Shown here: positions 1 through 64,000 of the stretch, piece by piece
Position numbering within the stretch: the stretch's first letter is position 1
Layout: every line of letters starts with the position of its first letter
Assembly: GCA_902591495.1 (NCBI GenBank)
Contig: CACJAW010000002.1
Span: 25,120 to 89,119 of the forward strand
Direction: 5' to 3'
From: an uncultured Pseudohongiella sp.
GTDB taxonomy: Bacteria > Pseudomonadota > Gammaproteobacteria > Pseudomonadales > Pseudohongiellaceae
DNA length: 64,000 nucleotides
Program-made: the position numbers and the translations under genes
The notes under the pieces: model-generated
Told to the model about the DNA's origin: nothing
The model's database searches: none
What the model saw: only the letters and a program-made list of their open reading frames with translations

Positions 1-690
1 GAGTTCTGCGTCAAACGCAAATGATGCATAAGACTCTGGCGTTGCTACAATTTTGAAGAAGCGTTCAGGCGCTTCTTCAAATAACTTTTCAGAGTTAAAT
101 GACTCAGTTCTGTATATAGGACCACTGACTACATAAATAGTGCTTTCACTTGATGAGAGTTCATTAATAGCCTGATCCAGACGCGACCATGCACCGAGGC
201 GCAGGTCACTGGGAAGAGATACCATGTTGCTTGTATAGTTTAGGTCATCCCAATATGGTGTATCAGCAAAACTTGTCATTGGCGCCAGCCTGCCACGATC
301 ATCAGAATTTAGAACAAACTCATTAACGCGATAATCTCTGTCCTGAGCTTCGCTCAAGTCCGGTTGCTCAATTGCTAACGCGCTTGATCCGACCTCAAAC
401 CGACCACTGTCTGGCAGGAGTTCATCCTCCTTCCAATACCTTGGCAGCAGTGATGCTATTCCTATAGTGCCAGGTAAAATTCGATAAGCTACCCAATCAG
501 CGACTCCAGTCAGCCGGTTTATTTCTGAAGCATAAAGATGTCTAACAACAACCTGATTCTCAGCGTCAACTAGCGGGCATGCATAAAAACAATGAGAGAT
601 ATGAACACTCTGTCCACTGGAAAAGGAGCTGAATAAGAAAAATGATAGCGCGCTAACCCATCGGATATTTGTATTGCTGATGAACCTCAT
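1..690 (-). CDS. Secreted DNA/RNA non-specific endonuclease-like protein (NucA/Serratia nuclease family), C-terminus cut by the window edge; catalytic residues appear substituted
   Basis: Manual translation of the reverse strand from ATG at 690 (RBS-like AGGAG upstream): MRFISNTNIRWVSALSFFLFSSFSSGQSVHISHCFYACPLV...VADWVAYRILPG...NSDDRGRLAPMTSFADTPYWDDLNYTSNMVSLPSDLRLGAWSRLD...YVVSGPIYRTE; resembles the Serratia nuclease layout. Not in the ORF track because no stop lies in the window. Confidence 0.8.
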   Translation of the reverse strand, partial: MRFISNTNIRWVSALSFFLFSSFSSGQSVHISHCFYACPLVDAENQVVVRHLYASEINRLTGVADWVAYRILPGTIGIASLLPRYWKEDELLPDSGRFEVGSSALAIEQPDLSEAQDRDYRVNEFVLNSDDRGRLAPMTSFADTPYWDDLNYTSNMVSLPSDLRLGAWSRLDQAINELSSSESTIYVVSGPIYRTESFNSEKLFEEAPERFFKIVATPESYASFAFDAEL

Positions 691-1693
691 CACACTCCTT
701 TAAAAGCTCATCAGTGAGCCTAACATCAAAAGCTGAAAAAATTTCATCCAGCTGACCGACGTTACGAACACCAACAATCGTGGAAGCTACGAAATCCCAG
801 TGCATACTCCAAGCCGTAGCCATAGTAACAGGACTTAAGCCTGCTTTTTTTGATATCTCCAAGTATTTTTCTGTCGAAGACAGGGTCTCCTGATTAACAA
901 ACCTTTGAGCCATTAATTTCTGGCGAGAATCGCCCTCTCTCATGTAATCTCCAAAGCGAGTCTTACTAGGCATTTCTCCTTGCTGATATTTGCCACTCAA
1001 GACCCCCCCGCCTATTGGCGAGTAAGGAAGTAATGAAACATGTTCTTGACGACAAACATTTGCCAATTCATCAAAAAAACGCCGATTTAATAGTGAAAAA
1101 TTGTTCTGAATGGATTGAAACCTGGTCAACCCTTCATATTTTGCAATTGTGTTAGCTTTGGTTAGGCCATAAGCATTTTCGTTCGAGGTGCCGAGATAGC
1201 GGACCTTACCCGACTCTACCAAGCGATCAAGTGCCTCCATAGACTCTTCGATTGGCACAACATTGTCTGGCCAATGAACTTGATAAAGATCAACGCACTC
1301 AATATTTAGCCGTCTCAAACTGCCTTCGATAGCGTTTTCAATGTGATGCCTATCAATCGCGGTAAGACCATATCTAATTGGGGGGACTATCCAGCCAGAG
1401 GCGGCCCCGGCCACTTTAGTAGCTATTATTATCGAATCTCTTGGTTTAGTTTGCACCCACTCCCCAAATATTTCCTCAGTTAGACCCGCAAGCTCGGCCG
1501 TTGGGGGAACGGGGTAAACCTCTGCCGTATCGAAGAAATTTATCCCACGCTCGTAAGATGCATCTAATATTCTGAAAGCCTCAGATTTGTCACTCCAAGT
1601 GCCAAATCCCATCGTCCCCATACAGATTGGTGAAACTCTCAAGCCACTATTACCAATGTATCTGTATTCCATGTAATTTTCCCTTATAGCCAT
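653..1693 (-). CDS. Aldo/keto reductase
   Basis: YRYIGNSGLRVSPICMGTMGFG, INFFDTAEVYP, VDLYQVHWPD, SIVGVRN motifs. Confidence 0.93.
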   Translation of the reverse strand: MAIRENYMEYRYIGNSGLRVSPICMGTMGFGTWSDKSEAFRILDASYERGINFFDTAEVYPVPPTAELAGLTEEIFGEWVQTKPRDSIIIATKVAGAASGWIVPPIRYGLTAIDRHHIENAIEGSLRRLNIECVDLYQVHWPDNVVPIEESMEALDRLVESGKVRYLGTSNENAYGLTKANTIAKYEGLTRFQSIQNNFSLLNRRFFDELANVCRQEHVSLLPYSPIGGGVLSGKYQQGEMPSKTRFGDYMREGDSRQKLMAQRFVNQETLSSTEKYLEISKKAGLSPVTMATAWSMHWDFVASTIVGVRNVGQLDEIFSAFDVRLTDELLKECDEVHQQYKYPMG

Positions 1694-1732
1694 AGATAGC
1701 CAATATGCTATGACGCCACCCTAAAAACTGAA

Positions 1733-2140
1733 TTATTTCTTCAACGCGGATAGTTCTATTGTCTTACCAATTTCCTTTTGCCATCCACCAAAACCGCCGG
1801 TCATGTGAGCTACATTCTCTATGCCCATTGCCTTCAGTGAGGCCGCTGCTAGCGCTGACCGCCAACCTCCATTACAAAAAAGTATCACTTCTTCAGTATC
1901 GTTCAATTCACTTTTGTAATAAGGGCTTTCTGGGTCTAACCAAAACTCTAACATTCCCCGAGGTATGTGCATTGAGCCAGCGATTGTCCCATCCCTCTTC
2001 AACTCTCGAATATCTCGAAGATCGATTAAAGTTACACCTTGTTCCTTTAATTTCTCCTCCACCTCGGCTGGTGTTAGAGATTCAACTTGAGCTTCAGCTT
2101 CTTCGACAAGCTGTTTAATGCCTTTCTTTATTTTTAACAT
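1733..2140 (-). CDS. Rhodanese-like domain protein
   Basis: LIDLRDIRE and active-site loop CNGGWRSALAA, MTGGFGGW. Confidence 0.88.
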   Translation of the reverse strand: MLKIKKGIKQLVEEAEAQVESLTPAEVEEKLKEQGVTLIDLRDIRELKRDGTIAGSMHIPRGMLEFWLDPESPYYKSELNDTEEVILFCNGGWRSALAAASLKAMGIENVAHMTGGFGGWQKEIGKTIELSALKK

Positions 2141-2167
2141 TACTCATGAACCCTTGAAACTAATTTC

Positions 2168-4162
2168 TTACTGAGAACTAATCAAAACTTTCCGAGCGAC
2201 AATTCCGGACACCAATAAGCCCACTGCCACTGCGAGTAACGCGATTTGACTAAACCCGAAAAGTCCACCTGCGGGTAAGGCTAGCATCAGGCCTGACATA
2301 CCCACTAAAATTTTTATCACAAGTCCTTTTATGCCAGAACCGAGATCCCCCACTCCAATCATGTAACCTTGCAATGCACCAGACACTATCGCGACTCCAA
2401 AAATTGCTGTAGTAAACGCTTGTAAGTTTTCAATTATTGAGCCTTGAAGTAAAAGTGCTGGATTAAATACAAAGAAAAATGGAACAAAATAAATAATTGC
2501 ACCAAGCCGCATTGCTTCAAATCCAGCTCGCATTGGTGCAACATTGGCAACGGATGCGGCTGCAAATGCAGCTAAGGCCACTGGGGGAGTAATAAAACTC
2601 AACATACCCCAGTACATAACAAACATATGACTGGCTAGTGGATTAATACCAGAATTAGTGAGAGCTGGCACCAAAACAATAGCAAGAAAAATATAAGCTG
2701 CGGTGACAGTCATGCCAATACCAAGAATAAAGCTGGTTAAGGCACCCATAATAAGCAAAACGACGACGTTCTCACCAGCAAGATACACAAGATCGTTTGC
2801 TATTGTTCCCGCAATACCAGTAACGGCTAAACCGCCAATAATCAACCCGATAGCAGCAAGAATCCCAGCTAATTCTGCAAGCAATCTTCCCATTTGTGCA
2901 ATCAACTGCATTACCTTATCAAACGATAGTCGATGTTTTGTAAATTGGTTAATAATCAACAGTAGAGCTGTAGCATAAAAAGGTGCAACTGCTTCTCTCT
3001 GCAAATAGACTAGCATCCAAATTAATGAGACAAACACTGCGATAAAATACCAACCATCCTTAAAGACACTTCTTAACTTAGGAAGTTCTTCTTTCGGTAA
3101 GCCTTTCAAGTCGTTCTTGGCTGCATAAGCATCAATTTGCATAAAGAGACCAAAAAAATAGAGAACCGATGGTACTATTGCTGCGATAGCTACCGATACA
3201 TAACTTATATTTAGGAAACTGGCCATAACGAATGCCGTTGCGCCCATAATAGGTGGCATAAAAACACCACCGGTCGATGCGCAGGCCTCCACTCCGGACG
3301 CATATTCTTTTGTGAATCCAATGCGACGCATCGCAGGAATGGATAATGGTCCAGTGGTAAGAACATTACTTATCGGCCCACCACTCATCGACCCCATCAG
3401 ACCACTAGAAAAGATTGAAACTTTTGCCGGACCACCACGCAAATGTCCAAGAAGAGCGAAAGCCAAATTTATAAAGAATGGTCCTCCACCAGTAAATTGT
3501 AATGACACACCAAAGATTAAAAATCCAAAAACAAGTTGCACAAATACTCGCATAGGAATACCGAATAAGCTCTCTTCACCTAAAACATGAAAGATCGCCA
3601 CATCACCAAGCGGTATTGATAGCGCTGCGATAACATTGGGCAATGAAGCTGCAAATGTTGGATACAAAGAGAAAATAAGAACTATGGAAAATACAGGCCA
3701 CCCGCCAGCCCTGCGACCAGCCTCTAAAACAATTATCCAGGTAATCGTCGCGAGAAAAACTCCGATATCAGGGGCAGCATATTCCCATGCCTCTAAGACG
3801 ATTCTCTCAGCATTGAGCGCGAAATAAGAGAATACAACTGTTAATGCAATCATGATTGCGCAGTCGTACCAAGGTATATAATCGAGACTACGCTTATTAG
3901 CTGGGAATGTTACAAAGACCATGCAAAGCATGATCCCAGTAATTAGGTACATGTAACGACTATCAAGCATCACATATCCGATAAAAAATCCCAGATTAAA
4001 AATCTGGTTAATGGCTAGAAATATTGAGCAGGCAGTCATAACCGCCATAGCCAACTGCCATTTTTTAGGGATGTTTCTATAGCGGGTTTGTTTCGGCTCT
4101 TTCGAAGAATTTGCAGGAGTATCTTCTGTTTTACTGGTAACTTCTAAAGTTGGTTCAGTCAT
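2168..4162 (-). CDS. TRAP transporter fused permease subunit (TAXI type, 4TM/12TM)
   Basis: 664 aa, highly hydrophobic; GLMGSMSGGPISNVLTTGPLSIPAMRRIGF and GIGMTVTAAYIFLAIVLVPAL motifs; adjacent TAXI receptor. Confidence 0.92.
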   Translation of the reverse strand: MTEPTLEVTSKTEDTPANSSKEPKQTRYRNIPKKWQLAMAVMTACSIFLAINQIFNLGFFIGYVMLDSRYMYLITGIMLCMVFVTFPANKRSLDYIPWYDCAIMIALTVVFSYFALNAERIVLEAWEYAAPDIGVFLATITWIIVLEAGRRAGGWPVFSIVLIFSLYPTFAASLPNVIAALSIPLGDVAIFHVLGEESLFGIPMRVFVQLVFGFLIFGVSLQFTGGGPFFINLAFALLGHLRGGPAKVSIFSSGLMGSMSGGPISNVLTTGPLSIPAMRRIGFTKEYASGVEACASTGGVFMPPIMGATAFVMASFLNISYVSVAIAAIVPSVLYFFGLFMQIDAYAAKNDLKGLPKEELPKLRSVFKDGWYFIAVFVSLIWMLVYLQREAVAPFYATALLLIINQFTKHRLSFDKVMQLIAQMGRLLAELAGILAAIGLIIGGLAVTGIAGTIANDLVYLAGENVVVLLIMGALTSFILGIGMTVTAAYIFLAIVLVPALTNSGINPLASHMFVMYWGMLSFITPPVALAAFAAASVANVAPMRAGFEAMRLGAIIYFVPFFFVFNPALLLQGSIIENLQAFTTAIFGVAIVSGALQGYMIGVGDLGSGIKGLVIKILVGMSGLMLALPAGGLFGFSQIALLAVAVGLLVSGIVARKVLISSQ

Positions 4163-4172
4163 AAGAATGAGT

Positions 4173-5393
4173 TTAGAGTCCTTGCCCTAAGGTAATAAGA
4201 TTAACTTTAGCAAGCGCCTGCTCTCTATACTTAGTCCAAGCTTCCTCAAATTCCTGATAACCATCGGGTGCTGAAGGCAAGAACTCGTTCCACGCTTCTC
4301 TGAGGATAGATTGCCGATACAGATTTCTCTGATTATTTTCATCTGCCCTATCTGTCCAAGCACCGATCTCTTTATAATAGCGTATGGCGCCCTCATGAAA
4401 AGGGACAAATGCCTGTTCAAACTTCTGTCTATCTAAAATCCAGCCACCAGCTCCAGGAGCGTTGTCTTTATATTCATCGAAATGGGTATGCATGATCTTC
4501 ACCATACTGTAGACCATGGCCTCATCTGATTTTTCGAGGGCAACTAAAAAAGGATAAGCTGATGTAAAAACCTCAATTCCCTCTTCGGGAATAGTAGGTC
4601 CCTCGAAAGCTATATGCGGCACATACCATGGAAGACGCTCCCGTACACGCTGCACTGCTTCCAGATCTGCATGGGAAAATTGCGCGAAAGTCAGCCCTCT
4701 GGGGGAGGCTTCAATCCTTAGAAACGGTGGTGAATTGCAAGCGCCACCAGCCATATCAGCTCGATTATTAAGCACTGCATCAATCGAGGCGTTATATCCG
4801 CCAACCTCAACAGCCACCACATCATCCCATGTCAAATTTGCGTACGACAAGAGAGCCGCAGTCGCGTTATTCAAAGATGGTGCGCCCTGAACCCAAGTTA
4901 CCCGTTTCCCTCTAATATCAGATATTTTTGCAACTCCTGCATCAGATGCCATTGCGAAGGTAAAGGAGCAACTATCAGAAAAATTAGACATCAAAGCCCT
5001 TATGGGCTGAGGACCCCAAATTTTTGATGCAAAATTTAATATACCCTCCTGCGCATAAACAGATTCCGAGCCTCCAGCGGAGAAGTGCACCCTATCGGCC
5101 CTCAAAGTAGCTAAACGAGATACATCATTTCGACCAGGGATAACGCGAAGGTTAACACCATATTGCCTTTGCAAGATGTTACCAATAGCTACAGCCTGAC
5201 TATACCCCCCGGTACCCGTGGGATATGCGGACCATGCAATTGTCTTTGGAAATTGGATATTTTTTTCTGCGGCGAACAATCCTTGCACTGACATAATTAA
5301 TAGCATGCAAATCACTAAACTGAATATTCTACAGAACACAGTTTGGCGATTTAGTAAAATTCCAGGGCACAGAAAGGCTTGCAAGAGATTCAT
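4173..5393 (-). CDS. TAXI family TRAP transporter solute-binding protein
   Basis: Signal peptide; AWSAYPTGTGGYSQAVAIGNILQ, VTWVQGAPSLNNATAALL; directly upstream of the fused TRAP permease. Confidence 0.9.
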   Translation of the reverse strand: MNLLQAFLCPGILLNRQTVFCRIFSLVICMLLIMSVQGLFAAEKNIQFPKTIAWSAYPTGTGGYSQAVAIGNILQRQYGVNLRVIPGRNDVSRLATLRADRVHFSAGGSESVYAQEGILNFASKIWGPQPIRALMSNFSDSCSFTFAMASDAGVAKISDIRGKRVTWVQGAPSLNNATAALLSYANLTWDDVVAVEVGGYNASIDAVLNNRADMAGGACNSPPFLRIEASPRGLTFAQFSHADLEAVQRVRERLPWYVPHIAFEGPTIPEEGIEVFTSAYPFLVALEKSDEAMVYSMVKIMHTHFDEYKDNAPGAGGWILDRQKFEQAFVPFHEGAIRYYKEIGAWTDRADENNQRNLYRQSILREAWNEFLPSAPDGYQEFEEAWTKYREQALAKVNLITLGQGL

Positions 5394-5477
5394 TTAGGAC
5401 ACCGTTATTATTATCGGTCCCAAGAATATCTTAGCTATCTACTCTTTGCTATGAGGATTAATTAATTACCCAAAAAA

Positions 5478-5506
5478 AAACACCCGAACAAAGTGTTTGG
5501 GTGTTT
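5478..5506 (-). terminator. Rho-independent terminator-like hairpin (potentially bidirectional)
   Basis: AAACACCCGAACA-AAG-TGTTTGGGTGTTT, 13-bp stem with one wobble, A-run on the left and T-run on the right; 16 nt downstream of the 5523-6491 stop. Confidence 0.8.
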
Positions 5507-5522
5507 TTCATCTTTGAAATAT

Positions 5523-6491
5523 TTATCTGGTTACAGTTACCGTAACATTTTGATAGGTAAACATAGATCCGTCGCTAGCTATCCCACGCAATACGTATTC
5601 GCCGGGCGTATCGAACGTCACCTGTGAACTCCAACGGTTTCCCTCTGGTGGAAGGGGTATTGTAAAAGGTGGTGACCAAGGAGAATTAGCGTAGACCCGA
5701 GAATCCATGTAAGTCTTCATCTGCGTTGGCTCAAAAGTAGCTCGATCAGCAGGCCCTCTATATACCGTCCAAGAAAATCTCTCTCCGGGCCCTGATGAGA
5801 CTACTATCGATTGAGGCGGCCGATAAATCTGCTCCGGCGTTCTTGGAACTGGCCGCTGAGATCTAGCTGGAAGATTATCAGGATCCTTGACCATTACTGC
5901 TAGATCTAGAGGCTGCCCAACTCGGACTGTCCTGAAAGCCTCACCGTCTAGGGTTAGTTCAGGTGGAATGTTAGTCCTTAAACGATCATCTAGACTACCA
6001 AACGCACCACCGACCTCAGTTGAAATCACCTGAGGGTCGATTCGATAATCAGGCTTAAGGGTTCCATAAGCCCGACCTGTATGACTTGATCTTCCCTGAA
6101 GGGTCCATACTAACTCTTTTTCTCCGAAATCAGCGGGGACATCTATTGTAAATAGGAATGGATTCCTTCGAGGGTAGAAGTGCGTGGGCTGACCGCGATC
6201 TGCTTGCGAAAAGTCATAACCATCAACTGTAATATCATCCAATTGACCGGGTTCAACAACGCTAAAATAATTCCGCTGTCCAACATCAACGTCAAACTCT
6301 TCTTCCCAGTTTGAGTTCATATAGCCAAAAAAAAGTTTGAATGTTCCGTCATCATTTGGCCACCAACCTTCGTATGCTGGCGAGAGAATATCTCCAGACA
6401 AAATCATTCTCCTCTCTTGGGCAGTTGCTGAAAAAGCAACCACCAAGAGAAGCGCCGCGATCACAAAAGAAAAACTGCTTCGTGCTCGCAT
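5523..6491 (-). CDS. Conserved secreted protein of unknown function, paired with the upstream cytochrome/monooxygenase-like gene
   Basis: Start placed at MRARSSFSFVIAALLLVVAFSATAQ (signal peptide), which removes overlap with 6493-7962; SPAYEGWWPNDDGTFKLFFGYMNSNWEEE and QPTHFYPRRNPF motifs. Confidence 0.75.
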   Translation of the reverse strand: MRARSSFSFVIAALLLVVAFSATAQERRMILSGDILSPAYEGWWPNDDGTFKLFFGYMNSNWEEEFDVDVGQRNYFSVVEPGQLDDITVDGYDFSQADRGQPTHFYPRRNPFLFTIDVPADFGEKELVWTLQGRSSHTGRAYGTLKPDYRIDPQVISTEVGGAFGSLDDRLRTNIPPELTLDGEAFRTVRVGQPLDLAVMVKDPDNLPARSQRPVPRTPEQIYRPPQSIVVSSGPGERFSWTVYRGPADRATFEPTQMKTYMDSRVYANSPWSPPFTIPLPPEGNRWSSQVTFDTPGEYVLRGIASDGSMFTYQNVTVTVTR

Positions 6492-6492
6492 T

Positions 6493-7962
6493 TTAGTCTG
6501 ATCCTCCGCCAGCCTCATCATATTCTGGCACAGGCGCCCAGCACAGCGGACAACCGACATCATAATTATTCTTGTTACCCAAGATTTCACGTCGAGCCGC
6601 CATTTCTTCCTGGAATTGCTCTTCTGTCATTGTTACTGAGTAGCCCAAATCTATGAACATGTTAGACACGGAACGTCGGCCACCTCCAGACCAGTTTCTG
6701 GAATCGGCGAGATTAGGGTTTTTTGAAGAGGTGTCCATATAAGCGATTGTTTGAAGGATCGTTCCCTTAGGTAATAACGGCGCACTATCCTCTTTGTAGA
6801 TGTACTGCTTAACCCAATTGTGGTCGTATCCAACACAGTTAATAGTGAATTTGTTATGCCCAAAAATAGCTTCTAGACACATTCTCACGCCCGGAGCGTG
6901 AAGATGAGGCTCAAACGCCATAATCTTTGTGTGTTCCTGAAGTACAACTGAGTTTCTTAACTCTTGATTAGGGAGCCCTGGCAAAACGTCTAGATCTACA
7001 CCATTACCCGTTCTGGGACCTCTCTCGGTATATTTAGGTTTATACCCTTTTGGAAAGAACTTTATACCAAATTCCAGGTGACCCGTTGTCTCACGCCCGT
7101 TTGAATGCATATGCGCAGCATTCAGATGTAACGCAGAATTTGCCTGAAGAAGTCGACCTGCACTATCAGGGAACTTGTCTGCGTTTCGACCAACTTCATG
7201 TATGGGCCAACCTACCCGTGTTTCGGGTAAAATAAAAGAACCGTCCTCGCTCAAAACGCCACTGCTGTATGTCATATGGTGCCATATGTAGCGACCTCCA
7301 ACGGTATTGCTGCCAATATCGTCTGGAATATCATTGACTTCCTTAACTTCAATAGACTGAACATATCTATCTTCAGTCAGACCAGTTGGCACTATCCCAA
7401 TATCACCCCACCAATCAGGTGCAACTTCAGGTCTAGTCATTTCTGGACCAGTCAAAACCAAATCAGGCTCACCTAAGGTCCAGTCTTCGCCCTCTGTCAC
7501 AACATAAGGAGGTGGTTCGTTTGCAGGATTTCCTCGAGGAGCTCCATTTTGAGCCCATGCCTGGATCATTGCTAAATCCAGATCAGACAGAGAATAGTCG
7601 CTCTCGAAACCGTCAGAGATACCAATATCTTTTTCGATATACCATGGTGGCATCGCACCCATCCTGTCGCGAATTGCCGTTCTGTACATAATCACTGGAG
7701 CCCATGGCCTGACCTCATCATACGATAAGAAAGACATTGGCCCGCCGCCGCCAGGTCTATGACACTGCAGACAGCTTCGCTGCAAAATAGGGGCTATGTG
7801 ATCAGCATAGTTTATGTCAGACGCTTGCATCTCAAAGTCAGCAATATCGTAATAGTGCATTTTTTGAGCGGACGGATTGCTATCGTAGGACTGCGCGATA
7901 GTCTGGTTCGCAATGGCAAGTGTCGTAAGAGCTAGTAGAGTGAGAATTTTTCTGACAATCAT
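6493..7962 (-). CDS. Secreted protein with N-terminal c-type cytochrome-like region and copper ascorbate-dependent monooxygenase-like fold
   Basis: Signal peptide; ILQRSCLQCHRPGGGGPMSF (CxxCH); MPPWYIEK; HMHSNG and FEPHLHAPG His motifs; paralogous layout to 39427-40785. Confidence 0.75.
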   Translation of the reverse strand: MIVRKILTLLALTTLAIANQTIAQSYDSNPSAQKMHYYDIADFEMQASDINYADHIAPILQRSCLQCHRPGGGGPMSFLSYDEVRPWAPVIMYRTAIRDRMGAMPPWYIEKDIGISDGFESDYSLSDLDLAMIQAWAQNGAPRGNPANEPPPYVVTEGEDWTLGEPDLVLTGPEMTRPEVAPDWWGDIGIVPTGLTEDRYVQSIEVKEVNDIPDDIGSNTVGGRYIWHHMTYSSGVLSEDGSFILPETRVGWPIHEVGRNADKFPDSAGRLLQANSALHLNAAHMHSNGRETTGHLEFGIKFFPKGYKPKYTERGPRTGNGVDLDVLPGLPNQELRNSVVLQEHTKIMAFEPHLHAPGVRMCLEAIFGHNKFTINCVGYDHNWVKQYIYKEDSAPLLPKGTILQTIAYMDTSSKNPNLADSRNWSGGGRRSVSNMFIDLGYSVTMTEEQFQEEMAARREILGNKNNYDVGCPLCWAPVPEYDEAGGGSD

Positions 7963-8195
7963 TTCAGCTTTCTCCCGTTGTGGTTTTCTGTATTTTATCG
8001 GTATCGATTTGACGAAAACTTCTTTTATTTCAAGGCTATAAGCCTATCGCAAAACAAGAGCTTAAGACTAGCTAGGTCACAATAAGTTGCAATCACTACA
8101 ACCTCGCTACTAAAGACTGAAAGCATAAAATCCCAGTATCGTTTTGTCTACTAAACTTGAGCTTATTTTACTAAGCCAAGTCCTCAAAATTTTTG

Positions 8196-9821
8196 CTAAT
8201 TTGGGCTTTTAAGCGCAAAAGCAGTTAAGGTCGTACCTGATGGGATCATTACGTACTGTAACCCATCTAGCATATAGGTGATCGCTGCAGCTCCCCAAAT
8301 TCTTGAGCCTGTTTGGTAGTGCCATAGATTTTCTCCAGACTCAGCATTGAAAGCCATAAAATTTCCCTCATGATCGCCAGCAAAAACTAAACCTGATGCG
8401 GTAGACATGACTCCCCCAAAGGTCGGCGATGGATACCTAAATTCCCATTCCAATTGACCTGTGTGCACGTCTAGCGCTCGCAAGGCTCCATAACCCGCTT
8501 CAGCATCAATGAAAACCGTGCCGCCAAAATTGGATTGACCTCGAGTGTCAGCTGGTTCCTCAGGTACGTAAGTAGCGCAAGTTTCTCGCGCAGTAAGAAT
8601 GAACAGATCCAACCCAGGAAAGAACGTAGGCGGATAAAAATTAGTAGAGCCCCAAGGATCCGGCAAACAACCCAAACTGCCATCATTCACGACCACCGGC
8701 CTTCCATCCTCACCTATTTCTCTTGCCCACGTGGTTGCTGTGAAGGGTTCGCCAAGTAAAAATTCTCCTGTAACGCGATCTAGAACATAAAAGAATCCGT
8801 TCCTATTGCCGACCATGACCACCCGCCTTGGCTGGCCTTCCCACTCGATGTTTGCAAGCACTGGCATATGGTTTGAATCCCAGTCATTCACATCATGTGG
8901 TGTAAACTGGTAGTGCCAACGAAGTTCTCCGCTGTCAGCATCCAGAGCAACAATAGAATCGGTATAGAGGTTATCGCCAGGTCTATTCTCATCGTAATAG
9001 TCGGGATTAGGATTACCAACCCCCCAGTATATTAAGTTTAAATCAGGATCAAACGACCCGTTCATCCAGGTACCGCCGCCGCCCTGCGCAAGAATGGTTG
9101 GATCGTTGGGCCAGGTTTCACTGCCGGGCTCACCAGGACCAGGAATCGTATTGAAGCGCCAAATTCTTTCGCCAGAAACTGGATCAAAAGCATCAATGAA
9201 CCCCCTCGTCTGGTATTCTCCGCCCGATATTCCCACGATTACTTTGTTGTCCAGTATCAAAGGCGCCAGTGTCGCCGAATATCCAATTTGATAATCAGCT
9301 AATTCTCGATCCCAGAGAACCTCTCCAGTTCGCCTATCGAATGACATTAAATGAGCATCTAAAGTCACCATGAAGAGCTGATTACCTAACATACCAAAAC
9401 CCCGGTTAACCGGTGCGCTGGCTCCGTATGTTAGATCATCCGGCAGATTTCTCCGATACTCCCAAAAAGGCCTGCCAGTCCGTGCATCCAAGGCCCAAGC
9501 ATAATTGTTTGATCCGGTTACATAGAGAACGCCATCATCCAACAGAGGAGTGCCCTCCCAGCCACGGCCACGAGTAGTGGTTCCAGACTGAAAAGTCCAA
9601 ATTGAGCGAAGGTCTCCAATATTATCCGGAGTAATCTGAGTAAGCGGACTATGGCGTCTACCACTGTAATCACCCGAGTAAGTCAACCAACGGGTTGGGT
9701 CAGAAAAACCGTTTAAAATGTCTTCGTAATTTGGGCCGACACTAGACTGACCAAAAGCTGCGCAAGAAATAACCAGCCATGAAGTAGCTATCAATTCTGA
9801 ATATTTAACTGTATTTCTCAT
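8196..9821 (-). CDS. PQQ-dependent alcohol dehydrogenase-like quinoprotein
   Basis: Signal peptide; WLTYSGDYSGRRHSPLTQI; repeated W-motif propeller blades; HDVNDWDSNHMPVL. Confidence 0.9.
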   Translation of the reverse strand: MRNTVKYSELIATSWLVISCAAFGQSSVGPNYEDILNGFSDPTRWLTYSGDYSGRRHSPLTQITPDNIGDLRSIWTFQSGTTTRGRGWEGTPLLDDGVLYVTGSNNYAWALDARTGRPFWEYRRNLPDDLTYGASAPVNRGFGMLGNQLFMVTLDAHLMSFDRRTGEVLWDRELADYQIGYSATLAPLILDNKVIVGISGGEYQTRGFIDAFDPVSGERIWRFNTIPGPGEPGSETWPNDPTILAQGGGGTWMNGSFDPDLNLIYWGVGNPNPDYYDENRPGDNLYTDSIVALDADSGELRWHYQFTPHDVNDWDSNHMPVLANIEWEGQPRRVVMVGNRNGFFYVLDRVTGEFLLGEPFTATTWAREIGEDGRPVVVNDGSLGCLPDPWGSTNFYPPTFFPGLDLFILTARETCATYVPEEPADTRGQSNFGGTVFIDAEAGYGALRALDVHTGQLEWEFRYPSPTFGGVMSTASGLVFAGDHEGNFMAFNAESGENLWHYQTGSRIWGAAAITYMLDGLQYVMIPSGTTLTAFALKSPN

Positions 9822-9848
9822 CTTCGATTACTCTCAACTATATTTAGA

Positions 9849-10670
9849 CTACAAACTTGATTGCAGGAAACTAATGATATTTCTGAGTTCTGTGTCGCTT
9901 AGCAAGGACTCAGAAAAAACTGGCATCCAAGACTGCTCCTCATATTCGAGTCCCTTAAGAGACATTTTTGAAAAAGCTCTAAGAAATTGATTCGTGTCCA
10001 TTATCTGAATGGAGAATGCATCCTCTCGTTTAATAACTCCTTGAATCTGCTGACTATCCGAAGTTGTAATTGATACAGGTTTATAACCACGTGATATGGA
10101 GAAACTCGGGTTTCTTATCGAACTAATTAGCGCCTCTAGTGATCTGACCTCTGTTATTTTCGACAAATTAGGACCCAAAGCACCTCCCTCATTCCCTTTG
10201 CGATGACAAGCTGCGCAATTGTTTGAAAAGAGTGTTCTACCCAAATCAGGATTTCCATCTACAGCAGAGGAAATACCGGAAACTCCAATGCTTCGCAGGT
10301 ACGATACTAACATCCAAATTTCTGTATCAGGAAAAGTATGCGCCGGCATAATGCTGCCTGGCACACCATTTCGAATTTTGTCAAAGACAGATTCATCAGA
10401 TGTTCCGGTTCCTGCGTAAACCAAAGTCAGATCTGGGGCATCTATTGAATCAATTCCTTTTGCATCAGCACCATGGCAAGTTGCACATTGAGCCCGAAAA
10501 ATAGATCCACCAACCCGCGCAGCTCGCGGATCACCCTCTAATGGGTTTAGTTCTTGGCCATAAGTCCATTGAGCGCCGAGTAACCAGGCAAACAGCAGCC
10601 AACTCAACTTATCTGTGAAGGCCAATCTCAGGGCATGTTTCGAAATTGCCACTTTATTTTTAAATCCCAT
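9849..10670 (-). CDS. Diheme c-type cytochrome with C-terminal planctomycete-type heme-binding-like domain
   Basis: CATCHGADAKG and CAACHRKGNEGGALGPNL; IQGVIKREDAFSIQIMDTNQFLRAF; 27 nt upstream of the PQQ dehydrogenase. Confidence 0.87.
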   Translation of the reverse strand: MGFKNKVAISKHALRLAFTDKLSWLLFAWLLGAQWTYGQELNPLEGDPRAARVGGSIFRAQCATCHGADAKGIDSIDAPDLTLVYAGTGTSDESVFDKIRNGVPGSIMPAHTFPDTEIWMLVSYLRSIGVSGISSAVDGNPDLGRTLFSNNCAACHRKGNEGGALGPNLSKITEVRSLEALISSIRNPSFSISRGYKPVSITTSDSQQIQGVIKREDAFSIQIMDTNQFLRAFSKMSLKGLEYEEQSWMPVFSESLLSDTELRNIISFLQSSL

Positions 10671-10718
10671 TGTGTGAATCGTTCAAGGATCATAACATAG
10701 GACTGATGAGGCGAGAAC

Positions 10719-10745
10719 GGACCCAGAGTAGGTTATTCTGGGTCC
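10719..10745. promoter_or_regulatory. Perfect 9-bp inverted repeat in a divergent intergenic region (candidate operator or RNA hairpin)
   Basis: GGACCCAGA-GTAGGTTAT-TCTGGGTCC, located between divergent genes 10670(-) and 10833(+). Confidence 0.5.
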
Positions 10746-10750
10746 CGAAG

Positions 10751-10779
10751 TTGACATAAAAGATTCATTAGGCTATTCA
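10751..10779 (+). promoter_or_regulatory. Candidate sigma70-type promoter
   Basis: TTGACA-N17-TATTCA upstream of the cupin gene. Confidence 0.4.
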
Positions 10780-10832
10780 TTGTCAAAGGAAGTTTCTTAG
10801 CTTCACTTCTCTAAAAAAAATTGGAGTAACAA

Positions 10833-11297
10833 ATGGCTCATAATCCAAAAAGAAAGATCGAATTAATCACGTCTGTACTTACAGCGGCATTTTTAGGTTT
10901 GGCTGTGCTTGTAACCCAGACTGATGTGATTTCGGCTCAGTCCAGTAACTTCCAGGGCGGCCAGCCAGAAATCAGCCAGACACCTGATATGCGAAATGTA
11001 AGGATTCTCTTCCCAGCTGGAGTTCGCTCCTCTTGGCACACGCACACTTGGGGTCAGCTGCTCATGATTGAGGAGGGTGTTGGTCTTCATCAAATTCGAG
11101 GAAGGACAATCGAGGAATTCTATCCAGGTGAACCTTATTGGACACCTGCTGATGTGGAGCATTGGCATGGAGCTCATCCCGATCAAGATGCCCTTCAATT
11201 GACCATTTATGAAGGGAACGTTGAATGGCTGGATCCGGTTACAGATGCACAATACTCTGGATTAAGAGTGAGACCGCAATCAAGGTCTTCCGATTAA
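10833..11297 (+). CDS. Secreted cupin-domain protein
   Basis: N-terminal hydrophobic signal; GVRSSWHTHTWGQLLMIEEGVGLHQIRG...PGEPYWTPADVEHWHGA cupin motifs. Confidence 0.88.
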   Translation: MAHNPKRKIELITSVLTAAFLGLAVLVTQTDVISAQSSNFQGGQPEISQTPDMRNVRILFPAGVRSSWHTHTWGQLLMIEEGVGLHQIRGRTIEEFYPGEPYWTPADVEHWHGAHPDQDALQLTIYEGNVEWLDPVTDAQYSGLRVRPQSRSSD

Positions 11298-11314
11298 TAA
11301 CTAAAAATTTTTGC

Positions 11315-11354
11315 AAATAACCGTAAAGAAAAAGAGATTTCTTTACGGTTATTT
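11315..11354 (+). terminator. Rho-independent terminator downstream of the cupin gene
   Basis: AAATAACCGTAAAGAAA-AAGAGA-TTTCTTTACGGTTATTT followed by TTTTT. Confidence 0.88.
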
Positions 11355-11454
11355 TTTTTGACAAAGCCAGTTGCAAGGATGCAGCTCATTTTTTGAAGAC
11401 TTAGCTATAAAATCCACAGCACTTAACTTTCGCACGAGAGGGAGGCTTTAACCT

Positions 11455-12663
11455 ATGCAAGTGTGTTTTTGCCGTGTTCCAACCATTATGGTTTTTATAA
11501 TATCCATTACCTCTTGTGAACAAAAACAAGCAGACATCCCACCAATAAGTTTTGAAGAGAATCTTCAGCAACAACTAATAGAGGCCGAATCCGGGGATGT
11601 CATAGAAATACCAGCAGGAGTCCACAGTCTCACAAGAAGCCTATCCCTGAACGTATCCGGTGTAACAATAAAAGGAGCGGGGATTAATTCATCGATTTTA
11701 TCCTTCAAGAATCAACAACAGGGTGCGGAGGGGTTGTTGGTTAGCGCAGACAACTTCACCATACAAGACCTGGCTATCGAGGATACTACTGGCGATGCTT
11801 TAAAGGTTAATGAGAGCAACAATGTTGTTATCAGAAATGTGAGGACCGAGTGGACAAACGGACCGGCCACAACCAATGGCGCTTATGGCATTTATCCAGT
11901 CCAGTCCACAAATATACTTATTGACGGCGCTGTCGCGATCGGTGCCTCCGATGCTGGTATCTATGTCGGACAATCCTCACAGATCATAGTCCGTAATTCG
12001 CATGCTGAGTCCAATGTCGCTGGAATAGAAATTGAAAACTCAACGTATGCAGATGTTTATAACAACGTTGCTGTGAATAACACCGGCGGCATATTGGTCT
12101 TTGATTTGCCCAATCTCCCGGTTCAAGGGGGAGCTAACACTCGTGTCTTCAACAATGAAATTAGCACCAACAATACAGGCAACTTTGCACCAGCAGGAAA
12201 CATTGTTGGAACAGTGCCTTCTGGCACTGGGCTCATGGTTTTAGCGAACGATAACATAGAAATTTTTGGCAACACTTTCAATGAAAACAATAGTGCGAAC
12301 ATCCTAGTCGTCAGCTATTACATCACGGAAAGGCCCTTTGACGATCCAAATTATGATCCGTTCCCTGAATACATCCATATCCATGAAAATCAGTTCAATG
12401 GAGGTGGCACATCCCCTGACTCGGAGCCCCTTGAGGCGCTTCAATCCGCAACTGGCAAACCCATTCCTCATGTCGTTTGGGACGGAACAATAAAGCAGGA
12501 CTCAAAATTTAATCAAGTTTTGTGTATGCGAAATAATAATGCCCTGACATATGTTAATCTTGACGCTTCAAATGGATTTTCAATGCCAACATTTGATACT
12601 GCAAGTCACGACTGCACCTTGCCAAAGCTGTCTCAGATTTCATTAAGTTTCGATGCAGAATGA
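11455..12663 (+). CDS. Parallel beta-helix repeat lipoprotein (TIGR03805-type)
   Basis: Lipobox-like SITSC; LIEAESGDVIEIPAG, GAEGLLVSADNFTIQDLAIEDTTGDALKV, NGAYGIYPVQS, GASDAGIYVGQS, NNTGGILVFDLP. Confidence 0.88.
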   Translation: MQVCFCRVPTIMVFIISITSCEQKQADIPPISFEENLQQQLIEAESGDVIEIPAGVHSLTRSLSLNVSGVTIKGAGINSSILSFKNQQQGAEGLLVSADNFTIQDLAIEDTTGDALKVNESNNVVIRNVRTEWTNGPATTNGAYGIYPVQSTNILIDGAVAIGASDAGIYVGQSSQIIVRNSHAESNVAGIEIENSTYADVYNNVAVNNTGGILVFDLPNLPVQGGANTRVFNNEISTNNTGNFAPAGNIVGTVPSGTGLMVLANDNIEIFGNTFNENNSANILVVSYYITERPFDDPNYDPFPEYIHIHENQFNGGGTSPDSEPLEALQSATGKPIPHVVWDGTIKQDSKFNQVLCMRNNNALTYVNLDASNGFSMPTFDTASHDCTLPKLSQISLSFDAE

Positions 12664-13757
12664 AGTTTCATCAGCTCAAACTTCTTTGTGCAGGCTTTCT
12701 CTGTTTAGGTGCACTCCAAAATTGCTCAGAGCGATCACCTTTTTTTCATGCCATTGAAGATCCCATTAGACTATCAGACTGGGATCTGTTTACACTTGAC
12801 TCTACAAGTCTAACCCCGGCGGACAGCAGTCTGGTTTTTGCGCCTAATAATCCTCTATTTTCAGATTATGCACACAAGCTCAGGACTATGTGGATTCCAA
12901 GTGGCACAAAGATCGATTTGATGGACGAACAACTCATCTATCCCGTGGGAACAATTCTAAGCAAAACTTTTTATTACCCGACCGACTCACAAGGAAACTT
13001 TGTGCAAGTGGATGATAGAAATTTAGCTTCTTTAGATTTGACAAAGAACAGTTTAGTCGAAACACGTTTGTTGGTGAAAAGAGATATAGGCTGGGAGGCG
13101 CTGCCCTATGTATGGAACGAGAACCAAACAGAAGCCTTCCTAAGAGTCGCCGGATCCAGCAAAGCGGTTGCCCTTTCTGATGAGGAAAAACATACAGAAT
13201 TTACCTATTTTGTGCCCAACCAAAACCAATGCTCAGCATGTCACGTGACCGATCATCCTGATGGTGAAATGCATCCATTAGGAGCAGTTTCGAACCAACT
13301 ATCCGCAAAGATTAGCAACAGTATCTACGAAAGCCAACTAGAAACACTGGTCTCCAAAGGTTGGCTAGATTCAATCCCTGTGACAGAACCTAACTATTCC
13401 TGGAAAGATGCGGACATCAGCGTTGAGCAACGGGCGGCAGCCTATCTCAACATGCACTGTGGTCATTGCCACAACAAAAATGGTGCCGCAGATACCTCAG
13501 CACTATTACTAGATGGTTCCCACGATTTAATGATTAACATTGGCGTGTGCAAGACCCCGGTTGCCGCAGGCGGGGGGGCTGGAAATAAGAAATACAGCAT
13601 AGTCCCTGGGTCACCGGAAGAGTCAATCCTGATGTATCGTATGCTATCTGATCAACCCGATGAAATGATGCCTGAATTAGGACGTTCCCTTGTTCACCAA
13701 GGAGGAATTGAGATAATTCGAGAATGGATCTCTAAAATGCCTGGTTCATGCCCATAA
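12660..13757 (+). CDS. SO2930 family diheme c-type cytochrome lipoprotein (TIGR03806-type)
   Basis: Lipobox-like ALQNC; NNPLFSDYAHKLR, ETRLLVKRD, NQCSACH, HCGHCHN, IVPGSPEESILMYRM, MMPELGRSLVH; ATGA overlap with the upstream gene. Confidence 0.88.
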   Translation: MKFHQLKLLCAGFLCLGALQNCSERSPFFHAIEDPIRLSDWDLFTLDSTSLTPADSSLVFAPNNPLFSDYAHKLRTMWIPSGTKIDLMDEQLIYPVGTILSKTFYYPTDSQGNFVQVDDRNLASLDLTKNSLVETRLLVKRDIGWEALPYVWNENQTEAFLRVAGSSKAVALSDEEKHTEFTYFVPNQNQCSACHVTDHPDGEMHPLGAVSNQLSAKISNSIYESQLETLVSKGWLDSIPVTEPNYSWKDADISVEQRAAAYLNMHCGHCHNKNGAADTSALLLDGSHDLMINIGVCKTPVAAGGGAGNKKYSIVPGSPEESILMYRMLSDQPDEMMPELGRSLVHQGGIEIIREWISKMPGSCP

Positions 13758-13811
13758 GGAGAATAGAACTTCTACTAAACCCAATGTAGACTGTACTGAA
13801 CGATAAATAAG

Positions 13812-14813
13812 GTGCAGCCGTTGTTCCGCCTAACTTTTTTAACTCTCATCTGCCTATTGCTAGCCTGTTGTAATGAGCAGGCAGATTCGCAGCGCACTTA
13901 CGTCTTATCTACTGGCACAACGGGAGGCACCTTCTATCCCGTCGGAGTTGCGCTATCAACCCTGGTTTCAGCATCACAGGATATTGATTTTTCATTAACA
14001 GCAATAAGCTCAGCCGGGTCAATGGAAAACATAAAACTCTTGCGTGATGATCAGGCTCAATTCGCCCTGATATTGGGCATCTTTGGTGCCTGGGCTTATG
14101 GCGGATCCGGACCAATAGTCAATCCTCAGGAAAATTTAAGGTCAGTAAGTGCAATGTGGCCGAACGTTGAGCATTTTGTTTTAAAGTCAGATCTCACGAC
14201 AACCGGCACGATACAGGACCTTAAAAATCTTAACGGTGAGCGCTACTCAATCGGCATGCGCAACTCTGGGGCTGAGTTCACAGGCTTCTATATTTTCGAC
14301 GCTTTGGACATTAACTGGTCGGAAGAGCTATCCGTTGCTTACATGGGATATGGTCCCTCTGCTAACGCGTTGCAAGATGGCAATATCGTGGGCATGAACG
14401 TTCCGGCTGGCCCTCCTGTCACTGCCATTACAAGAGCCTACGCCCTTCTAGGGGAGGAGATGACAATACTTGACTTCACCGAAGAGGAAATCAAGAGTTT
14501 AAACTATGAATTCCCGCTCTGGGAATCATACGAACTTGAACCGGGAACCTATCCGACTCAAGTAGAGACAATAAACACGGTAGCAAGCCCAAACATACTC
14601 ATCGTAAGAGAGGATGTTCCGGAGAAAATTGTATACGATATGACCAAAATGCTTTGGGAGAATTTGGCTACTCTACAAGAAATACACAGTGCCACTGACT
14701 CCATGTCAATCGACAGCGCCTTGGCAGGGGTAACAGTCCCTCTCCACCCTGGCGCATATCGTTACTATGTAGAGCAGGGAGTTAATATTCCTGAACATTT
14801 GCAAACCAGATAA
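13812..14813 (+). CDS. TAXI family TRAP solute-binding lipoprotein (no permease nearby)
   Basis: GTG start; lipobox LLAC; YVLSTGTTGGTFYPVGVALSTLV, GSMENIKLL. Confidence 0.86.
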   Translation: MQPLFRLTFLTLICLLLACCNEQADSQRTYVLSTGTTGGTFYPVGVALSTLVSASQDIDFSLTAISSAGSMENIKLLRDDQAQFALILGIFGAWAYGGSGPIVNPQENLRSVSAMWPNVEHFVLKSDLTTTGTIQDLKNLNGERYSIGMRNSGAEFTGFYIFDALDINWSEELSVAYMGYGPSANALQDGNIVGMNVPAGPPVTAITRAYALLGEEMTILDFTEEEIKSLNYEFPLWESYELEPGTYPTQVETINTVASPNILIVREDVPEKIVYDMTKMLWENLATLQEIHSATDSMSIDSALAGVTVPLHPGAYRYYVEQGVNIPEHLQTR

Positions 14814-14920
14814 TTCCTTAAAGCTAAGTTCTGTAGAGAATGGGGTCGTAAGGGAGTATGCTTTATTTTCCAAAGGTGTGTTTGTAATTTAAAAATAAAT
14901 AAAAACTCAAGGGTGATCAT

Positions 14921-16162
14921 ATGCATCGTACATCAATGTCCAGGCGTCGTTTCCTGCAAACTACAAGCGCAGCTGCAGTTTGGCTGCCGACTTCGGTGAG
15001 AGGATACAGCGCAAATGAAGTACAAGCGCTCTTCGTCGACGGAGAAATGCAGCAAGATATTTCGAAGTGGGAACTCGACACACCAGCGCTATGTGTAGAT
15101 TTGGATGCTCTTGAAGGAAATATCGCCAAGATGCAAAACACAACAGCCCTAAATGGAATCGCAAGCCGCCCTCATGCGAAAACTCACAAGACGCCGGTTA
15201 TTGCGCAAATGCAAATGGATACTGGATCTGTCGGTATATGCGTTGCCAAAGTAAGCGAAGCTGAAGCTATGTTTCAGAACGGCATCGAAAAAATATTACT
15301 GACAACGACTAACGTTACTGCAACTAAAATTCGACGAGCTATGAAACTTCGGGAAGTATGTGGTGACTTTATTCAGGCCACCGATTCTCCCGACAACGCA
15401 AGATTATTATCGGAGGCGGCTATTTCCATGAATATCATTGCGGATGTAGTTGTTGATGTTGACCCAGGTGGTAATCGCACTGGAATTACCCCAGGGCAGC
15501 CAGCTTTACAACTTGCCCAATTAGTAGAACAGCTACCTGGATTAAGGCTTCGCGGCCTACTTTGCTATGACGGTGGATCACAGCATGTTAAAGGTTTTGA
15601 TCAAAGGCGATCACAAACTCTGAGCAGGCTCAACGCGGCATCTGAGACTTATGATTTATTCAACAGCAGCGGACTAACCACAGAAATTTTCAGTGGCGGT
15701 GGGACTGGCACCTACAACATTGATCATGAAACCCGAGGACTCACAGATATTCAGGTTGGAAGCTATGTATTTATGGATGCCCAATACATCGATATTGGGG
15801 GTGAATCAAACAATGAGATTTATTCAGATTTCCAACCCGCATTAACAATTTTAACTACCGTTCTCAATGATCAATATGAAGGACGAGCCACTACAGATGC
15901 TGGAGCAAAGGCTTGCACCATAAATAGGCCATGGTCTCGAATCAAAGGCGAAACCGGTATTTCTTACAGTTCTGGTTCAGATGAATTTGGAACTATACGT
16001 TATGAATCTGACGCATCTCGAACCTATAAAGTCGGAGACACAGTTGAATTAATCGTATCTCACTGTGATCCCGTCGTTAATTTATACAATCAGATGTATG
16101 CCATACGAAATGATAAGGTCGAGGCCGTGTGGCAAATATCTGCCCGGGGAATGTCTGCCTAA
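14921..16162 (+). CDS. Tat-exported D-threonine aldolase / D-serine dehydratase-like PLP enzyme (DSD1-type, alanine racemase N-terminal fold)
   Basis: SRRRFLQTT Tat motif; LDTPALCVDLDALEGNI, RPHAKTHK (PLP Lys), VSHCDPVVNLYNQ metal-site motif. Confidence 0.88.
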   Translation: MHRTSMSRRRFLQTTSAAAVWLPTSVRGYSANEVQALFVDGEMQQDISKWELDTPALCVDLDALEGNIAKMQNTTALNGIASRPHAKTHKTPVIAQMQMDTGSVGICVAKVSEAEAMFQNGIEKILLTTTNVTATKIRRAMKLREVCGDFIQATDSPDNARLLSEAAISMNIIADVVVDVDPGGNRTGITPGQPALQLAQLVEQLPGLRLRGLLCYDGGSQHVKGFDQRRSQTLSRLNAASETYDLFNSSGLTTEIFSGGGTGTYNIDHETRGLTDIQVGSYVFMDAQYIDIGGESNNEIYSDFQPALTILTTVLNDQYEGRATTDAGAKACTINRPWSRIKGETGISYSSGSDEFGTIRYESDASRTYKVGDTVELIVSHCDPVVNLYNQMYAIRNDKVEAVWQISARGMSA

Positions 16163-16265
16163 GAATTTCATAACAAACTATAAGTAGAGGAAATATTGAA
16201 AAATATTTTATGCGTTATGACTTCAAAGTTATTGCGTAAGAATAAATAAGCTAAAGGACACTATT

Positions 16266-17834
16266 TTGATTTTCGAAAACAACGACCCAAAGGTAGCAGT
16301 ACCCCATAAAGATTTAACTTCAGTTGTATTACAAAGAGCTAATGAACTTGGAGAAAAACCTGCCCTGATAGATGGAGTATCAGGCCGCACTCTTTCTTAT
16401 ACAGAATTAAAAAAGCAAATCAATCACCTAGCTGCCGGACTCCATCAAAGAGGATTCAAGAAAGGCGACGTTTGTGCAGTTTTCTGCCCAAATATGCCCG
16501 AATACGCAACTATATTTCTCGGAGTAGCATCAATAGGTGGAATAAATACTACCGTTAATTCTTTATACTCTATTAATGATCTAGTCCATCAATTCAACGA
16601 TTCAAACGCCAAGTTTTTGATAACCATTCCAGATTTTATGGATAGAGCACTCCCAGCGGCAAAAAAATGTGGTATTGAGGAAATTTTTGTTCTTGGCGAA
16701 GCGGAAGGCGCGACACCATTTATTGAACTCCTGAGTAACGACGGCAACCCTCCCGAGGTTGCTATAGATCCAAAGAATGATTTAGTAGCACTCCCATACT
16801 CTAGTGGTACGACCGGATTATCCAAAGGGGTCATGCTAACGCATGAGAATCTCGTATCTGATATGGTTCTGACAACTTCAATAAATACCCTAACCGACGA
16901 TGACGTGTTGATTGGTGTGCTTCCTTTTTTCCATATCTATGGGATGGTCTTAATTCTCAACTTGGCGATCTTCAAGGGGGTTAGCCTTGTTACCATGCCA
17001 CGATTTGATCTAGAACAATTCTTGCAAATCGTTGAAAAATACAAAATAACATGCCTAAATCTTGTGCCTCCTCTTGTGTTGGCTTTATCCAAGCATCCTC
17101 TTGTTGAAAAATATGACGTTTCCAGCATTCGATTAATAAGTTCCGGGGCGGCTCCCTTAGGCCAAGAGCTAGAGCAGGCCTGCGCAAACCGACTGGGTTG
17201 TGAAATTTACCAAGGTTATGGGCTGACAGAGGTTGCGGGTGCATCACACATAAACACGATACCAGTTCCCACCGATAAGGTAGGTGCTGTGGGTCGTGTG
17301 GTGCCAAATACCTATTCAAAAATCATAGACACCGAATCGGGAAAAGAACTCGGCTTTAATGAACGAGGTGAAGTTCTTATAAAGGGACCTCACGTAATGA
17401 AGGGTTATTTAAATAACGAAGAGGCTACAAATCACTGTATTGACAAGGATGGGTGGTTTCACACTGGCGATATCGGCTATGCGGACGAGGATGGTTACTT
17501 CTTCATTGTTGACCGCGTAAAAGAACTCATAAAGTATAAAGCCTATCAAGTCGCACCTGCTGAACTCGAGGCTATTCTTGTAGGCCATGAGGCGATCGTG
17601 GATGCAGCCGTCATCCCAAGCCCCGACGAAGAAGCTGGCGAAATCCCTAAAGGTTTCGTCGTCCTAAATCAGGACATGGATCCCCAAGAAATAATGGATT
17701 TTGTAGCAGAGCAGGTTGCTCCTCATAAAAAGATAAGAAAAATTGAAATAGTTGACGAAATTCCAAAATCTGCTTCCGGAAAAATACTCAGGCGTGTACT
17801 CGTCGAACAGGAAAGATCGAAAATTGGTCAATGA
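16266..17834 (+). CDS. AMP-dependent acyl/aryl-CoA ligase (4-coumarate-CoA ligase-like)
   Basis: LPYSSGTTGLSKGVMLTHEN, GYGLTEVAG, GWFHTGDIGY, KELIKYKAYQVAPAELE, PKSASGKILRR. Confidence 0.92.
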   Translation: MIFENNDPKVAVPHKDLTSVVLQRANELGEKPALIDGVSGRTLSYTELKKQINHLAAGLHQRGFKKGDVCAVFCPNMPEYATIFLGVASIGGINTTVNSLYSINDLVHQFNDSNAKFLITIPDFMDRALPAAKKCGIEEIFVLGEAEGATPFIELLSNDGNPPEVAIDPKNDLVALPYSSGTTGLSKGVMLTHENLVSDMVLTTSINTLTDDDVLIGVLPFFHIYGMVLILNLAIFKGVSLVTMPRFDLEQFLQIVEKYKITCLNLVPPLVLALSKHPLVEKYDVSSIRLISSGAAPLGQELEQACANRLGCEIYQGYGLTEVAGASHINTIPVPTDKVGAVGRVVPNTYSKIIDTESGKELGFNERGEVLIKGPHVMKGYLNNEEATNHCIDKDGWFHTGDIGYADEDGYFFIVDRVKELIKYKAYQVAPAELEAILVGHEAIVDAAVIPSPDEEAGEIPKGFVVLNQDMDPQEIMDFVAEQVAPHKKIRKIEIVDEIPKSASGKILRRVLVEQERSKIGQ

Positions 17835-17887
17835 ATGTTTAAGTTTCAGTCACATCAAAAAGTGATGCAAGAACTGTTGCAGTTGTA

Positions 17888-19213
17888 ATGCAAAACGAAA
17901 ATAAAGTAGGTTTCATTTCTCTGGGATGTCCAAAGGCGCTGGTGGATTCTGAGCGTATATTAACCCAGCTTCAGCGGGATGGTTACGCAATAACGCCGAG
18001 CTATGATGACGCAAACATAGTGGTAGTAAATACTTGTGGTTTCATAGATAGCGCAAAAGATGAGTCTTTATCCGCTATTGAAGAGGCACTTGAAAAGAAT
18101 GGTAAGGTCATTGTCACAGGATGCCTCGGGGCTCAAAGCGACCTAATTACTGAAAAACACCCTAAGGTGCTGGCAGTAACAGGTCCTCATGCTTATGAAC
18201 ATGTTGTCGGACAAGTTCGTGAACATCTGCCACTCTCAAAATTAGAGCATAACCCCTTCATAGACCTGCTGCCCGCTCAAGGGGTCAAACTCACGCCTAA
18301 GCATTACTCATACCTAAAAATTTCTGAGGGTTGCAACCATAAGTGCAGTTTCTGCATTATTCCTTCTATGCGCGGCAAACTTGTCAGTAGACCTATCGCG
18401 GATATATTGGATGAAGCTCAGAGACTAGTAACCTCCGGCACAAAAGAATTACTTGTGATCTCGCAAGATACGAGTGCATACGGCGTTGATCAAAAATACT
18501 CAACAGGCTTTTGGCAAGGTCTCCCAGTTAAAACGAACATGAAGGGACTTTGCGAAGCACTAGCAGAATTTAACGTATGGATAAGATTACACTATGTCTA
18601 TCCATATCCCCATGTCGATGAGATCATTCCACTCATGGCAGAGGGAAAAGTATTGCCCTACCTAGACATACCTTTTCAACACGCAAGCCCAAAAATACTC
18701 AAAGCCATGCGTCGTCCTGCTGCAACAGAAAACACATTACAGCGACTCTTACGCTGGAAAAAATTAGTCCCGGATATCACTGTTAGAAGTACTTTTATAG
18801 TCGGCTTTCCCGGAGAAACTGAGGAAGATTTTGAAGAACTTCTCAGTTTTTTAAATAATGCCCAACTAGATCGTGTTGGCTGTTTCAAATATTCGGCGGT
18901 TGACGGCGCTGATGCTAATAAGTTGGACACCCCATTATCAGAAGAAGTAAAACAAGAGCGTTGGGAAAGGTTTATGGAGCTACAACAAAGCATAAGTAAA
19001 AAAAAGCTGGCGGCAAAAATTGGAACCGAGATTGAAGCTATCGTGGACAGGGCTGATACAGAAAGTATTGTGGCACGATCAACGGGTGATGCACCGGAAA
19101 TTGATGGTCTGGTTTATGTAGAGTCATCAAGAAATCATAAACCTGGTGATCTAATCACCGTTAAAATCGTAGCATCTGATGAATATGACTTATACGGAAT
19201 AGCCGCTGACTAA
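17888..19213 (+). CDS. rimO: Ribosomal protein S12 methylthiotransferase RimO
   Basis: [50 protein letters not shown] radical SAM motif, C-terminal TRAM-like domain. Confidence 0.96.
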
Positions 19214-19282
19214 CTCTGTCGAGTTTTGTCTGAACCTTTTTCCCCGCGAGTTCACTTAACTCATGCGTAATCAGGATTTTGA

Positions 19283-20173
19283 ATGAACATATTATTAACA
19301 GGTGCTTCGGGCTTGATTGGGAGAGCTATCAACTCTGAGCTAACGAAACAAGGTAACACTGTCTACCCGCTAGTTAGAAATAGACGCGAGGGCCCTTTTT
19401 TTTACATGCAAGAGACTGACGAAATTTTTTTTGATCAATCGATTCACTTGGGCGCAGTCATTAATCTAGCGGGAGTAAACATCTCAGAGCGTAGGTGGAA
19501 CCCTAAAGTGAAGGAACAAATAGTTCAAAGCAGAGTACGAACTACCGAGATCCTTTCGGATGCAATCGCTAATCTAAAGGAAAAACCAGACGTCTATTTA
19601 TCAGCCTCTGCAATCGGCTATTACGGCACCAACTCAAGTTCAATTCTTTCAGAATCCAGCCCGGCCGGAAAAGATTTTCTTGCCCAACTGGCGGTGGACT
19701 GGGAAAGAGCCACTAGGCCGGCTCAAGCTGCAGAAATACGAACATGCCTTCTTAGATTTGGCCTTGTTTTAAGTCCCGCTGGTGGCATGATCAAAAATCT
19801 GCTCTTACCATTCCGCCTCGCTTGCGTCGGACCCATTGGAAGCGGCCATCAAATGTTGAGCTGGATTAGCTTGCCGGATACTGTAAGTATCATGACTGAA
19901 TTAATAACGGATAAAAGATTTAGTGGAGCAATTAATCTGGTATCTGGACATCCCGCAAGCAGTCTAGGGTTTGCAAAAGCTCTAAGTGACTCAATCAAGC
20001 GTCCTGCTCTACCAAAAATTCCAGCGGGCATTGTAAGGATGATGTTTGGGGAGGTGGCTGACGCTGCGTTACTAGTAGGCGCAAGTGTAACTTCCGAAAG
20101 AATCTCTGAGCTAGACATTAACTTGCAACATACAGATTTAAATCAGTGCCTTGGTGACATCATTAGAACTTAA
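19283..20173 (+). CDS. TIGR01777 family (YfcH-like) NAD-dependent epimerase
   Basis: NILLTGASGLIGRAI, INLAGVNISERRW, SASAIGYYG. Confidence 0.9.
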   Translation: MNILLTGASGLIGRAINSELTKQGNTVYPLVRNRREGPFFYMQETDEIFFDQSIHLGAVINLAGVNISERRWNPKVKEQIVQSRVRTTEILSDAIANLKEKPDVYLSASAIGYYGTNSSSILSESSPAGKDFLAQLAVDWERATRPAQAAEIRTCLLRFGLVLSPAGGMIKNLLLPFRLACVGPIGSGHQMLSWISLPDTVSIMTELITDKRFSGAINLVSGHPASSLGFAKALSDSIKRPALPKIPAGIVRMMFGEVADAALLVGASVTSERISELDINLQHTDLNQCLGDIIRT

Positions 20174-20178
20174 AAGCA

Positions 20179-20565
20179 TCAGAGGAGAAAATTGCAAGCT
20201 GTCATTATTAAGGAAATAGCGAATACGAAAGTTGCTTCAACTAGGGAGGAGTAATTACTATTGTCCGACATTAAGTTCGCCGTTAGTACGAAGAAGAAAA
20301 TTGTGAGGCTTATCAGAAAAATAAAGGCAATCGAATCATTTGCCACAGCCAAACTAATGATCCAGGCGAGAAGGAGAGTGGAGAAGAACTGACAAACCAG
20401 AGCGCTCATTGAAAAACCTCCTTGCGCCCCATCCTTCAACCCTAATCCAGCTGCCCATTTACCTCCAAAGGCCGTTGGAGAATACCAGAACGAGGCGAAC
20501 AGATAGCTTACAATAGTACTCAAACCTACAGCCAACCAATTGACGTTCGTAACAAGCGCTTCCAC
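20179..20565 (-). CDS. DUF1761-type small membrane protein
   Basis: Four hydrophobic helices; FASFWYSPTAFGGKWAAG. Confidence 0.7.
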   Translation of the reverse strand: MEALVTNVNWLAVGLSTIVSYLFASFWYSPTAFGGKWAAGLGLKDGAQGGFSMSALVCQFFSTLLLAWIISLAVANDSIAFIFLISLTIFFFVLTANLMSDNSNYSSLVEATFVFAISLIMTACNFLL

Positions 20566-20729
20566 TGGTTTACTCCTCTATAAACTTTATTCAATAGAGT
20601 TAAACGGCTTCAACCCAATTCTCTTAACAGTCGACCAGTAAAATTTATACGCTAATCTGCCTGCCGGTGTGGTATACAACATCAAAAAATCGTAATCTAA
20701 CTGGCCATATCGATAGCTTGAGGTGTGAA

Positions 20730-22328
20730 ATGACTAACCGTATGATTTTTTTGGCGTTCCTATTCGTTCTCATAATGCCCTTTAGGTTCGGCTTAGCACA
20801 AAGCAATGACTTAGATAGCTTAAAGGCTGAGGCTGTTTCCTCCATAGATTCACTGGCAAAACTCAATCAAGAGATCATTGATAGTTTATTTTCTTTCGCT
20901 GAACTCGGCTTCCAAGAATTTGAAACACAGCGTTACTTAACAGAAATCCTCGAACAAAACGATTTTGAAGTTGAGCTTGGAATTGCCGGCATACCTTCCG
21001 CTTGGTGGGCAAGCTGGGGAAGCGGAGAGCCAGTGATTGCGTTAGGCTCTGATGTGGATGGAATCCCTCGAGCCTCACAGATGCCAGGGGTTGCTTTCCG
21101 TCAGCCAATGATAGAGGGAGCACCAGGTCACGGTGAGGGGCACAACTCAGGCCAGGCGGTTAACATCGTTGCTGCATTAGCGGTTAAAGAAATAATGGAG
21201 AGCAAGGGACTACCAGGAACAATAGTGATCTGGCCTGGAATAGCTGAGGAATTATTAGGGACTAAAGCTTGGTATGCCAGAGACGGACTTTTTGAGGGAG
21301 TAGATGCGGTTTTATTCACCCACGTATCTAACAATCTCTCAGTCAGTTGGGGACGAGCGCGAGGTACCGGCTTGGTATCCGTTGAGTATCTCTTTGACGG
21401 AGTCGCCGCACATGGCGCTGGCGACCCCTGGAAAGGACGAAGCGCTCTCGATGCGGTCGAACTAATGAACATTGCTTGGAATTATCGGCGAGAACATCTT
21501 CACCCACTTCAGCGTTCCCACTATGTAATTAGTAATGGTGGCGATCAGCCAAATGTTGTTCCTTCCTCGGCGAGTGTTTGGTACTTCATCCGTGAAGTTA
21601 GTGCCGATGGGATACGTAATAACTTCTCAACACTGCACCAAATCGCCGAGGGCGCATCATTGATGACTGACACCTCAATGTCCAGAAAAATTGTTGGCGC
21701 CGCTTACCCGCGGCATTTCAATAGACCAATTGCTCTGGCGATGGATGAGAATATAAAGAAAATCGGACTCCCCTCTTGGTCTGAGAACGATCAACAATTT
21801 GCTAAAGCACTGCAAACGCTCATGGGAGCAGAAGAACCAGAAGGACTCGCAACCGAATTGGCCGGCATAACACCGGACCTCGAACAACCAATATCCGGCG
21901 GATCAGATGATATTGGAGACATTTCTTGGAATGTGCCAACTGTAACTCTAAGATACCCTTCAAACGTTCGCGGATTACAAGGACATCACTGGTCAAGTGC
22001 GATGGCTATGGCAACCCCTATTGCACACAAGGGGGCCATCGCTGGTGCAAAGGTAATCGCATCAACTATGCTGGACCTGATATCAAACGATACCCTTGTC
22101 GAAGAGGCACAAAACTATTTTGACGACGTTCAAACGGCTGAGGAACAATACCGCCCTTTTATAGGCCCCAATGACCCACCTGCGATTGATAAAAATCAGG
22201 ATATCATGGCTAAATTCAAACCAATGTTGGAAGAGCTTTATTACGACCCTGAACGGTTTGAAACATACTTAGACCAACTAGGAATCGACTATCCACAGCT
22301 TACTCCAACAGAAATTCGACGTAACTAG
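20730..22328 (+). CDS. Exported M20-family amidohydrolase (AbgB-like)
   Basis: Start at MTNRMIFLAFLFV (signal peptide); FSFAELGFQEFET, DVDGIP, GEGHNSGQAVNIVAA, HGAGDPWKGRSALDAVELM. Confidence 0.87.
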   Translation: MTNRMIFLAFLFVLIMPFRFGLAQSNDLDSLKAEAVSSIDSLAKLNQEIIDSLFSFAELGFQEFETQRYLTEILEQNDFEVELGIAGIPSAWWASWGSGEPVIALGSDVDGIPRASQMPGVAFRQPMIEGAPGHGEGHNSGQAVNIVAALAVKEIMESKGLPGTIVIWPGIAEELLGTKAWYARDGLFEGVDAVLFTHVSNNLSVSWGRARGTGLVSVEYLFDGVAAHGAGDPWKGRSALDAVELMNIAWNYRREHLHPLQRSHYVISNGGDQPNVVPSSASVWYFIREVSADGIRNNFSTLHQIAEGASLMTDTSMSRKIVGAAYPRHFNRPIALAMDENIKKIGLPSWSENDQQFAKALQTLMGAEEPEGLATELAGITPDLEQPISGGSDDIGDISWNVPTVTLRYPSNVRGLQGHHWSSAMAMATPIAHKGAIAGAKVIASTMLDLISNDTLVEEAQNYFDDVQTAEEQYRPFIGPNDPPAIDKNQDIMAKFKPMLEELYYDPERFETYLDQLGIDYPQLTPTEIRRN

Positions 22329-22353
22329 TAGATAAATTGCTGAGTGCTCTAAT

Positions 22354-23004
22354 GTGAAGATGAAACTTTTTATTTTTTCTATAGTGCTCATTACTGGAGA
22401 TGTATTTGCTCAAGAGCCGCTGCAACCCAACATACTTGGCGAGTTAAATCTCTCGAGCCGAGTGGAGGAGGTTAAGGAATATCATGGGGAAGTCAGAGAC
22501 CTAAAGATCTTGGCGCCAACCCTTGCACCTGAAGAAATTGATCGTGCCGTTTTAAACAAGCTCATGCAAGAAATAGCTGATAACCCAAAAATTACCGAAG
22601 AGAGATTAGGAGTCTCTTCAGAACAAATTGACGATATTTTTATCACAATATCCAATGCCAAAAGTTTCATTAACAATAATGAGATGGCTAACGTTAGAGC
22701 AATGTGCAATGCTTGGAACAGCTCAAATTTTAGGGATGATAAGAGAACACAAGAAGCGATTGACGCGTATAAGACTCGCGATCAGTTTACGAAAAATTTT
22801 GTTGCAAAGTACTATCGGCTAGTATTATTTGACATCGAATCGCTGTTGCAACCATCTGAACAAGAAAGGTTTAATGCCTATATGAATGACCGTCGGCGAC
22901 GGATGGCCACGTCCGGGGCAAGATCTTGGGGCTCTGTTGTTGAGAATATAAAAAGTGGTCGTGATGCTGTTAATTTTCATTGCCGAGTGAATAGAGACAA
23001 GTGA
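22354..23004 (+). CDS. Secreted hypothetical protein
   Basis: Signal peptide ending in FAQ; GTG start; no family recognised. Confidence 0.6.
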   Translation: MKMKLFIFSIVLITGDVFAQEPLQPNILGELNLSSRVEEVKEYHGEVRDLKILAPTLAPEEIDRAVLNKLMQEIADNPKITEERLGVSSEQIDDIFITISNAKSFINNNEMANVRAMCNAWNSSNFRDDKRTQEAIDAYKTRDQFTKNFVAKYYRLVLFDIESLLQPSEQERFNAYMNDRRRRMATSGARSWGSVVENIKSGRDAVNFHCRVNRDK

Positions 23005-23012
23005 GGAGCGAG

Positions 23013-23882
23013 ATGAATAGTACCTGTTTTAATGTCAGTATCGAAAATAACATTGCGCATTTGGTGCTTAACAGACCTGAAAAGCGAAATAGTATGGTGC
23101 CGGAGTTTTGGGACGAATTACCCAAAATCATTCATAAAATTGACGAAGATTCATTGGCAAGAGTAATCGTTATTTCATCCACTGGCCCTCATTTCACCTC
23201 AGGAATCGATACCTCTGTTTTTGGTAACCCTGAGAAAGTATCGGACAATTCGATGGAGCAGAAAAAACTCGATCGAGTAAAGGGAGCTAAACTTTATGAC
23301 ACCGTGAAGTACCTTCAACAAACCTTTTCTTGTTTGGAGAATAGTCGTGTTCCTGTTTTGGCTGCAATTCAAGGTGGCGCTATTGGCGGTGGAGTTGATC
23401 TTATTACAGCCTGCGACATGCGCTACATGACCGAAGATGCTTTTCTTAGCATCTTCGAAATCAATATTGGAATGACGGCTGACGTGGGCACTTTCCCACG
23501 GATAGCCAAGTTACTTCCGGAGGGCATAGCCAAAGAACTTGCCTACACTGGCAGAAGAATGTCTGCAAAAGAGGCTAAATCGCTTGGACTTGTGAACCAA
23601 ATATTTCCCAATAAAGATGCGATGCTAAGCGGTGTAATGAAAATTGCAAAAGAAATCGCAAATAAGGCACCGCTCGCCATTTATGGAAGCAAAAGAATCA
23701 TAAATTTTGCGAGAGACCACAGTACATCCGACGCGCTTGATTACATCGGAATATGGAACGCAAGCATGCTCCAACAAGACGAAATCGTTGAAGCAATGAA
23801 TGCCAACAGAGAGGAGAGAGAAGCAGATTTTGTCGATTTACCGTCAAAGAGAAAGCAAATGGGTTCGGGTTTAACGGACTAA
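23013..23882 (+). CDS. Enoyl-CoA hydratase/isomerase
   Basis: LVLNRPEKRNSM, VISSTGPHFTSGIDTS, AAIQGGAIGGGVDLITACDMRY; start at second Met. Confidence 0.92.
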   Translation: MNSTCFNVSIENNIAHLVLNRPEKRNSMVPEFWDELPKIIHKIDEDSLARVIVISSTGPHFTSGIDTSVFGNPEKVSDNSMEQKKLDRVKGAKLYDTVKYLQQTFSCLENSRVPVLAAIQGGAIGGGVDLITACDMRYMTEDAFLSIFEINIGMTADVGTFPRIAKLLPEGIAKELAYTGRRMSAKEAKSLGLVNQIFPNKDAMLSGVMKIAKEIANKAPLAIYGSKRIINFARDHSTSDALDYIGIWNASMLQQDEIVEAMNANREEREADFVDLPSKRKQMGSGLTD

Positions 23883-23963
23883 AAACAAATAACACGAGGT
23901 GTGGACATTTTGAGCTCGCGCTCTTACTCTTAGGCTATAAAACTACAAAAATAGAGTTTCCTC

Positions 23964-25037
23964 ATGACATCGCGAATTTTTCCCCTTAGTTCACTCATAA
24001 GCATTGTGACAGCATCTCTCCTTTTTACCTCTGGGATTTATGCTCAAGATACCAATTTAAATTCAGTCACAGTAACTCGTCTGCTGGATCAACCTATCAT
24101 CAGACCTGACTTACATCCCAGCATTGGACAAAATATTCAAGGTCCCTCTTTAATAAGAGTACCGGAATGGGTAGAAGATCCTCTGGGCAAGTATTATCTA
24201 TACTTCGCAGATCACAAGGGAAGATACATTAGGCTGGCATATTCGGATGAGCTAACTGGCCCATGGAAAATTCATGAGGCAGGCTCTCTACCCATTGAGC
24301 AATCTTATTTCGCGGCGACCCCCCCTCCAATCACAGATGAACAACTTGCCGAGTTAACTGCTGCGCGTAGCGGAGTTTCAGGATTAGGTTCACCGGTCTC
24401 ACACGATCTAGCGCTTGAATTCACCATGCCTCATATTGCATCACCAGATGTGCATGTGGATAACGAAACACAAAATATCATAATGTACTACCACGGGCTT
24501 GAGGGACCTGCTTTCCAGCACTCAAGAGTGGCAACTTCAAAGAACGGTATTGATTTTACTGCTCGCGAGGAGAATTTAGGCCGCAGTTATTTTCGAACAT
24601 TTAAGTACAATGAAATGACTTACGCTTTAGCGATGCCTGGCCAGTTTTATCGATCGAAAGACGGATTTACAGACTTCGAGGAAGGACCGCGCCTCTTTGG
24701 TCCTAACATGAGACATTCGGCTGTTATTGTCCGCGATGATCACTTATACGTGTTTTGGACTCGAGTGGGGGACGCTCCAGAGAGTATACTTTTAAGCACG
24801 ATTGATCTTCGTTCAGACTGGATGACTTGGAGCGAGTCTAAAGAAGTCATGGTATTAAAACCAGAGTTTGACTGGGAGGGTGCGAACGCGCCCGTTGAAC
24901 CATCTGTGCGAAGCACAGCGTATGGACAGGTTAACCAGTTACGTGACCCAGCACTTTACGTAGAGGGTGACCAAATTTATTTGCTGTACGCTGTAGCTGG
25001 AGAGAGCGGCATAGCCTTAGCTCGCGTTAATTTTTAA
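23964..25037 (+). CDS. Secreted five-bladed-propeller glycosidase-like (GH43-like) protein
   Basis: Signal peptide; PEWVEDPLGKYYLYFADHKGRYIRLAYSDELTGPW, AGESGIALARV. Confidence 0.65.
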   Translation: MTSRIFPLSSLISIVTASLLFTSGIYAQDTNLNSVTVTRLLDQPIIRPDLHPSIGQNIQGPSLIRVPEWVEDPLGKYYLYFADHKGRYIRLAYSDELTGPWKIHEAGSLPIEQSYFAATPPPITDEQLAELTAARSGVSGLGSPVSHDLALEFTMPHIASPDVHVDNETQNIIMYYHGLEGPAFQHSRVATSKNGIDFTAREENLGRSYFRTFKYNEMTYALAMPGQFYRSKDGFTDFEEGPRLFGPNMRHSAVIVRDDHLYVFWTRVGDAPESILLSTIDLRSDWMTWSESKEVMVLKPEFDWEGANAPVEPSVRSTAYGQVNQLRDPALYVEGDQIYLLYAVAGESGIALARVNF

Positions 25038-25047
25038 GGCCTGATTT

Positions 25048-25920
25048 ATGATCAAACCACTCGTTGGAATAATTGTCATCCTGCTAATAAGTTCGGCACT
25101 TGTAGTTGCTGGAAGTCAAGGAAGTGTATACGTCCCTCGAGTGCCACTCTTTGCTATATGCGCAGGAATTGGTTTCATTCTTCATTGGTTGGTGTTTATT
25201 CCAAGCTATTACTATCAAACAGAGCATTATTTTGATCTAACCGGTTCCCTTTCTTATATCAGCGCAGTCACAGTTGCAGTTTTTATGCATCCTTTACTCG
25301 ATTTGCGAGGACTGCTGATTGCAGTTTTGGTTGCCATTTGGGCCATTCGGTTGGGGAGCTTTCTGTTTTTGCGCGTTAAAAAAGCGGGGCAAGACAGAAG
25401 ATTTACAGAGCTCAAAAAACGATTTTGGCGTTATCTATTTACATGGACACTTGGCGGTGCTTGGGTGTTTATCACCATGGCAGCAGCATTAGCCTCAATC
25501 ACCTCAATGACGCAACGTCCCTTAGGTATTTGGGTCGGCATTGGATTGTTTTTGTGGCTAGTTGGGTTTTCAATTGAAGTTATGGCTGATCGACAAAAGA
25601 CGAAATTTAGAAATGAAGCTGACAATGCCGAAAAGTTTATCACTACTGGACTCTGGAGATATTCCCGACATCCTAATTACTTTGGAGAAATTGTTCTTTG
25701 GCTTGGTATCGCCATCATTGCCTATCCTACCCTCGTCGGTTGGCAATATGCGGCTCTTATCTCACCAATTTTCGTGACATTCTTGCTAGTCAAAGTGAGT
25801 GGAGTCAAACTTCTTGAAGAAAGTGGGCAAAAACGCTGGGGCTCAGATCCAACCTATCAAAAGTATGTTGCTAACACTTCCGTATTGTTTCCGCTGCCTA
25901 GTCGCGATGACTTGAACTGA
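25048..25920 (+). CDS. DUF1295 (steroid 5-alpha-reductase-like) membrane protein
   Basis: FITTGLWRYSRHPNYFGEIVLWLGI motif, multiple TM segments. Confidence 0.9.
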   Translation: MIKPLVGIIVILLISSALVVAGSQGSVYVPRVPLFAICAGIGFILHWLVFIPSYYYQTEHYFDLTGSLSYISAVTVAVFMHPLLDLRGLLIAVLVAIWAIRLGSFLFLRVKKAGQDRRFTELKKRFWRYLFTWTLGGAWVFITMAAALASITSMTQRPLGIWVGIGLFLWLVGFSIEVMADRQKTKFRNEADNAEKFITTGLWRYSRHPNYFGEIVLWLGIAIIAYPTLVGWQYAALISPIFVTFLLVKVSGVKLLEESGQKRWGSDPTYQKYVANTSVLFPLPSRDDLN

Positions 25921-25979
25921 AAAAAAATAATCATAACAGCTCTCCCATAAAACCAAATAATAAAAGAGAATTACTCACC

Positions 25980-27584
25980 ATGCGAATTCACCTAAAGATG
26001 ACAAAATTCATTCTAGCCTTTGTGATTTCATCAAGCCTTTTGTCTATTGCTAAGGCGCAAGATACGCCAAATTTACGAAGCGCCTGTCCACTACTTACTA
26101 ATAATACTTTAGATTTGGAGAACACCACTATTTCCTCAGCAGAAATTGTCGAAGCAAATAGTTTTAGACAACCCGGGCGCGATAGCAATTTGATGACCCC
26201 AGCTTTTTGCAGAGTTGTTGGCGTTACGGACCCTGCAATTAACTTCGAGGTCTGGTTACCATTAGATAACTGGAACGGTAAATATAATGGTGTCGGAAAT
26301 GGTGGAATGGCAGGAGTTATAAGTTACTCTGCGCTTGCGAGTGCTCTGACTAGGGGTTACGCAGCCGCAAGCACTGACACAGGTCATGATCAGAGCGCCG
26401 GTCTTTTCGATGCCTCGTGGGCGTCTGGTCGACAAGATCTAATTGAAGATTTCGGCCATCGGGCACTGCACCTTACCACCATTAACGCCAAATCTATTAC
26501 TCAAGCGTTTTACACAGAGCCGCCAAAGTATTCCTACTATACAGGCTGCTCAAAAGGTGGTCAGATGGGACTCATGGAGGCACAACGCTACCCTGATGAT
26601 TTCGATGGTATCGTTGCTGGGAATCCCGCGAATGACTGGACTCGATTTTACGCTGGCGCGCACCTCTGGTATTCATTAGCGATGCTGGAAGATCAAGAGT
26701 CTTGGATTCCAAGATCGAAGCTACCTGCTTTTGGTAAGGCGGTAAATGAAGCTTGCGATGCACTTGATGGCATCGAGGATGGGATTTTACAAAACCCACT
26801 CGCATGTAATTTTGAACCATCCTCCATACAGTGCCCAGTGGGCACAGATAACAGCTCTTGCCTAACAGAAAAACAAGTTTCAGCCGTCGAAAAAATTTGG
26901 TCCGGAGTTAAAACTTCTGATGGCGACTTAATCTATCCAGGCTTGGTTCCTGGAGGTGAAGCTGATCCAGGTGGCTGGGGGCGGTGGGTAACTGGAGCTG
27001 AGCCTTTTACTTCACTTCACTGGCTAGGTGGGGAAGGATTTTTCAGATGGTTTGTATTCGATGATCCTGATTGGGACTTCACGAGTTTTGATTTTGATAA
27101 AGATCTAGAATATGCCCTCCAAAAAGTAGGGAACTCCGTGGATTCAAACAATCCCGATTTAAGACGCCTGCGGGATAATGGCTCAAAGCTAATTGTTTAT
27201 CATGGTTGGAGCGATCCAGATATATCCCCAGTTGCCTCAATCAATTATTACGAGAGTGTCGTTGGCACAATTGCAGATGATATGCGGGCTTCAAGCTATT
27301 CGACCGCGCTCAATAGGACACAAAACTTCTTTCGTTTATTCATGGTCCCTGGAATGGGTCACTGCTCTGGCGGACCAGGTCCAGATCGATTTGATGCGCT
27401 CTCTGCGCTTGAGAACTGGGTGGAGAATGGTATTGCACCAGATTCTCTCAAAGCTTCTAAGGTGGTAAATGGAGAAGTGACCCGCAGCAGACCGCTCTGC
27501 GTTTACCCAGAGGTTGCCACGTACTCTGGCCGAGGGAGCACAGATGAAGCGGAAAATTTCTACTGCGCCGCTCCATCACTTTAA
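25980..27584 (+). CDS. Secreted tannase/feruloyl esterase family protein
   Basis: Signal peptide; NWNGKYNGVGNGGMAG, YTGCSKGGQMGLMEAQRYP, MVPGMGHCSGGPGPDRFD, RPLCVYP. Confidence 0.92.
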   Translation: MRIHLKMTKFILAFVISSSLLSIAKAQDTPNLRSACPLLTNNTLDLENTTISSAEIVEANSFRQPGRDSNLMTPAFCRVVGVTDPAINFEVWLPLDNWNGKYNGVGNGGMAGVISYSALASALTRGYAAASTDTGHDQSAGLFDASWASGRQDLIEDFGHRALHLTTINAKSITQAFYTEPPKYSYYTGCSKGGQMGLMEAQRYPDDFDGIVAGNPANDWTRFYAGAHLWYSLAMLEDQESWIPRSKLPAFGKAVNEACDALDGIEDGILQNPLACNFEPSSIQCPVGTDNSSCLTEKQVSAVEKIWSGVKTSDGDLIYPGLVPGGEADPGGWGRWVTGAEPFTSLHWLGGEGFFRWFVFDDPDWDFTSFDFDKDLEYALQKVGNSVDSNNPDLRRLRDNGSKLIVYHGWSDPDISPVASINYYESVVGTIADDMRASSYSTALNRTQNFFRLFMVPGMGHCSGGPGPDRFDALSALENWVENGIAPDSLKASKVVNGEVTRSRPLCVYPEVATYSGRGSTDEAENFYCAAPSL

Positions 27585-27737
27585 TCGAAATAATCTATGA
27601 GAGTATTCTTAACAAGAGTAGTGGTTCTCTATTCAGATAGACTTGACTTTCACGTTGAAGAAGCTCGTGGATTTATTACTCACTTTTAACTGCATCCAAA
27701 AATTTAATTCCTAAAAAAAATCACGCGGTGGAAATAG

Positions 27738-29294
27738 ATGTCTTGGCAAAAAGAAATCAATGAAATAAAACATCGAGAGTCGCTAGCCAGAAGTATGGGT
27801 GGCGAAGAGAGAATCCAGAGACAGCATGAAAATGGACGACTGACCGTTCGCGAACGAGTAGAAAAATTAGTCGACAAAGATAGCTTTCATGAAATCGGTG
27901 CTCTAGCAGGAAAAGCTAACTATGGTGAAGATGGTGAACTTCTGAATTTCGTCCCCTCAAATTTTGTTCTTGGGACCGCCGATATAAACGGCCGACGAGT
28001 GGTTGTCGGAGGTGATGATTTTACAGTTCGCGGAGGCGCTGCAGACGCCAAGGTAGGCGATAAGTCGGGCTACGGAGAACGATATGCTCTAGAAATGCGA
28101 TTACCTTTAATTCGTCTAGTCGATGGCAGTGGTGGCGGTGGCAGCGTAAAAACACTGGAGATGGCGGGTCATTCTTATGTTCCCGCGCTTAAAGGACTCG
28201 AAACTACGATGCAGCTGATGGGCGTGGTTCCGGTTGTATGCGCCTGCATGGGCTCTGTAGCAGGCTTAGGCGCTGTCAGAGTTACGATTTCTCACTTCTC
28301 TTTGATGATAAAAGGATCTAGTCAACTGTTTGTAGCGGGACCTCCAGTAGTTGAAAGGGGATTTGGGAAATCTGTTGAAAAAAATGAACTCGGTGGATCC
28401 CATATTCACACTAGTTTAAGCGGAGCCGTGGATAACGAAGTCGATTCCGAAGACGACGCGTTCAAAGTTATAAAAGATTTCCTTTCCTACTTACCTCAAA
28501 ACGTTTGGCAAATGCCTCCCATCGTTCCAAACGATGACCCCTCTGACAGGCGAGACGAATCGCTTCTCTCAGTTATACCGAGAGAACGCCGACAGATGTA
28601 CGAGATACGAGAGGTAATCGACTCGATATGCGACAAGGAATCATTCTTTGAAATAAACCCGGGTTACGGGAAATCCCTTGTCGTAGGTCTGGCAAGAATA
28701 AAAGGTCATGCAGTGGGCTTGATGGCAAATGATACCTACTTTGATGGTGGAGCCGTTACGGCCACAGCGTCAGAAAAGATGATGCGTTTTGTAGATCTCT
28801 GCGATACTTTCCATTTACCAATGATCAACTTGGTTGATAATCCAGGATTCTTAATTGGCGTTAAAGCTGAAGAAGAAGGAACCGTGCGTTTGGGAAGTCG
28901 CGCGCTGATGGCCGTTTACCAAACGACTATACCCTGGGTCTCTATTATCATTCGGCGCTGCTATGGAGTTGCTGGAGGCGGTCATGGTAGGGACGGATTA
29001 AATCTCCGGTATGCATGGCCCTCTGCCGATTGGGGCTCACTACCTATTGAGGGCGGCGTACAAGCTGCTTACCGACGCGATATCGAAGCAGCTGACGATC
29101 CAAAAGCGCGCCGAAGAGAGCTCGAAGATATGCTTGAGGAATTTAGGTCCCCTTTGCGTACAGCTGAAGCTTTTGGAATTGAGGAGATAATTGATCCGCG
29201 CGATACGAGACCAATCCTATGCGACTGGGTAAGTCTTGCTTATGAGATTTTGCCAACCCAGCTGGGACCGAAGTCTCGAACCCCTCGTCCTTAA
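27738..29294 (+). CDS. Acyl-CoA carboxylase carboxyltransferase (beta) subunit
   Basis: GRLTVRERVEKLVDKDSFHE, GSGGGGSVKTLEMAGHSYVPAL, HIHTSLSGAVDNEVDSEDDAF, DNPGFLIG. Confidence 0.9.
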   Translation: MSWQKEINEIKHRESLARSMGGEERIQRQHENGRLTVRERVEKLVDKDSFHEIGALAGKANYGEDGELLNFVPSNFVLGTADINGRRVVVGGDDFTVRGGAADAKVGDKSGYGERYALEMRLPLIRLVDGSGGGGSVKTLEMAGHSYVPALKGLETTMQLMGVVPVVCACMGSVAGLGAVRVTISHFSLMIKGSSQLFVAGPPVVERGFGKSVEKNELGGSHIHTSLSGAVDNEVDSEDDAFKVIKDFLSYLPQNVWQMPPIVPNDDPSDRRDESLLSVIPRERRQMYEIREVIDSICDKESFFEINPGYGKSLVVGLARIKGHAVGLMANDTYFDGGAVTATASEKMMRFVDLCDTFHLPMINLVDNPGFLIGVKAEEEGTVRLGSRALMAVYQTTIPWVSIIIRRCYGVAGGGHGRDGLNLRYAWPSADWGSLPIEGGVQAAYRRDIEAADDPKARRRELEDMLEEFRSPLRTAEAFGIEEIIDPRDTRPILCDWVSLAYEILPTQLGPKSRTPRP

Positions 29295-29310
29295 AAAATA
29301 TCCTTTACCT

Positions 29311-30918
29311 TTATCGATTGTCCAAAAAAATCTTCTCCATTCGATCTAGTTGCTCCTTACGAGGATGAACCGAAGCCCTCACATCTTCATCAAAAATTTG
29401 AACGACGTCAGCAGAAGAGTTATAGGTCGGCCATTCTGGGAGACCTGGTCCGTTAGGATTTCCATTTCTTGCAAAATTTACCCAATATTCAGCTATTGTG
29501 TCTGATAATTTATGATCTATGTCATCCCAGCCCAGACCGACGAAATCTAAATTGTTAAAAACATACGCCAGCTCACCAGAATGATAAGCACCAAGAGTTC
29601 GCTGCCCTCCATCACCATTTAAATCTTTTTTCTCTGGGACGTAGAGTCTAAATACCGGTGCAGGTCGGGTAAAGTAATAGACATAAGCATCGTTTCCGCG
29701 AGACTCTACCAACCTCCCCCACATTCGAGAGGATAGGATGAAGCCGTTATCACCATTAATAATCTTTTGCGCACTCAGAGGAGAATCTGAAATCTCATCT
29801 TTATAGGCCTCTTGAACTTGAGATGACTGTTTCCCGAACACACGGTCCAGATAGTTTTCAAGTTCCTCTTTGGAAATCTCTGAAGCCAGATGTGATAGAC
29901 CAAAGTACTCGTCTGCTAACCCACCCACCATAACGTTAATTTGATTCTGCTGGCCATCTTTTAGCAAATCATAAGGTCTTTCGGGAATAACCCAGCCGTC
30001 GACTAAAGGTCCTCCTCCTGAGCCGGCAGTTCCCATCGCAGCAACGATTTGATCTGGCGGGACGTCTCGCATCTCCTCCAATGCATTCGCACCTAAGCCT
30101 CTAATACCAAGGGCACTCGCAAAATTTTGGCCACTTTCATGACCTCCCGCCGGCAATGTTCTTGACGTTTTTATGCAACCAGGCGATTGCCCAATTACCC
30201 CATCAACTAACCCCTCAGACAAAGGCGAAGACATAATCAAGCAAACATCGGTACCACCTGCTGACTGACCGAAAATTGTGACCTTATCCGGATCGCCCCC
30301 GAAGCCTTCAATGTTGCTTTGCACCCACCTAAGAACTTCGATCTGATCAAGAATCCCATACATACCGCTGGAGTTATTTTCTGACTCACTAGTAAGAGCA
30401 GGATGTGCAAGGAAACCAAAGGCACCCAAACGATAGTTCGCCGTGACGACAACAGCGCCTCTCTTGGCCAGATTGGAACCATCAAAAATTAGAGGTCCAC
30501 CATGCCCAGCCGTGTTTCCACCGCCATGAAACCAAACCATCACGGGCAAGTCTGCATCAGACCCATCAGAACCAGTGAACACATTCAGATAGAGGCAATC
30601 TTCAGACCTATTTAAATTCCCACGAGCATATACCGATGCATCTGAATTTCGTGCCTGCCAGCAAGCTGCACTCACACGATCCGCTTCTCTCACTCCAGCA
30701 AAGGGTATGGCTGGCGATGGGGGTTTCCATCGTAAATCACCCACGGGTGGAGCAGCATAACCAATGCCCTGAAAAACTGTTACCTTCTCATCAACTGGAG
30801 AAATATGACCTCGATAAGTGCCACTGTCGGTAGCCACGTCAGTTAATTGACCAAATACCAAGTTTGATATTGTCAGAGTCAATATATGGATCAAACATAC
30901 TCTCTTCAGACGAAACAT
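29311..30918 (-). CDS. Secreted type-B carboxylesterase
   Basis: Start at MFRLKRVCLIHILTL; SEDCLYLNVFTG, VWFHGGGNTAG, IFGQSAGGTDVC, YHSGELAYVF. Confidence 0.92.
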   Translation of the reverse strand: MFRLKRVCLIHILTLTISNLVFGQLTDVATDSGTYRGHISPVDEKVTVFQGIGYAAPPVGDLRWKPPSPAIPFAGVREADRVSAACWQARNSDASVYARGNLNRSEDCLYLNVFTGSDGSDADLPVMVWFHGGGNTAGHGGPLIFDGSNLAKRGAVVVTANYRLGAFGFLAHPALTSESENNSSGMYGILDQIEVLRWVQSNIEGFGGDPDKVTIFGQSAGGTDVCLIMSSPLSEGLVDGVIGQSPGCIKTSRTLPAGGHESGQNFASALGIRGLGANALEEMRDVPPDQIVAAMGTAGSGGGPLVDGWVIPERPYDLLKDGQQNQINVMVGGLADEYFGLSHLASEISKEELENYLDRVFGKQSSQVQEAYKDEISDSPLSAQKIINGDNGFILSSRMWGRLVESRGNDAYVYYFTRPAPVFRLYVPEKKDLNGDGGQRTLGAYHSGELAYVFNNLDFVGLGWDDIDHKLSDTIAEYWVNFARNGNPNGPGLPEWPTYNSSADVVQIFDEDVRASVHPRKEQLDRMEKIFLDNR

Positions 30919-30966
30919 ATCTGTCTCCTCCACTTTTAAGTAAAAATCAAACCAATCAAGGGTTAA

Positions 30967-32178
30967 TTAGAGCACAGGTTCAAGTATGAGCAGTGCTCCA
31001 TCTTCTTCGTCAACCAGAACATAAAGCTTACCATCTGGGCCTTGTTGAATATCTGTGATCCTAGACTTGAGCTCTCTTAATATTCCCTCTCGGCGGATTT
31101 CTTCACCCCTGCTGTTAAAAACGACTCGCTCAACATGACCGGTACCTGGTATTCGCCCCTCCATCATGGAACCGACGAATAGATTGTTCTGCCACTCTGG
31201 AAACTTGTCGCCTGAATAAAAAGTGATGCCAGACGGAGCAATAGATGGCCACCAGATGACGTAAGGCTGCTCAAAATCATCCGACCATTGAGAGTCACTT
31301 ACCCAATCACCACGGTATTGTCTGCTGTATGAGACGAGAGGCCAGCCATAGTTGCTTCCTTTTGTAATAATATTTGCCTCATCGCCTCCCTGAGGTCCAT
31401 TCTCGGTCGCCCATAGCTCCCCAGTTATGGGATGGTAATCAAGCCCAATTATATTTCGATGACCAACTGTAAAAACTTCAGGTAGATACTCGCCTGTGTC
31501 AATAAACGGATTATCTTCAACCGGCGTGCCGTCGTCATTTAACCTTAGTAATTTACCCAGATGCACCGAGGGGTCTTGGGCGTATTCGCCATACCCTGCA
31601 TACATATATGCACCACCTAGCGACATTAAGAGCTTTTTATCAGGCGTAAACATCAGTTTAGACGCAGCAATCCCCCGATCGAGACCCTGCGCCTGAAAAA
31701 TTTCTGTGACATCCGCAAGTCGATCCTCCATGAGTCGAGCGCGAATCAAAACCACCACCCTCTCTTCTTCTCCATCCACCACAATTCGTTTGTGATGAGT
31801 AAGATAAATTGTACGATCGTCGTCCGGATGAAAAGCAACATCCATCAATCCAGAGCGAAATTCTCCTGTATAAATCTCAGGAACTCCGCTTATATCCTCT
31901 TCAATCAGTTTCCCGTCTCTAATAAGCCTAAGCTTTCCCGTATAACGTTCAGTCACCAAGATATCGCCGTTATCTCTAAAAGCCATTGAGAACGGATTCT
32001 CCAGACCCTTGATCGGCACGACTCTCACTTGATCAACATCAAAGGTATTAACTAAAAACGGCACACCCGCATTATAGGAATGCTGAACATCAGTGGCCTG
32101 TTGTGCAGAAACAATCCCATTTCCTATGCAGGTAATGTTCAAGAGGAGTAATAATTTTAAACGCAGTGTTTTAGTCAT
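30967..32178 (-). CDS. Sorbosone/glucose-type PQQ-dependent sugar dehydrogenase
   Basis: Start at MTKTLRLKLLLLL; LENPFSMAFRDNGDILVTERYTGKLRLI, LPEVFTVGHRNIIGLDYHP, WATENGPQGGDEANI, PSIAPSGITFYSGDKFPEW. Confidence 0.93.
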   Translation of the reverse strand: MTKTLRLKLLLLLNITCIGNGIVSAQQATDVQHSYNAGVPFLVNTFDVDQVRVVPIKGLENPFSMAFRDNGDILVTERYTGKLRLIRDGKLIEEDISGVPEIYTGEFRSGLMDVAFHPDDDRTIYLTHHKRIVVDGEEERVVVLIRARLMEDRLADVTEIFQAQGLDRGIAASKLMFTPDKKLLMSLGGAYMYAGYGEYAQDPSVHLGKLLRLNDDGTPVEDNPFIDTGEYLPEVFTVGHRNIIGLDYHPITGELWATENGPQGGDEANIITKGSNYGWPLVSYSRQYRGDWVSDSQWSDDFEQPYVIWWPSIAPSGITFYSGDKFPEWQNNLFVGSMMEGRIPGTGHVERVVFNSRGEEIRREGILRELKSRITDIQQGPDGKLYVLVDEEDGALLILEPVL

Positions 32179-32206
32179 CTCGCCGCCTTGGAATAGTAGA
32201 GGTTTA

Positions 32207-33262
32207 TCATTTGTGATTGTGGATAGAACCATAAACACTCGCCGCTGCCTGATAATGCATTCTTATCAAGTCTCGTCCAAAATCTCCTGCAAAATCACGC
32301 CAAACTAAATGAATGTGGTTTGCGTTATTTTGAGTATTATCGTATTCAATCAAAAAGCTTGCCCCTTGCACTCTAAAATAATGCGGGTCGCCTCTCTCAG
32401 TTCCGCCTATCCAAACAAATTTAATATCATCCAATCCCTCAGAACGAATAGTCTCCATTCTTGCATCGGCAATGACTTCTGGTTGCATTGACGCTAGTTC
32501 ATCAATCAGTGCAATTAACATTCTTTTTTGCCGAGAATCCAGATCCTGGTACCTTATGCCAGAATTTTCTAGAGGCGAAATTTCTTTTTCTGCAGCTGTA
32601 AATATGTCACCTGGCACGTCAATATCCAAAATAGCTAAGCTCTTTTGGTCGCCAGATAGAGAACTAACAAGATCTCGACCAAGATCTTCCTCGGCAGCGA
32701 GAACTCGAGTGCCCGCTTTATTCCCTGCTCTCACTTCAGCTGGATTAGAACCAAAAAATTGTGGTGAACTCGCAATTCCAACTCCACTAACAAAAGTCCA
32801 ATTATAGGCCAAGTGATGCCCCTCATACCTGAGAGCCCAGTTACTGTCCAAGCTTGGGTCACCAAATACGGTAAGAAAGTAAAGATCAGGATCTCTGTCA
32901 AAGCGCCCATTCACCTCTATTTCAGCAAGTACAGATTCTAACGAGCGGACCGCCTCTGCTCGCTGATAACCTTTTGCACTAAAAAAAGTCTTCAACAAAT
33001 CTTGAGCCGCACTTTTTTGCGACTCATTCATTGACCGAAAAGGAACTCCTTTTCGGTCTCGAGGTATAAAATGCCAATTAAAACGCTCCTCATCATCAAA
33101 AGCATAGATTCCGTTGTTACGCTGTTGAGCGCTCAAACTGGACACAAAAGCATTAGTTGCGTCGACCATCCTCTGAGTGAGATCTATTCGTGACTCTTGT
33201 GCGCTCACCGAGAGTGTGGAGAAAAATAAGACTATGATTAACAACTGTTTTAAGGGAAACAT
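32207..33262 (-). CDS. DUF3500 secreted protein
   Basis: RFNWHFIPRDRKGVPFRSMNESQKSAAQDLL, GHHLAYNWTF, HYFRVQGASFLIEYDNTQNNANHIHLVWRD. Confidence 0.9.
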   Translation of the reverse strand: MFPLKQLLIIVLFFSTLSVSAQESRIDLTQRMVDATNAFVSSLSAQQRNNGIYAFDDEERFNWHFIPRDRKGVPFRSMNESQKSAAQDLLKTFFSAKGYQRAEAVRSLESVLAEIEVNGRFDRDPDLYFLTVFGDPSLDSNWALRYEGHHLAYNWTFVSGVGIASSPQFFGSNPAEVRAGNKAGTRVLAAEEDLGRDLVSSLSGDQKSLAILDIDVPGDIFTAAEKEISPLENSGIRYQDLDSRQKRMLIALIDELASMQPEVIADARMETIRSEGLDDIKFVWIGGTERGDPHYFRVQGASFLIEYDNTQNNANHIHLVWRDFAGDFGRDLIRMHYQAAASVYGSIHNHK

Positions 33263-33354
33263 GTATTCGACCCTCCGGAGTTACCATTTTTAATGATTCC
33301 AGAGAATAAACCTCAGTGTGGTCGGCGTCTAGCCTATTTATCATTTGATTCACC

Positions 33355-33381
33355 ACAATTAAATTGTTTAAGGATCTTAAA
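33355..33381. promoter_or_regulatory. Two adjacent palindromes in a divergent intergenic region (candidate operators)
   Basis: ACAATT-A-AATTGT (33355-33367) and TTTAAG-GAT-CTTAAA (33367-33381). Confidence 0.35.
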
Positions 33382-33423
33382 TTTGAGATAAATAAGGGAA
33401 GCGAAATATTCTGAGGGACACAA

Positions 33424-34392
33424 ATGAAGGCAGTCAGAGTTAACGAGTACGGCGGACCAGAGGCACTTTGCTACGAAGAGGTTGAAATGCCAACCCCAGG
33501 TAGCAATGAAGTTTTAATAAAAGTCGCTGCGGCGGGTGTAAATTATATCGATACATACCAGCGCTCGGGGCTTTACCAAGTCCCGCTGCCGACAACACTT
33601 GGTCTGGAGGCGGCTGGAACTGTGGAGAAAATAGGAGACAGCGTCTCTAAATATCGAATAGGAGACAGAGTTGCCTACACAAGCGTAGCTGGAGCCTATG
33701 CGGAGTATGCATCAGTTCCTGAAGAAAAACTCGTCAGCCTGTCAGATGGTGTTTCTTTCAATGAAGGTGCCGCCGCGATGCTGCAGGGTTGCACTGCCCA
33801 TTATCTGTGTAAATCAACTTATCACGTTAAACAAGGAGATAGCTGTCTCATTCATGCCGCAGCTGGTGGCGTTGGTCTCCTACTCATCCAAATGGTTAAG
33901 AACGCGGGAGGTCATGTAATAGGCACGGTTTCAACCGAAGAAAAAGCAGAATTAGCAAAAGAAGCCGGCGCAGACGAAGTGATTCTGTACTCTAAAGATG
34001 ATTTTGAAGCTGAGGTTAGCAGAATTACTGCTGGAGACGGCGTTAATGTAGTCTATGACTCTGTTGGGAAATCAACATTTGAGAAGAGCATTAACTGCCT
34101 GAGTAGACTCGGTTACATGGTGCTTTACGGAAATGCTAGTGGACCAGTAACTGAATTTAACCCGGCAACGCTAGGTCCAAAAGGCTCTCTATTCTTGACG
34201 CGTCCAACTCTATTTGACTACACAGCAGACAGGGCGTCTCTAGAATGGCGAAGTGGCGATGTTTTTGATTGGATAGCAAAGGATGAGTTAAAGTTGCGTA
34301 TTGAACACTTTTACTCACTGTCTGATGCACAAGAAGCGCACCGGGATCTGGAGGCGAGGAAGACCACTGGAAAAATAATACTCACCCCCTAA
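33424..34392 (+). CDS. NADPH:quinone reductase / zeta-crystallin-like MDR oxidoreductase
   Basis: AAGVNYIDTYQRSGLYQ, LGLEAAGTVEKIG, IHAAAGGVGLLLIQM. Confidence 0.94.
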   Translation: MKAVRVNEYGGPEALCYEEVEMPTPGSNEVLIKVAAAGVNYIDTYQRSGLYQVPLPTTLGLEAAGTVEKIGDSVSKYRIGDRVAYTSVAGAYAEYASVPEEKLVSLSDGVSFNEGAAAMLQGCTAHYLCKSTYHVKQGDSCLIHAAAGGVGLLLIQMVKNAGGHVIGTVSTEEKAELAKEAGADEVILYSKDDFEAEVSRITAGDGVNVVYDSVGKSTFEKSINCLSRLGYMVLYGNASGPVTEFNPATLGPKGSLFLTRPTLFDYTADRASLEWRSGDVFDWIAKDELKLRIEHFYSLSDAQEAHRDLEARKTTGKIILTP

Positions 34393-34457
34393 TTATCGAG
34401 CGCGACAACACAAGATAATTAGATAAGACTTTATGACGTAATTTTGGGATTATAATA

Positions 34458-35321
34458 ATGAAAAAACAACACCTCACTACCTTTTTATTCTGCACCCTTC
34501 TCTCTGCAAACTCCTTATCTCAGGGTATTGATTTTGGACGAGGGGAAGTTACAGTAACTGTTCCTTCAAGCTATAGCAGCGCGGAAAAAACACCTCTTAT
34601 CATTCTCTTGCATGGCTATGGCAGCAATGGTGAGCGCCAGGATTCTTACTTAGGATTCAGTCGTATTGCTGATAAATATAATTTCTTACTAGTAGCACCA
34701 ACCGGCACAAGAGAATCAAGTGGCAGGCAGGCCACTTTCTGGAATGCAACCAGCGCCTGTTGCAATTTTCAAGAGCCAAGTATCGATGATAATGCTTATA
34801 TCATGGGCATCATTGAAAGAATGAAAGAAGAATACAATATCGATTCTAATCGAGTGTACTTAGTTGGGCATTCCAACGGAGGGTTTATGTCTTACCAGCT
34901 TGCTTACAATAATTCAGAAAGCATCGCAGCAATTGTTAGTCTGGCAGGTGCAAGTCATGCAGATGAAAGAGCAGCCCCGAAAAACCCAGTACATGTCCTG
35001 CAAATTCATGGAACTGATGACTCTACCATTCGTTATGAAGGTGGTGATATCCAGGGTAATGATTACCCTGGCGCAAAGGAAAGCGTAATTCAATGGGCAG
35101 AATACAATCAATGCACTGATGAAGGAGTAGAAAGGGAATTAAGAGACCTAGAATCAAGTCTCGAGGGACATGAATCATCAGTGCTTCTCTATAATAACGG
35201 TTGTCAAGAAGGTGGCTCTAGCGAGCTTTGGACTATCTCAGAGGGATCTCATGTGCCTCGAGTTTCAGAATCGTTCAGCTCACAGGTTGTAGAATGGTTA
35301 TATGATCATCCAAAAATATAA
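34458..35321 (+). CDS. Secreted PHB depolymerase/esterase family (LpqC-like)
   Basis: Signal peptide; PLIILLHGYGSNGERQ, VYLVGHSNGGFMSYQLAY, LQIHGTDD. Confidence 0.88.
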   Translation: MKKQHLTTFLFCTLLSANSLSQGIDFGRGEVTVTVPSSYSSAEKTPLIILLHGYGSNGERQDSYLGFSRIADKYNFLLVAPTGTRESSGRQATFWNATSACCNFQEPSIDDNAYIMGIIERMKEEYNIDSNRVYLVGHSNGGFMSYQLAYNNSESIAAIVSLAGASHADERAAPKNPVHVLQIHGTDDSTIRYEGGDIQGNDYPGAKESVIQWAEYNQCTDEGVERELRDLESSLEGHESSVLLYNNGCQEGGSSELWTISEGSHVPRVSESFSSQVVEWLYDHPKI

Positions 35322-36096
35322 AAAAGTTTTAGCTTATATATTTGCGGCGATGATCTGCGTCGCATATTTAAATTCTAACGGACAGCCTAATGCCGGATGG
35401 ATAGATCTGTTTAATGGTGAAGATTTATCCAACTGGAAAGTTAAATTCACTGGCCAACCACTAGGAGTAAATTATAGAAATACATTCCGTGTTGAGGATA
35501 ACCTATTGACAGTTTCATACGAAAACTGGGACGGATTCAATGGCGAATTTGGACACCTATTCTTCGAGGATAAATTCTCTCATTATGTATTAAGAGTTGA
35601 ATATCGATTTATTGGAGAGCAAGTTGAAAATGGTCCCGGATGGGCATATCGCAACAATGGAGTGATGCTCCACAGTCAAGATCCCGCAACTATGACGATA
35701 AACCAAGAATTTCCAGTGAGTATTGAATCTCAATTCTTAGGTGGCAATGGGATAGATGACAGAACTACATTAAATGTATGCACTCCGGGAACCAATATGG
35801 TTATGAATAACAAATTGATAACACAGCACTGCACTAATTCAACTTCTAAAACTTTCCATGGCGATCAGTGGGTAACCGCCGAAATTGAAGTCCAAGGGAG
35901 TGATGAATTGATGCATAGGATAAACGGAGAGTCGGTATTTATATTGAATGATATGCAACTTGATGAAGACGATGCCGATGCAAGGCGTCTCCTAGAGGCT
36001 GGTGCAAGCCTCCAATTATCGGAAGGTTACATAGCGATTCAGGCTGAGAGTCATCCCACGCAGTTTAGGAAAATTCAAATAAAACCCTTAAACTAG
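35302..36096 (+). CDS. DUF1080 (3-keto-disaccharide hydrolase-like) secreted protein
   Basis: WIDLFNGEDLSNWKVK, YVLRVEYRF, NNGVMLHSQ, GYIAIQAESHPTQFRKIQIKPL; overlaps the end of the upstream gene. Confidence 0.9.
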   Translation: MIIQKYKKVLAYIFAAMICVAYLNSNGQPNAGWIDLFNGEDLSNWKVKFTGQPLGVNYRNTFRVEDNLLTVSYENWDGFNGEFGHLFFEDKFSHYVLRVEYRFIGEQVENGPGWAYRNNGVMLHSQDPATMTINQEFPVSIESQFLGGNGIDDRTTLNVCTPGTNMVMNNKLITQHCTNSTSKTFHGDQWVTAEIEVQGSDELMHRINGESVFILNDMQLDEDDADARRLLEAGASLQLSEGYIAIQAESHPTQFRKIQIKPLN

Positions 36097-36114
36097 ACCT
36101 TTCATTTTAGTCCG

Positions 36115-37968
36115 TTATAAGAGGGCCTCTATACGATCCATTAACGAATCCATTCGACGTAAAATTGGATCATAAGACTCTGGTAAGGTCATATCTAACC
36201 CCGCCTCATTCAACAAGATATTATGCGGATAGTCCGAGCCTCCCGCACTTAATACACGAATGAACGCATCTCTAACATTTTCGTCACCCGCCAGAAACTG
36301 CTCGGCGAACCACGCAGCCCCGCTTATTGACGTGGCGTACTGGAAAACGTAAAAATCCCTGTAAAAATGGGGAATAAAAGCCCACTCAACTGTATACAGA
36401 TCGTCAATGGTTAATATACCAATGTCGTGGCCGTGGTAACGTTTTAAGAGCTCTCCATAAATCTCCGTTAGTCGAGGACCTGTAAGTGGTTCGCCTAGCT
36501 CCGCTGCTTGATGGATCGCTAGCTCGAACTCTGCAAACATAGTTTGACGAAAAAAGGTTCCCCGGATTTGCTCAAGGGCACCACCCAAATAAAAAAGCTG
36601 CTCCTCCCTAGTTTTGGCGTTCGCAATCATGTATTCCTGAAGGAGAATCTCATTAATTGTTGACGCCATCTCTGCGATGAAAGTTGAATAACCAGCAGTT
36701 TCAAAAGGGTTATTTGCATTTGCTAACAATGAGTGGACTGCATGACCCCACTCGTGTGCAAAAGTTGACATCGATTCGTAGTCGTCATTATGGTTCAAAA
36801 GCACGTAAGGATGGACATCATAAACAGAACCATTCATGTATGCCCCTGATCGCTTACCAGGTTGAGGATGGCTATGCATCCAATTTTGTTGTAAGCCTAA
36901 ATCAAGGAGGCTCAAGTATTCATCTCCGAAGGGGCGCAACGCCTCAAACGTAATATCTTGAGAGCGTTTAAGGTCAAAAACACCTGTGTTAACGTTCACC
37001 AAAGGCGGGTAAATATCATAGTAACGGAGATCTTCAATTCCAAGCATGGTACCTCGCAGTTGCAAATAACGATGAAACGTTGGCAAGGCTTCATTGACTT
37101 GAGCAACCAATTGAGTATAGATCTCTGGTGGTAATCCATCATCAAAAAGATTATTCGCTAGTACTCCCTCATGATTGCGAACGCGAGCAGAGAAAACATT
37201 TGACTGTACCTCACTCGCAAGAGTAGCTCCCATGCCATCCGCATACTGCTGCCAAGTCTGCCAAAAAGTATCGAAAACCAACTTGCGGTCTTCCCTGTTG
37301 GCACTCGCCCTCCAAAGACCGTAACCCGACTGATTCAACAGGACCGTTTCACCCTCGCTTAGAGTAACTTCTGGCCATGGAATATCGGCGTTAGCATAAT
37401 TCTGATAAATCTGGGAGGGAGAAGATAAGATCATCCCAGCCTGCGCCAAAATTGCTTCAGTAGCTTCATCCAAGGTATGTGGACTCTGCCTTAAAATATC
37501 GCGAACAAGAAACTCATAGTCAGCCAAATCAGATTCCTCTTCAAAGAATCGATTAACCTTATCCTCTCCAATTTTTAACAGCTCAGGGTTTATCCAAGAT
37601 AAACCCGCCGTGAGGTCAGTATACATCTGTCTAGCTAGCCCAAATCGCGCTTGCGCTTCTGGCTCTCTTTGATCGGTGTCCCTTTGCAAACTGGTGTAGA
37701 CATAGACTCGCGCGGCTTCCTTATTTAAGTCAGAGTACTCGCTCATGACCCGAAGGAAAGACTGCGCATTAACGCCCAACGAGCCCTTTAGGTTTTGAAA
37801 TTCTGTAATGCGCAATGACACTTGATCCATAGCAGATTGCCAATCGGAGACGTCTGCATAAATATCTGTTAAATCCCACTCATATCTTGCAGTATCCTGA
37901 GCGCTCAAAGAACCAGACAACTGCAAGACGCAAAATAAAGAGCAAAGAAAAGTAATTAGACGAATCAT
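36115..37968 (-). CDS. pepF: Exported oligoendopeptidase F-like M3 metallopeptidase
   Basis: Signal peptide; YEWDLTDIYAD, TFAHEWGHAVHS (HExxH), FETAGYSTFIAEMASTINE. Confidence 0.93.
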   Translation of the reverse strand: MIRLITFLCSLFCVLQLSGSLSAQDTARYEWDLTDIYADVSDWQSAMDQVSLRITEFQNLKGSLGVNAQSFLRVMSEYSDLNKEAARVYVYTSLQRDTDQREPEAQARFGLARQMYTDLTAGLSWINPELLKIGEDKVNRFFEEESDLADYEFLVRDILRQSPHTLDEATEAILAQAGMILSSPSQIYQNYANADIPWPEVTLSEGETVLLNQSGYGLWRASANREDRKLVFDTFWQTWQQYADGMGATLASEVQSNVFSARVRNHEGVLANNLFDDGLPPEIYTQLVAQVNEALPTFHRYLQLRGTMLGIEDLRYYDIYPPLVNVNTGVFDLKRSQDITFEALRPFGDEYLSLLDLGLQQNWMHSHPQPGKRSGAYMNGSVYDVHPYVLLNHNDDYESMSTFAHEWGHAVHSLLANANNPFETAGYSTFIAEMASTINEILLQEYMIANAKTREEQLFYLGGALEQIRGTFFRQTMFAEFELAIHQAAELGEPLTGPRLTEIYGELLKRYHGHDIGILTIDDLYTVEWAFIPHFYRDFYVFQYATSISGAAWFAEQFLAGDENVRDAFIRVLSAGGSDYPHNILLNEAGLDMTLPESYDPILRRMDSLMDRIEALL

Positions 37969-38108
37969 TTATAAGGGTACTCCAATAATTTCGGTTTTAA
38001 CCAAGTAAAGGATAACACAGTTCAACTGACTACAATTTTTATCACCACTCGACTTTGTTTAGAATAATTGCTGAGGTATTCTTGAGATACTCAATAGGGA
38101 ACCATTTT

Positions 38109-39230
38109 ATGCTGACTAGGCGCCAAGCTTTAAAATCACTCGCAACTATACCTTTAATAAATGGTTGCACCACATCTAATTTGCCAACGAACCGAAACTA
38201 TTCACCCTCTGGTATGCCACTAAGGCGGGTCAGGGTGTCAAGAAGTCGTATCATTCGCTCGATCGCTGGACTACGTCCGTTTCGTCCGTCAGGTTTTGTC
38301 GTAAACGCTGAAAGAATGAACGACAAGGTAATAATCCATAACTACGGGCATGGCGGCGGCGGAATCACCTTATCTTGGGGCACATCTCACCTTGCCATGG
38401 AGCTTGCAAATGAAACCGAATTTAAGCGTTGCGCAATTCTTGGTTGCGGCGCAGCGGGTTTGTCAGCAGCAAGGCTAATGCAAACTGCTGGATGGGACGT
38501 CACTATTTACGCAAAGGATTTACCTCCTAATACAACGTCAAATGTCGCTGGAGGCCAGTGGTCACCAACGTCTGTTTTTGAAGAACAGGTTGCAACGCCG
38601 AAATTCCTCCAGCAATTTGAAAGCGCCATGCGTCACGCTTACCGTTACTACCAGGATTTAGTTGGCAGTGAATACGGCGTTCGCTGGATAAGTAATTACA
38701 ACCTTGCTAATGACGTGGCCAATCCAAACAGTCTGTATTCAAAATACGCAAGCATGTACCCGCAGCAGCGTCTACTTGAGCCAACTGAACATCCGTTTAA
38801 TGCGGGAACCATTACGCACTTTGATACAATGCTAGTAGAACCAGCAGTCTACTTGCCTAAGCTAATGAGTGATGTCCAGATTGCGGGCGGCAAGATAAAC
38901 GTGAAAAATTTTCATGGATTAAGCGAAATACTGAGTTTAGCGGAACCAGTAATAATCAACTGCACAGGTCTTGGTTCCCGCGAGCTTTTCGGGGACAAGG
39001 ACTTAATTCCGATCAGAGGTCAGCTTACTTTTTTATTGCCCCAAGAAGAGGTCCAATACATTATTGTAGGAAATGAAGGGCTTTATATGTTCCCGCGCAG
39101 CGATGGAATCCTTTTGGGCGGAACTTTCGAACGCAATCAGTGGGATATCCAACCCGATCCTCAAATAACTGACCGCCTCATCAATGGGCACAAAGCATTT
39201 TTCAGCGCGATGCAAGACCCTTGGTCTTAG
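38109..39230 (+). CDS. Tat/lipoprotein-type FAD-dependent oxidoreductase, D-amino-acid oxidase-like with apparent circular permutation
   Basis: Start at MLTRRQALKSLATIPLINGC; GLRPFRPSG and HNYGHGGGGITLSWG (normally C-terminal in DAAO) precede CAILGCGAAGLSAARLM (normally N-terminal); C-terminus ILLGGTFERNQWDIQPDPQITDRL. Confidence 0.88.
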   Translation: MLTRRQALKSLATIPLINGCTTSNLPTNRNYSPSGMPLRRVRVSRSRIIRSIAGLRPFRPSGFVVNAERMNDKVIIHNYGHGGGGITLSWGTSHLAMELANETEFKRCAILGCGAAGLSAARLMQTAGWDVTIYAKDLPPNTTSNVAGGQWSPTSVFEEQVATPKFLQQFESAMRHAYRYYQDLVGSEYGVRWISNYNLANDVANPNSLYSKYASMYPQQRLLEPTEHPFNAGTITHFDTMLVEPAVYLPKLMSDVQIAGGKINVKNFHGLSEILSLAEPVIINCTGLGSRELFGDKDLIPIRGQLTFLLPQEEVQYIIVGNEGLYMFPRSDGILLGGTFERNQWDIQPDPQITDRLINGHKAFFSAMQDPWS

Positions 39231-39295
39231 AAAAAGTCCACAAAGTCACGATATTGAGCCTTAAAAATAAAAAAGCAGCCGTTGACCAAAGTTAT

Positions 39296-39356
39296 GGCGA
39301 GCAGTCTGCGATCTGACCTTCCAGATCGGGGAGGACTTTACGGCACGATACTCGCC
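39296..39356 (+). ncRNA. Candidate structured RNA / 5'-UTR element
   Basis: Nested stems GGCGAG...CTCGCC, AGTC...GACT, CGATCTG-ACCTTC-CAGATCG upstream of 39427. Confidence 0.4.
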
Positions 39357-39426
39357 TTATATGTAGACAAATCAGTGAATTAGGATTACAGTTCCTTCAA
39401 ACAAAATCACAAAAACAGGAATAATT

Positions 39427-40785
39427 ATGACGGCCTTCACAAAACTATCAATTAGGCTAGTTGGAATATTGACTTTCAGCGCTGTCTCACTCGCGAATGC
39501 GGACGATTTGACGTTTTACGCTGATGCTCTGCCAGTATTCCAAAAAAATTGTGTCGCTTGCCATCAAGATAATGGCCCTGATGTGGGTGGTATTTTTGCA
39601 CCTATGGCTTTGGATGACTACGAGCAAGCAAAAATATGGGCGCCCCTCATAAAAAACGCGCTCATCACCAACTATATGCCACCCTGGGGTGCTCACGAAA
39701 GGCACCGCGGCGAATTCAAAGGCGAAAGATACATCGATAAAAAAGAGAAGGATTTACTTATAGCTTGGGTTGATGGAGGCGCTCTTGAGGGTAACCCGTC
39801 CGATGCGGCAAATAATGCCGCTACCGTTGCTAATGGAGCAGGCACCACTCTTCCCGACTCAGGCTGGTGGATAGGTGATCCAGATCTTGTTGTTCAGTTC
39901 GAAGAGGACGTTTATGTTCCAGATGAAGTGATGGACTGGCAACCCACTATCCAGATGCCGGTACCCGAGGGTGCTCATGAAAATCCTAAATGGATTTCCA
40001 TGGCAGAGCTTGATCCGGGCGGGCCTTGGGTGCATCACATTGTATCGAGTCATATGGGAGTTGGTGTACCGGGACGTGGACCCTTTACCTACCCTGAAGG
40101 TTGGGGAGTTCTGTTGCCAGAGGATCCATTTATCACGGTAAATATGCACTACCATAAAAACCCTGGAGAGAATACTGCAGTCTCTGATTTGACACGGGCC
40201 GCTTTCAAATTCTACGAAGAAGGCGACGTAATTGACCATGTTGTGGAGACTAACTTACTGCCACATCGAGGTTGGACAATTCCGGCCGGGCATCCAAACT
40301 ACGAAGTGAATAATACCTACGAAATTGAAGAAGATATTTTTCTTCTCTCCATGGGTCCTCATATGCACTACCGTGGAAAGGCTATGCGCTATGAATTAGA
40401 GTATCCAGATGGTGAACGAGAGGTATTGCTCTGGGTACCCGACTATGATTTTAACTGGCAATTCTTGTATGAGTACGAAGAGCCAAAGTTCATCCCCGAA
40501 GGCTCAAAAATGCACATGAGTTGGTGGTTTGATAACTCCGAAGCTAACAGGTTTAACCCCGACCCTTCTCAAGACGTGGTCTATGGACCAGAGACTACCG
40601 ATGAAATGGCAAACGCCCGAATATACTATGCCCCAACAACACCGAGAGGGCTGGTGGTTGGTGAGCAAATTCCCGACGACATCATTAACAGGGCACGGGA
40701 GGAAGACATGATTCGCAGAGAAAGAGCCGATCTTTTTGATCCAGCTGCGGATGATTTCTCATGGTTAACAGAAGATAGCCCCTAA
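39427..40785 (+). CDS. Secreted c-type cytochrome / copper monooxygenase-like protein
   Basis: Signal peptide; FQKNCVACHQDNGPDVGG (CxxCH), MPPWGAHE, GPHMHYRGKAMRYELEYPDG; paralogue-like to 6493-7962. Confidence 0.8.
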   Translation: MTAFTKLSIRLVGILTFSAVSLANADDLTFYADALPVFQKNCVACHQDNGPDVGGIFAPMALDDYEQAKIWAPLIKNALITNYMPPWGAHERHRGEFKGERYIDKKEKDLLIAWVDGGALEGNPSDAANNAATVANGAGTTLPDSGWWIGDPDLVVQFEEDVYVPDEVMDWQPTIQMPVPEGAHENPKWISMAELDPGGPWVHHIVSSHMGVGVPGRGPFTYPEGWGVLLPEDPFITVNMHYHKNPGENTAVSDLTRAAFKFYEEGDVIDHVVETNLLPHRGWTIPAGHPNYEVNNTYEIEEDIFLLSMGPHMHYRGKAMRYELEYPDGEREVLLWVPDYDFNWQFLYEYEEPKFIPEGSKMHMSWWFDNSEANRFNPDPSQDVVYGPETTDEMANARIYYAPTTPRGLVVGEQIPDDIINRAREEDMIRRERADLFDPAADDFSWLTEDSP

Positions 40786-40820
40786 AGAAATTGGCAAAAT
40801 CAATAGGCGAGGAGAAATCC

Positions 40821-41816
40821 ATGCAAGAGCAAACGCTGAAAGCTACACTCACAGGTATTTTTACATTAGCAGCCACAATCGGCACTAGCTTAATTTTGGG
40901 ACAAAGCCAGGATTACATTGTCCCGAGGACTGCGGATGGCCAACCTGATTTACAGGGTCTTTGGACTAATGACACGATAACCCCGATGGAGCGCCCTGCC
41001 TCTCTCCAGGGTCGAGCCTTTCTCACCGAAGATGAGATCGCGGCGATGGAACAAAACCTTGAGGAGAGACGTACGTTTGCAGACGATAATATAGAAGTTA
41101 CTGCCGGTGGAAACGTTGGAGGATATAACCAAGTCTGGTTAGACTCTGGGGATACCGTTCTTTCCACTGGTCAGACCTCTCTGATTGTTGATCCTCCTAA
41201 CGGAAGGGCTCCCCTTCGTGAGTCAGCTGCAGCGGTCCGTGATTATTACTTTGCTCATGTTGAAGATGACTATATATACAACACCGTTTGGGATCGTTGC
41301 CTAACTCGCGGAGTCCCAGGCTCCATGCTTCCGGCTGGCTATAACAACGCATATCGATTCATACAAACATCGGATACGTTTACGATAGTGCACGAGATGA
41401 TTCACGACGTAAGAGTTATCCATCTTAATAAGGACGAGCACATTGATGATAAGGTTAAGCTATACATGGGAGATTCTGTTGCCAAGTGGGAAGGAGACAC
41501 CCTAGTTGTTGAAACCATGAATTACAATGATAAGGGAATGATTGCAAGCAGCAGTGCTGGCGCCAGACTCAAAGGTGTGCCGGTAACAGAGAATTTACAC
41601 GTAGTTGAGAGATTTTCACGTGTAAGTGATGACACAATTATGTGGTCCGCAACAATCACTGATCCTGAAATTTACACACAGCCATTCACTATCTCGATGC
41701 CGCTTACTAGAGACGATGAATACGTGATGTATGAATACGCATGCCACGAAGGAAATTATGCTATTCCAAATATATTGAGTGCAGGACGTGAACGAGAACA
41801 ACAAGCGCGGCGTTAA
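40821..41816 (+). CDS. Secreted conserved hypothetical protein
   Basis: Start at MQEQTLKATLTG; TADGQPDLQGLWTNDTITPMERPASLQGRAFLTEDEIAAME. Confidence 0.75.
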   Translation: MQEQTLKATLTGIFTLAATIGTSLILGQSQDYIVPRTADGQPDLQGLWTNDTITPMERPASLQGRAFLTEDEIAAMEQNLEERRTFADDNIEVTAGGNVGGYNQVWLDSGDTVLSTGQTSLIVDPPNGRAPLRESAAAVRDYYFAHVEDDYIYNTVWDRCLTRGVPGSMLPAGYNNAYRFIQTSDTFTIVHEMIHDVRVIHLNKDEHIDDKVKLYMGDSVAKWEGDTLVVETMNYNDKGMIASSSAGARLKGVPVTENLHVVERFSRVSDDTIMWSATITDPEIYTQPFTISMPLTRDDEYVMYEYACHEGNYAIPNILSAGREREQQARR

Positions 41817-41933
41817 GATCGATTTTTTAGAAAATTAGCGAAATCTCTATGAGTCGCGCAGCAATCTGCTCCACAATTCACATATCCTTATCATTATTAG
41901 TTTGTGAATAGAAAATAGTCCTGAAGGCTATCG

Positions 41934-43943
41934 TTAAGTGCTAACAGGACTCCAGTCCTTGATTCGCACAGCAACTGCTTCCATGTCGTGCTTGCACACG
42001 CCGGATTTGTCTATTAATTTTGTTTCGCAGATATCACAGCGCACACATTCTTTGAAGTCAATTTTTGGCCCTCTAATTGCGCCAGTTGGACAAGAATGCT
42101 CACAAACTTTACATACATCACACTGAGGCACTCGCTTTATACGCCAGGGAGAGATTAAAGCTGTAACTCCAAGTGCTGCTCCCAATGGGCAAGCGTAGCG
42201 ACAATAAAAACGCGGTATTATTATCGAAGCAAATAAAAAGATAGCGAGGATTCCCCACAATAAGTAAGACTGGCTAAAGTAAAAAATAGTGCCGAATGGT
42301 TCGAAGTATTGAAATAAACTAAGGTTAGTGAAGGACAAAGCCATAACAATTAAAAACCCTAAAATTCCATACTTAGCATAGATTGCGATATCGTGGACCC
42401 GTTGAGGCAAATCTTTTGTAAACCTTTTTGGAGTAAAGTGCGCAATAAAATCTTGAAGCGCACCAAACGGGCAAAGCGAAGAGCAAAAGACCCTACCCCA
42501 AAACAAAGTTGTTACTACTGTAAAAATGAGTATCAATAATTGAGGCAGGTCGCTTCTAAACATTGATGGACCGATTTTTACAAAATTAGTAATGTGTGAC
42601 ACCGACACGAAACCACCATCCATCCAACCAAGATAAATCAGTGTAAAACCTAAAGTAACCCATCTTATCTTCACGCTTTTTCGCAGGAATGCCGTCATTA
42701 CGAACATCATCAGCAAGAGCAAAACCCCCACATCAACCCAGGGTGCATCATTAATAAGGCTCGCATATAGACCTTCATTTTGAAAAGCAGTTAAGTCATC
42801 ATCAATTTCAGGCAGTAATTCAGAGGGTACCGGCTGACCGAGCGCTAAAGCTAGAGGGATAGTAGGAACCGTGTAGGTTGTTTGTGCTATAGATCCGAAC
42901 TCACCTACCCGACCTCCTGTATTGTATAAAATATCAAAAGGCTTCGTAATATCAATCGCAGGATCTAAAACCATCGCTCCAGCAAAGCGAACTCTGTCCG
43001 CAATTTTTCCATAATCAGCACTGCCAACATAAACGAAGCGTCTCCTTTCTATAGGGAATACACTTTCTCCTTGCTGCACTGCCAACCGCTCCTGCCTGAA
43101 GGGTTGCGAAGAATTACCATCAATACCCACCAACAGCATATTCCCGTCGCTGACCCTCGCGCTTGCTTCCCTATCTGCTCTAGAATAGTCAACATCTCCA
43201 ACCAGAAGTTCTCCAAGGCCGTCATGTCCCATAAAAGCAAGGGCGAGCTGTAACTCAGTTCCGTCTGGCTGGATGACCGTCCAATTGACTACCAGTCCGT
43301 TCTCAATCATGTCATCCCAAGTTTGAGCTGCCAGTACTTGGAGGGCAACGGCATCAGCACTCGTCAGCGAAACAAACTCAGAATCTCCCAAATATGCTTC
43401 AGCTACTCGCCTGGCAGCATTACGTATTCCGCGGGACACTGCCCAACTCGTTATTGTAGCTCTGGATATTCCATCAACATCTCGACCGATACGGAATCCT
43501 TCCACAATGTTTTTGTTTTCAAATTGGTCGGGAAAATATTCACTATTGATAAAGTCACCACGAATACTTTTATAAGATTCAATGTAGTGAAGTATCTTTA
43601 AGCCCGTGATTGTGCCTCGTAAATCCATCCCCACCAAGATATCAACCGGAGCTGAATACCCAACCTCCTCGGGAGGCATATCAGGCGTTTCAAACAAATA
43701 TCCAATAGTCTGGGGCTCACGATTCTCTGGACTCTCTCGAAGAGCGCGGTACACAGGGGGCTCACCTTCTTTAGATGAAAATCTATCTGCATCCGGAAAA
43801 ACCTCGCGCATTAACTCCTCCGTAACGGCGATTGGCGGTTGACCGAAAATTTGAATTGGTAAAATTAAAAAGAAAAAGGGAATCACCAGCGACATTAGTC
43901 GGCGAGCGTATTTGACATGATAATTCAACAAACTAAACAGCAT
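41934..43943 (-). CDS. NosR/NirI-like protein: periplasmic FMN-binding domain, TM helices, polyferredoxin-type 4Fe-4S domain
   Basis: VDGISRATITSWAVSRGIR (flavinylation-like S-x-A-T-x-T), FCSSLCPFGALQDF, CRYACPLGAALG, CDVCKVCEHSCPTGAI, CVRCDICE. Confidence 0.9.
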   Translation of the reverse strand: MLFSLLNYHVKYARRLMSLVIPFFFLILPIQIFGQPPIAVTEELMREVFPDADRFSSKEGEPPVYRALRESPENREPQTIGYLFETPDMPPEEVGYSAPVDILVGMDLRGTITGLKILHYIESYKSIRGDFINSEYFPDQFENKNIVEGFRIGRDVDGISRATITSWAVSRGIRNAARRVAEAYLGDSEFVSLTSADAVALQVLAAQTWDDMIENGLVVNWTVIQPDGTELQLALAFMGHDGLGELLVGDVDYSRADREASARVSDGNMLLVGIDGNSSQPFRQERLAVQQGESVFPIERRRFVYVGSADYGKIADRVRFAGAMVLDPAIDITKPFDILYNTGGRVGEFGSIAQTTYTVPTIPLALALGQPVPSELLPEIDDDLTAFQNEGLYASLINDAPWVDVGVLLLLMMFVMTAFLRKSVKIRWVTLGFTLIYLGWMDGGFVSVSHITNFVKIGPSMFRSDLPQLLILIFTVVTTLFWGRVFCSSLCPFGALQDFIAHFTPKRFTKDLPQRVHDIAIYAKYGILGFLIVMALSFTNLSLFQYFEPFGTIFYFSQSYLLWGILAIFLFASIIIPRFYCRYACPLGAALGVTALISPWRIKRVPQCDVCKVCEHSCPTGAIRGPKIDFKECVRCDICETKLIDKSGVCKHDMEAVAVRIKDWSPVST

Positions 43944-44183
43944 TTTTATTCTTCATGTTAGTCCCTAGGGCTATGCTACACAACCTTCTAGAAGAGTAAA
44001 ACTGCCCAAGTAAAATCGAATGAAACAAAATGTGTCGTACTCTTTTTAGATAAACCACTTGTGACTGTGCAACACCTGAAATAAATGCGATGTTAACATC
44101 TTCCAAACGGCATTAAAGTGTCTTGCACTTCAAGTTTATGACAGATATTCTCTGGGATAAATCAACGAATAAAGCAAAAACAC

Positions 44184-45950
44184 ATGCATGTAAGAAAGCC
44201 CTACTTTACAATTTTGCTGACCCTAGTTTTGAGTAATCTAGGTAAAGCTCAAGTTTTCCAATACGAATCTGTCACAGATGAACTTTTACAAAACCCGCCT
44301 AACGAAGAATGGTTAAGTTGGCGAGGCACACCCAGAAGCTGGGGTTATAGTCCCCTAAATCAAATTAATACTGAAAATGTCGATGAACTCCAGTTAGTTT
44401 GGTCATGGGCATTAGATGATACTGGCTCAGCGCAAGCGGCACCGCTCGTGCATGGAGGTGTTATGTTCATTCCAGCACCTCGTGGAGTGATTCAAGCACT
44501 GGACGCTAGTACCGGAGATCTAATTTGGGAGTATAGGCCCGGAATAACACCTTCCATTGACGGTTCCGACCGGGAAATTACTTCTGAGGAATTAGGAGAC
44601 GCGGCTCTGCCAGCAGAGGCGTATGCCGGAGTTGGGCGCGGTGTGCAAAAAAACATAGCTATCTATGGCGACATGGTTTATGCGGCTACTGAAAATGCAA
44701 GTGTACGAGCAGTAGATGCCCGCACTGGATTGTTGGTTTGGGAATCACAAACCGCCGACCCGTCTCTTGGTTATTTCTATACAGCAGGTCCGATTGTGGC
44801 AAATGGCGTTCTTGTGACCGGAATCACAGGCTGTGAGCGTTACAAAGATGATGTTTGTTTTTATACGGGGCATGACCCTTTATCCGGCGAAGAGCTTTGG
44901 CGATTTTCAACCGTCGCGGCACCGGGGACTCCTGGAGGAGAAACTTGGGGAGACCTGCCTCTTCGATTTCGTGCCGGCGGTGATTCATGGCAATCTGGTA
45001 GTTATGACCCGGTATTAAATCTGGTTTACATGGGCACCTCTCAGGCTAAACCATGGGCAAGAGCTGTTCGAGGAACAGATGGTGATGCTTTATACACAAA
45101 CTCCACGATCGCACTAAATCCAAACTCCGGAGAGATGGCTTGGTACTATCAGCACTTACCCGGAGAGACTCATGACATGGATGAGACTTTTGAGTCAGTT
45201 CTTGTCGACGTGGAAGGGCAGGATTCTATTTTTAAGATGGGCAAACTAGCAATCTTATGGCAATTAGATAGGCAGTCCGGCAACATCATCAAGGCAACCG
45301 ATGTTGGCTACCAGAATATTCTCGACGTTAATCCAGTTAGTGGCGTTGTCAGCTATAGGGACGGGATGATACCCAGAATTGGGCAGCAGATAGACATGTG
45401 CCCAAGCACCTCAGGATTTAAAAGCTGGCGAGCGATGGCCTATTCACCTCAGACTGAAGCCATGTATATTCCTATAACTCTGAATTGCGAACTCGCAACC
45501 TTCGGACCCACCGAGCAGATTCTTGGTGGAGGCGGCACGGGGCCAGTCAGACGTATTAACTACCCTCACCATGACGCAAATGAAAATCTAGGCGAACTTC
45601 TCGTCATGAATATTCCTGAAGGTGACATCAAATGGCGTTATCGACAAAGGGCCCCAATAAATACGGCTGCTCTAACTACCGGTGGCGGGCTAGTCTTTGT
45701 TGGTGACTGGAACAGATACTATTATGCTCTTGATGCTGAAACGGGAGAAAAACTCTGGCAGACTAGAATCACCACTTCAGCCCAAGGTTTTCCTATGTCT
45801 TACGAGGTAGATGGAATCCAATATATAGCTATGCCAGCAGGTGTCGGCGGCGCCAGCTGGTCAAGCATGTTGCCACGAGACCTTGCTCCAGAATTGAATA
45901 GACCACTCAGCGGAAATTCAATACATGTTTTTGCACTCCCCAAGAATTAG
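44184..45950 (+). CDS. PQQ-dependent dehydrogenase-like quinoprotein
   Basis: Signal peptide; EWLSWRGTPRSWGYSPLNQI; repeated propeller motifs (IQALDASTGDLIWEY, RAVDARTGLLVWE, YYALDAETGEKLWQ). Confidence 0.88.
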   Translation: MHVRKPYFTILLTLVLSNLGKAQVFQYESVTDELLQNPPNEEWLSWRGTPRSWGYSPLNQINTENVDELQLVWSWALDDTGSAQAAPLVHGGVMFIPAPRGVIQALDASTGDLIWEYRPGITPSIDGSDREITSEELGDAALPAEAYAGVGRGVQKNIAIYGDMVYAATENASVRAVDARTGLLVWESQTADPSLGYFYTAGPIVANGVLVTGITGCERYKDDVCFYTGHDPLSGEELWRFSTVAAPGTPGGETWGDLPLRFRAGGDSWQSGSYDPVLNLVYMGTSQAKPWARAVRGTDGDALYTNSTIALNPNSGEMAWYYQHLPGETHDMDETFESVLVDVEGQDSIFKMGKLAILWQLDRQSGNIIKATDVGYQNILDVNPVSGVVSYRDGMIPRIGQQIDMCPSTSGFKSWRAMAYSPQTEAMYIPITLNCELATFGPTEQILGGGGTGPVRRINYPHHDANENLGELLVMNIPEGDIKWRYRQRAPINTAALTTGGGLVFVGDWNRYYYALDAETGEKLWQTRITTSAQGFPMSYEVDGIQYIAMPAGVGGASWSSMLPRDLAPELNRPLSGNSIHVFALPKN

Positions 45951-46019
45951 TAAAGCACTCAAGTATTCGTTGTTAGAGTCAATCCTTATGAGCTCGCGGT
46001 AGGGAAGAGTTCTTCGATA

Positions 46020-46361
46020 ATGGGTAAACTGAAAGTAAAAACCGTACTACCTTTTATTTGCTTTCCATTACTTTCCTATATTACCTTTTTTGTGTGGGCT
46101 CGGTCTCTTCCCGGGATATCAGCTGATAGTTCCGTTGCCTTACAATATGCCTTCATTTATGCGACAACTATTGCTTGTAATAATCCACCCTTTTGGGGAA
46201 TATTGTTTTCCCTCAGTATTTTGATTGCAATCATTTCGGCTATAAAAAAATTAGCAACTACTTACCTTTTGTTAAATATCACGTTATTCACGATCTTTTG
46301 TCTTCCAATTTTCCTTGCAATAACTGGCAATGCGAGATTCTGTATTTCATTCTTCAATTAA
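46020..46361 (+). CDS. Small hypothetical membrane protein
   Basis: 113 aa, several hydrophobic segments; no clear RBS, no recognised family. Confidence 0.4.
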   Translation: MGKLKVKTVLPFICFPLLSYITFFVWARSLPGISADSSVALQYAFIYATTIACNNPPFWGILFSLSILIAIISAIKKLATTYLLLNITLFTIFCLPIFLAITGNARFCISFFN

Positions 46362-46532
46362 ACGCTTGTTTGATTGATTGAGACGCCTTAACCAGCACTG
46401 GGAAAATTTTAGACTACTCTTCAATAAATAAACTTACTAAATCTAGCTAACTGTTTGAAAAGATACGCTTGGCAGTCAAGGTTTTTAATTGCTAAAGTAT
46501 AAACCTCAAAGAAAAAAATAAATGGTGATATC

Positions 46533-47429
46533 ATGAAAAAACTACGATGCTTACTAAGCAACATTTTTATTATTTGGTTGACCAGTTGGAGCACATATGC
46601 CCAGCAAGCAGACTTATCTTCTTGGGCTGCAACGGTTCAAAACGATTTTCGAGTCATACCCAATATTACCTATCACCAAGCCAATGGAATGGAACTTAAA
46701 ATAGACGTTTATCAACCTCGTAACCAAACCGCTCCGGCACCAACATTTATCTATTACCACGGAGGAGGATGGGTAGCGGGATCCAAAGAAGTTAATGTAC
46801 TTCGTTTGATACCGTATCTTGAGAAGGGCTGGGCAGCGGTGAATGTTCAGTATCGGTTGGGTAACGTCTCATTGGCTCCAGCCGCTGTTGAAGACAGCCT
46901 TTGCGCCCTTCGATGGATAGCGAGAAACGCAGACCAATACGGGTTTGATACAGACCGGCTTGTTGTATCTGGAAATTCTGCAGGGGGACACCTGGCTCTA
47001 ACAACGGGAATGATTCCTGCGGAGGCAGAACTCGACAGGCAGTGTCTTGGAGATGAAACACCGAAGGTTGCGGCTATCGTTAATTGGTATGGAATCACCG
47101 ATGTAAATGATCTTCTTGATGGTGAAAATCAGAGAGGTTATGCCGTTCGCTGGCTAGGATCGCAGCCTAATAGAGATGAAATCGCAGCTCGGGTATCACC
47201 AATGAATTATATTCGAGAAGACCTTCCTCCCATTATTTCTATTCATGGAGATGCAGACCCTGTAGTACCATACGATCACGCTGTGCGTTTGCACCAAAAT
47301 TTAACTCAGGCTGAGGTTACCAATGAGCTAATTACCGTGCCCAGTGGGTTGCATGGCGGCTTTCCTGCCCAAGAGCAGATTCGCATTTATAGTTCAATTT
47401 TTAAATTCCTCGATTCTAACGTAAATTAG
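46533..47429 (+). CDS. Secreted alpha/beta hydrolase (esterase/lipase)
   Basis: Signal peptide; FIYYHGGGWVAGS, VVSGNSAGGHLALTTG, ISIHGDADPVVPYDHA. Confidence 0.92.
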   Translation: MKKLRCLLSNIFIIWLTSWSTYAQQADLSSWAATVQNDFRVIPNITYHQANGMELKIDVYQPRNQTAPAPTFIYYHGGGWVAGSKEVNVLRLIPYLEKGWAAVNVQYRLGNVSLAPAAVEDSLCALRWIARNADQYGFDTDRLVVSGNSAGGHLALTTGMIPAEAELDRQCLGDETPKVAAIVNWYGITDVNDLLDGENQRGYAVRWLGSQPNRDEIAARVSPMNYIREDLPPIISIHGDADPVVPYDHAVRLHQNLTQAEVTNELITVPSGLHGGFPAQEQIRIYSSIFKFLDSNVN

Positions 47430-47438
47430 GAGAGGAAT

Positions 47439-49403
47439 ATGGGTAAAAAGATTTTATGCATTTTCTGCTTGACTACAGCTGTTCTGATCAGTTGCGAACA
47501 AAAAAGCGAAGTCACTAGTTCGATAGAAGCTAATCAAGAATGGCATCATCATGGGGGAGATCATTCTTCTTCAAAGTATGCACCATTCGATCAAATTAAT
47601 CGCAGAAATTTTAGTCAACTTGAAGTTGCGTGGCGATGGCAGTCCGCGGACTTGAGAGTTCCTCCTGATCAACTTTATCCAACCGGCGATTATAGAGCCA
47701 CACCCTTGTATGTTAATGGGGTTATCTACACGACTACAAATCACAGTCAAATTGCAGCCTTAGATCCAGTCTCCGGCAAAGAGTTATGGATTTTTGATCC
47801 TGAGAGTTACAAATTAGGACCACCAAATTTTTCTCCAATACAAACAAGAGGTATCGAATATTGGACCGACGGAGAGGTCGAGCGAATTTTTGTAGCTACT
47901 CCAGGGAAGCAGCTTGTTTCTATAGACATTAAAACAGGAAGACCAGACCCTAATTTTGGTGATAATGGTTTTGTGGATCTCAAGCAAAACCTTGGACGCC
48001 TTGAATTTGAAATGAATAACATAACGCACGGAGCGCCACCGATCGCAGTGGGAAATTCGCTCATCGTTGGGTCAAAGATTTATGACTACAGCATGAACAA
48101 CCGCAGTCCACCCGGACACGTAAGGGCCTACGATACGCGTACTGGGGAATTTAAGTGGCGCTTTAATACGATTCCGCAACCTGGTGAAGAGTTTAATGAA
48201 ACTTGGGAAAATGGTTCCTGGGCCGTCGCAGGCAACACCAATGTCTGGACATACATGGCTGCAGATGATGATCTAGGAATTGTTTACCTTCCTACCTCGA
48301 CACCAACAAACGATTATTGGGGCGGCTACAGATTAGGAGAAAATTTATACGCGGAGAGCATCCTTGCACTGAATGCTGAAACCGGCGAGAGAATTTGGCA
48401 CTTTCAAACTGTTCACCATGGCCTCTGGGACTATGACATTGCATCGGCGCCAAACCTCGTAGATATTGTAGTTGAGGGAAACCCTATTAAGGCAGTCGCC
48501 CAAGTATCAAAGACTGGTTTTACTTACGTATTCGATCGAGTCACCGGCGAACCAGTTTGGCCAATTGAGGAGGTGACTGTGCCCCCATCGACTATACCAG
48601 GCGAGAGAGCACACCCTACCCAACCAATTCCGACTAAACCACCACCATTTGAACAGATCGGCGTAACAGAGGATGACCTCATCGACTTTACACCAGAACT
48701 TCGTGAAGAGGCATTGGAAATTTCGAAAAAATTTGTGCTAGGCGACATCTTTACCCCACCAATCGTCGAAGGAACTGATGGAAAATCTTCTACTTATGTT
48801 GTACCCGGTGCCGGAGGTGGTGCAAATTTTCCTGGGGCATCCATGGATCCTGAAACTCAAATTCTTTACGTACCTTCTGTGACACGCCCCACTGGAATGT
48901 CTTTAGTTGAACCTCCCGAGGGGACATCTGACTGGCCTTATGTGATTCGATATGACAGATCTGGTGGCCCTCAAGGTTTGCCCCTGTTAAAACCACCCTA
49001 TCGTCGAATCACTGCCATAAATTTAAACACAGGTGAACACGAGTGGCAGATCCCTCTTGGGAAAGGGCCCACCGATCATCCGGCGATTGCTCATTTAAAT
49101 TTAGGAGACTTAGGCTCAGTATTTACTGATGTTGTTGCCGAGGGTGGCGTTTTAATTACAAAATCCTTGGTGATTTCCTATTTGGCAGCCAAAGACGAAC
49201 TGGAGCCTGAAGACGATGGCTCAATTCTTGTTGCGTTCGATAAGACTTCGGGCGAAAAAGCGGGAGAGGTTTATGTGGAGCAGCGTCTTCACGGTCCAGT
49301 AATGAGTTATGAGCATGATAGTGTCCAATACCTAGCAGTAGCCGGTGGCGGCCGCGCTGATGATGCCGAATTAATTGTCTTTAAGCTAGGAAACGTCCAA
49401 TGA
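47439..49403 (+). CDS. PQQ-dependent glucose/alcohol dehydrogenase-like lipoprotein
   Basis: Lipobox LISC; EWHHHGGDHSSSKYAPFDQI; FQTVHHGLWDYDIASAPNLVDI; FTPPIVEGTDGKSSTYVVPGAGGGANFPGASMDPETQILYVPS. Confidence 0.93.
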   Translation: MGKKILCIFCLTTAVLISCEQKSEVTSSIEANQEWHHHGGDHSSSKYAPFDQINRRNFSQLEVAWRWQSADLRVPPDQLYPTGDYRATPLYVNGVIYTTTNHSQIAALDPVSGKELWIFDPESYKLGPPNFSPIQTRGIEYWTDGEVERIFVATPGKQLVSIDIKTGRPDPNFGDNGFVDLKQNLGRLEFEMNNITHGAPPIAVGNSLIVGSKIYDYSMNNRSPPGHVRAYDTRTGEFKWRFNTIPQPGEEFNETWENGSWAVAGNTNVWTYMAADDDLGIVYLPTSTPTNDYWGGYRLGENLYAESILALNAETGERIWHFQTVHHGLWDYDIASAPNLVDIVVEGNPIKAVAQVSKTGFTYVFDRVTGEPVWPIEEVTVPPSTIPGERAHPTQPIPTKPPPFEQIGVTEDDLIDFTPELREEALEISKKFVLGDIFTPPIVEGTDGKSSTYVVPGAGGGANFPGASMDPETQILYVPSVTRPTGMSLVEPPEGTSDWPYVIRYDRSGGPQGLPLLKPPYRRITAINLNTGEHEWQIPLGKGPTDHPAIAHLNLGDLGSVFTDVVAEGGVLITKSLVISYLAAKDELEPEDDGSILVAFDKTSGEKAGEVYVEQRLHGPVMSYEHDSVQYLAVAGGGRADDAELIVFKLGNVQ

Positions 49404-50110
49404 AGAGGTTTTACAAAAGAGGAACGTTTGCGATCAAGATCGTGATAACTTGTGTTACTGCATTAATCAACTTTGAAAAGCCGTTGTCAGCGCAGCAAGT
49501 TTTCGCACTCGATAAAGCGTCAGCCGAGGAAAAAGTAGTTCACTTACTGGAAGAGCCTCGTCACAGGACTGTCCATCGCGAAGGCGATTTGTACTTACTA
49601 GATGTACAAGTCAATCCAGGTGATACCTCATTTCAACATATCCATGATCAAGCTATTTTATTGACCACAATTCACACGGGTAGAGGCCCCGCCAACGGCC
49701 CGGTTAGATCCATCCCTGAGTATGCGTATGAACCGCTTGTCCACAATGTTTCTAACGACGGTCCCGGATTATTAAGGATCATTGCTCTTGTCAATGGCGG
49801 AGAAGGAGTAGAAGATGGCAGCGATACCCCCGAAGGTATGCGGTCTGACCCTGATATAGAAAATCCTTGGTTCCGATCTTACAGACTCGAATTAGGCCCA
49901 GGAGAACAAACAAAACTGCAGAGTCATGATAATCATACCGTCGTGGTTCAGGGTTCCGCCGGTATCATCCACATTACTCGTGAAGACGGTTTAACGAGAG
50001 AACTTGATTCTGCTGGAAACTGGGAATGGAGAGAACCTGGCTCGCCGTTCATCGTCAAAAACATGGGGGACTTACCTGTTATCGTTGCGATAAATGAAGG
50101 GAGACAGTAA
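49400..50110 (+). CDS. Secreted cupin-like protein
   Basis: ATGA overlap with the upstream PQQ dehydrogenase; VNPGDTSFQHIHDQAILLTT, LGPGEQTKLQSHDNHTVVVQGSAGI. Confidence 0.75.
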   Translation: MKRFYKRGTFAIKIVITCVTALINFEKPLSAQQVFALDKASAEEKVVHLLEEPRHRTVHREGDLYLLDVQVNPGDTSFQHIHDQAILLTTIHTGRGPANGPVRSIPEYAYEPLVHNVSNDGPGLLRIIALVNGGEGVEDGSDTPEGMRSDPDIENPWFRSYRLELGPGEQTKLQSHDNHTVVVQGSAGIIHITREDGLTRELDSAGNWEWREPGSPFIVKNMGDLPVIVAINEGRQ

Positions 50111-50224
50111 AACCCAAAAGTCGGGTGTAAATTCAAGCATGCAATTAGGTTTAAATCTTTTTAGAGTGTTTTTTAAGAAGGGATCGTTATCGAAAATGAG
50201 CTGTTAAACTGGCTTGGCGAAAAT

Positions 50225-50689
50225 GTGAAATTGGCGATAATCGCAGTTCCTATTTTTGCATTCGCAGAGGCCTTTGTCGGGCTAGGCTTATTTGTTTCTG
50301 GTGCACTTCTTGTTATCGCTAGTTCAATAGTTTATGAAAATGAATTGTTGGGTATTACTGGCATTTCTTCCTTAGCCTTTGTAGGAGCCTTGCTTGGCGA
50401 TCAAGCAGGATTTTATATTGGGAAATGGGCGGGTCCATATTTTCAAGAAACTCAATTTGCAAAGAAACGTAAAAGCACCATGCAAAAAGCTAGCAACATG
50501 ATCGCGAATTATGGAAACTATGTGATCTTTGTAGGAAGGTTCTTTCCCGCCATTCGAAGCATTATCCCAGCCATGTTAGGTGTAGCAGGCTTCAATAGTT
50601 TGAAGTTTTTAATCTTAGACTTGTTGGCTTGTTTCCTGTGGTGTTTTGCGCTCGGCGCCATCACGATAGGTATCGGAATTATTCTGTAA
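50225..50689 (+). CDS. DedA family membrane protein
   Basis: GTG start; FAEAFVGLGLFVSG, GDQAGFYIGKWAG, GRFFPAIRSIIPAMLGVAGF. Confidence 0.85.
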   Translation: MKLAIIAVPIFAFAEAFVGLGLFVSGALLVIASSIVYENELLGITGISSLAFVGALLGDQAGFYIGKWAGPYFQETQFAKKRKSTMQKASNMIANYGNYVIFVGRFFPAIRSIIPAMLGVAGFNSLKFLILDLLACFLWCFALGAITIGIGIIL

Positions 50690-50760
50690 GCGAGCAGCGA
50701 TATCCTCCATGCACCCAAAAATTGGAATATTCAAACGATCTCATTGCACTCATAGAAAAC

Positions 50761-50779
50761 TATCAATATGCTATTGATA
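50761..50779. promoter_or_regulatory. Perfect palindrome upstream of the molybdenum hydroxylase gene (candidate operator)
   Basis: TATCAATA-TGC-TATTGATA, 23 nt before ATG at 50803. Confidence 0.45.
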
Positions 50780-50802
50780 TTGGCAAACATGAGGAATTTT
50801 AA

Positions 50803-53211
50803 ATGGCGTACTCTCTGATTGGAAAAGATTTTATCCCGCCAGATGTTCATGGAAAGGTGACCGGAAAAGCTAAATACGCTGAGGACTTTAAGGTTGATGG
50901 GATGCTCCATGCCCGACTGCTTACAAGTCCAGTACCCCACGCGCGAATTGTTCGACTAGATGTATCAAAAGCCCTTCAAATGGAGGGCGTTGTAGCAGTA
51001 CTCACGGCCGATGATGTTCCTTCCGTACCCAATCTAGGCAATCCGATCCTTACAAATGAGCCAGCCTATGTCGGAGATCCAATTCTTGCCATAGCAGCTA
51101 CAAATGAAGGGGTAGCTGAGGATGCTCTCCAAGCTATCAACTTTGATTTTGAACCACTCCCATTTGTCGTAGATCCACTCACGAGCTTAAGACCTGGAGG
51201 CCCTCATGCGAGGACTCAAGGAAATGTCGGAAATGCTACGATGCAGGATGATTTCCGATCAATACACTGGAGCAATGACGAAATGGCTTCGTTGATCAAC
51301 GGAGATCTCCCGCAAGGAGAGTCTGCTCGCGAATGGATTGTCGGCGACCTCGAAGCAGGATTTGCAGCGGCCGCCTACACAATTGATGAGAGTTTTGTAA
51401 CAGCAAGCTATTCCCACAACTCTATGGAACCCAGGTCCGCACTTGCTTATTGGGAAAATGGCAAATGCTTTCTTTACGGATCTAGTCAAAGTCAGAGCTT
51501 TCCCGTTCCCGCGCTCGCTGGATATATAGGAATAGAGCCTGAGAACTTAGTTTTTGTTGCTGAGTTTTGCGGCGGTGGTTTTGGTTCCAAGGGTGGCGCC
51601 TACCCTGCTATGTCTATACCAGCCCACATGTCCAGATTAACCGGTCGTCCAGTGATGATGCGAGTAAGTCGAGAGCAAGAAAATTACATTGGTTCAGCGC
51701 GACACGGATTTCAGGGCCGCGTGAAGATGGGTTTCAGGCAAGACGGGCGGATTTCAGCGGTCGATCTTTTTGTAATTCAAGACAATGGTGCAAACTCAGG
51801 TTTCTCAGACTGGCTTTCAGCAGGAGACGCAGTTTCATTAGTTTACCAGCCTGAAGCGATGCGCTTTCGGGGAATTCCAGTGTTTACCAATACACCTATG
51901 AAGGGTCCTCAGCGTGGTCCTGGACAAAATCAAATTCACTCGGCTATAGAACCTCTTCTCGATAAGGCAGCAAGAGAATTAAACCTCGACCCGTTATTGA
52001 TTCGCAAAATAAATGCGCCTGAGAAAAATGATACCTACGGTGCTAACTTAAGTTCATTAACAAGTTCTCATTTAACCGACGCGCTTGAAAAAGGTGCCCA
52101 GCAATTTAACTGGGCAGCGAAACGGACCCAGAGCGGTCAGAGAAATGGTAGTAAAGTTATTGGTGTTGGCGTGGGGCAAGCTTATCATTCTGCTGGAAGC
52201 AATGGCTTCGATGGTCTGGTGCGGATAACTACTGATGGAAAACTCCACATTCACACGGGAGTGGGTAATCTCGGAACCTACTCTCACAGTGCTACTTCTC
52301 GAGTGGCAGCCGAAATACTTAAATATAATTGGGATAACTGTATCGTCGAACGCGGAGATAGTCGTCGACACCTCCCTTGGAATTTTGGGCAATTTGGTTC
52401 AAATACCTCCTTCACGATGACAAGAACAAATTTTGTAGCAGCACAAGATGCTCTCCAGAAAATCCTTGAGATAGCGGCAATTCAAATCGGTGGCTCCCCC
52501 TCTGACTTCGAAATAGCTAATGAAAAAGTTTTTTTGAAGCAAGACCCTTCCATCTTCCTGAGTTATGCTGAAATTGCAGCGGCGGCGATTGAGCTTGGTG
52601 GAAAATTCTCAGGACAAATCGCGCCAGAAGATATCAATGATATGACGCGCCGATCCGTTAGCGCCCTTGCGGGAACAGGGCTAATTGGCGTCGCTAGAGA
52701 TAATCTTGAAAAAAACGCCACGGTCCCAGCACTCGCCGCAGGATTTATCCAAATCGAGTTGGACTTGGAAACAGGAAAGTATGAAATACTAGATTACCTG
52801 GGGATAGCCGACTGTGGAACCGTCCTTCATCCCAGAGGCTTAGAAATTCAAGTAAAGAGCGCTGCCGTGATGGGTTTTGGTATGGCTGGATTCGAACGTC
52901 ATGCTTATGACCCGCAGAATGGCCTACCGGCTTTTACGGGTATTCACAATTCCAAATTACCAACATATCTTGATGTTCCCACTCCGATGGATTGGGCTGC
53001 CACTGATATTGCTGATCCTCAAAATCCGGTTGGTGTAAAGGGCGTTGGTGAACCCATTCAAGGCTGCGCTTCAGCTGCATTGCTCTGCGCAATTTCTGAT
53101 GCCCTAGGTGGACATACATTTAACAGAGTGCCCGTGACTGCAGACATGATAGTCAATGCAGCTTCTGCGAGAAAACAGTCTCAGAGACCACTATCTACAA
53201 ATACTACATAA
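50803..53211 (+). CDS. Xanthine dehydrogenase/aldehyde oxidase family molybdopterin-binding (large) subunit
   Basis: IPPDVHGKVTGKAKYAEDF, GSSQSQSFPVP, EFCGGGFGSKGG, GPQRGPGQNQ, GVKGVGEPIQG (active-site Glu). Confidence 0.93.
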   Translation: MAYSLIGKDFIPPDVHGKVTGKAKYAEDFKVDGMLHARLLTSPVPHARIVRLDVSKALQMEGVVAVLTADDVPSVPNLGNPILTNEPAYVGDPILAIAATNEGVAEDALQAINFDFEPLPFVVDPLTSLRPGGPHARTQGNVGNATMQDDFRSIHWSNDEMASLINGDLPQGESAREWIVGDLEAGFAAAAYTIDESFVTASYSHNSMEPRSALAYWENGKCFLYGSSQSQSFPVPALAGYIGIEPENLVFVAEFCGGGFGSKGGAYPAMSIPAHMSRLTGRPVMMRVSREQENYIGSARHGFQGRVKMGFRQDGRISAVDLFVIQDNGANSGFSDWLSAGDAVSLVYQPEAMRFRGIPVFTNTPMKGPQRGPGQNQIHSAIEPLLDKAARELNLDPLLIRKINAPEKNDTYGANLSSLTSSHLTDALEKGAQQFNWAAKRTQSGQRNGSKVIGVGVGQAYHSAGSNGFDGLVRITTDGKLHIHTGVGNLGTYSHSATSRVAAEILKYNWDNCIVERGDSRRHLPWNFGQFGSNTSFTMTRTNFVAAQDALQKILEIAAIQIGGSPSDFEIANEKVFLKQDPSIFLSYAEIAAAAIELGGKFSGQIAPEDINDMTRRSVSALAGTGLIGVARDNLEKNATVPALAAGFIQIELDLETGKYEILDYLGIADCGTVLHPRGLEIQVKSAAVMGFGMAGFERHAYDPQNGLPAFTGIHNSKLPTYLDVPTPMDWAATDIADPQNPVGVKGVGEPIQGCASAALLCAISDALGGHTFNRVPVTADMIVNAASARKQSQRPLSTNTT

Positions 53212-53220
53212 ATTAACTCA

Positions 53221-53697
53221 CTACTCCTCAGGCAAATTAAATACCTCTACCATATAATTTTGATAGGGACCTTCCACTAGAAAATTATTAAAGACCTCAT
53301 GCAAGAGATTTATTGATGTCTTTACGGCTAAGCGAGAATCAACCTCTGAAAATCCGATCAATACTGAAACGTCGCCGTTTTTATTCTTAACTTTTATCGA
53401 AAGACGTTTACCATCAAGACGCCGGTGAACCGGAATATTTTCCGTACAACGCGAGAGAAGAAATCCTCTAAACGCGCTATCCATATCAGAGCGATAGGGT
53501 ACTGAGGGTAAAATATTCCTCAATTCTAGTTCGTGCCTGGTTACATTAAGTCGCAGGGAAAATTGCTTGTCGGTCATCCAATGAAATTTAAATTCAGAAA
53601 CCTTATCTCCAAGATTGTTAAAGCTAAGATTCTGAAAAATTCCTCGATCTGCATAAGTTTGTAACTCAGACCTGAAAACATCAAACACTTTAGTCAT
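53221..53697 (-). CDS. Hypothetical cytoplasmic protein
   Basis: 158 aa, co-directional with and 28 nt after the ThDP gene; no family recognised. Confidence 0.6.
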   Translation of the reverse strand: MTKVFDVFRSELQTYADRGIFQNLSFNNLGDKVSEFKFHWMTDKQFSLRLNVTRHELELRNILPSVPYRSDMDSAFRGFLLSRCTENIPVHRRLDGKRLSIKVKNKNGDVSVLIGFSEVDSRLAVKTSINLLHEVFNNFLVEGPYQNYMVEVFNLPEE

Positions 53698-53725
53698 AGC
53701 TTTGAGCCGAAAGACTTATCGGATT

Positions 53726-55711
53726 TTATTTGTAATAAGCCAGAGCTCCAGGTGCAAAGTGACGAGGCATCGAAGGTGGATACTGGTTCGTCCAGAATTC
53801 TTTTTTACCCTGACAATTAATTAGGGTCGATATCCCCTCATCCGAAGCAAGCTTGTATGCCCTCTCCAAAGCCGGAGTCATTTGATCAGGACTTGTTACG
53901 TACTCACCGTTACAACCCAAAGCCTCTGCAATTTTTTCGTATCGCAAATTTTCTTGAAACAAATACATGTGTTGGGCTCTAACAGCCCCTCGGCTGGCCC
54001 CTGACGTCCAAACACCCCATGCATTATTGTTATAAACTATCATAATCGCAGGTATCCGATACTTGCCGAGTGTTTCAAACTCCATGATTGAATAAGCAGC
54101 CCCGGCATCACCTGTGATGCCAACAATAGGCGCGCCTTTGTAAGGAGCTTGTGGGCCCACCCCATTTTGAACGGCGGCCCCTACACCCACTGTGTAACCA
54201 ACATCTGGACCTATAGCCCCATACTGGTAGGCTCCATTACAAATTTGTCCGGGACGATGCGCTCGTAAATAACGGCGAGTGTAACGACCTATTCCATAAC
54301 CACCAGAGACCACAGTCGTTTGATCAGGCGCAATATCCCCATTGTAGAGAAAATCTTGCAAATGCTTTCCAATTACAGCAGGGTGAATCGATTCCGTGTC
54401 CGCGCTGTATTTTAATCCTAATGAATAGTACTCGTCGCTTTGGTCTTCAAAAGCTTTGCGTGCCGCCGCTAGTTCATTCCTCCACCCGGAACGAGAACGC
54501 TTTGGTAAAGCATCTTCAAGCGCTTCTAGAGCGGCTTTTTCTGAACTTACAATACCAAGATCTATAGGAACGTTTCTTCCTATATCTGTTGCATCAGGAT
54601 CAATTCGAATCCATTTCGCATCGGGCCCAAAAGCGAATTCACCTATAGACGGCATACAATATTGCCCTATAAGGATTACGAGGTCGGCACTTCGAACTGC
54701 ATCCAGACCCGTGCTAGCTGACAAGGCATGAGAGTCGGAAAAATGCCCTCGCATAGGAGCTGACTCAGTAACAGCAATGTCATTCTTCTCTGCAACGCGG
54801 AGAAGTGCGTCCCAGGCTTTATCATAGAAAACCCCTGTACTCGCAACAATCATTGGGCGTTCCGCTCGCTGAATCATTTCAACCGCTCGACTTATGTCAG
54901 CTGGATTAGGATGGGCTTTAGACTCTGTCCGGTAACGGGTCTTATCGTAATAATATTGAAGTTCACCTGGCTCCTCGAATCTTGCTCTGGATATTTCTCC
55001 TGGGAAATCTAGATGAACTGGTTTTGGAACCCCAGTCTTAAGTTGTCGAAAAGCATACGCAGCGTATTCATAAATTCTGTTAGGAGTTATTAATCTTTTG
55101 CCCCACTTTTTTAAGCCCTCGGTTTGTGACTGCTGATAAGCGGTTTGAATACCATGCTCTGTATCGTCTTCACCGATGGTTTTGTTACTGGCGATGACAA
55201 GGAGTGGCGTACGCGATGAGTTCGCGGCTCCAATATTCATAATCATATTTGTGAAACCGGGTCCCTCAGTTCCTGACGTTGCAGCAATTTCTCCCGTAAC
55301 ACGGGTAAAGCCATCTGCCGCAGAAGTCATGTTGCCTTCACATCGCCCCCCGTAAGAAGGTATGCCCTCTGCAGCAATTGCGTTGATCATATTGTAGTTA
55401 CCCGGACAACAGAAAAAACCTGCAACGCCTTCATCTTTCATAAACTTGGCGAAAACCTCAGCACCAGTCATTGGAAAGTTCGCTGGTTTAGCTGCCTCCG
55501 CAAGTGTTTGAGGAATCTCCTCCGGTATTTTAATATTAAGGGGATCAGCTATTTGTGCTTGGCTCGATTCATTCTGCAAAATCGCTGCAGCGCCTGCGCC
55601 TGCAATTGCCGTGTTTTTAATAAAATTTCGCCGCGTAACAGTCTTATCTTCGGTAGGCTTCTCAGAAAATTGATTTTTATTGGTTTGAGGCTTCTCTGCT
55701 TTATTTTTCAT
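53726..55711 (-). CDS. Tat-exported thiamine-diphosphate-dependent enzyme (acetolactate synthase / benzoylformate decarboxylase-like)
   Basis: [21 protein letters not shown] Tat signal; [61 protein letters not shown] ThDP motif. Confidence 0.92.
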
Positions 55712-55730
55712 TCTTTTTCCTCAACAAGAA

Positions 55731-56135
55731 TTATTCTTTTGTAGGTCTAAATTCAGCGGGTCCAATATTTAAAACATGAGCGACTATTTGCCAAATCGTT
55801 TCATCGTCGAGACTATCCTTAAACGGCGGCATTTCCAACCCCGCGCCGAACTTAATACTGCGAAAAATATGAAGTGGCGTAGTACCATAGTACCAAGTAT
55901 CTGGAGCAGTTAAATCGGCGGCAATGAAATCTATATTTGCTAAAGCCCGTCCGTCAGCATCATGGCATTGTTGACAATTTATCAGATAGAAACTCTTTCC
56001 CCTGCCAGCAGCCGATTTGGAGTACACAGCAGCACTGGGCTCTGCCGGCATATCTCCTTGCGCAGCAATATCGCCAAAAACAAAGACTGATAGAAAACTT
56101 ACTAACCTAAGCTGGATCTGCCTATTCATTTTCAC
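55731..56135 (-). CDS. Monoheme c-type cytochrome
   Basis: Signal peptide; YLINCQQCHDADGRA (CxxCH), LEMPPFKDSLDDETIWQIVAHVL. Confidence 0.9.
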   Translation of the reverse strand: MKMNRQIQLRLVSFLSVFVFGDIAAQGDMPAEPSAAVYSKSAAGRGKSFYLINCQQCHDADGRALANIDFIAADLTAPDTWYYGTTPLHIFRSIKFGAGLEMPPFKDSLDDETIWQIVAHVLNIGPAEFRPTKE

Positions 56136-56142
56136 TCCAAAA

Positions 56143-56176
56143 AAAAACGGACAACCCTTTCGAGTAATCCGTTTTT
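56143..56176 (-). terminator. Terminator-like hairpin between the PQQ dehydrogenase and cytochrome genes
   Basis: AAAAACGGA...TCCGTTTTT arms with A-run on the left (T-run on the minus strand). Confidence 0.6.
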
Positions 56177-56190
56177 CGTGGCTCTATCGT

Positions 56191-58209
56191 TTAATGAGCC
56201 GAACTTTCAACCTGCGCGCCTGGCAAAGCGAGCGCCGTAAGTTTCGAGCTCGTCTGCAACATAATGTATTGATGTCCATCATGGGTCCACGAGCTCATCC
56301 CGTAATTTGACCTGGCTGGAGCTTCTATTTCTCCAATAATCTCACCACTATCTTTGTCGATAGCCCAAAGCATTGGAGTTCCATCAGATGCTTGGTCTGA
56401 GTAAACAAGCATATTAGGAGTAGTAACCATCGGGACTAATGCTCCAGTTCCAGTATTGCCATACTCGGCTTCAGATACACCATACCGCTCAAGCGCTTCC
56501 TTGTACCTGTTTGGTGTTTCTCCAGTTGGAATCGTAAACTTCTTCTCACCAGTGTTCATATCGTACGCAACGATCGTACTATAGGGTGGCTTCCATACCG
56601 GCAATCCAGACGGATGCCGAGGCGGTCTTGCTGTAGCCCCTGGCACTCCATTCGCGAATTGAGATGTGGTCACCCCAGTAGAGTTAGGGAACAACAAGTC
56701 AGCCTCTTCACCAGGAATCAAGCGAAGAGTAAAACACGCCGTGTGCTCCGAAACGTACAGTGTATTGGTGACAGGGTCTGCTACTGGTGGGGAGGTGATA
56801 TTCACGCCACCTGCGCCTCCAGGACAGTTCATTGCCGCATATTTCCCATCAGCGTTACCTGCGTGTATTGGTGGGTTGAAAAGTCCACCCATCACATAAT
56901 CTTCCATCGCAACAATTGCCTCAGCTTTAAGTTCTGGAGTGAAATCAATCAAATCATCTTCAGAAATTCCTTGCATCGAATATGGTTCTGGCCACGTCAC
57001 GTGAGGCTGAGTGGGTGAGAGGACCTCTCCAGGGACAATGGAAGGGGGAACAGGTCTCTCAACGATTGGCCAAACTGGCTCCCCTGTTATGCGATTAAAA
57101 GTATAAAGCCAGCCTTGTTTAGTAGCCTGAACCACGGCAGGTATGTTCCGACCATCTACCGTTAAATCAAGCTGCACCGGCGCTGTCGGAGTATCAAAAT
57201 TCCAGATCTCATGATGCACGAACTGAAAGTGCCAAGCTCGCTCTCCCGTGCTCGCGTTCAACGCAATGATACTTGCACCATACAAATTATCACCAGGCCT
57301 GAAACCGCCGTAATAATCAATAGTCGCACTGTTTGTAGGAATAAATACTATGTCGTTTTCCGGATCAGCTGACAAAGGTGCCCAAGAAGAAACATCTCCC
57401 GTCCATTCCCATGCATCATTTTCCCAGGTCTCGTGACCATACTCACCGGGCTTAGGAATGACATTAAACTTCCATTTGAAATCACCAGTTCTCACGTCAT
57501 ATCCCAAGATGTCTCCTGGCACATTCTCAATTCGAGCCTGATGGTAACCTTGCTCTGCCGAATTACCGACCACAATTGTGTCGTTGACCACGATTGGAGG
57601 AGACGATGATGTTATATATCCTGTTTCAAGCGGTATACCTTCATAAGGATCATACGGATGACCAAGATCTTTTAATAAGTCGATGACTCCAGTTGAAGGA
57701 AATCCTTCAATAGCCACTGGGGTACCCCAGTCCTCGAGGGGAATTCCGGTATCAGCATCAAGCGCTGTCATAAAAAAGCCCGGTGAAATTATTATTACCA
57801 CTCCTCGACCATCAATTTCTGCATACGCGACACCTTTTCCGTAATCGGCTCTCATTGAATATTCCGCGCGCGGTGTTTTCGGCTCGCGATACGACCATAT
57901 GGTCTCGCCAGTCTTTGGATCAATGGCAATCACATGCCTATTGTATCCGGCCACTGTAAATAACTTACCGTCAATGTATGAGGGTGTAGAACGCCCACTG
58001 ACCGCCCCAAAACTGGCACCATCCCATTCCCAGGCTACTTCCAAATCACCAAAGTTGGATGCATCAATTTCATTAGATGGCGTGAAGCGAGTGTGGGCAT
58101 AGTCACTTCCTAAGGTAAACCATTCAACGGTGTCTTGGGCACAAACTGCAAAAGACATAATTAGAGCTACAAAGCCTGTAATGACCGAGCGTATAGTTAG
58201 AGTCTTCAA
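56191..58209 (-). CDS. PQQ-dependent dehydrogenase-like quinoprotein (WNFD variant)
   Basis: Signal peptide; EWFTLGSDYAHTRFTPSNEI; FQFVHHEIWNFDTPTAPVQLDL; GNADGKYAAMNCPGGAGGVNITSPPVADPVTNTLYVSEHTACF. Confidence 0.9.
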   Translation of the reverse strand: MKTLTIRSVITGFVALIMSFAVCAQDTVEWFTLGSDYAHTRFTPSNEIDASNFGDLEVAWEWDGASFGAVSGRSTPSYIDGKLFTVAGYNRHVIAIDPKTGETIWSYREPKTPRAEYSMRADYGKGVAYAEIDGRGVVIIISPGFFMTALDADTGIPLEDWGTPVAIEGFPSTGVIDLLKDLGHPYDPYEGIPLETGYITSSSPPIVVNDTIVVGNSAEQGYHQARIENVPGDILGYDVRTGDFKWKFNVIPKPGEYGHETWENDAWEWTGDVSSWAPLSADPENDIVFIPTNSATIDYYGGFRPGDNLYGASIIALNASTGERAWHFQFVHHEIWNFDTPTAPVQLDLTVDGRNIPAVVQATKQGWLYTFNRITGEPVWPIVERPVPPSIVPGEVLSPTQPHVTWPEPYSMQGISEDDLIDFTPELKAEAIVAMEDYVMGGLFNPPIHAGNADGKYAAMNCPGGAGGVNITSPPVADPVTNTLYVSEHTACFTLRLIPGEEADLLFPNSTGVTTSQFANGVPGATARPPRHPSGLPVWKPPYSTIVAYDMNTGEKKFTIPTGETPNRYKEALERYGVSEAEYGNTGTGALVPMVTTPNMLVYSDQASDGTPMLWAIDKDSGEIIGEIEAPARSNYGMSSWTHDGHQYIMLQTSSKLTALALPGAQVESSAH

Positions 58210-58537
58210 ATTTCATCTCCTACTTTGTTTCGTATTCAATTACCACTGTCCTGCTATCTAAGGCCTAGTTCTTCTCGATATCGCAAATTTTTATGCTATT
58301 GATGACCTTGATCCCATATCCTGCCACAATTCACAAACAAAGCGCTATCAGAAAATGTTTCAAATTGTCTCCATAGTCAGCAATTTTTTTAAGAAATAAT
58401 CAGGAAATCCTCGTTGGTTTTAGAAATATTACGGTGTTAGCCCTAGTTTTACTGAGCTACGAATTAGTTGAATACAGCCAAGAGGGTCTCGCGCAGCCAC
58501 GAGGCGAGTGAATAAGATAAGACTCAGATCTAGACTA

Positions 58538-60724
58538 TTAAAAAGTTCCTGTTACGCGCAGGGTTATATCGTGACCGCTATGATTGCAATTGCTTTCAAG
58601 CTCTGCAAGGTAACCATCAGCAATGCCTCCGTTGTAACGGAACCTCTTTCGGCAGAACTCCCAGTTACCCATCCGACTAGTTTGGAGTCGAACGGTCGTG
58701 TTGTTACGACTTCTCCATTCGAAAAAAGCGCTCCAAAATGGATCGGAGTCCCAGTATTCGATATCGATCAGGTCATAAAATTTACGATTGCCGTCCGGCG
58801 TATTGCTGAATCGAATTCCCCAATTAATCCTTTTCGAAGGTATATCATGCCTAAAGCTCAAATTTTGGCGGCCTCTCCAATTAAAGCTCATTCTTCGTTC
58901 GATACCTAAGAACGGATCCGTAACATTAGAATCTTCAAAACTAATTGAAGCGTTGATCAATAGATTAGGCAAGCCAATCATTCTCATGCGGGTGCTACTA
59001 TTTAGCTCAAGGCCATATTTCTCACCGTCTCCAATGTTGCCATTGGCGCCCTGAAGATTGTCTTTGGAAGGTGATACATCTATTCTCTCTATCTTATCGG
59101 TCCAATCCTCATAAAATATTCTAGCACTGGCGACTCCGATGTCGTTCGGTAATCGATATTCCGCATTAAATTCGTAATTCCAATACCACTCTTGCTTTAG
59201 ATTCTCGTTTCCAAACTGTACATCACGATCCTCATCACGCGTGTCGAGGGCAGCAACAAAATCATTAAAGCTTAACTGCTGCACTATCTTCTCCATTGTG
59301 CCCCTTAGCTGGATTGTAGGCGTCAGGTCATACCGAAAATCTAGCTTAGGCTTTACATAATCATAGCTTCTTTCCTTTGAAATTTGACCGCTCTGTGTGA
59401 TGGTAGAGTCCTCGTACAATACGGAACTCTCAAGAGACATCCTTGAATTGAATACCCAATTATGAATTACGAAGGGCTCATATCGCATTTCCTCGACCGA
59501 AGAGCGAGCGTTAGGTATATCAACAGGAACCAAGCCTCCAACCGCCGCCGATGAGATACCATTCGGGTTGAGCGTACCGAGAGCAAGAGAAGAATCAAGT
59601 ATCGTCTGGGCCCGCTCCGCACCGAATTCGATGTCCTGACTACCACCAAACATGTCAAGTGTGTAGGAACTCCTGAGGATCCGTTCCTTGGTTGTGCTTG
59701 TTGAATCCAAAAAAAGATTCTTGCTTTCGGAACTCGGTCCAGTTAGATTCCATCGCTCTCGAAGGCGATCAGGGGTAAATGAGTTACTTATGAAGAGAAC
59801 CTTGAATCGATCTCCACGGACGGTGTTGTATTCGTAGTCTCCACCTATTTCCCAATTATTAATTTTAGATCGAATGTCTTCTCGCTGGTAAGACTCAATG
59901 CCTGGCTGGATTCTTAAATTGACCGTTTTCCTAATTATGTCTGAATCGTTTGTTCCCTCAGTGAACTGACCACTCAGTCTTGCACTACTATTGGGGTTAA
60001 TTTCATAACCGACGTTTGCACTTAGGCCGTAGCCACCGCCATCATCTATATCTTTTCGGTAAATAAAATCATTCGCTGAGAAATCACCAAGAACTGAATT
60101 CTCTTTATAAGTTGTAACATCGTGATTATTACCGGATTGAGCTTGGATTTGATAGTCGAGACCTCCTCGAGTACCACTTAATGAGAGATTACCCCTCGGA
60201 ACGACCGTGTTGTCCTCAAATTGCTGACCGGTAAGCTCATATTGAACTGACAGATCCGAGAACACATCTGTCAGGACAACATTGATAACCTGTCCGCTAC
60301 CTCGGACGTCTAGCTCTCCGGACGTTCCCCTAATGATCTCAATATACTGGACTTGATCGGAGGTAATTCGCGCTAGCTGTGTGCCGGTGCTATTGTTTTT
60401 TCCAGCCGTTCTCTTGCCATTGATCAATATTTCACTGCCGCGATTACCACCGCCAAAACCTCGTCCACCACGACTCCCACCTCGGAAGCCACTGAAACCC
60501 CCACCAAAGCCACTTGAGCCACCAAACCCGCCACGACTTGAGCCACCCTCAGTCAAGCCGGGAATTCTATCGATCATGTCTTGAGCTGTTACAGGAGACC
60601 ACTGCGCGAAGTAATCGTTGTTATATACGATGGTAGATTCTTCACCAACGTTATCTTGTCCACTCACATGTGGGCCGAAACCACCAATAAGTAGCAATAG
60701 AAAAGTTCTTATGATTTTTGACAA
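58538..60724 (-). CDS. TonB-dependent receptor with Gly/Arg-rich insertion in the plug domain
   Basis: Signal peptide; TAQDMIDRIPGL...ILINGKRTAGKNN...VQYIEIIRGTSGELDVRGSGQVINVVL; C-terminal beta-strand ending HDITLRVTGTF. Confidence 0.92.
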   Translation of the reverse strand: MSKIIRTFLLLLIGGFGPHVSGQDNVGEESTIVYNNDYFAQWSPVTAQDMIDRIPGLTEGGSSRGGFGGSSGFGGGFSGFRGGSRGGRGFGGGNRGSEILINGKRTAGKNNSTGTQLARITSDQVQYIEIIRGTSGELDVRGSGQVINVVLTDVFSDLSVQYELTGQQFEDNTVVPRGNLSLSGTRGGLDYQIQAQSGNNHDVTTYKENSVLGDFSANDFIYRKDIDDGGGYGLSANVGYEINPNSSARLSGQFTEGTNDSDIIRKTVNLRIQPGIESYQREDIRSKINNWEIGGDYEYNTVRGDRFKVLFISNSFTPDRLRERWNLTGPSSESKNLFLDSTSTTKERILRSSYTLDMFGGSQDIEFGAERAQTILDSSLALGTLNPNGISSAAVGGLVPVDIPNARSSVEEMRYEPFVIHNWVFNSRMSLESSVLYEDSTITQSGQISKERSYDYVKPKLDFRYDLTPTIQLRGTMEKIVQQLSFNDFVAALDTRDEDRDVQFGNENLKQEWYWNYEFNAEYRLPNDIGVASARIFYEDWTDKIERIDVSPSKDNLQGANGNIGDGEKYGLELNSSTRMRMIGLPNLLINASISFEDSNVTDPFLGIERRMSFNWRGRQNLSFRHDIPSKRINWGIRFSNTPDGNRKFYDLIDIEYWDSDPFWSAFFEWRSRNNTTVRLQTSRMGNWEFCRKRFRYNGGIADGYLAELESNCNHSGHDITLRVTGTF

Positions 60725-60951
60725 AACTATTCAAGTCCCTAACTTCAGTTAAGTCACCTCAAAACCAGCTTATGTCCCTCAAGCTGGGCAGTGAGTTGAC
60801 GGCGGTGTGCCAGTATTACATAGTCTGCTTCCTTAACAAGTTACAAATTGTGAACTTGTTTCCGATGCAAGAGTAACGCTTTGGGTAGATGGATTAGATC
60901 ATTACTTCGGACAAACCGGATAAAAGAAGACTAAATATTTGTAACAAATTT

Positions 60952-61980
60952 TTACCTGACCAGGTATTTCCTGAGTGCTCGGCCAGCCGTTAGGGAACCA
61001 TAAATATTTCCGGCTTTGTCTACAACAATTCCCTCCTGAGATCCATTTTCATGGGGATCATCTAAGAACAGGGTAACTGATCCGTCCTTGACACTTGCAA
61101 CCCTCACGCCTTCCGCATACAGAGAGCTATTATTGGGTGATCCTGCGGGTCCTCTATTCTCTGATGAGGAGTCCGTGACGTAGAGCATGTCGTTATCGTC
61201 AATAAATAGTCCGCTAGGTCGACCAAATTGGGGCCACTCCTTAATAAAATTTCCATCTTGGTCGAAGATTTGAACTCGGTTGTTACCCCGATCACCTACA
61301 AAAATTCTACCGGCGGAATCCATAGCAAGGTCATGAGGCACAGCAAACTGACCTGGCTCAGAACCTTGGCTTCCCCAACTAGCAAGAAATTCTCCAGAGG
61401 CACTGTATTTCATGATTCTACTGTTCGAAGCACCGCCATGACCATCGCCAACAAAAATATTCCCATCTGGCGCGACTAAAACAGACGATGGTTGATTAAA
61501 TTCATAATACCCATCGCCAGCCACTCCGGGTTTTCCGAGAGTCATCAGTACATTTCCCTCGGGACTAAACTTAAAAACCTGATGACCTTTACCATCTCGA
61601 CGAGGGTCCTCACCATCTGGTCCCTCACCATCGGTTACCCAAACATTCCCCTCAAAATCAATATGCAGCCCGTGGGGCCGAACGAACATTTGCGAACCAA
61701 AACTAGCCAGTTGATTTCCATTTAAATCAAACTGCATAATCGGATCCAAATCTGATCCCACACAGTCATTAGCCCCGCAGCGATCAAAAACCCATATGCT
61801 TTCCCCATCGGGGCTGATCGAAATGCCAGCGGTGGATCCGATCGGTCTGCCCGACTGCATTTTGAAGAAATGATTATCGATGGTGAAATCAAGACTAGGG
61901 ATGAACCGGTTATCTCTCTCTTGGGCGAAAGAAACCGAAGTTAATGCAGTTGCCAACAAAGCTAGACCGAATTTTCTCAT
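60952..61980 (-). CDS. NHL-repeat protein, peptidyl-alpha-hydroxyglycine alpha-amidating lyase-like
   Basis: Signal peptide; GSEPGQFAVPHDLAMDSAGRIFVGDRGNNRVQIFDQDGNF repeats. Confidence 0.87.
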   Translation of the reverse strand: MRKFGLALLATALTSVSFAQERDNRFIPSLDFTIDNHFFKMQSGRPIGSTAGISISPDGESIWVFDRCGANDCVGSDLDPIMQFDLNGNQLASFGSQMFVRPHGLHIDFEGNVWVTDGEGPDGEDPRRDGKGHQVFKFSPEGNVLMTLGKPGVAGDGYYEFNQPSSVLVAPDGNIFVGDGHGGASNSRIMKYSASGEFLASWGSQGSEPGQFAVPHDLAMDSAGRIFVGDRGNNRVQIFDQDGNFIKEWPQFGRPSGLFIDDNDMLYVTDSSSENRGPAGSPNNSSLYAEGVRVASVKDGSVTLFLDDPHENGSQEGIVVDKAGNIYGSLTAGRALRKYLVR

Positions 61981-61998
61981 AGAGGGAAACCTGACTCG

Positions 61999-63654
61999 TT
62001 ATTGCTCAAGAGCAAAAGTCGATAGGCTATTGCCGGAGATTACTGACACATACTGAATATCATCAACCATAAAAGTAACCGGAGCCATCACAATTTGTCC
62101 ACCCAAATTGACATTCCATAACAGTTCGCCCGACTGCGCATCGATACCATGAAAATAACCTTCTCGACCACCTGTAAATAGAAGGTCAGCGGCAGTGGTT
62201 AGCATACCGCTGTCGCTCACATCAAACTGATTGTATGACCAAACAGCCTCTCCCGTTTGGGGATCCATGGCCTTGAGAGAAGCAAAGCCTACCTCATTCG
62301 TCCAATTGTTAATCGGATTAGTTCGACCGATACCAATAGTTGGAGCACCCGGAGAGGGTGCTAGCACAGAAAAGCCTCCTCCTAAAAATGCTCGACCAGG
62401 AACATATTCAGATTCTTCTGCCCTGTAGATCGTGGCATAGTTCTCCCAGGCACTAAAATAGAACAGTCCCGTGCTGGGGCTGTAAGACGGCGGATACCAA
62501 TTAGTCCCTCCCTGATTTCCCGGATAGGTAGGCATGCCCTCTGGCTGAGGCGAGGGAATGGGGCGACCATTCTCATCAAGTCCACTTGACCAATTAACTT
62601 TTACATACGGTTTTCCCTCAAGAAACTGCCCGTTGGTTCTATCTAACACATAGAAATAACCGTTCCTGTTTGCCCACATCATTACCTTCTTAGCTTCACC
62701 TCTCCATTCCATATCAGCTAGGACCGGCACTTGCACAGAATCATAATCGTAGGCGTCGTTAGGAGTGAATTGAAAATACCATTTCAACTCGCCAGTGTCG
62801 GCATCAAGGGCAATGGCGGAATCAGAGTAAAGATTGTCTCCAGGCCTCTGACCAGCATTCCAGTCGGGACCAGGGTTTCCTACCCCCCAATAGGTTAAAT
62901 TTAAATCAGAATCGAATGAGCCGGTAATCCAAACAGGAGCCCCGCCGTGCTCCCAGTCATCACCTTCCCAACTATCATGATTGGCCTCACCGGGGCCCGG
63001 GATAGTGTAGGTTTTCCACGCCTGCTCTCCAGTTTCCGCGTTGAACGCGGCCACATAGCCTCGAATTCCAAATTCACCTCCTCCAACACCAACTAAAATT
63101 TTATCCTTAACGGCCAATGGTGCCATCGTCACGGAGTAGGCTAGATTTACGTCTCCAACTTCGGCCTCCCAAAGTAGCTGGCCGTTTACCCGATCAAGGG
63201 CGACAAGATGGGCATCCAAGGTCCCCATATATACCTTGTCATTTAATACTGCTACACCGCGATTATTTGCTCCGCAACAAACCAAAGCATTATCAGCGTT
63301 TTGGTGTCTGTATTTCCAATACACACGGCCAGTCACGGCATCCACAGCCATGACACTATTTGGCCTCTCTGTCACATACATGACGCCATCGACAATAATG
63401 GGATTTGATTGCCAAGCACCAAAAACCTGATTTTGCAACACCCATTTAAGCTCCAGCTGATTTACATTCTCTCGATTTATCTGATCCAGCAAACTATATC
63501 GCTGACTCATATAACTTCCGTTGTAGGTGAGCCAATTTTGAGGCTCATCGCTTGCATTCAAAATTCGCTCGTAAGGAACTTGTCCCACGGACCCTTGAGA
63601 TATAAGAACGATGGAGATAATTACTATCTCTTTTATAAAACTCTTTAACTTCAT
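61999..63654 (-). CDS. PQQ-dependent alcohol dehydrogenase-like quinoprotein
   Basis: Signal peptide; NWLTYNGSYMSQRYSLLDQINRENVNQLELKWV; FTPNDAYDYDSVQVPVL; overlaps the upstream cytochrome stop by 4 nt. Confidence 0.92.
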   Translation of the reverse strand: MKLKSFIKEIVIISIVLISQGSVGQVPYERILNASDEPQNWLTYNGSYMSQRYSLLDQINRENVNQLELKWVLQNQVFGAWQSNPIIVDGVMYVTERPNSVMAVDAVTGRVYWKYRHQNADNALVCCGANNRGVAVLNDKVYMGTLDAHLVALDRVNGQLLWEAEVGDVNLAYSVTMAPLAVKDKILVGVGGGEFGIRGYVAAFNAETGEQAWKTYTIPGPGEANHDSWEGDDWEHGGAPVWITGSFDSDLNLTYWGVGNPGPDWNAGQRPGDNLYSDSAIALDADTGELKWYFQFTPNDAYDYDSVQVPVLADMEWRGEAKKVMMWANRNGYFYVLDRTNGQFLEGKPYVKVNWSSGLDENGRPIPSPQPEGMPTYPGNQGGTNWYPPSYSPSTGLFYFSAWENYATIYRAEESEYVPGRAFLGGGFSVLAPSPGAPTIGIGRTNPINNWTNEVGFASLKAMDPQTGEAVWSYNQFDVSDSGMLTTAADLLFTGGREGYFHGIDAQSGELLWNVNLGGQIVMAPVTFMVDDIQYVSVISGNSLSTFALEQ

Positions 63655-64000
63655 TTTTGGCCTCGTAATGTTAATAAGTAACCCACGACATCTGCAACTT
63701 CGTCACCCGTCAATTCTGTCGGCCCTTTACTTGGACGCATGCTTACCTCATATGAAACAAGATCTGATTTTCGAAAAGACCTTAGACGTTCGTTAGAGTC
63801 TATGACCTGAATGGTATAAGTGTCTTCATTAAGACGTCGTCCCAACACTGTCTCTTCATTTCTCGTTACCAACCTAATCGGTCGATTTATAGGCAGTATG
63901 GCGGCAGCCGGATCTATCAAATTTTGCTGAAGGGATGCAGGAGTTCGGATCGCTCCAATTTCTGTGAGATCTGGCGCTGTCCGAGGTCCTACGCCACTTA
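63651..64000 (-). CDS. c-type cytochrome / heme-binding domain protein (N-terminus beyond the window)
   Basis: The frame stays open to the window end: SGVGPRTAPDLTEIGAIRTPASLQQNLIDPAAAILPINRPIRLVTRNEETVLGRRLNEDTYTIQVIDSNERLRSF; matches the C-terminal domain of 9849-10670. Confidence 0.75.
   Translation of the reverse strand, partial: SGVGPRTAPDLTEIGAIRTPASLQQNLIDPAAAILPINRPIRLVTRNEETVLGRRLNEDTYTIQVIDSNERLRSFRKSDLVSYEVSMRPSKGPTELTGDEVADVVGYLLTLRGQK

Follow-up and report, generated by a model that had tools for sequence, protein, structure and literature searches.

The window, by which we mean the whole 64,000-nucleotide stretch of DNA analysed, comes from a marine bacterium and carries on its forward strand an open reading frame (38109–39230, ATG to TAG) that encodes a protein of 373 residues related to D-amino-acid oxidase (DAAO) and D-aspartate oxidase (DASPO). 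A longer ORF started by TTG (38055) was disfavoured, as the alignments of homologues begin at the ATG of 38109. The features of the gene and of two genes near it were as follows.

38109..39230, + strand: gene of a permuted DAAO/DASPO-like flavoprotein (373 aa; stop codon 39228–39230; homologue alignments start at the ATG)
38109..38168, + strand: leader MLTRRQALKSLATIPLINGC, predicted to be a Tat signal with a lipobox (R4, R5 and C20 shared by all 12 family members aligned; TatC in the genome)
38238..38411, + strand: moved block, residues 44–101, equal to conventional DAAO profile positions 258–314 and normally C-terminal (HMM; also phmmer against 6rkf)
38274..38276, + strand: Arg56, counterpart of the Arg that binds the substrate carboxylate in DAAO/DASPO (aligns with 6rkf chain position 287)
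38337..38363, + strand: HNYGHGGGG signature, residues 77–85 (H-x-Y-G-H-G-x-x-G; sequence and alignment)
38412..38426, + strand: new linker, residues 102–106, ETEFK (gap between the two HMM blocks; helix 85–101 and strand 107–111 in the model)
38427..39218, + strand: Rossmann/FAD and substrate-domain block, residues 107–370, equal to profile positions 4–259 and normally N-terminal (HMM; Pfam DAO residues 108–367)
38442..38459, + strand: GxGxxG dinucleotide-binding motif, GCGAAG, residues 112–117, at Rossmann strand 1 (sequence and alignment)
39084..39086, + strand: Tyr326, equivalent of the DAAO active-site Tyr (aligns with 6rkf chain position 232)
39427–40785, + strand: CxxCH-containing exported protein
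41934–43943, − strand: FMN-binding/4Fe-4S NosR-like membrane protein

The motif coordinates given in the initial annotation were correct, with GLRPFR at residue 54 (38268), HNYGHGGGG at residue 77 (38337) and GCGAAG at residue 112 (38442). That annotation had the protein end at GGTFERNQWDIQPDPQITDRL; this segment is present, but the chain runs past ...PDPQITDRL and has INGHKAFFSAMQDPWS added, which corresponds to the helix that comes before the moved segment in conventional DAAOs.

Searches with the native protein returned the two halves of a DAAO in exchanged order. A phmmer comparison with all PDB chains matched human DASPO (6rkf) in two significant stretches whose order was swapped, residues 105–357 aligning with 6rkf 12–263 (84.8 bits) and residues 49–102 with 6rkf 280–336 (27.3 bits). 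An HMM of 316 positions, built from ten conventional DAAOs, matched residues 44–101 at positions 258–314 (51.0 bits) and residues 107–370 at positions 4–259 (155.5 bits), and the best stretch for Pfam DAO was residues 108–367. With these swapped two-block matches from phmmer and the HMM, chance was excluded. After the blocks were exchanged in silico, the rotated chain aligned with 6rkf 13–331 in a single collinear stretch (5–328, E 8.7e-33), and the DAAOs of pig, human and Rasamsonia likewise aligned in one stretch. All 41 of the 41 family members were swapped in their native order against the conventional-DAAO HMM, and 38 of them became one long match upon rotation.

The two blocks tile the reference once, as 258–314 and then 4–259 of 316 positions, with neither duplication nor loss, and two blocks that tile a reference once are what defines a circular permutation. 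The cut lies at profile position ~258–259, after the last helix of the substrate domain and before the strand with the catalytic Arg, and the chain is sealed by ~5 residues, the linker ETEFK, which connects the old C-terminal helix with Rossmann strand 1 so that the old C- and N-termini are fused. The linear order of DAAO and DASPO, with the Rossmann segment first and HNYGHGG last, is not that of the window protein, and the swapped block order thus places it in a permuted subfamily and not among the conventional members. A second GLRPxR/HNYGHG segment, which had been named as a finding that would speak against a permutation if it lay at the C-terminus, was absent from the window protein, from the other 40 permuted proteins and from the three forward frames just downstream. 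Likewise, no collinear full-length match to a non-permuted family was found in Pfam, NCBIfam or the PDB, all of which match swapped pieces or one piece only. Based on these comparisons of sequence, we regard it as practically certain that the window protein is a genuine, naturally occurring circular permutation of the DAAO/DASPO family, as was originally proposed.

The draft genome that contains the window is incomplete (66% complete, 100 contigs), a circumstance that would favor an assembly artefact, two partial genes fused together or a pseudogene whose permutation is only apparent. We rejected these explanations, and consider them exceedingly improbable, on the recurrence of the gene across loci and genomes and on its dN/dS. 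The full-length permuted order was found at 14 loci from independent assemblies (59–95% identity), and in the sample of relatives 28 of the genus's 37 genomes carry the gene, three of them in two copies; an assembly error that joined two genes is thereby excluded, the order recurring in dozens of genomes. The dN/dS of ~0.12–0.15 (Nei-Gojobori, against 95% identical orthologues) indicates that the permuted gene is under purifying selection. The single clade, its common breakpoint and a confident AlphaFold2 fold also argue against an artefact.

The AlphaFold2 model computed from 34 diverse permuted sequences had a mean pLDDT of 90.3 and a pTM of 0.87, with low confidence confined to the leader and a dip near residues 201–210; from 11 close sequences the pLDDT was 67, versus 90 from the diverse 34-row alignment. 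The best PDB matches identified by Foldseek were human DASPO and DAAO, with a TM to target of 0.64–0.69 in ranks 1–10 and an rmsd of 2.6 for the best, the TM being near 0.6 because the Foldseek alignment is sequential. By this prediction the permuted chain adopts a confident fold, to which DASPO and DAAO are the closest among solved structures.

The permutation extends well beyond the window. All 41 sampled members, which come from Gamma- and Alphaproteobacteria and in one case from an actinomycete, were permuted at nearly the same point, and a profile spanning the new junction identified divergent members in the same permuted order, including a group with Sec-like leaders in genomes of 6–7 Mb. 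This junction profile found the gene in 20 of 399 sampled genomes of Pseudomonadota at large and, by reading, in 14 of 289 from Alphaproteobacteria, alongside a broken copy and a single conventional DAAO. Named hosts include Bradyrhizobium elkanii, Rhizobium ruizarguesonis, Niveispirillum, Kozakia and the actinomycete Nonomuraea gerenzanensis. When a conventional DAAO was used as the query against 249 proteobacterial genomes, only two matches were obtained at 1e-15 and both were permuted genes; the permuted form is therefore commoner than the conventional one in that sample. A copy of the Sec-leader type in the same phylum (L101, genome G884), which resembles clade D, has an in-frame stop codon and is an apparent pseudogene. 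Phage records searched for the permuted gene gave no match; permuted genes are present on three viral-collection contigs (L079–L081), where they may be host flanks.

The permuted proteins formed one clade. In trees of rotated sequences all 41 permuted proteins were on one side of one branch (support 100/99, unrooted), and this split was unchanged when only the columns shared with conventional DAAOs were used, so that an artefact of the junction columns was excluded. An unrooted tree in which one branch parts the two orders leaves their polarity undefined, and to that extent it would also suit an ancestral permuted order from which the conventional DAAOs arose by permutation. We consider this direction very improbable. 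The related models of the DAO superfamily (ThiO, MnmC and DadA) put the Rossmann motif first, and rooting with a DAO paralogue of conventional order (L015) left the permuted clade whole (99/99) and nested among conventional DAAOs, albeit with a long outgroup branch; by this nesting the permuted order is the derived one. The simplest reading of the trees is one origin, with the conventional order ancestral. In such an origin a DAAO gene would have been duplicated in tandem and fused, and both outer ends would then have been lost, which is the standard route to a circular permutation.

The closest known proteins are DASPO and DAAO themselves (PF01266 DAO; human DASPO 6rkf, pig and human DAAO, Rasamsonia 7ct4), with which the window protein shares all blocks, GxGxxG, HNYGHGG, the Arg, the Tyr and the predicted fold; it differs from them in being permuted at ~258, with new termini, in the Tat/lipoprotein leader of the window branch, and in having ~25% identity. 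Conventional bacterial DAAOs (Nocardia L087, Streptomyces L121 and alphaproteobacterial L102) have the family and motifs in common with the permuted proteins, but are Rossmann-first, have no signal that we could see and form a separate clade (100/99). ThiO, the C-terminal domain of MnmC and DadA belong to the DAO superfamily and their models match the window protein weakly, below all curated cut-offs; their order is conventional. The L-amino acid deaminase of Proteus (5hxw, 5fjm), which is membrane-bound, is likewise a flavin amino-acid enzyme of the DAO superfamily, but has the conventional order and a low fold score (TM 0.40–0.48). The domain order of DAAO, a textbook flavoenzyme, is fixed, and in the open-access papers searched on circularly permuted DAAO, on flavoenzymes and on exported bacterial DAAO we did not find the permutation described. 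A conserved and widespread permuted clade indicates that the DAAO fold can accommodate old termini fused near the FAD together with new ones next to the catalytic Arg. The family is thus a natural test of how far DAAO can be rewired, and a natural scaffold for the engineering of enzymes and biosensors. Annotation that is blind to domain order ("FAD-dependent oxidoreductase") conceals such permutations.

The leader of the window protein, MLTRRQALKSLATIPLINGC, has a twin arginine followed by a hydrophobic stretch, as expected of a Tat signal, and R4, R5 and C20 were invariant in all 12 aligned members of the window clade. A TatC gene is present in the same genome. The lipobox Cys20 is preceded at −3 to −1 by I-N-G (I-N-G-C), which is weaker than the L-A-S-A-C and similar lipoboxes of its relatives. 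From the invariant residues and the presence of TatC, a Tat-exported lipoprotein is the best prediction, and by its sequence pattern the window protein is likely to be exported in this way.

The initial annotation had viewed the attachment of an export signal to the new N-terminus as an unusual evolutionary event. The twin-arginine/lipobox leader and the permutation both stood, but the permutation long predates this gene and extends well beyond it, and the link of export to permutation was not borne out. Five sampled permuted members are leaderless (L077, L080, L082, L083 and L085), and these sit in clade C, the deepest-splitting permuted clade. As permuted members with no signal exist, permutation and export are separable; judged by these sequences, the signal is a property of some branches, and the data give no ground for naming export at the new N-terminus as a cause.

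The residues expected of an active enzyme were retained in the window protein. The FAD motifs were invariant, with GxGxxG kept across 51 aligned proteins, and R56, which aligned with 6rkf R287 (the carboxylate Arg of DAAO/DASPO), was invariant in 51 of 51. Y326 aligned with 6rkf Y232 and was kept in 24 of the 25 members outside clade B (the window clade, A2, C, D and E); the equivalent active-site Tyr of DAAO is Tyr228 in pig numbering. Given the retention of the FAD motifs, R56 and Y326, the window protein should be active as a flavin amino-acid oxidoreductase.

The gene neighborhoods of clade C are consistent with amino-acid oxidation. A ThDP 2-oxoacid decarboxylase gene of the indolepyruvate/phenylpyruvate/pyruvate type comes after the permuted gene in Bradyrhizobium, Rhizobium and Nonomuraea, and three of the five leaderless members (L082, L083 and L085) precede such a gene. 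A 2-oxo acid product would suit a decarboxylase neighbor, which indirectly supports amino-acid oxidation by the permuted fold, and the gene set at these three loci looks like a small amino-acid-to-aldehyde pathway. The conserved pairing of a leaderless permuted DAAO with a decarboxylase-like enzyme there spans Alphaproteobacteria and an actinomycete, and is plasmid-borne in the rhizobia. In the two rhizobia a gene for an FAD-binding oxidoreductase (of the berberine-bridge type in the one tested) lies upstream of the permuted gene.

Taking the permutation and the leader together, we think it probable that the window protein is a circularly permuted enzyme that is loaded with FAD in the cytoplasm, exported by Tat and oxidizes amino acids in the periplasm. 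It would bind FAD in the cytoplasm, cross the membrane folded via Tat, be anchored by a lipid at Cys20 and act in the periplasm. Arg56 and Tyr326 would hold the carboxylate of the amino acid, hydride transfer to FAD N5 would produce the imino acid and then the 2-oxo acid, and O2 or a respiratory carrier would accept the electrons. The likeliest substrates are D-amino acids, because the closest characterized relatives are D-specific, and on balance we favor amino-acid, most likely D-amino-acid, chemistry for the window protein.

The substrate might instead be something other than a free D-amino acid, for instance glycine, an N-alkyl amino acid, an opine or a peptide N-terminus, a reading we consider rather unlikely. 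Folds of glycine oxidase, opine dehydrogenase and sarcosine oxidase score next after DAAO/DASPO, and some permuted members are near peptidases. In addition, the active-site Tyr and the GGT motif were lost in all 16 clade B sequences (loci such as L061, L062, L066, L086 and L092), while the Arg and FAD motifs stay; the chemistry of clade B has probably changed relative to the rest of the permuted family. In the window branch, on the other hand, both the Arg and the Tyr are kept, the D-amino-acid enzymes are best in both sequence and fold by a wide margin, and the NCBIfam models of ThiO and DadA are far below their cut-offs.

D-amino-acid oxidation in the exported branches could also be coupled differently, with the same fold working as a respiratory dehydrogenase whose electron acceptor is a cytochrome c or quinone in the periplasm, and not as an H2O2-producing oxidase. 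On a plasmid of Kozakia baliensis (L086:3833-5493) a cytochrome c gene starts 5 bp after the permuted gene, and a gene with a CxxCH motif is located downstream, in the same orientation, in four relatives as well as in the window; an oxidase, moreover, would release H2O2 in the periplasm. Against this, the two genes do not form an operon in the window family, where three relatives have an opposite-strand gene between them (peroxiredoxin by reading), the members of clade C have no cytochrome neighbor, and the closest characterized relatives are oxidases that use O2. We regard the dehydrogenase as a rather improbable but serious alternative.

More broadly, we tentatively suggest that the permuted protein may be the main proteobacterial DAAO, with several functional branches: cytosolic oxidases acting with 2-oxoacid decarboxylases, periplasmic lipoprotein dehydrogenases that would feed cytochrome c from D-amino acids of the cell wall or environment, and a Tyr-less clade B with altered chemistry. 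The family points to a D-amino-acid metabolism of marine and soil Proteobacteria that is largely unstudied and in part periplasmic.

An assignment of function from an operon was rejected for the window clade, as its neighbors vary and include no conserved operon. The recurring parts of the neighborhood were two gene families upstream and the cytochrome-like and FMN/FeS genes downstream, and in L004, L007 and L014 the pair of a CxxCH gene and a NosR-like gene is again found close to the permuted gene. At the Kozakia locus, genes for an S9 peptidase and a hydrolase of the beta-lactamase fold lie upstream, with a TonB receptor nearby. A peroxiredoxin-like gene (by reading) adjoins the permuted gene on the other strand at L004:6297-6854, L006:6785-7324 and L014:6207-6917, and its product is a possible H2O2 sink.
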